In this document: positions 1 through 16,629 of the stretch, piece after piece
Numbering within the stretch: position 1 is the stretch's first letter
Layout: every line of letters starts with the position of its first letter
NCBI GenBank assembly: GCA_005239845.1
Contig: SBBD01000070.1
Coordinates: 1-16,629, forward strand
Origin: an archaeon
GTDB lineage: Archaea > Micrarchaeota > Micrarchaeia > Norongarragalinales > SBBD01
Direction of reading: 5' to 3'
DNA: 16,629 nt
The notes under the pieces: generated by a model
The model's database searches: none
The model's input: only the letters and a program-made list of their open reading frames with translations
Told to the model about the DNA's origin: nothing
Position numbers and translations under genes: made by a program

Positions 1-779
1 AAGCGATGAAGGACATGCCGGCAAAACTGGAGAATGCGGTGGAACAAGCCTTGCTCTTGCTGAAAGCGAAACCCGGACCTGCAGGAAAAATGCAGGCCTT
101 GTTGGACCCGGAGCTGGCGGGAGTCATGGCGCACGAGGCCGTGGGACATGCGTGCGAGGCGGACGAAGTGCAAGTCCATGGGTCTTGCCTGGAAGGGAAG
201 ATAGGCAAGAACATCGGGAGCGGGAACGTGAACATCAGTGATGATGCGACGATTGAAGGGGGCTTGTGGGGCTCGTATTTTTTTGATCATGAAGGCACCC
301 AAGCAAGAAAAACGGAGCTCATGGTAAACGGCAGGCTGGAAAACTATTTGACGTCCTTATCAACAGCGAACGAAAACAAGAGCCGTTTGTCCGGGAATGC
401 GAGAGCAGAGCCGGGGGCAAGGCCCATCGTAAGGATGAGCAACACGTTTTTCGAGAAAGGAGCGGCAAACGTGGAAGAGTTGTTCGGAGAAGTGAGGAAA
501 GGGGTTTACTTGGTGGGGTGCAAGGAAGGGCAAGTTTCTCCAAAGACCGGAAATTTCACCTTCGCGGCGCGGTACGGATACGTGATTGAAAACGGCGAAA
601 AAACCAAGCTCATCAAGGACTGCAGCATCAACGGCAACATTTTGGAATCCTTGCAGCACGTGGCAGGAGTGGCGAAGGACGTGCGGTTCGTGCCGGGAAC
701 GTGCGGAAAGGAAGGCCAGAGCGTTCCGGTCACGACGGGAAGCCCGCATCTCTTGATGGAAAGCATCCTCGTGGGGTAA
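1..779 (+). CDS. tldD: TldD/PmbA-family metalloprotease, C-terminal part (5' end outside window)
   Basis: This is the C-terminal part of a TldD-type zinc metalloprotease, open at the left window edge (codons run from base 3). About 258 residues are visible. The family is usually about 450-480 residues long, so the N-terminal substrate-gating domain lies outside. The sequence shows the family's active-site helix HEAVGHACEAD (HExxxH type, about residues 43-53 of the visible part) and an Asn/Gly-rich beta-fold ending in PVTTGSPHLLMESILVG. In characterised systems TldD works with its paralogue TldE/PmbA as a cytoplasmic heterodimer that degrades unfolded peptides and trims modified peptides. A tldE gene may lie just upstream but cannot be seen here. 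The stop at 777-779 lies inside an overlapping small ORF in another frame. The family call is firm; TldD over PmbA/TldE rests on the intact HExxxH. Confidence 0.93.
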   Translation, partial: AMKDMPAKLENAVEQALLLLKAKPGPAGKMQALLDPELAGVMAHEAVGHACEADEVQVHGSCLEGKIGKNIGSGNVNISDDATIEGGLWGSYFFDHEGTQARKTELMVNGRLENYLTSLSTANENKSRLSGNARAEPGARPIVRMSNTFFEKGAANVEELFGEVRKGVYLVGCKEGQVSPKTGNFTFAARYGYVIENGEKTKLIKDCSINGNILESLQHVAGVAKDVRFVPGTCGKEGQSVPVTTGSPHLLMESILVG

Positions 780-1003
780 ACGAGAAGGGATTTGAAAATG
801 GGACGGACGTCGTTCTGGTGGAGGTAGAGGAGGGCGTCCTGGTCAAAAAGCAGGAAGAGCTGGCCGACCTGTTTGAAAAAGTTCATCAAGCCGTGAAGGA
901 AATGGGGATTACGCGGAAAGAAGTCGAAGAAGAGGTAGTAAGGCAAAAGTTAAAAACGCTGGCAGAATTTAGGAGGTTGGAGGCGAGGCAGCGAAGGAAA
1001 TAA
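701..1003 (+). CDS. Small charged protein with an AbrB-antitoxin-like tail, overlapping the tldD end
   Basis: The open frame encodes up to 100 residues. The convincing part starts around 785: a short strand-rich piece (GTDVVLVEVEEGVLVKK) followed by a charged helix with the pattern AVKEMGITRKEVEEEV. This resembles the second half of archaeal SpoVT/AbrB-type antitoxins, where a beta-hairpin is followed by a helix carrying a GITxEDVE motif. The only in-frame conventional start is GTG 701, which forces a 78-nt overlap with tldD and gives an unlikely Arg/Gly-rich N-terminus. The N-terminal half of an AbrB domain is not seen. It may therefore be a 5'-truncated remnant, or a small protein using a non-canonical start. 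No toxin-like partner lies next to it. It ends 2 nt from the convergent gene at 1006. Confidence 0.4.
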   Translation: MRKGRPERSGHDGKPASLDGKHPRGVNEKGFENGTDVVLVEVEEGVLVKKQEELADLFEKVHQAVKEMGITRKEVEEEVVRQKLKTLAEFRRLEARQRRK

Positions 1004-1005
1004 AT

Positions 1006-1428
1006 CTATTTTTGTTTCGGGAGGCGGCGGTGGATTTCGAGTGCCAAGGCGCGAAGCGGGTCTCTCTTGAACCGTTGAATATCTTCTAGCGTAAGCGCTG
1101 TTTTCAAGCTGTAGTGTTGTTTAAGATGGGTTACACCGGCAGGGTCAAGGAATATGCCTAGAGCAGGAACGTCGGGGCGGTGTTTGAACACGGCCTGCAG
1201 GAACGGAATGGCTTGCGAGGCGGTTGGAAAAGAAAGCGAGATGGCTTCGGCGTCCCGAACGAGGTCAGGCGGAACGTTTTGGAAGTGAGTGACTTGAACG
1301 ATTCTTAAATCCGAGCGGCCGTGCGCTTCGGATAAGGCGCCGGCAAGGAAAGCGCCCTCGTTGGGCTCGTGAGAAAAGTGGAGCACGAGCCGTTTCGGTT
1401 GCTCGCGTCGAAGTAGTGGCTTTGGCAT
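1006..1428 (-). CDS. Hypothetical protein, about 140 aa, alpha/beta
   Basis: I do not recognise this family. The protein is soluble, with alternating hydrophobic strands and helices (RLVLHFSHEP, LRIVQVTHF, AEAISLSFP, VPALGIFLDP) suggesting a small Rossmann-like or receiver-like alpha/beta fold. It has no clear catalytic motif and no membrane segment, and it ends in a basic tail. ATG 1428 is preferred over the in-frame GTG at 1434. Neither has a clear Shine-Dalgarno site. An AT-rich stretch (AATAATAAAC on the minus strand, about 1462-1472) could be the promoter, so transcription may start shortly upstream. It lies 46 nt downstream of the TGS GTPase gene on the same strand and is convergent with the small ORF ending at 1003. 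Confidence 0.6.
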   Translation of the reverse strand: MPKPLLRREQPKRLVLHFSHEPNEGAFLAGALSEAHGRSDLRIVQVTHFQNVPPDLVRDAEAISLSFPTASQAIPFLQAVFKHRPDVPALGIFLDPAGVTHLKQHYSLKTALTLEDIQRFKRDPLRALALEIHRRLPKQK

Positions 1429-1474
1429 ACGCACCGACCAATAAAGTGAATCCGGTTAGCTGTTTATTATTCCG

Positions 1475-2365
1475 TCACTTCATGTGCAGTTCCAACACGT
1501 CTCCGTCTTGAAGCGCATAGTCCCCCGAGACCTGCTGTCCCGCAAACTTCGCGGAACCCCACACGCGCGCGAACTTGAGGTTGTGGAAGAGTTCCTTGTG
1601 GATCTGCCGGGCGATGTCGAGCACGGTCGCTCCTTTCTGTATGACGAAAGGCTTGTTGCGGTCCACGTCCCCGTGAGGGGACTTGGTGTAGACGCGGATC
1701 AAGTCGAGTTTCTGGAGGAGGAGCTTCTTGAAGCCTAAAATGGACTCGGGGGAAAAGGAATCGAAAGAAAAGAAATCGAAGGAGCCGGACGACGCCAAGC
1801 CTTTTTTGGGCGACACGAACCACGCTTTGGGAACGTCGGCGAAAAACTTTTTTTGCTGTCCAAGGTCTTGAAAAGGGTCAAGCAAAACGATATTTAAATC
1901 GGCGTTTCTGGCGAAGGTGAAGAGCAGGGCCTTGTTCTGTTCGGTAGCAGAAGGCAAGTCGAGAACCTGCAAATCTACGCTCTCGACTAAAAGCATGCCT
2001 GGGATGGCAACGGAACTCTCGAAGGGAACGAGAGTGCTGGCATGGCGGAGCCCGGTGAGCGCGTTGAACAGCGCCGTCTTTCCCGCGTTGGGAAACCCCA
2101 GCAAACAAACCTGGGCTGCGCCCTGCCGTTTGATGAAGTCGCCATGGCCGCGCCTGGCCGCTTTTTTTCGCTGCTCCTTCGCGTGCTCTTTCCTCAAATC
2201 CGAGATGCGATTGCGGATGTCCATGAGGATGGAATGCGCCGCCTTGTGTTTCGGGCAGAACTTCAGCATTTCCTGCAGAGCGGCCATCTTGTCCTCGTAG
2301 GTTTTGGCCTGGCGGTACTGCTCTTCAGCAGCATAGTATTCGGGACCTGCGTTCAAAGAGGCCAT
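1475..2365 (-). CDS. DRG/Obg-related TGS-domain GTPase with degenerate nucleotide-binding motifs
   Basis: About 296 residues with the domain order of archaeal DRG (COG1163-like) proteins. There is an N-terminal helical region (NAGPEYYAAEEQ, then MAALQEMLKFCPKHK), a basic linker, a P-loop GFPNAGKT (about residues 90-97) followed by LFNALTG, and a C-terminal TGS domain (about 225-296) beginning near RVYTKSPHG and ending DYALQDGDVLELHMK. DRG proteins associate with translating ribosomes. The G3 site reads DLPS instead of DxPG, and no NKxD G4 motif is visible where expected (around WFVSPKKG). The protein is also shorter than the usual 360 or so residues, so GTP binding or hydrolysis may be altered. 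ATG 2365 is preferred over GTG 2371 because an AAGGTG site sits just upstream. A short leader ORF overlaps the start. Confidence 0.85.
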   Translation of the reverse strand: MASLNAGPEYYAAEEQYRQAKTYEDKMAALQEMLKFCPKHKAAHSILMDIRNRISDLRKEHAKEQRKKAARRGHGDFIKRQGAAQVCLLGFPNAGKTALFNALTGLRHASTLVPFESSVAIPGMLLVESVDLQVLDLPSATEQNKALLFTFARNADLNIVLLDPFQDLGQQKKFFADVPKAWFVSPKKGLASSGSFDFFSFDSFSPESILGFKKLLLQKLDLIRVYTKSPHGDVDRNKPFVIQKGATVLDIARQIHKELFHNLKFARVWGSAKFAGQQVSGDYALQDGDVLELHMK

Positions 2366-2487
2366 GGGCACACCTTAACCGGTACGTTTTCTTTGGCGCG
2401 CGGAGCCACCGCACCTTTCTTGGTAAGAAAGGGGCAAGGCGAGTAATATTCCGGGCCGGCGTTCAAGGAAGCCAAGTGGAGTAACAC
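2353..2487 (-). other. 44-codon leader ORF repeating the start of the TGS GTPase gene
   Basis: A minus-strand frame opens at GTG 2487 (or TTG 2475) and closes with TGA at 2355-2353, inside the beginning of the GTPase gene and in a different frame. Its residues 6-15 read ASLNAGPEYY, the same as residues 2-11 of the GTPase. It then diverges (CPFLTKKGAVAPRAKENVPV). This may be a translated leader peptide, a remnant of a duplicated gene start or a paralogue fragment. A TATA-like ATTTATTT lies near 2492-2499, and depending on the real transcription start the GTG may not be in the mRNA. Confidence 0.35.
2443..2472 (-). repeat. Upstream copy of the GTPase start region (partner 2333-2362)
   Basis: Read on the minus strand, these 30 nt align without gaps to 2333-2362. 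Seven bases differ, and every difference is at a third codon position, so both copies encode ASLNAGPEYY. The pattern indicates that both copies were coding, and under protein-level selection, for some time after they separated. Confidence 0.7.
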
Positions 2488-2499
2488 CTGCAAATAAAT

Positions 2500-2519
2500 G
2501 AACGGAAAAAGGTTTTATT
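2500..2519 (-). terminator. Possible T-rich terminator after the EamA gene
   Basis: Immediately after the EamA stop, the minus strand carries AAATAAAACC followed by a CTTTTTCC tract. Archaeal transcription commonly stops at such T-runs without a hairpin. The evidence is weak, and the same stretch borders the promoter region of the GTPase gene. Confidence 0.25.
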
Positions 2520-3374
2520 TCAGATGGAAAGGAAGGCGGCGCCCAACACGACGATGGCGATTCCGACGTATTGGTTGAGTTCTAGCTTCTCTTTCCCGAA
2601 TAGGTAGGCGAGGACAATGGTGACGAGGGGAAAAGCGGAAGAGATGGGGGCAATCAGGGAAGCCAGGTAGCGGCTCACGCCGAAAGCGTACGTGAGGTTG
2701 GCGGCAACGTAGAGCACGCTGATCCAGGCCAGCAGCCGAAAACCACGCAAGGAAAGGGGCTGCGTCTTGGAAGAAAGGTACCAAACCGTCATGAGGAAGA
2801 GGCTGAAGAAATAGAGCAAAAACATGCCGGTGACGGCGCCCACGGCTTGGGCGATGGGCTTGAGGAAATACAGGCCGAGTCCGGAAGAAGCGCCGGAAAG
2901 GAAGGCGAAAACGGCGCCTTGCACGGGCTTCGAACGGTTGCCCATCCTCTTGAATTCGGATAACTTGAAGCTCGTGAAAACGACGCCCACGATGATGAAC
3001 GTGACGAGGAACAACTGCGTTGGGGAAAGGGTTTCCCCCAGAAAAAGGAGCGAGGGAATGAGGACGAATAAGGAATACGAGGAGTTGACGGGCGTCACGA
3101 CGGAAACGGCTCCCGACTCGAGCGCTTTCGAGAACAAGGCGTTCCCTAAACCCCACAAGATCCCGCCGAAGGCGGCCGTGGAAAGCAGCGAAAAGGAAAG
3201 CGACTGTTGGGGCGGAAGCCAAAGCAGCAAGATTCCAGTCAGCATGCAGGAGAGCAAGTGGCTGTAGAAAGCCGTGTTGACGGGGCCGGCGGCCTGCACC
3301 GTTTTTTTGGTGAAAAAGTCGGCAAACCCCCACAGGAAAGCAGCGCCTACTCCGAATGCGATTTCGGGAATCAT
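2520..3374 (-). CDS. EamA/DMT-family inner-membrane transporter
   Basis: About 284 residues from ATG 3374, with roughly ten hydrophobic helices in two repeated halves, the signature of the drug/metabolite transporter (EamA) superfamily. The first half runs from MIPEIAFGVGAAFLWG through LFLGETLSPTQLFLV. The second starts near VQGAVFAFLSGASSGLG and ends VGIAIVVLGAAFLSI. The G-E-x-L pattern (LFLGETLS in repeat one, LFGKEKLELNQ in repeat two) at the end of each half is typical. Substrates in this family range from amino acids to nucleotide sugars and drugs, and none can be assigned. The long upstream extension in the same frame is rejected because a TATA box at 3407-3418 places the transcription start close to 3374. 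It is divergent from the MopE-motif gene. Confidence 0.87.
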   Translation of the reverse strand: MIPEIAFGVGAAFLWGFADFFTKKTVQAAGPVNTAFYSHLLSCMLTGILLLWLPPQQSLSFSLLSTAAFGGILWGLGNALFSKALESGAVSVVTPVNSSYSLFVLIPSLLFLGETLSPTQLFLVTFIIVGVVFTSFKLSEFKRMGNRSKPVQGAVFAFLSGASSGLGLYFLKPIAQAVGAVTGMFLLYFFSLFLMTVWYLSSKTQPLSLRGFRLLAWISVLYVAANLTYAFGVSRYLASLIAPISSAFPLVTIVLAYLFGKEKLELNQYVGIAIVVLGAAFLSI

Positions 3375-3406
3375 GGGAAACAACTCGCCATACACTAATG
3401 GGCAGC

Positions 3407-3418
3407 GGTTTATAAACC
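3407..3418. promoter_or_regulatory. Palindromic TATA box between divergent genes
   Basis: GGTTTATAAACC is a perfect 12-bp palindrome containing TTTATAAA. Leftward, it lies about 35-40 nt before ATG 3374, giving a short leader. Rightward, it lies about 45 nt before ATG 3462, leaving room for the ribosome binding site there. One symmetric TATA box could serve both genes. Confidence 0.6.
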
Positions 3419-3461
3419 AAGGAAAAAAAGCGTACTTATTACGCGCAGGAAGGTGAACAGG

Positions 3462-3854
3462 ATGAGCAGGAGGCAAGTGAACATGGTTCAAGTCATCGGC
3501 GTCGGTATCATCATCATTTTGGCGGCATTGGCGCTGCTGGCCTTTTTGGACGCGCAAAACCGGGGAAAGGTCTGGCAAGGGCTTGCCGTTTCGCAAAATG
3601 TAATCATTGAGCCTTCCGAAACCTTTCCGCCTGCACAACCCGTCTCATGCGTTCAGGAATCTTGCGATGGCCAAGACAATGACTGCGACGATTTGGTGGA
3701 CGAGGAAGATGCATGTGTAAGCTTGCCTTCAGCGCCGGAGGTCCGCCAGCCTAAAGGGTACATCATCGAACTGAAAGACGCGCCCGTCTTGGTGAAGAAA
3801 AAAGAGCTGGAGGAGAAGCAAATAAGGACCAAGGCTTTTGAAATCGAAGGCTAG
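3462..3854 (+). CDS. Membrane-anchored extracytoplasmic protein with MopE-like metal-binding motif, possibly truncated
   Basis: About 130 residues from ATG 3462, chosen because GGTGA lies 5 nt upstream (3452-3456). An alternative ATG 3483 is preceded by GGAGG. A single N-terminal hydrophobic helix (VIGVGIIIILAALALLAFL) forms a signal anchor or pilin-like N-terminus. It is followed by a Pro-rich linker and a Cys/Asp-rich module, CDGQDNDCDDLVDEEDAC, of the DGxDNDCDxxxDE type found in MopE-like surface proteins, where it is proposed to bind metal. The C-terminus (PKGYIIELKDAPVLVKKKELEEK) looks like the first strand and helix of a subtilisin propeptide (inhibitor I9-like) domain but stops 34 residues in. 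It may be the leftover N-terminus of a larger secreted protein. Its stop overlaps the stop of the convergent methylase gene by 4 nt. Confidence 0.65.
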   Translation: MSRRQVNMVQVIGVGIIIILAALALLAFLDAQNRGKVWQGLAVSQNVIIEPSETFPPAQPVSCVQESCDGQDNDCDDLVDEEDACVSLPSAPEVRQPKGYIIELKDAPVLVKKKELEEKQIRTKAFEIEG

Positions 3855-4531
3855 TAACGGACAGCAGTAATACCTACGAGTTCTTCGAAAAAGAACTTTT
3901 TGCGGAGTTCAATCGTAGCGCGGAAGCCTTTTCGTTGGAGGGCCTTAATAGTTTTTGGGTAATGGGAAAGAGAACTTTCGAGCAAGAGGAGCGTTCCAGG
4001 ACGAGAAAGGTGTGAAGAAAATTGTTGCAGGAAAGGGTCTAGGACGCGCCGCCCGTCTTTTCCGCCATCCAGCGCGTCGTTCAGCCATCCGCTCACCTTG
4101 TCCCGCTTGGCCGTGGGAAGGTAGGGAGGATTAAAAGAAATGGCGTCAAAAGATTGGCTTTTGAGGTTGGAAAACAAGTCGGTTTGAGTGAAAGAAACGG
4201 GTTTTCGGGAGGGGAGGAGGCGGACGTTTTTTTCAAGGTTCAAGCGGGCATTTTTGAGCGCCAAAGGGTTGAGGTCGGCAAAAACGACTTCGGAAACGGA
4301 GGACTGCCGGAGTGCCACCAACCCCATGGCCCCTGAAGCGCACCCGAAATCCAAAAAACGGCCTTTCGCATGCTTTTGGACGAGTTCCGCAAGCATTTCG
4401 GAGTCCTCGTGAGGAGGATACACCTCGGGAAAGACGCCGAGGAGAAAATCGCCGAAGCGCACGACGGAAGCGTCTTTGGGAAGCGGATGGGGCACTATAC
4501 GTTTTTTATCTGCCATGCCAACAACCAGCAT
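3851..4531 (-). CDS. PrmC/HemK-type archaeal release-factor glutamine methyltransferase (Mtq2-like)
   Basis: A class I SAM-dependent methyltransferase of about 226 residues. Visible motifs, from ATG 4531, are VYPPHEDSEML (about 37-47), the SAM loop DFGCASGAMG (61-70), the acidic ribose-binding end VFADLNPLAL (83-92) and the catalytic NPPY (134-137), followed by a Gly/Asp-rich segment (DALDGGKDGRRVLDPFL) typical of the HemK/Mtq2 family. The small archaeal and eukaryotic members methylate the glutamine of the GGQ loop in release factor aRF1/eRF1, and the short N-terminus here fits that subgroup rather than bacterial PrmC. The start could instead be ATG 4516 (MADKKR). It begins 3 nt after the archaeosortase stop, so the two are probably co-transcribed, although no functional link is known. 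Confidence 0.85.
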   Translation of the reverse strand: MLVVGMADKKRIVPHPLPKDASVVRFGDFLLGVFPEVYPPHEDSEMLAELVQKHAKGRFLDFGCASGAMGLVALRQSSVSEVVFADLNPLALKNARLNLEKNVRLLPSRKPVSFTQTDLFSNLKSQSFDAISFNPPYLPTAKRDKVSGWLNDALDGGKDGRRVLDPFLQQFSSHLSRPGTLLLLESSLSHYPKTIKALQRKGFRATIELRKKFFFEELVGITAVRY

Positions 4532-4534
4532 ACC

Positions 4535-5065
4535 TTATCGTTTACGGCGTTTTCGAGGAGAGGAAGTAGCTAAAAGAGTTGTTTTGCGGGGCAGGTCGTA
4601 GTAGTACCACAAGGCGTAGTACGTCACGAGAAAGAGGACGAGGGAAACGCGGAAGAGCACGTCGTGGAAAAAGGCAGACACTCCCAGGCTGTTGGAGGCG
4701 AACGATTGGACGGTGAAGGCAATACGGACGGCGTTGAAAACGAGGAGGAGAAAGAGTCCGACCAGAAAGCCTTTGATGCGGTAGGAAAGGGACTTTTCGA
4801 AGGAGGCAAAAAGGAAGCCGAACATCAGCGCGATTTCAATTTTTCCGCTGCACAAGTCGATGATTTCCACCATGAATCCTTGCAGGCTCAGGAAGGGATG
4901 GGAATAGCCTTCCACAACGATGGTGGGGAGGGAAAACAGATTTTGGAGGAGCCAAGCGGAAGAGTAGGCGGCAATGTAGTTGAGCAAGGAAAGGCGTTCC
5001 AGGACGAGGTAGGCAGGCAGGGAGAGGGCTAAGAACAACAAAACGAATTTAAATGCCTTCTTCAA
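4535..5065 (-). CDS. Archaeosortase/exosortase-family transpeptidase
   Basis: A multipass membrane protein with the exosortase/archaeosortase catalytic triad spaced as expected: a Cys in DLCSGKIEIALMFG (residue 72 from TTG 5065), an Arg in FNAVRIAF (114) and a His in FFHDVLFR (134). These enzymes cut secreted proteins at C-terminal sorting signals (PGF-CTERM and similar) and attach them to the membrane or another acceptor. The frame remains open to ATG 5191, but that would run into the divergent site-2 protease gene. TTG 5065 gives a typical N-terminus (a Lys-rich start before the first helix), and TTG 5101 is another option. The basic tail SPRKRRKR is probably cytoplasmic. No substrate with a recognisable sorting tail is seen in this window. 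The subfamily is not determined. Confidence 0.8.
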   Translation of the reverse strand: MKKAFKFVLLFLALSLPAYLVLERLSLLNYIAAYSSAWLLQNLFSLPTIVVEGYSHPFLSLQGFMVEIIDLCSGKIEIALMFGFLFASFEKSLSYRIKGFLVGLFLLLVFNAVRIAFTVQSFASNSLGVSAFFHDVLFRVSLVLFLVTYYALWYYYDLPRKTTLLATSSPRKRRKR

Positions 5066-5161
5066 TTCACTACTAACGTCCTGTTGGCGAGCGCGTTTCA
5101 ACCCTGCATCCCCGCAGGACGCATTATTTTGCGAATGGTTATTAATTGGTGCGTAAAGGCC

Positions 5162-6514
5162 ATGAAAGGCAAAAACAGCGGACAAAAGCATAAGACGGCG
5201 GATAAGTTGAAACTGGTAATAGTGGTAGTTGTATCGTTAGCAATTTTCTTTGCCCTGGCCACGTCCACGCTGAACAATTGGATTAAAGCAGGCTCGCTGC
5301 TCGTACTGTTGGCCGTATCCGGGATGCTCATCCAGCGCCTTTCGGGAATCGAGGGCTATTACGGGCTGCTGATCCTCCGCGGAAAGAAAGGATTCAAGGC
5401 CATGGAGTACTTCTCCGCGAATTTTTCCACGACGGCCAAGCGACTGGCGGACTTCGGGCTCAGCCTGGGGTTTGGCGCGCTCTATTCCTACTGGCTCTTT
5501 GGGAAGGACAAGAAAAAATTCCTATCCCACGTGGCGGCCATGGCCTTCTTGTTCGGGTCCCTGCAGTTCCTGGCAGGCCAACCCTTCAGCGGCTGGGGAC
5601 TCGTGTTCCTGCTCATGAACCTCCTGTTCGGGCTTTTGGCTCTCGGAGTGCAAAGCCTCGTGCTGCAGGGGGCCAAAATCCTTACGACGGCGGACGCGGG
5701 GCCGGGAGCTGCGCTCGTGATCCCTGGCGTTACCGTGCCCTGGGAAGGGATCATCGCCTTGATTATTGCGGCAGGAGTGCATGAGATTGCGCACGGCATC
5801 CTCTGCAGGGTGGAGAAGCTGGAAGTCAAGAACTCGGGCGCCATTCTGCTGGGCATTCTTCCCATCGGCGCGTTCGTGGAGCCCAACGAGGAAAAAATGA
5901 AGGACATGGACCTGCACAAGAAGCGCCGCATCCTGGTGGCGGGCACGACGAGCAACTTCTTCGTCTTCCTGTTCTTCTTGCTGCTGACCCAGCTCGCGGC
6001 ATTCGGGATAGCGGGAATGACCGAACAAGTCAAAATCGTTGGCGTCTCGGAAAAGGGAAGCGCGTACGGAATACTTCAAACCAACGAGTTCATTTACGCA
6101 GTGAACGGCGTACAAGTAAAGAACACGGCGGAATTGCTTGCGGAAGTGAAGAAATACGACGTGGGGGAAACCGTTGCATTTTCGACCAACCTGGGAACCA
6201 AGAACGTCAAGCTGGCGGAAGGAAAGAAAATGGGCGTGTTTTTGCAGGACGCCCCCGCGCCCCAGAACGCGTTCGTCTTCGGAATCCTGGCGTTCGCATT
6301 CCTTGTCTTCAACTTGACGGCGCTCATCAACTTCGCGCTGGCCGTCATCAACCTGATGCCCATCTTTCTAACGGATGGTTACCGTATGGTGTACGAAGAG
6401 GCGCGTGCCGCGTTTCCCTCGCAAGGGGACCGGAAGGCCAAGCGCATCGCCATCGCTGCAGGAATCGTGTCCGTGCTACTGATTCTCATCAACTTCATTC
6501 CCTCGTTCCGCTGA
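5162..6514 (+). CDS. Site-2 protease (M50 family) intramembrane metalloprotease with PDZ domain
   Basis: About 450 residues from ATG 5162, with a hydrophobic N-terminal segment (LVIVVVVSLAIFF) and several more helices. The first zinc motif is HEIAH (about 207-211), followed by a GAFVEPNEE segment, a PDZ-like region (VKIVGVSEKGSAYGILQ, then NEFIYAVNGVQVKNTAELL) and the distal zinc-ligand motif NLMPIFLTDGYRM, with Asp near residue 405. Site-2 proteases cut transmembrane substrates within the bilayer, often releasing regulators or clearing signal peptides. The start was chosen because earlier in-frame codons overlap the divergent archaeosortase promoter region, and TTATTAAT just upstream could be the promoter. 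It is followed 22 nt later by the MoaD-like gene, perhaps in one transcript. The substrate is unknown. Confidence 0.9.
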   Translation: MKGKNSGQKHKTADKLKLVIVVVVSLAIFFALATSTLNNWIKAGSLLVLLAVSGMLIQRLSGIEGYYGLLILRGKKGFKAMEYFSANFSTTAKRLADFGLSLGFGALYSYWLFGKDKKKFLSHVAAMAFLFGSLQFLAGQPFSGWGLVFLLMNLLFGLLALGVQSLVLQGAKILTTADAGPGAALVIPGVTVPWEGIIALIIAAGVHEIAHGILCRVEKLEVKNSGAILLGILPIGAFVEPNEEKMKDMDLHKKRRILVAGTTSNFFVFLFFLLLTQLAAFGIAGMTEQVKIVGVSEKGSAYGILQTNEFIYAVNGVQVKNTAELLAEVKKYDVGETVAFSTNLGTKNVKLAEGKKMGVFLQDAPAPQNAFVFGILAFAFLVFNLTALINFALAVINLMPIFLTDGYRMVYEEARAAFPSQGDRKAKRIAIAAGIVSVLLILINFIPSFR

Positions 6515-6536
6515 AAAAGAAACGGAGTTGATATCG

Positions 6537-6737
6537 ATGCGGTTTCGCCTGAGGCATAGAGGCAGGGAAGAGGAAATTGACGCCAAAGCTCACTGCACCA
6601 TCGCGGACGTCTTGAAGCAAAAGAACCTCAACCAGGAAACGTTTCTCATCAAGTTGAACGGAAAGATTGCACACGAGGACACCGTACTGAAAGAAGGCGA
6701 CGAGCTCGAGTGCTGGAACGTCGTGTATGGAGGCTAG
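6537..6737 (+). CDS. MoaD/ThiS/SAMP-like ubiquitin-fold protein ending in Gly-Gly
   Basis: A 66-residue beta-grasp protein with strands MRFRLRHRG and EEEIDAKAH, a helix IADVLKQKNL, a strand FLIKLNGKIA and a C-terminus DELECWNVVYGG. The terminal GG is the site at which such proteins are adenylated by an E1-like enzyme, then either thiocarboxylated (sulfur carriers MoaD, ThiS) or conjugated to lysines (archaeal SAMPs). ATG 6537 is used because GGAG (6524-6527) lies 9 nt upstream. An in-frame TTG at 6528 is less likely. No E1 partner is in the window. Its position directly before a homocysteine/cystathionine-type PLP enzyme raises a sulfur-donor role, as known for HcyS with MetY in Wolinella. 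Confidence 0.85.
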   Translation: MRFRLRHRGREEEIDAKAHCTIADVLKQKNLNQETFLIKLNGKIAHEDTVLKEGDELECWNVVYGG

Positions 6738-6743
6738 AAGCCC

Positions 6744-6757
6744 TTTAAAAAATATAT
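6744..6757 (+). promoter_or_regulatory. TATA box for the cystathionine gamma-synthase-family gene
   Basis: TTTAAAAAATATAT lies 23-36 nt before ATG 6780, the spacing expected if transcription starts at or next to that ATG (a leaderless mRNA). It also means the MoaD-like gene need not be in the same primary transcript. Confidence 0.5.
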
Positions 6758-6779
6758 CTTCCTCCTATGTGAAACCCTT

Positions 6780-7982
6780 ATGGAAGGGGAGGCTATGAAA
6801 AAGGGAAGAATGGACACGCGCGTAGTCAAGAACGTCAAAGCCACGGAGCTGAGCCGCGACCTTATGGAAAGCGACAACTTCCCCTTTTGCCTGACCACGA
6901 CCTACCGTTATCCGGACGCCGTCACCATCGCCAAGCGCTTCAAGGGAGAGGACGACGGCATGGTGTACAGCCGCATGAACAACCCCACCACGCGGGCCCT
7001 CGCAAAAAAAGTGGCGGAGCTCGAGGGGGCGGAGGCGGGGCTCTGTTTTTCCACGGGCATGTCGGCCATCACCAACGTCTTCCTTTCGCTGAGTAATGCG
7101 GGAAACAACGTCGTCGTGAACCAGACCGTATACGGGGGGACGCACAAGCTGGTGACGGACGAGCTGCCGCGCTTTGGCATAACGGCGAGGCGGTTCGAGA
7201 ACGCCCATCCCGAACAAGTGGAAAGCCTCGCCGACGAGAAAACCACGTGCATTTTCGTGGAAACGCCTTCCAATCCTACGCTGGGCATCGTGGATATTGC
7301 GGCCGTGGCAAAAATCGCCAAGAAAAAGGGAATTCCGTTGGTGGTGGACAACACGTTTTCCACGCCGGTGCTCCAGCAACCCATTTCGTTGGGGGCGGAC
7401 ATTGTGATCCATAGCGCGACAAAGTACTTGAACGGGAGCGCAAGTCTCGTGGCAGGCATTGCTGTTGGAAAGAAGGAGCTGATCCAGAAAATCTACGACC
7501 GCACGTTCTGGACGTTCGGTTCCACGCTGGGGGCGTTCGACGCGGGCATGCTGCTCTTAAGCATCCAAAGCGTGGCCGTTCGCATGCAGAGGCACTGCGA
7601 GAACGCCTTGAAAGTGGCTAAGTTCCTGGAGGCACATCCCAAGGTGGAACGCGTGTTTTACCCGGGGCTGCCAAGCCACCCCCAGCACGAGATTGCGAAA
7701 AAGCAGATGAAGGGGTTCGGGGGCATCGTGGCCTTCACGGTGAAAGGAGGCCGCCACACGGCGCAGAAAGTGGTGGACAGTACGCAGGTTTGCGAGCGGT
7801 TGATCAACTTGGGGCAGAACATCACGACCATTTGCCACAACGCCTCGACGACGCACTCCGAACTCGACGAGGAAGCGCTGAAAAAGGCAGGCATCAGCGA
7901 AAACTTCATCCGACTTTCGGTAGGACTTGAGGACCCCCAGGACATCATGGAGGACTTGGGAGAGGCGCTGAAACTCGTCTGA
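6780..7982 (+). CDS. Cystathionine gamma-synthase / Met gamma-lyase-family PLP enzyme
   Basis: A full-length (400 aa) Cys/Met metabolism PLP enzyme. Landmarks are the YSRMNNPTTRALAKKVAELEG segment (the Tyr/Arg contact the cofactor phosphate of the neighbouring subunit), FSTGMSAI (90-97), the phosphate-binding region VYGGTHK (117-123), Asp190 in VVDNTFSTP, the Schiff-base lysine K215 in SATKYLNG, and RLSVGLEDPQDIMEDL near the end. Family members perform gamma-replacement or gamma-elimination on activated homoserine or sulfur amino acids, and sequence alone does not separate MetB, MetZ/MetY and MdeA. The following homoserine kinase domain suggests O-phosphohomoserine as the acceptor. The start is either ATG 6780 (leaderless) or ATG 6795, which has GGGGAGG only 2 nt upstream. 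Confidence 0.88.
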   Translation: MEGEAMKKGRMDTRVVKNVKATELSRDLMESDNFPFCLTTTYRYPDAVTIAKRFKGEDDGMVYSRMNNPTTRALAKKVAELEGAEAGLCFSTGMSAITNVFLSLSNAGNNVVVNQTVYGGTHKLVTDELPRFGITARRFENAHPEQVESLADEKTTCIFVETPSNPTLGIVDIAAVAKIAKKKGIPLVVDNTFSTPVLQQPISLGADIVIHSATKYLNGSASLVAGIAVGKKELIQKIYDRTFWTFGSTLGAFDAGMLLLSIQSVAVRMQRHCENALKVAKFLEAHPKVERVFYPGLPSHPQHEIAKKQMKGFGGIVAFTVKGGRHTAQKVVDSTQVCERLINLGQNITTICHNASTTHSELDEEALKKAGISENFIRLSVGLEDPQDIMEDLGEALKLV

Positions 7983-7993
7983 CTCGTGGGAGC

Positions 7994-10150
7994 ATGCCTC
8001 GGAAAGCGGTGAGGAAAAGCATTAGGCTGAAGTGCAGGGCGACGAGCGCCAACCTGGGGGCGGGCTTCGACGTGGCCGGCATGGCGCTGGAAGAGCCTTT
8101 CGACGTCATGGAAGTGACCATAGCAAAAAAAGGAATCCGGATAGTGAATTCGGGCGCGTATGAAGTCCCCACCGAGGCTGCCCAGAACACGTGCGGAGCC
8201 GTCCTACAAGCCATGTGCAAGGATTTTGGCATTGCGGATGGATTTCTGATAAAGATTGAGAAGAGCATTAAGCCGGCAAGCGGGCTCGGGAGCAGCGCCG
8301 CGACGGCAGCCGGAACGGCCGTGGCCCTCAACGAACTGTACCGACTTGGCCTTTCGCGGAAACAACTGGTCCGCTATGCCTCGCTGGGAGAGCAAGTGGC
8401 CGCCGGTTTTCCGCACACGGACAACGTCTCCCCCGCCCTTCTAGGAGGAATCGTCTTTTCCTCGGAGGCAAGCGGAGAGGCGGAATTGGTTCGTTTTCCC
8501 CCCGTTTCCGTGGACGTGCTGGTTATTTTGCCCGACAAGAAAAAAGGGTCCACGAAAGAAATGAGGGCGGCCATCCCGGAAAAAGTGGAATGGAAAAGCG
8601 CCAGAAGCAATTTGCAGGGGCTGGCCCTCTTGTTTGCTGCCGCAGCGGAATCGGATGCGGAAAAGTTTATGGCAGCCGTGCACAAGAAAGACGCCATCGT
8701 GGAGCGGGCGCGAAGCAAGGTCCAGGCACTTTCCCACCTTCCGAAACTTCAAGAGCTGGGGGACGCCTATGGCTTCGGGGTTTTTGCGAGCGGCGCCGGC
8801 CCTGCCGTGCTTGCGGTTTGCCTCCCCTCCAACAAAAACACGCGGGAATTTGAGAAGGAAATCCGACGTGTTTTTGGGGAGCAAAAGGTTGCCGTGGAAT
8901 TGGTTTGGACGAAGATTTCGGAAAAAGGCGTGGAACCGGCATCTTCCGGAGAAAAAGAGTCGTGGCTGCAGTGCACCGAATGCGGAAAGCAAGCGTCCGA
9001 CGACGGAATCCAGTGCGCCATGTGCTCCGGGTTATTGGAAGTCAAACATGATTTTGCTGCAAACATTTCGCGGCAACTGTTCGAAAAGAGGGGAGGTTCC
9101 GGAGTATGGCGGTTTAAGGAACTCGTGCACCCCTCGCTGGAAGAGAAGTTCATCGTCACGAGAGACGAGGGGAACACGTTCCTCTATTCCCATGCGGCCA
9201 TCGACCGGTACGCAGGCGTTTCAGGAATCTTGCTGAAGCATGAAGGGGAAAACCCGACGGGGTCCTTCAAGGATAGGGGGATGACGGTCGCCGTTTCAGA
9301 GGCCCGCAGAAGAAGAGCGAAGCGCGTGGCGTGCGCCTCCACGGGAAACACGTCCGCCTCCATGGCCGCCTACGCTTCCCTGGCCTCCATCCCTTCCACC
9401 GTATTCATTCCGGAAGGCAAAATCGCGGCAGGAAAACTCTCGCAATCCCTGGCATATGGCGCTGCCATCGAGCAAGTGGAAGGCAACTTCGACGCCGCCA
9501 TGGAAAAAGTGCAGCAGGAAAGCAAATCGCAGGGAATGTATCTGCTGAACTCCGTCAACCCGTGGAGGATCGAAGGCCAAAAAACCATCATTTTCGAGCT
9601 GCTCCTGCAGCTGAAATGGAAGGTTCCGGAATGGATTGCCGTCCCTGCAGGAAACTTGGGGAACACGTCCGCGTTCGGAAAAGCGCTCGAGGAGGCCTAC
9701 GAATTGAAGCTCATCGACAAAATCCCGAGGCTTCTTTCCGTGCAGGCGGAAGGAGCGGCTCCGTTCTTTCGACTATGGAAAAACAAGCAAGAAAAACTAG
9801 TGTCCGAATTGAGGCCTGAAACGGTTGCGACTGCCATCCGGATCGGTAATCCGGTAAGTTGGAGGAAAGCCTTGAAAGCGATCACCTTCACGAAAGGAAT
9901 CGTGGAAAAAGTTTCGGACCAAGAAATCATGGAAGCCAAGGCTGTAATTGATGCGGCAGGAATCGGGTGCGAGCCCGCCTCTGCCGCAACGCTTGCGGGG
10001 GTAAGAAAAGTAGCAAAAGCAGGAATAATCCAGGAAGGGGAAAAAGTAGTGTGCATCCTGACGGGGCACTTGCTGAAAGACCCGGACGCCACGATTCAAT
10101 ACCACAAGAAAAAGCTGGAACTAAGCAAACCAAAATTACAACGAAGTTAA
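7994..10150 (+). CDS. Fused homoserine kinase-threonine synthase (ThrB-ThrC)
   Basis: One 718-residue frame holds two enzymes. Residues 10-310 are a GHMP kinase of the homoserine-kinase type: ATSANLGAGFDVAGMAL (16-32), the ATP loop KPASGLGSSAATAAG (93-107) and ASGAGPAVLAV (265-275). After a short Ser/Glu linker, residues 325-710 are threonine synthase: a zinc-ribbon-like cluster with Cys 327, 330, 341 and 344, then ENPTGSFKDRG with the PLP lysine K426, and STGNTSAS (449-456) for the phosphate. The kinase makes O-phosphohomoserine and the synthase converts it to threonine, so the fusion could channel the intermediate. The reading frame is uninterrupted. GGGAG sits directly before ATG 7994, 11 nt after the upstream PLP-enzyme gene, so these are co-transcribed. 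The convergent nuclease gene ends 15 nt away. Confidence 0.93.
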   Translation: MPRKAVRKSIRLKCRATSANLGAGFDVAGMALEEPFDVMEVTIAKKGIRIVNSGAYEVPTEAAQNTCGAVLQAMCKDFGIADGFLIKIEKSIKPASGLGSSAATAAGTAVALNELYRLGLSRKQLVRYASLGEQVAAGFPHTDNVSPALLGGIVFSSEASGEAELVRFPPVSVDVLVILPDKKKGSTKEMRAAIPEKVEWKSARSNLQGLALLFAAAAESDAEKFMAAVHKKDAIVERARSKVQALSHLPKLQELGDAYGFGVFASGAGPAVLAVCLPSNKNTREFEKEIRRVFGEQKVAVELVWTKISEKGVEPASSGEKESWLQCTECGKQASDDGIQCAMCSGLLEVKHDFAANISRQLFEKRGGSGVWRFKELVHPSLEEKFIVTRDEGNTFLYSHAAIDRYAGVSGILLKHEGENPTGSFKDRGMTVAVSEARRRRAKRVACASTGNTSASMAAYASLASIPSTVFIPEGKIAAGKLSQSLAYGAAIEQVEGNFDAAMEKVQQESKSQGMYLLNSVNPWRIEGQKTIIFELLLQLKWKVPEWIAVPAGNLGNTSAFGKALEEAYELKLIDKIPRLLSVQAEGAAPFFRLWKNKQEKLVSELRPETVATAIRIGNPVSWRKALKAITFTKGIVEKVSDQEIMEAKAVIDAAGIGCEPASAATLAGVRKVAKAGIIQEGEKVVCILTGHLLKDPDATIQYHKKKLELSKPKLQRS

Positions 10151-10165
10151 GGTACGGATAACCCT

Positions 10166-11167
10166 TCAGTCAAATTCGAGCAAGGACTGCGCAGGCTGTT
10201 GCGCCGCTTCTCCCGCCGCGAACGCGTTGTATCCCCTACGCTTGAGTTCCTTGGCGAACGGCGCGTTGTAGCCGTGCATGCAGATGACTCTCTTGGGGCT
10301 GGCGCGCTCCACATAAGCGACGAGCTCGTTGAAGTCCGCATGGTCGGAAAGGCAAAAGGAGGCATCGGCGTCCGCCGTTCTTCCAATCAGACTCCAACCG
10401 GTGGCCAACCCGCAGCTCACTTTGCGGCCATGGATGAAGGAAAGCTGGGAAGCCAATTCTCGGTTGACATGCCGGAAAGGGTAGACGGCAACGAAAGAAT
10501 GCTGCAACGCCTTTTTTCCGTCCTCCGAGTTTTCGGGAACCACTTGCAAAGGCACGCCGTGCCTGTCGTAGATTTCGCATAGCTTGTAGACGGAGGAGTC
10601 CACGAGGGGGGCCAAGTGCAGGTAGTCGTTCAAGATTTTGATGATTTCCTGCGCTTTTCCCAGCGAGTAGCCTCCCAGAACTACAGAACGTCCCTGGGCC
10701 ATTTCCTTGGAAACCCATCCGGCTACTTGTTCGCAGACTTGGAAATGGTCGGGGAAGAGGAAGCGGGGCAGGCCGTACGTGCACTCGATGGCAAGCGTGT
10801 CTGCGGGGACGACTTCCGCGCCTTTCTGCGTGAGCGAGTCGCGGAGCTTGAAGTCGCCCGTGTACGTGAACGAGGAGCCGTTTTCGACGTAAAGTTGGGA
10901 GGAGCCCAAAATGTGGCCGGCATTGGCGAGGCGGAGCGTGATATCGTCGGGCCGGAAGCGCTTCTTGTGGACATCCGGTTTTGCATAGTTGCGGGCGGCC
11001 AGCAAGTCAAACGTGGCGTCAGAAGCAATAAGCCTTTTGGCGGATTTTACGCCGGCGACGTGGTCGGCGTGGGCGTGGGATACGAAGCCGAGATCCCCCC
11101 GCGCGTCCAGCGCAATCTCGTGGTTTCCGGTGCGCAAGGTGGAGGCGGCGGCGGAAAAGGCGAGCAT
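10166..11167 (-). CDS. MBL-fold beta-CASP nuclease (mRNA 3'-end processing / exonuclease family)
   Basis: A 333-residue metallo-beta-lactamase-fold nuclease. Metal-site motifs are SHAHADH (30-36), NAGHILGSSQL (motif 3 His), YTGDFKL (motif 4 Asp), ECTYGLPRF (beta-CASP motif A-like), the C-terminal LSDHADFNEL (motif B-type His) and CMHGYNAPFAKELKRRG (motif C-like). The set matches the short COG1236/YSH1-related proteins, which include ligase-associated exonucleases, and is shorter than the KH-domain aCPSF1-type archaeal CPSF homologues. It therefore acts on RNA or single-stranded DNA in the cytoplasm, with the substrate undetermined. ATG 11167 follows a run of seven T on the coding strand with no Shine-Dalgarno site. 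The start region is repeated 91 nt upstream. Confidence 0.87.
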   Translation of the reverse strand: MLAFSAAASTLRTGNHEIALDARGDLGFVSHAHADHVAGVKSAKRLIASDATFDLLAARNYAKPDVHKKRFRPDDITLRLANAGHILGSSQLYVENGSSFTYTGDFKLRDSLTQKGAEVVPADTLAIECTYGLPRFLFPDHFQVCEQVAGWVSKEMAQGRSVVLGGYSLGKAQEIIKILNDYLHLAPLVDSSVYKLCEIYDRHGVPLQVVPENSEDGKKALQHSFVAVYPFRHVNRELASQLSFIHGRKVSCGLATGWSLIGRTADADASFCLSDHADFNELVAYVERASPKRVICMHGYNAPFAKELKRRGYNAFAAGEAAQQPAQSLLEFD

Positions 11168-11189
11168 AAAAAAACGAACGAAGAAGTCC

Positions 11190-11258
11190 TTAAAAAAAGG
11201 TGCCTAAGCGGAGAAAAGATGAAAAAAAGAAACGAGGAAACGTGGAAAAGGCGAGCAT
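11190..11258 (-). other. 22-codon leader ORF repeating the start of the beta-CASP nuclease gene
   Basis: The 15 nt ATGCTCGCCTTTTCC that begin the nuclease gene (11167-11153) occur again, exactly, on the minus strand at 11258-11244. Including the T-rich 12 nt before each ATG, 24 of 27 positions match. The upstream copy opens a frame starting MLAFS and ending at TAA 11192-11190. The rest of the 260-nt gap (11168-11427) is purine-rich on the plus strand, and I see no convincing gene there. Confidence 0.4.
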
Positions 11259-11427
11259 GAAAAAGGAAACGGCAGGAGGCTTAAAAAAGGAGCGAGAAAA
11301 AAAGAAAACGAACCCACCCAAACGTTAAAAAGAAAGGAGCGCATGGGAAAGTAAAGGCTTCGAGTAGGAGCCTCAAACCAGAAAAGGAGTCAACAGCCGG
11401 TTGTGGCCGAACGAAAAGGTTTCCAGC

Positions 11428-12312
11428 ATGGTTTTGGAGTCCATGGTGAGCCCGCTGAAGGCGGAACGCAACCCTCCCGCCATCATGCTGTTGGGGTTCA
11501 CGTTTGTCACCCTCGCCGTCTGGATTGCGAGCACCGTGCTCGAGTTGGAGCCCAAGAGCATGATGCTCCTCGTGTTCGTCGTCATTCCCTCCATCCCCTT
11601 CATCCTGAACCTGTTCCACTCGGACGAAGAGCTCTTGGAGCACGAGCGCGTCTTGGGGAGCCGGACGCTCGCCAAGCACTTCTCCGTCATGTTGGTGCTC
11701 ATTGCCTATTTCTTGGGCATGGTCATCGGGTTCACGTTCTGGTACCTTTACCTGCCGCCGGACGTTGGGAAAGACCTGTTTTCCATGCAGCTGCAGGAAC
11801 TCCAGAACCTGAAGGCCGTGGGGGCCAAGATCAGCATCAAGGCCCTAGAGGCCGTAACGCAAGTGGTAACCGGGGCGGCCACCTCGGCCCGGTTCGGGTC
11901 CACCTTCGAATACATTTTCCTCCACAACTTGTGGGTGTTGTTCCTCATCATCGCCTTTTCCGTGATTTATGGAGCAGGCTCTGTTTTTGTCTTGGCGTGG
12001 AACGCGTCCGTGGTCGGCGTTTTCTTGGCCAATTTTGCAAAGCAGTACGTGTTCCGGCAGGAGGCGTACGCGCTCGCTTCCGGCGTCGGCGTCGGCATCT
12101 TGGGCTTGATTCCCCACGGAAGCTTCGAGCTGCTGAGTTATCTGATTGGAGCCATGGCCGGAGGCATCCTGAGCTCCGCCATCGTCCGGGGACAGTTCCT
12201 ACAGCCTGGAAAGTTCGCCGAAATCATGGTGGACGTCGCGAAAATGTTAGCCTGGTCCATCGTGCTCCTGGCGCTCGGGGCGCTGATTGAGAGCGGCGCC
12301 GTTGTGTTCTGA
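11428..12312 (+). CDS. SpoIIM/DUF95-family integral membrane protein
   Basis: About 294 residues from ATG 11428, with six or so hydrophobic helices and the family's conserved features: FLHNLWVL in the central helix (His-Asn near 166-167), AWNASVVGVF, and IPHGSFELLSYLIGAMAGG (PHGxxE, about 229-234). SpoIIM is needed for engulfment in Bacillus, where it forms a complex with peptidoglycan hydrolases. Archaeal homologues are common but uncharacterised and probably act in envelope remodelling or transport. The start could also be ATG 11443, which has GGAG 5 nt upstream. For ATG 11428 an AGGT lies about 9 nt upstream. The cis-prenyltransferase gene follows, with its own TATA-like sequence. Confidence 0.85.
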   Translation: MVLESMVSPLKAERNPPAIMLLGFTFVTLAVWIASTVLELEPKSMMLLVFVVIPSIPFILNLFHSDEELLEHERVLGSRTLAKHFSVMLVLIAYFLGMVIGFTFWYLYLPPDVGKDLFSMQLQELQNLKAVGAKISIKALEAVTQVVTGAATSARFGSTFEYIFLHNLWVLFLIIAFSVIYGAGSVFVLAWNASVVGVFLANFAKQYVFRQEAYALASGVGVGILGLIPHGSFELLSYLIGAMAGGILSSAIVRGQFLQPGKFAEIMVDVAKMLAWSIVLLALGALIESGAVVF

Positions 12313-12340
12313 CGCGAAAAACCGAAGAACTGAAAAAGGC

Positions 12341-12348
12341 TTTTAAAG
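12341..12348 (+). promoter_or_regulatory. Probable TATA box before the cis-prenyltransferase gene
   Basis: TTTTAAAG lies about 40 nt before ATG 12387, which places transcription start near 12370. The short leader would carry AGGT (12377-12380), 6 nt from the start codon. Confidence 0.4.
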
Positions 12349-12386
12349 GAAATTATGCTTACGTTTCAAGAGCGAAAGGTCTTCTC

Positions 12387-13070
12387 ATGCCCGTCAAGAG
12401 TCTGGCCATCATTCCCGACGGCAACCGGAGGTATGCCAACCAAAGCCGCCTCAGCGTGCGCGCGGCCTACGACAAGGGCTTCCAGAAAGTGGAAGAAGTG
12501 CTGGAGTGGGCGGAAGAAACGGACATTGAGCGCATTGCTTTCTGGGCGTTGTCTCTGGAGAACTTCAAGAAGCGGTCAGGGGTGGAACTCCGCGTCCTGT
12601 TTTCCTTGATGAGGAACCACATCCGCAAGGCCCTGCAGGACAAAAAGTTCGTCAAAAAAGGCGTGCGCGTAAAGTTTTTCGGAAAACTCGAATTGCTGCC
12701 CGAAGACCTGCGGGAGATGATGCGGAAACTCGAGGAAAAGACGGCGAACGGAAAGAGGGAACTCGGGATTGCGGTAGCCTATTCGGGAAGGGAAGAACTG
12801 CTGCAGGCCGCAAAGAAAGTCGTGGTTGACTTTAGCGGGAAGCCGGAACAATTGAACGAAAAGGATTTCGAGAAGTACTTGTACTTGCCTCAACCGCCCG
12901 ACTTGATCATTCGGACGGGGGACGTGTCGCGGCTTTCCGGGTTCCTGCCCTGGCAGACCGCGTACTCGGAACTGTACTTTTCCAAGAAGCTGTGGCCCGA
13001 GTTTTCCCGCGAAGACTTCCAGGAAGCGCTGGCGTTTTACGAGCACACGGAACGCCGCTTCGGGAAATAA
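12387..13070 (+). CDS. uppS: Cis-prenyltransferase (undecaprenyl/polyprenyl diphosphate synthase family)
   Basis: A 227-residue protein with the full UppS signature. IIPDGNRRYA (8-17, Asp11 binding the allylic pyrophosphate/Mg) opens the chain, FWALSLENFKK follows in the central substrate region, GIAVAYSGREEL contains the YSGR segment, and DLIIRTGDVSRLSGFLPWQTAYSELYF holds the C-terminal Arg-x-x-x-x-Arg-x-S pyrophosphate site. It condenses isopentenyl diphosphate onto a prenyl primer to build long polyprenols. In archaea these yield dolichyl-type carriers for N-glycosylation and surface polymers. The IPDGNRRYA start and the length are typical of archaeal homologues, so the gene symbol is used in the family sense and chain length is not implied. 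AGGT lies 6 nt upstream of the ATG. Confidence 0.92.
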   Translation: MPVKSLAIIPDGNRRYANQSRLSVRAAYDKGFQKVEEVLEWAEETDIERIAFWALSLENFKKRSGVELRVLFSLMRNHIRKALQDKKFVKKGVRVKFFGKLELLPEDLREMMRKLEEKTANGKRELGIAVAYSGREELLQAAKKVVVDFSGKPEQLNEKDFEKYLYLPQPPDLIIRTGDVSRLSGFLPWQTAYSELYFSKKLWPEFSREDFQEALAFYEHTERRFGK

Positions 13071-13079
13071 GGGAAACAC

Positions 13080-13100
13080 AATCCTTTAAGCGTTAGGATT
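13080..13100. repeat. Short inverted repeat between uppS and map
   Basis: AATCCT (13080-13085) and AGGATT (13095-13100) pair around a 9-nt spacer containing TTTAA. It could be a weak terminator hairpin after the prenyltransferase gene, or an operator or promoter element for map. The stem is short and may be chance. Confidence 0.3.
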
Positions 13101-13141
13101 CTGAACGTCGATAGTACACCGTTTAACATACGGGATTTTCC

Positions 13142-14077
13142 ATGGAGGAAGAAACTCGCAAAGAAGAAGCCGGGGAGGAAACCGAACTGGACGAGGCCGA
13201 GATGCTGAAAACGTATGCGAACGTGGCAAGGATAGGGAGGGAAGTCAAGGCCTATGCAAAGGAAATGGCTGCAAAAGAAAAATCACTCTTGAAGCTTGCG
13301 GAAGACGTGGAAAAGAAAATCATCGGGTTGGGAGGACAAGTCGCTTTCCCGGCCAATCTTTCCAGGAACGACGAGGCCGCGCACTATACTCCCGAGGCCA
13401 ATGATGCAACAAGCATTGCAGCGAACGACCTTTTGAAAGTGGATTTAGGAGTGCACATCGAGGGGCTTACGGTGGACTTCGCGTTCACGCACGATTACTC
13501 GCAAGAGAATGGAAAGCTGGTGGAAGCCGCGGAGGAGGCCTTGCAGAATGCGCTCTCCATCATGAGGGCGGGAAAGAAAACGTCGGAAGTGGGAAAGGAA
13601 ATCGAGCAGACCATCAAGAAAAAAGGGTTCAAGCCCGTGGAAAACCTGTGCGGGCACTTGATCGAGCCCTATGACTTGCATGCGGGAATCGAAGTGCCTA
13701 ATGTAGAAAGAGGAGGCCACGTGTTTGAAGAAGGCGAAGTGTTCGCCGTGGAGCCCTTTGCGAGCACAGGCGACGGTCTAGTGCGCGATGGAGCGTTCCT
13801 GCAGATTTACATGGTGAAGCCGAATTCGAGAGCACAGGTAAGGCTTCCAAGAAGTCGGGAGCTGCTGGCCAAGATTCTAGCGGATCGGATGACCCTCCCG
13901 TTTGCGTTGCGGTGGTATGCGGGCTTTCCCATGCTCAACCTCTCCATAAACGACCTGGTAAGGAACGGCGTGCTGGAAGAGTTCCCCGTGCTTGTGGAGA
14001 CGAAGAAGGGTTCTTTGGTATCGCAGGCGGAAAGCACCGTTCGGATTACGCAAGAAGGAGTGGAAGTGTTGGTCTGA
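13142..14077 (+). CDS. map: Methionine aminopeptidase, type II (archaeal)
   Basis: A 311-residue M24 metallopeptidase that removes the initiator methionine. The five metal ligands are in place: D101 and D112 (VDLGVHIEGLTVDFAFT), H172 (CGHLIEPYDLHAG), E204 (FAVEPFAS) and E297 (SQAESTV). The substrate-binding histidines are H81 (AAHYTP) and H180. The long insert between H172 and the last Glu (about 220-290, a helical subdomain) marks it as type II. An acidic extension of about 20 residues precedes the normal start of the fold, so translation could begin at ATG 13202 (MLKTYANVARIG) instead. ATG 13142 has no clear ribosome binding site, but TTTAACATA lies about 18 nt before it. It stands alone before the AT-rich gap. 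Confidence 0.93.
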   Translation: MEEETRKEEAGEETELDEAEMLKTYANVARIGREVKAYAKEMAAKEKSLLKLAEDVEKKIIGLGGQVAFPANLSRNDEAAHYTPEANDATSIAANDLLKVDLGVHIEGLTVDFAFTHDYSQENGKLVEAAEEALQNALSIMRAGKKTSEVGKEIEQTIKKKGFKPVENLCGHLIEPYDLHAGIEVPNVERGGHVFEEGEVFAVEPFASTGDGLVRDGAFLQIYMVKPNSRAQVRLPRSRELLAKILADRMTLPFALRWYAGFPMLNLSINDLVRNGVLEEFPVLVETKKGSLVSQAESTVRITQEGVEVLV

Positions 14078-14320
14078 AAGCGTGGCAGAAGCTGCAAATA
14101 TGCATCACGTGACGCACTTTTAATTTCCAATGTTTAAAACAGAGCCCAATAAAAACAAAGACAGCCAACAAACACTTCACCAATGTTTCCAGCGCTAAAA
14201 ATGCTCCTTTTACCTCCAATAACACTAATTTAGACGATTGTCTGCCAAATACTAATATAATGTTACTACCGACAAGTTTATATATGAGCTTTGTCATATA
14301 ATGATAGGCGATAGCGAGCT
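14078..14320. other. AT-rich intergenic region before the small-membrane-protein operon
   Basis: These 243 nt are clearly richer in A and T than the coding DNA on either side. The right end holds the promoter of the next gene. A minus-strand frame of 83 codons crosses it and the end of map but has no supporting start signal or recognisable family. No tRNA, hairpin series or known RNA was recognised. An untranslated regulatory region or small RNA cannot be excluded. Confidence 0.5.
14277..14285 (+). promoter_or_regulatory. TATA box for the small-membrane-protein operon
   Basis: TTTATATAT lies 36-44 nt before ATG 14321. The expected transcription start is near 14305, giving a leader of about 15 nt. 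It is one of the best TATA matches in the window. Confidence 0.6.
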
Positions 14321-14695
14321 ATGGCAAAGGTCACGCTGCGGGAGCTCAAGGAACTGGCTCCTCACATTGAAGCGCAGGAAGCCCAGCACAAGAACTACCA
14401 AGTGCTTCCCATGTTCTTGCCTACAGATATCAGCGCCAAGAAGGGGACGGGCGTCGTCAAGGTCGTCACCAGGCAGAACTTCATGAACGAAGGCATCGGG
14501 AACTGGGTGCTTTACAATACATACCGCGGAGGCGCCGTCGCGCTTGGAGTACTGGCACTCGTGACCTTTCCCGTAAACATTTACTTGAGCGCGTTGTTTG
14601 GCCTGGGGGCCGGGTATTCTTACGGAAAATTCAAGTTCAAGGACTTCATCATCAACCACCAGCTGCGCGAAAGGTGGCTGCTCGAGGGAACGTAA
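14321..14695 (+). CDS. Small two-helix membrane protein, family A copy 1
   Basis: A 124-residue protein I cannot assign to a known family. A polar N-terminal half contains VLPMFLPT (28-35) and VVKVVTR (45-51). Two hydrophobic helices follow (about 70-84 and 87-100, the latter YLSALFGLGAGYSYG), and then a basic C-terminal tail ending ERWLLEGT. The same landmarks in the same order occur in the protein encoded at 15587-16231: LPIYLPT, LLTR, a YR pair before the helices, and YLSAVFAYLAGY. The two are therefore paralogues, although overall identity is low. The TATA box at 14277 suggests this gene starts an operon running to 16545. Possible roles include a subunit of a membrane complex or secretion-like apparatus, which is inference from context only. 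Confidence 0.75.
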   Translation: MAKVTLRELKELAPHIEAQEAQHKNYQVLPMFLPTDISAKKGTGVVKVVTRQNFMNEGIGNWVLYNTYRGGAVALGVLALVTFPVNIYLSALFGLGAGYSYGKFKFKDFIINHQLRERWLLEGT

Positions 14696-14708
14696 GCAAA
14701 GAGCTAAC

Positions 14709-14804
14709 ATGTGGTCGGGAAAAAAAGAAAAAAAAATGGAATGGAAAAAGCGGGGAAAGCGGGTGAACCGTTGGAGAAGAACGCTGGAAGAAGAGGTCGT
14801 ATAA
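14709..14804 (+). CDS. Possible 31-aa basic microprotein
   Basis: ATG 14709 to TAA 14804 encodes 31 residues, very rich in Lys, Arg, Trp and Glu (for example KKRGKRVNRWRRTLEEEVV). There is no clear ribosome binding site, and the DNA is purine-rich (AAAAAAAGAAAAAAAAA), which by itself yields Lys-rich codons. It fills much of the 194-nt gap between family A copy 1 and family B copy 1. Confidence 0.2.
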   Translation: MWSGKKEKKMEWKKRGKRVNRWRRTLEEEVV

Positions 14805-14817
14805 GAAAGAGGGCACC

Positions 14818-14880
14818 ATGCCTAAAAAGAAGAGGAAATGTCGGGGGTTAGCGTTAGAGGTTACAAGGGAAGAGAGGTAA
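14818..14880 (+). CDS. Possible 20-aa basic microprotein
   Basis: ATG 14818 to TAA 14880 encodes MPKKKRKCRGLALEVTREER. GAAAGAGGGCACC upstream is a weak ribosome binding site. The TAA is 9 nt before the next gene start, and the AGAGAGGTAA at the end of this ORF also supplies the Shine-Dalgarno site of that gene. It could be a coupling leader ORF or chance. Confidence 0.2.
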   Translation: MPKKKRKCRGLALEVTREER

Positions 14881-14889
14881 GCAGCCAGT

Positions 14890-15273
14890 ATGTCGCATGA
14901 ATCACTACACGACGGCCATGTAGAAACGAGGGACACGGAGCTCGTGGGGTTACAGAGCACGCGGGGCGGGGCCAACGTGACGCCCATGAAGACCCTCTCC
15001 TACTTGGAAGTGGACCCGAAAGTCCGTGCAAACATGCGTGCGTCCACGCGTTGGGACTACGTCTCGGAATACATCGGGTACTGGATCGACAACAAGCGTT
15101 TCTGGGTATTGGCCGTGCTGTTCGTGGGAGCCGGCATTTTGCTGTTGGACGTTTTCGCGCCTGTCGGCCTCTTGATGATTGCCGTGGGCGCCAAATACAG
15201 GAACATCGCGTGGATGGACAACTTCATTTACGCCAAGTTCGGCCGCTACAGGTCGCTGGTGCTGGTGGACTAG
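14890..15273 (+). CDS. Small two-helix membrane protein, family B copy 1
   Basis: A 127-residue protein of no recognised family. The N-terminus is hydrophilic and His/Glu/Thr-rich (about 1-35). Then comes an amphipathic segment with TRWDYVSEYIGYW (53-65), a tight hairpin of two hydrophobic helices (about 71-87 and 89-103) and a short tail. The protein at 16243-16545 has TRWTYISRYLELW in the same place before the same kind of hairpin, so these are paralogues. GAGGT (14874-14878) lies 11 nt before ATG 14890, which is somewhat long. It sits 9 nt before gene D and is probably translated from the same mRNA. The hairpin topology recalls VirB3/TraL-like secretion proteins in size, but I see no diagnostic motif. 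Confidence 0.75.
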   Translation: MSHESLHDGHVETRDTELVGLQSTRGGANVTPMKTLSYLEVDPKVRANMRASTRWDYVSEYIGYWIDNKRFWVLAVLFVGAGILLLDVFAPVGLLMIAVGAKYRNIAWMDNFIYAKFGRYRSLVLVD

Positions 15274-15282
15274 GGGAAAAAA

Positions 15283-15585
15283 ATGGTAAATATAGGTTTT
15301 CCAAAGTTCGGGGATTCGAAGCCAAGAGTGTGGGTAGGAGGCGAAGTATCGGAGACCACGGACGCGCCCGCCCTTCACCGCGAACACGTGAGGGACTCGA
15401 GCCTGCCCGTGCAGTTCATGACGCTCGTGGAAGACTTCACGCCAATAAAACCCGTACGCGGCGAACTCAACAGTTTCGAGGACGGCATGTTCCGTGTCGG
15501 ACTGTTCGGCTTGAGCCAGCGCCAAATCTTCCTCTTGATCACGGTGGGATTGATGTTTGCGTTGCTGCAGATAACGGTGGGGTAG
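15283..15585 (+). CDS. Small tail-anchored protein (gene D) with a PrgI-like GLSxRQ motif
   Basis: A 100-residue protein with a soluble N-terminal part (KPRVWVGGEV, then LPVQFMTLVEDFTPIKP, 41-57) and one hydrophobic helix at the very C-terminus (about 82-97). Directly before the helix it reads FRVGLFGLSQRQIF. A Gly-Leu-(Ser/Thr)-x-Arg-Gln step before the first helix is characteristic of PrgI-type (VirB3-like) proteins of type IV secretion systems, but this protein lacks the second helix such proteins normally have. The resemblance is therefore suggestive only. GGGG lies 5 nt upstream of the ATG. The stop at 15583-15585 is 1 nt before the GTG of the following gene, so translation is likely coupled. 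Confidence 0.72.
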   Translation: MVNIGFPKFGDSKPRVWVGGEVSETTDAPALHREHVRDSSLPVQFMTLVEDFTPIKPVRGELNSFEDGMFRVGLFGLSQRQIFLLITVGLMFALLQITVG

Positions 15586-15586
15586 A

Positions 15587-16231
15587 GTGCACAAGCCAGT
15601 CAACATGCGTTTGCAGGACATCCGCTCGTTTGTTTTGGAAGGAGGCGGCGATAGCGGAAGCCACGAACATGGCGGCGGGCTTGCAACTCATGCCGTGCAC
15701 AGGAGCGGCCTCGCAAGAGGCCATGCAGGCGGACACGGAAGCCATGGAGTTCACGGTGGGCACGGAGCGCATGGCGGAGGCCATGGTGGGCACGCGCCTC
15801 ACCCCGAGATTCCTCACGTGGAAGGCGCCAACCCGCTCATGGACGACTATTTGCGCCCGGACAGCACTCAGGCCGCAGACCGCCTTCCCGAGTTTGAAGG
15901 AAAGCGCATGCTTCCCATCTACTTGCCTACTTCCGCTAAAGACATTCAAGGTGACGGCAAGCCCGTCAACTCGGTGAAGCTGCTCACGAGGGCCGCACTC
16001 ATGGATGACGTGCTGAATGAAGATTACAAGAACGGAAGCGTGGGAGCCATTTACCGCGCCTATTTCATGGCGTGGGTGTGCGTCGGCCTCACCATTCTCG
16101 GCCTGAGCATCAGCCCCTACCTTTCCGCGGTTTTCGCCTACCTCGCGGGGTATTATTGGAGCGAGAAGGACTTGAGTGTCGGCTGGAGTATTCAATGGTG
16201 GAAAGGAAAGACGCTCACGTACACCCAGTAA
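15587..16231 (+). CDS. Membrane protein, family A copy 2, with a 14-His Gly/His-rich linker
   Basis: A 214-residue protein with a GTG start, supported by GGTGG at 15576-15580. ATG 15605 has no such site. Residues 1-18 form a short amphipathic piece. Residues 26-77 are almost entirely Gly, His and Ala with 14 histidines in GH/GGH/GSH spacing, likely a flexible metal-binding linker. Residues 108-191 repeat the family A pattern: MLPIYLPT (108-115), LLTR (132-135), YR (156-157), then two helices including YLSAVFAYLAGYYW (178-191). The C-terminus is Trp/Lys-rich (WSIQWWKGKT). It is about 90 residues longer than copy 1, and nearly all of the extra length is the N-terminal linker. The role is unknown. 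The duplicated A-B arrangement suggests both A proteins serve in one complex. Confidence 0.75.
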   Translation: MHKPVNMRLQDIRSFVLEGGGDSGSHEHGGGLATHAVHRSGLARGHAGGHGSHGVHGGHGAHGGGHGGHAPHPEIPHVEGANPLMDDYLRPDSTQAADRLPEFEGKRMLPIYLPTSAKDIQGDGKPVNSVKLLTRAALMDDVLNEDYKNGSVGAIYRAYFMAWVCVGLTILGLSISPYLSAVFAYLAGYYWSEKDLSVGWSIQWWKGKTLTYTQ

Positions 16232-16242
16232 GGTGACCAATC

Positions 16243-16545
16243 ATGGAAGACCACATCGAACGAATGCCGCCGGTGCAAATGACGTCCGTGCTGGCAGACG
16301 TGAAGAAGCCCTTCCTCAAGATGACCACGAGGTGGACCTACATCTCGCGGTACCTCGAGCTCTGGAAGGAAAGCATCCGCTTCCGCAGCTTTGCCGCGGT
16401 GTCTTTCGTGGCCGGCATCGTCCTTTTGACCACGATTCCCATCATGAGCATCTTCGCGTTCGCGGCCGCCGCGTATTACTGGGAACTGTACAAGTTCCGC
16501 CGGCACCGTCTCGAAAGCCAAAGGTCCGTGATGATCGGGCACTAA
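16243..16545 (+). CDS. Small two-helix membrane protein, family B copy 2
   Basis: A 100-residue protein paralogous to the one at 14890-15273. It has a polar N-terminus, TRWTYISRYLELW (29-41), a helical hairpin (about 48-64 and 66-81) and a strongly basic tail (KFRRHRLESQR). GGTGA (16232-16236) lies 6 nt before ATG 16243. It is the last gene of the probable operon and is followed within 5 nt by a series of hairpins. No family is recognised. As with copy 1, size and topology would fit a small subunit of an envelope-spanning complex. Confidence 0.75.
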   Translation: MEDHIERMPPVQMTSVLADVKKPFLKMTTRWTYISRYLELWKESIRFRSFAAVSFVAGIVLLTTIPIMSIFAFAAAAYYWELYKFRRHRLESQRSVMIGH

Positions 16546-16549
16546 CTGA

Positions 16550-16626
16550 CCCCTCTAGGGGGCTTTGCCCCCTACTCGGGATACGCAAAACCCCGCGTTT
16601 TGCTATCCGCCTAAACTGCGGTTTAG
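16550..16626. repeat. Three consecutive hairpins after the operon
   Basis: Hairpin 1 pairs AGGGGGC (16557-16563) with GCCCCCT (16567-16573) over a TTT loop. An alternative pairing, CCCC (16550-16553) with GGGG (16558-16561), competes with it. Hairpin 2 pairs GGATA and GCAAAAC (16579-16591, one bulged C) with GTTTTGC and TATCC (16597-16608). Hairpin 3 pairs CTAAAC (16611-16616) with GTTTAG (16621-16626). The density of exact palindromes suggests a dispersed palindromic repeat, a transposon end or a structured 3' UTR rather than a simple terminator. Confidence 0.7.
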
Positions 16627-16629
16627 TGC

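What the first reader, a model, noticed from the sequence alone, without database searches (positions are those of the whole stretch)
14321..16545. Duplicated A-B gene pair encoding an unassigned multi-subunit membrane system
Four small membrane proteins occur in the order A1-B1-D-A2-B2. A1 and A2 share LP-x-x-LPT, a TR step, a YR pair and YLSA-x-F...AGY. B1 and B2 share TRW-x-Y-x-S-x-Y-x-x-x-W before a two-helix hairpin. The genes after B1 are separated by 1-11 nt, and a strong TATA box precedes A1. Keeping both copies of both families in one operon suggests they form stoichiometric or paired subunits of one complex. I recognise no known family.
Basis: partly seen in the sequence, partly recalled or inferred. 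Interest (0 to 1): 0.75.

Follow-up and report, generated by a model that had tools for sequence, protein, structure and literature searches.

The report
Order-specific archaeal membrane hairpin operon
Nearly every genome held from one order of tiny archaea carries the same five-gene operon for small membrane proteins, four of them copies of one ancestral protein, behind an unusually conserved promoter; no known family matched, and its job is unknown.

Summary
Genes A1-B1-D-A2-B2 (window 14321-16545) are real. The tree suggests the copies separated before the order diversified. The order, Candidatus Norongarragalinales (Micrarchaeota), is named through one record. The gene order is intact in 24 of 24 loci that could show it. 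A1 occurs in 26 of 29 genomes of the order, as often as ribosomal protein L2; B1 in 0 of 272 other genomes of the phylum.

New: a 25-bp promoter element, TGTTACTACC-N-RNAAGT-TTATAWAT, lies upstream of A1 in 25 of 26 operon-bearing genomes and is degenerate in the other; elsewhere hits are at control level.

No known family matched, no ATPase neighbour is shared, and type IV secretion is disfavoured. Best reading: a core, probably abundant hetero-oligomeric membrane complex, most likely structural. Conservation, ancestry and promoter are shown; assembly, abundance and role are inferred.

The parts
14261..14285 (+). Promoter element TGTTACTACC-G-ACAAGT-TTATATAT: proposed activator box (14261-14270), BRE-like stretch (14272-14277), TATA box (14278-14285)
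   Evidence: Same block upstream of A1 in 25 of 26 operon-bearing genomes at <=1 mismatch, degenerate in G018; control comparison. BRE and activator labels are recalled archaeal promoter anatomy.
14321..14695 (+). A1, 124 aa, hairpin paralogue
   Evidence: ORF; profile in 26 of 29 genomes of the order; AlphaFold2 hairpin 51-82 / 87-114
14890..15273 (+). B1, 127 aa, hairpin paralogue
   Evidence: ORF; profile in 26 of 29 genomes of the order, 0 of 272 elsewhere in the phylum; AlphaFold2 hairpin 54-85 / 90-118
15283..15585 (+). D, 100 aa, conserved LED motif and one predicted C-terminal membrane helix; possible adaptor
   Evidence: Counterpart between B1 and A2 in 24 of 24 intact loci
15587..16231 (+). 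A2, 214 aa from GTG, hairpin paralogue with a His/Gly-rich N-terminal stretch
   Evidence: ORF; 14 relatives; start supported by P0003, matched over the whole query
16243..16545 (+). B2, 100 aa, hairpin paralogue
   Evidence: ORF; profile match to B1 at E=4.7e-17
16556..16574 (+). Inverted repeat TAGGGGGC-3-GCCCCCTA just after B2; possible transcript end
   Evidence: the repeat finder; function not tested

Best explanation
The operon encodes the subunits of one hetero-oligomeric complex in the cytoplasmic membrane that belongs to the core of Candidatus Norongarragalinales. A1, B1, A2 and B2 are paralogous helical hairpins: one hairpin gene gave A and B, and the A-B pair was then copied around D. 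Each inserts a hairpin with both ends probably on the cytoplasmic side. The short strands before the hairpin and the conserved C-terminal tail (R-x-hydrophobic-hydrophobic) are proposed contact edges by which the paralogues alternate in a fixed ring or lattice, with D as adaptor. With no recognised enzymatic domain, no constant ATPase neighbour, a dedicated conserved TATA promoter and the codon bias of an abundant product, the likeliest role is structural: a membrane scaffold or lattice beneath the S-layer that shapes or stiffens the membrane or anchors other machinery. Shown: gene conservation, common ancestry, restriction to the order within the phylum, promoter conservation. Predicted: hairpin fold of A1 and B1. 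Inferred: assembly, topology, abundance, scaffold role.
For: Order A1-B1-D-A2-B2 intact in 24 of 24 loci of six families. A1 in 26 of 29 genomes of the order, like RpL2, 26 of 29. B1 in 0 of 272 other genomes of the phylum. One superfamily: cross-family E 1.1e-12 to 3.9e-7, scores 50-108 against 16-31 for reversed controls. Paralogues separated before the order's radiation. Operon-specific promoter element. C-ending codons: odds ratio over neighbour genes above 1 in 23 of 24 genomes, median 1.71. Long helical hairpins in AlphaFold2 models of A1 and B1.
Against: No interaction, expression or topology was measured. pTM is 0.54 and 0.50, so only the helices are trustworthy. RpL2 itself exceeds neighbour genes in only 9 of 14 genomes, so the codon measure is a weak proxy for expression. 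Positive flanking charge is clear after the hairpin but before it only in A1 and B2. Absence of a recognised enzymatic domain rests on sequence and fold searches that cannot see every fold. Three of 29 genomes lack the operon; they are 78-83% complete.
Confidence: 0.45

Rival explanations
1. The hairpins form a channel, a transporter or an accessory membrane arm of an energy-coupled complex (for instance one bound to the A-type ATPase), the paralogues filling distinct positions of a ring.
Confidence: 0.2
2. A complex for assembling or anchoring the S-layer.
For: A divergent S-layer gene (PF05124 in two tested) lies upstream in 8 of 9 loci of family f5, and operon codon bias is close to that of the S-layer gene (operon higher in 2 of 7).
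Against: The linkage was seen in family f5 alone, apart from one probable duplicate contig in an f2 assembly. The promoter element occurs once per locus, so the S-layer gene does not share it.
Confidence: 0.15
3. Independent small membrane proteins that merely share a strong promoter, without forming one complex.
For: No call shows a physical interaction.
Against: All paralogues are kept in a fixed order with D between the pairs across six families.
Confidence: 0.12
4. Inner-membrane part of a type IV secretion, conjugation or DNA-import machine (VirB3-like or Ced-like).
For: Small membrane hairpins in an operon recall VirB3 and CedA1 (recalled).
Against: VirB3 (PF05101): 0 of 60 genomes over the cut-off, weak hits in 24 of 60, none of them at an operon contig. 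VirB4 (PF03135): 0 of 60 over the cut-off, one weak hit in G011. Archaeal HerA/CedB-type ATPases were not searched genome-wide.
Confidence: 0.04
5. A mobile or viral gene cassette.
For: Restricted distribution and no known relatives.
Against: Present in 26 of 29 genomes of the order with conserved gene order; no relative among 68 pattern matches in viral contigs and no plasmid match with B1.
Confidence: 0.01

Closest known systems
VirB3 and similar hairpin subunits of type IV secretion systems
   Same: Short proteins with a membrane hairpin in an operon (recalled)
   Different: No sequence match in Pfam scans; no VirB3 or VirB4 over the cut-off in 60 genomes
V-ATPase Vo hairpin subunit f (yeast; 8eas, 8eau)
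   Different: Generic hairpin geometry; Foldseek gave no match at E<=0.001; no sequence relation found
Reticulon-type membrane-shaping hairpins (recalled)
   Same: Hairpin with both ends probably on the cytoplasmic side
   Different: No sequence relation found; one hairpin per protein; membrane shaping not tested
Vtc1 of the yeast VTC complex (7ytj, 8i6v)

Membership tests
Type IV secretion / conjugation inner-membrane complex | VirB3-type hairpin (PF05101) among the operon proteins | tested here: not met
   No Pfam match to it; 0 of 60 genomes over the cut-off and no weak hit at an operon contig
Type IV secretion / conjugation inner-membrane complex | VirB4-type ATPase (PF03135) in the genome | tested here: not met
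   0 of 60 genomes over the cut-off, one weak hit in G011. Only this bacterial-type model was used
Ced / Ted archaeal DNA import system | CedA, CedA1 and a HerA-like CedB together | not tested
   No genome-wide search with these proteins was made
V-ATPase Vo accessory hairpins | Fold and contact with the c-ring | tested here: inconclusive
S-layer proteins | S-layer domain (PF05123/PF05124) in an operon protein | tested here: not met
   None in the five window proteins; the domain is in the neighbouring divergent gene of family f5
Phage or plasmid gene cassette | Homologues in viral contigs, plasmids or phage protein families | tested here: not met
   0 relatives among 68 pattern matches in viral contigs, none in plasmids with B1, PHROGs only at E>=0.28

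The most novel reading that the evidence does not exclude
A previously undescribed membrane lattice or ring, built from four or five ancient paralogous hairpins plus an adaptor and driven by a promoter with its own dedicated regulator, is the defining and essential envelope innovation of a whole archaeal order that is placed as sister to the other Micrarchaeia.
Probability: 0.2. Interest if true: 0.85.

Novelty: categorically new. Interest (0 to 1): 0.6.

Why it matters
An order-wide core operon, seen nowhere else in its phylum and without any recognised relative, is a strong lead to lineage-specific cell biology in archaea that are known only from genomes here. It makes three questions testable: whether ancient paralogous hairpins assemble in a fixed order, whether one promoter has its own regulator, and whether a reduced-genome lineage invented its own membrane architecture. 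The promoter element is also an unusually well conserved archaeal control sequence. The label categorically new refers to sequence and architecture; the function may yet prove familiar.

Tried and rejected
Known families. Pfam on the window proteins and on every member of four family alignments, NCBIfam, PHROGs, PDB sequences by profile, Foldseek and VIA-align 2 gave weak or generic matches only. The best weak Pfam rows were LapA_dom (1 of 24 B2 members, E=0.0033), Cg6151-P (1 of 25 A2 members, E=0.0078) and PGPGW (5 of 42 B1 members, best E=0.04). VIA-align lists sulerythrin, ferritin, V-ATPase f, Vtc1 and others as plain helical hairpins; a family not listed there is not excluded.

Metal binding through the His-rich stretch of A2. 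Not taken as a general feature: four or more His in 20 residues occur in 8 of 25 A2 proteins, against 33 of 246 background ORFs.

D as a further member of the superfamily. Not supported: best score 27.2 to B2 (49%), the others at the level of reversed controls.

Regulon. A relaxed pattern for the promoter element found 32 sites in 29 genomes, 7 of them away from the operon, control 4; no regulon could be read from that.

RNA leader. No Rfam match in the window.

My own errors. One search failed to find RpL2 and read some RpL2 genes in a wrong frame; one search replaces both for RpL2. One search prints seven families for the operon because I labelled the duplicate contig apart; the true number is six.

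Rows left out. L049 (second contig of G012) was left out of the tree, codon and locus counts. L040 (contig edge) was left out of the intact-locus count; L036 was kept although B2 runs to its contig end. G020 has the operon but its neighbourhood was not fetched beyond the short match loci. In one search the N-termini of A1, A2 and B1 were trimmed. D genes were not used in the codon counts of other genomes. The window's own proteins P0001 and P0056 were not put into the alignments.

Full report
WHAT IS THERE. The window is the whole of contig C165 (16,629 bases) of a 1.19 Mb assembly, 70% complete. At its right end lie A1 (14321-14695), B1 (14890-15273), D (15283-15585), A2 (15587-16231, GTG start) and B2 (16243-16545), all on the plus strand. 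The GTG start of A2 is supported by a relative that matches over the whole query (P0003).

WHO HAS IT. A2 as a single query matched 25 of 60 relatives, all in the same order; the 31 outside it had none. The B1 profile matched 26 of 301 genomes of the phylum: 26 of the 29 in the order and 0 of the other 272. The A1 profile matched 26 of 29, including 8 of 8 genomes at least 90% complete. Ribosomal protein L2, as a yardstick, was found in 26 of 29. The three genomes without the operon (G007, G021, G025) are 78-83% complete. Against about 5.8 billion proteins the B1 and A1 profiles found 41 and 29 proteins (the latter with the window's own), all at E<=1e-22, with no tail of weak relatives. That search needs shared short words, so very distant relatives could be missed.

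THE ORDER. Twelve named contigs came from genome records. One, from isolate LFW-144_1, has the length of a G006 contig, and G006 is placed in the window's order. LFW-144_1 is the type of Candidatus Norongarragalina meridionalis, order Norongarragalinales, described as consistently placed as sister to all other Micrarchaeia (passages of PMC8561730). The name of the order rests on that one record.

GENE ORDER. I fetched 25 neighbourhoods beside the window. Leaving out one contig edge (L040) and one probable duplicate (L049), 24 loci from six families remain, the window included. In 24 of 24 the order is A1-B1-D-A2-B2 on one strand (D of five diverged loci). Five loci carry an extra B-type gene: between D and A2 in L043, L045 and L047, before A2 at the contig edge in L040, between A2 and B2 in L044. 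No other neighbour is shared throughout. CTP synthase follows on the same strand in 12 loci of five families, and a divergent S-layer gene lies upstream in 8 of 9 loci of family f5, besides the duplicate contig (two S-layer genes and one CTP synthase checked by Pfam). No ATPase is a constant neighbour; a KaiC-type ATPase recurs in three loci of two families (one checked).

ONE SUPERFAMILY. Profile comparison gave A1/A2 E=2.4e-18, B1/B2 4.7e-17, and the four A-B pairs 1.1e-12 to 3.9e-7 (pairwise E-values, not database ones). Because membrane hairpins can score by composition, I repeated this with reversed alignments: real scores 50-108, controls 16-31. In a 103-row tree A and B separate at 100/99, and A2 and B1 are single clades at 99/93 and 99/81. 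A1 is interrupted by one long row (G018), and B2 encloses the five extra copies. The tool warns of few columns, so only the main splits are used. The simplest history is one hairpin gene giving A and B, then copying of the A-B pair, before the order diversified. D is a separate conserved family.

STRUCTURE. AlphaFold2 gives each of B1 and A1 a long helical hairpin: residues 54-85 and 90-118 in B1, 51-82 and 87-114 in A1, with pLDDT above 90 over most of the helices but pTM 0.54 and 0.50. A1 also has two strands before the hairpin. A2, B2 and D were not modelled. The uncharged core is 27-35 residues in the median. Net charge after it is positive on average in all four families; before it the mean is +2.0 in A1, +2.2 in B2, +0.2 in B1 and -0.4 in A2. 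Both ends inside is therefore likely, not shown. Conserved positions lie at the helix start (TR) and in the tail.

THE PROMOTER. Reading 120 bases upstream of A1 in 24 loci showed a near-invariant block. The pattern GTTACTACNNNNAAGTTTA with at most one mismatch lies upstream of A1 in 25 of 26 operon-bearing genomes, 26 sites counting the second G012 contig; G018 has a copy with two mismatches. Other hits in the 29 genomes number 5, as many as the reversed control, 5. In the 272 genomes outside the order there are 8 hits with a slightly stricter pattern, against 12 for the reversed control. Columns not fixed by the pattern are also conserved: the T before it, the C after GTTACTAC, the A before AGTTTA and the rest of the TATA box. 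The element ends 32-98 nt before the A1 profile match in 24 of 25 genomes and 363 nt before it in G005. As a control, the best 16-mer shared upstream of A1 averages 14.6 of 16 matches (24 loci), against 12.2 for CTP synthase (7 loci), 12.6 for S-layer genes (8) and 10.2-10.3 for three shuffles; restricted to the genomes of those controls A1 scores 14.8 (6) and 15.0 (8). I read it as an activator box directly upstream of a BRE-TATA core. That reading uses recalled archaeal promoter anatomy; no factor was identified.

EXPRESSION. C-ending codons are more frequent in the operon than in the median neighbour gene in 24 of 24 genomes with neighbours (of 25 examined), and 91 of 100 neighbour genes lie below their operon. 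Stratified by amino acid, the odds ratio exceeds 1 in 23 of 24, median 1.71. The operon exceeds RpL2 in 9 of 14 genomes and the S-layer gene in 2 of 7. RpL2 itself exceeds neighbours in only 9 of 14, so this supports high expression without proving it.

WHAT IT MAY DO. Near-universal retention in the order of all paralogues in fixed order, with a dedicated promoter, points to subunits of one complex. The lack of a recognised enzymatic domain and of a constant energy partner, and the codon bias, favour a structural complex. A channel or accessory arm of an energy complex is the main rival; S-layer assembly is possible, but the linkage was seen in one family. Type IV secretion is disfavoured by VirB3 and VirB4 searches with no hit over the cut-off in 60 genomes, and a mobile origin by negative viral and plasmid searches.

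PRINT. Searches for Norongarragalina, Norongarragalinales, Micrarchaeota with S-layer and membrane, Micrarchaeota with hypothetical proteins, operon and membrane proteins and UBA8480 with archaea listed no paper whose title or abstract start describes such an operon. I saw passages of PMC12892359, PMC8561730 and PMC11329633, not whole texts or supplements, so a mention elsewhere in them cannot be excluded.

Noticed in passing
L049 (G012:C41) and L048 (G016:C32): The second operon copy of G012 gives the same scores as the G016 copy for A1, B1, A2 and B2; it is probably a contig binned into the wrong assembly. The two were not aligned.
   Followed up: partly
window 7994-10150 (+): A 718-residue protein joins a GHMP-kinase domain to a PLP-dependent (PALP) domain: it looks like a fusion of homoserine kinase and threonine synthase (names recalled).
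   Followed up: no
window 4535-5191 (-) and 5084-6514 (+): An exosortase-like protein (just under the Pfam cut-off) is divergent to an M50 peptidase; the same pair stands side by side in G001 (L031 71-667 and 733-2112).
   Followed up: no
L035, L036, L037, L039, L041, L042, L046, L048: In 8 of 9 loci of family f5 an S-layer gene lies divergent to the operon; most of these S-layer genes share GAGGTGGTT just before the start.
   Followed up: partly
L050, L051, L053, L054: In two genera of family f7 the D protein is longer and seems to have a second membrane helix, so that it looks like a hairpin itself.
   Followed up: partly
window 14696-14889: The A1-B1 gap is 194 nt with A-rich stretches in the window, against 14 nt in G001.
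   Followed up: no
protein P0043: Labelled Candidatus Marsarchaeota by its source, but its longest contig (20,608 b) has the length of G022:C51 in this order (and G022 row): a likely wrong label. Contig length only; sequences were not compared.
   Followed up: partly
L126 / G005:C71:14975: In G005 the promoter element lies 363 nt before the A1 match instead of 32-98 nt; what lies between was not examined.
   Followed up: no
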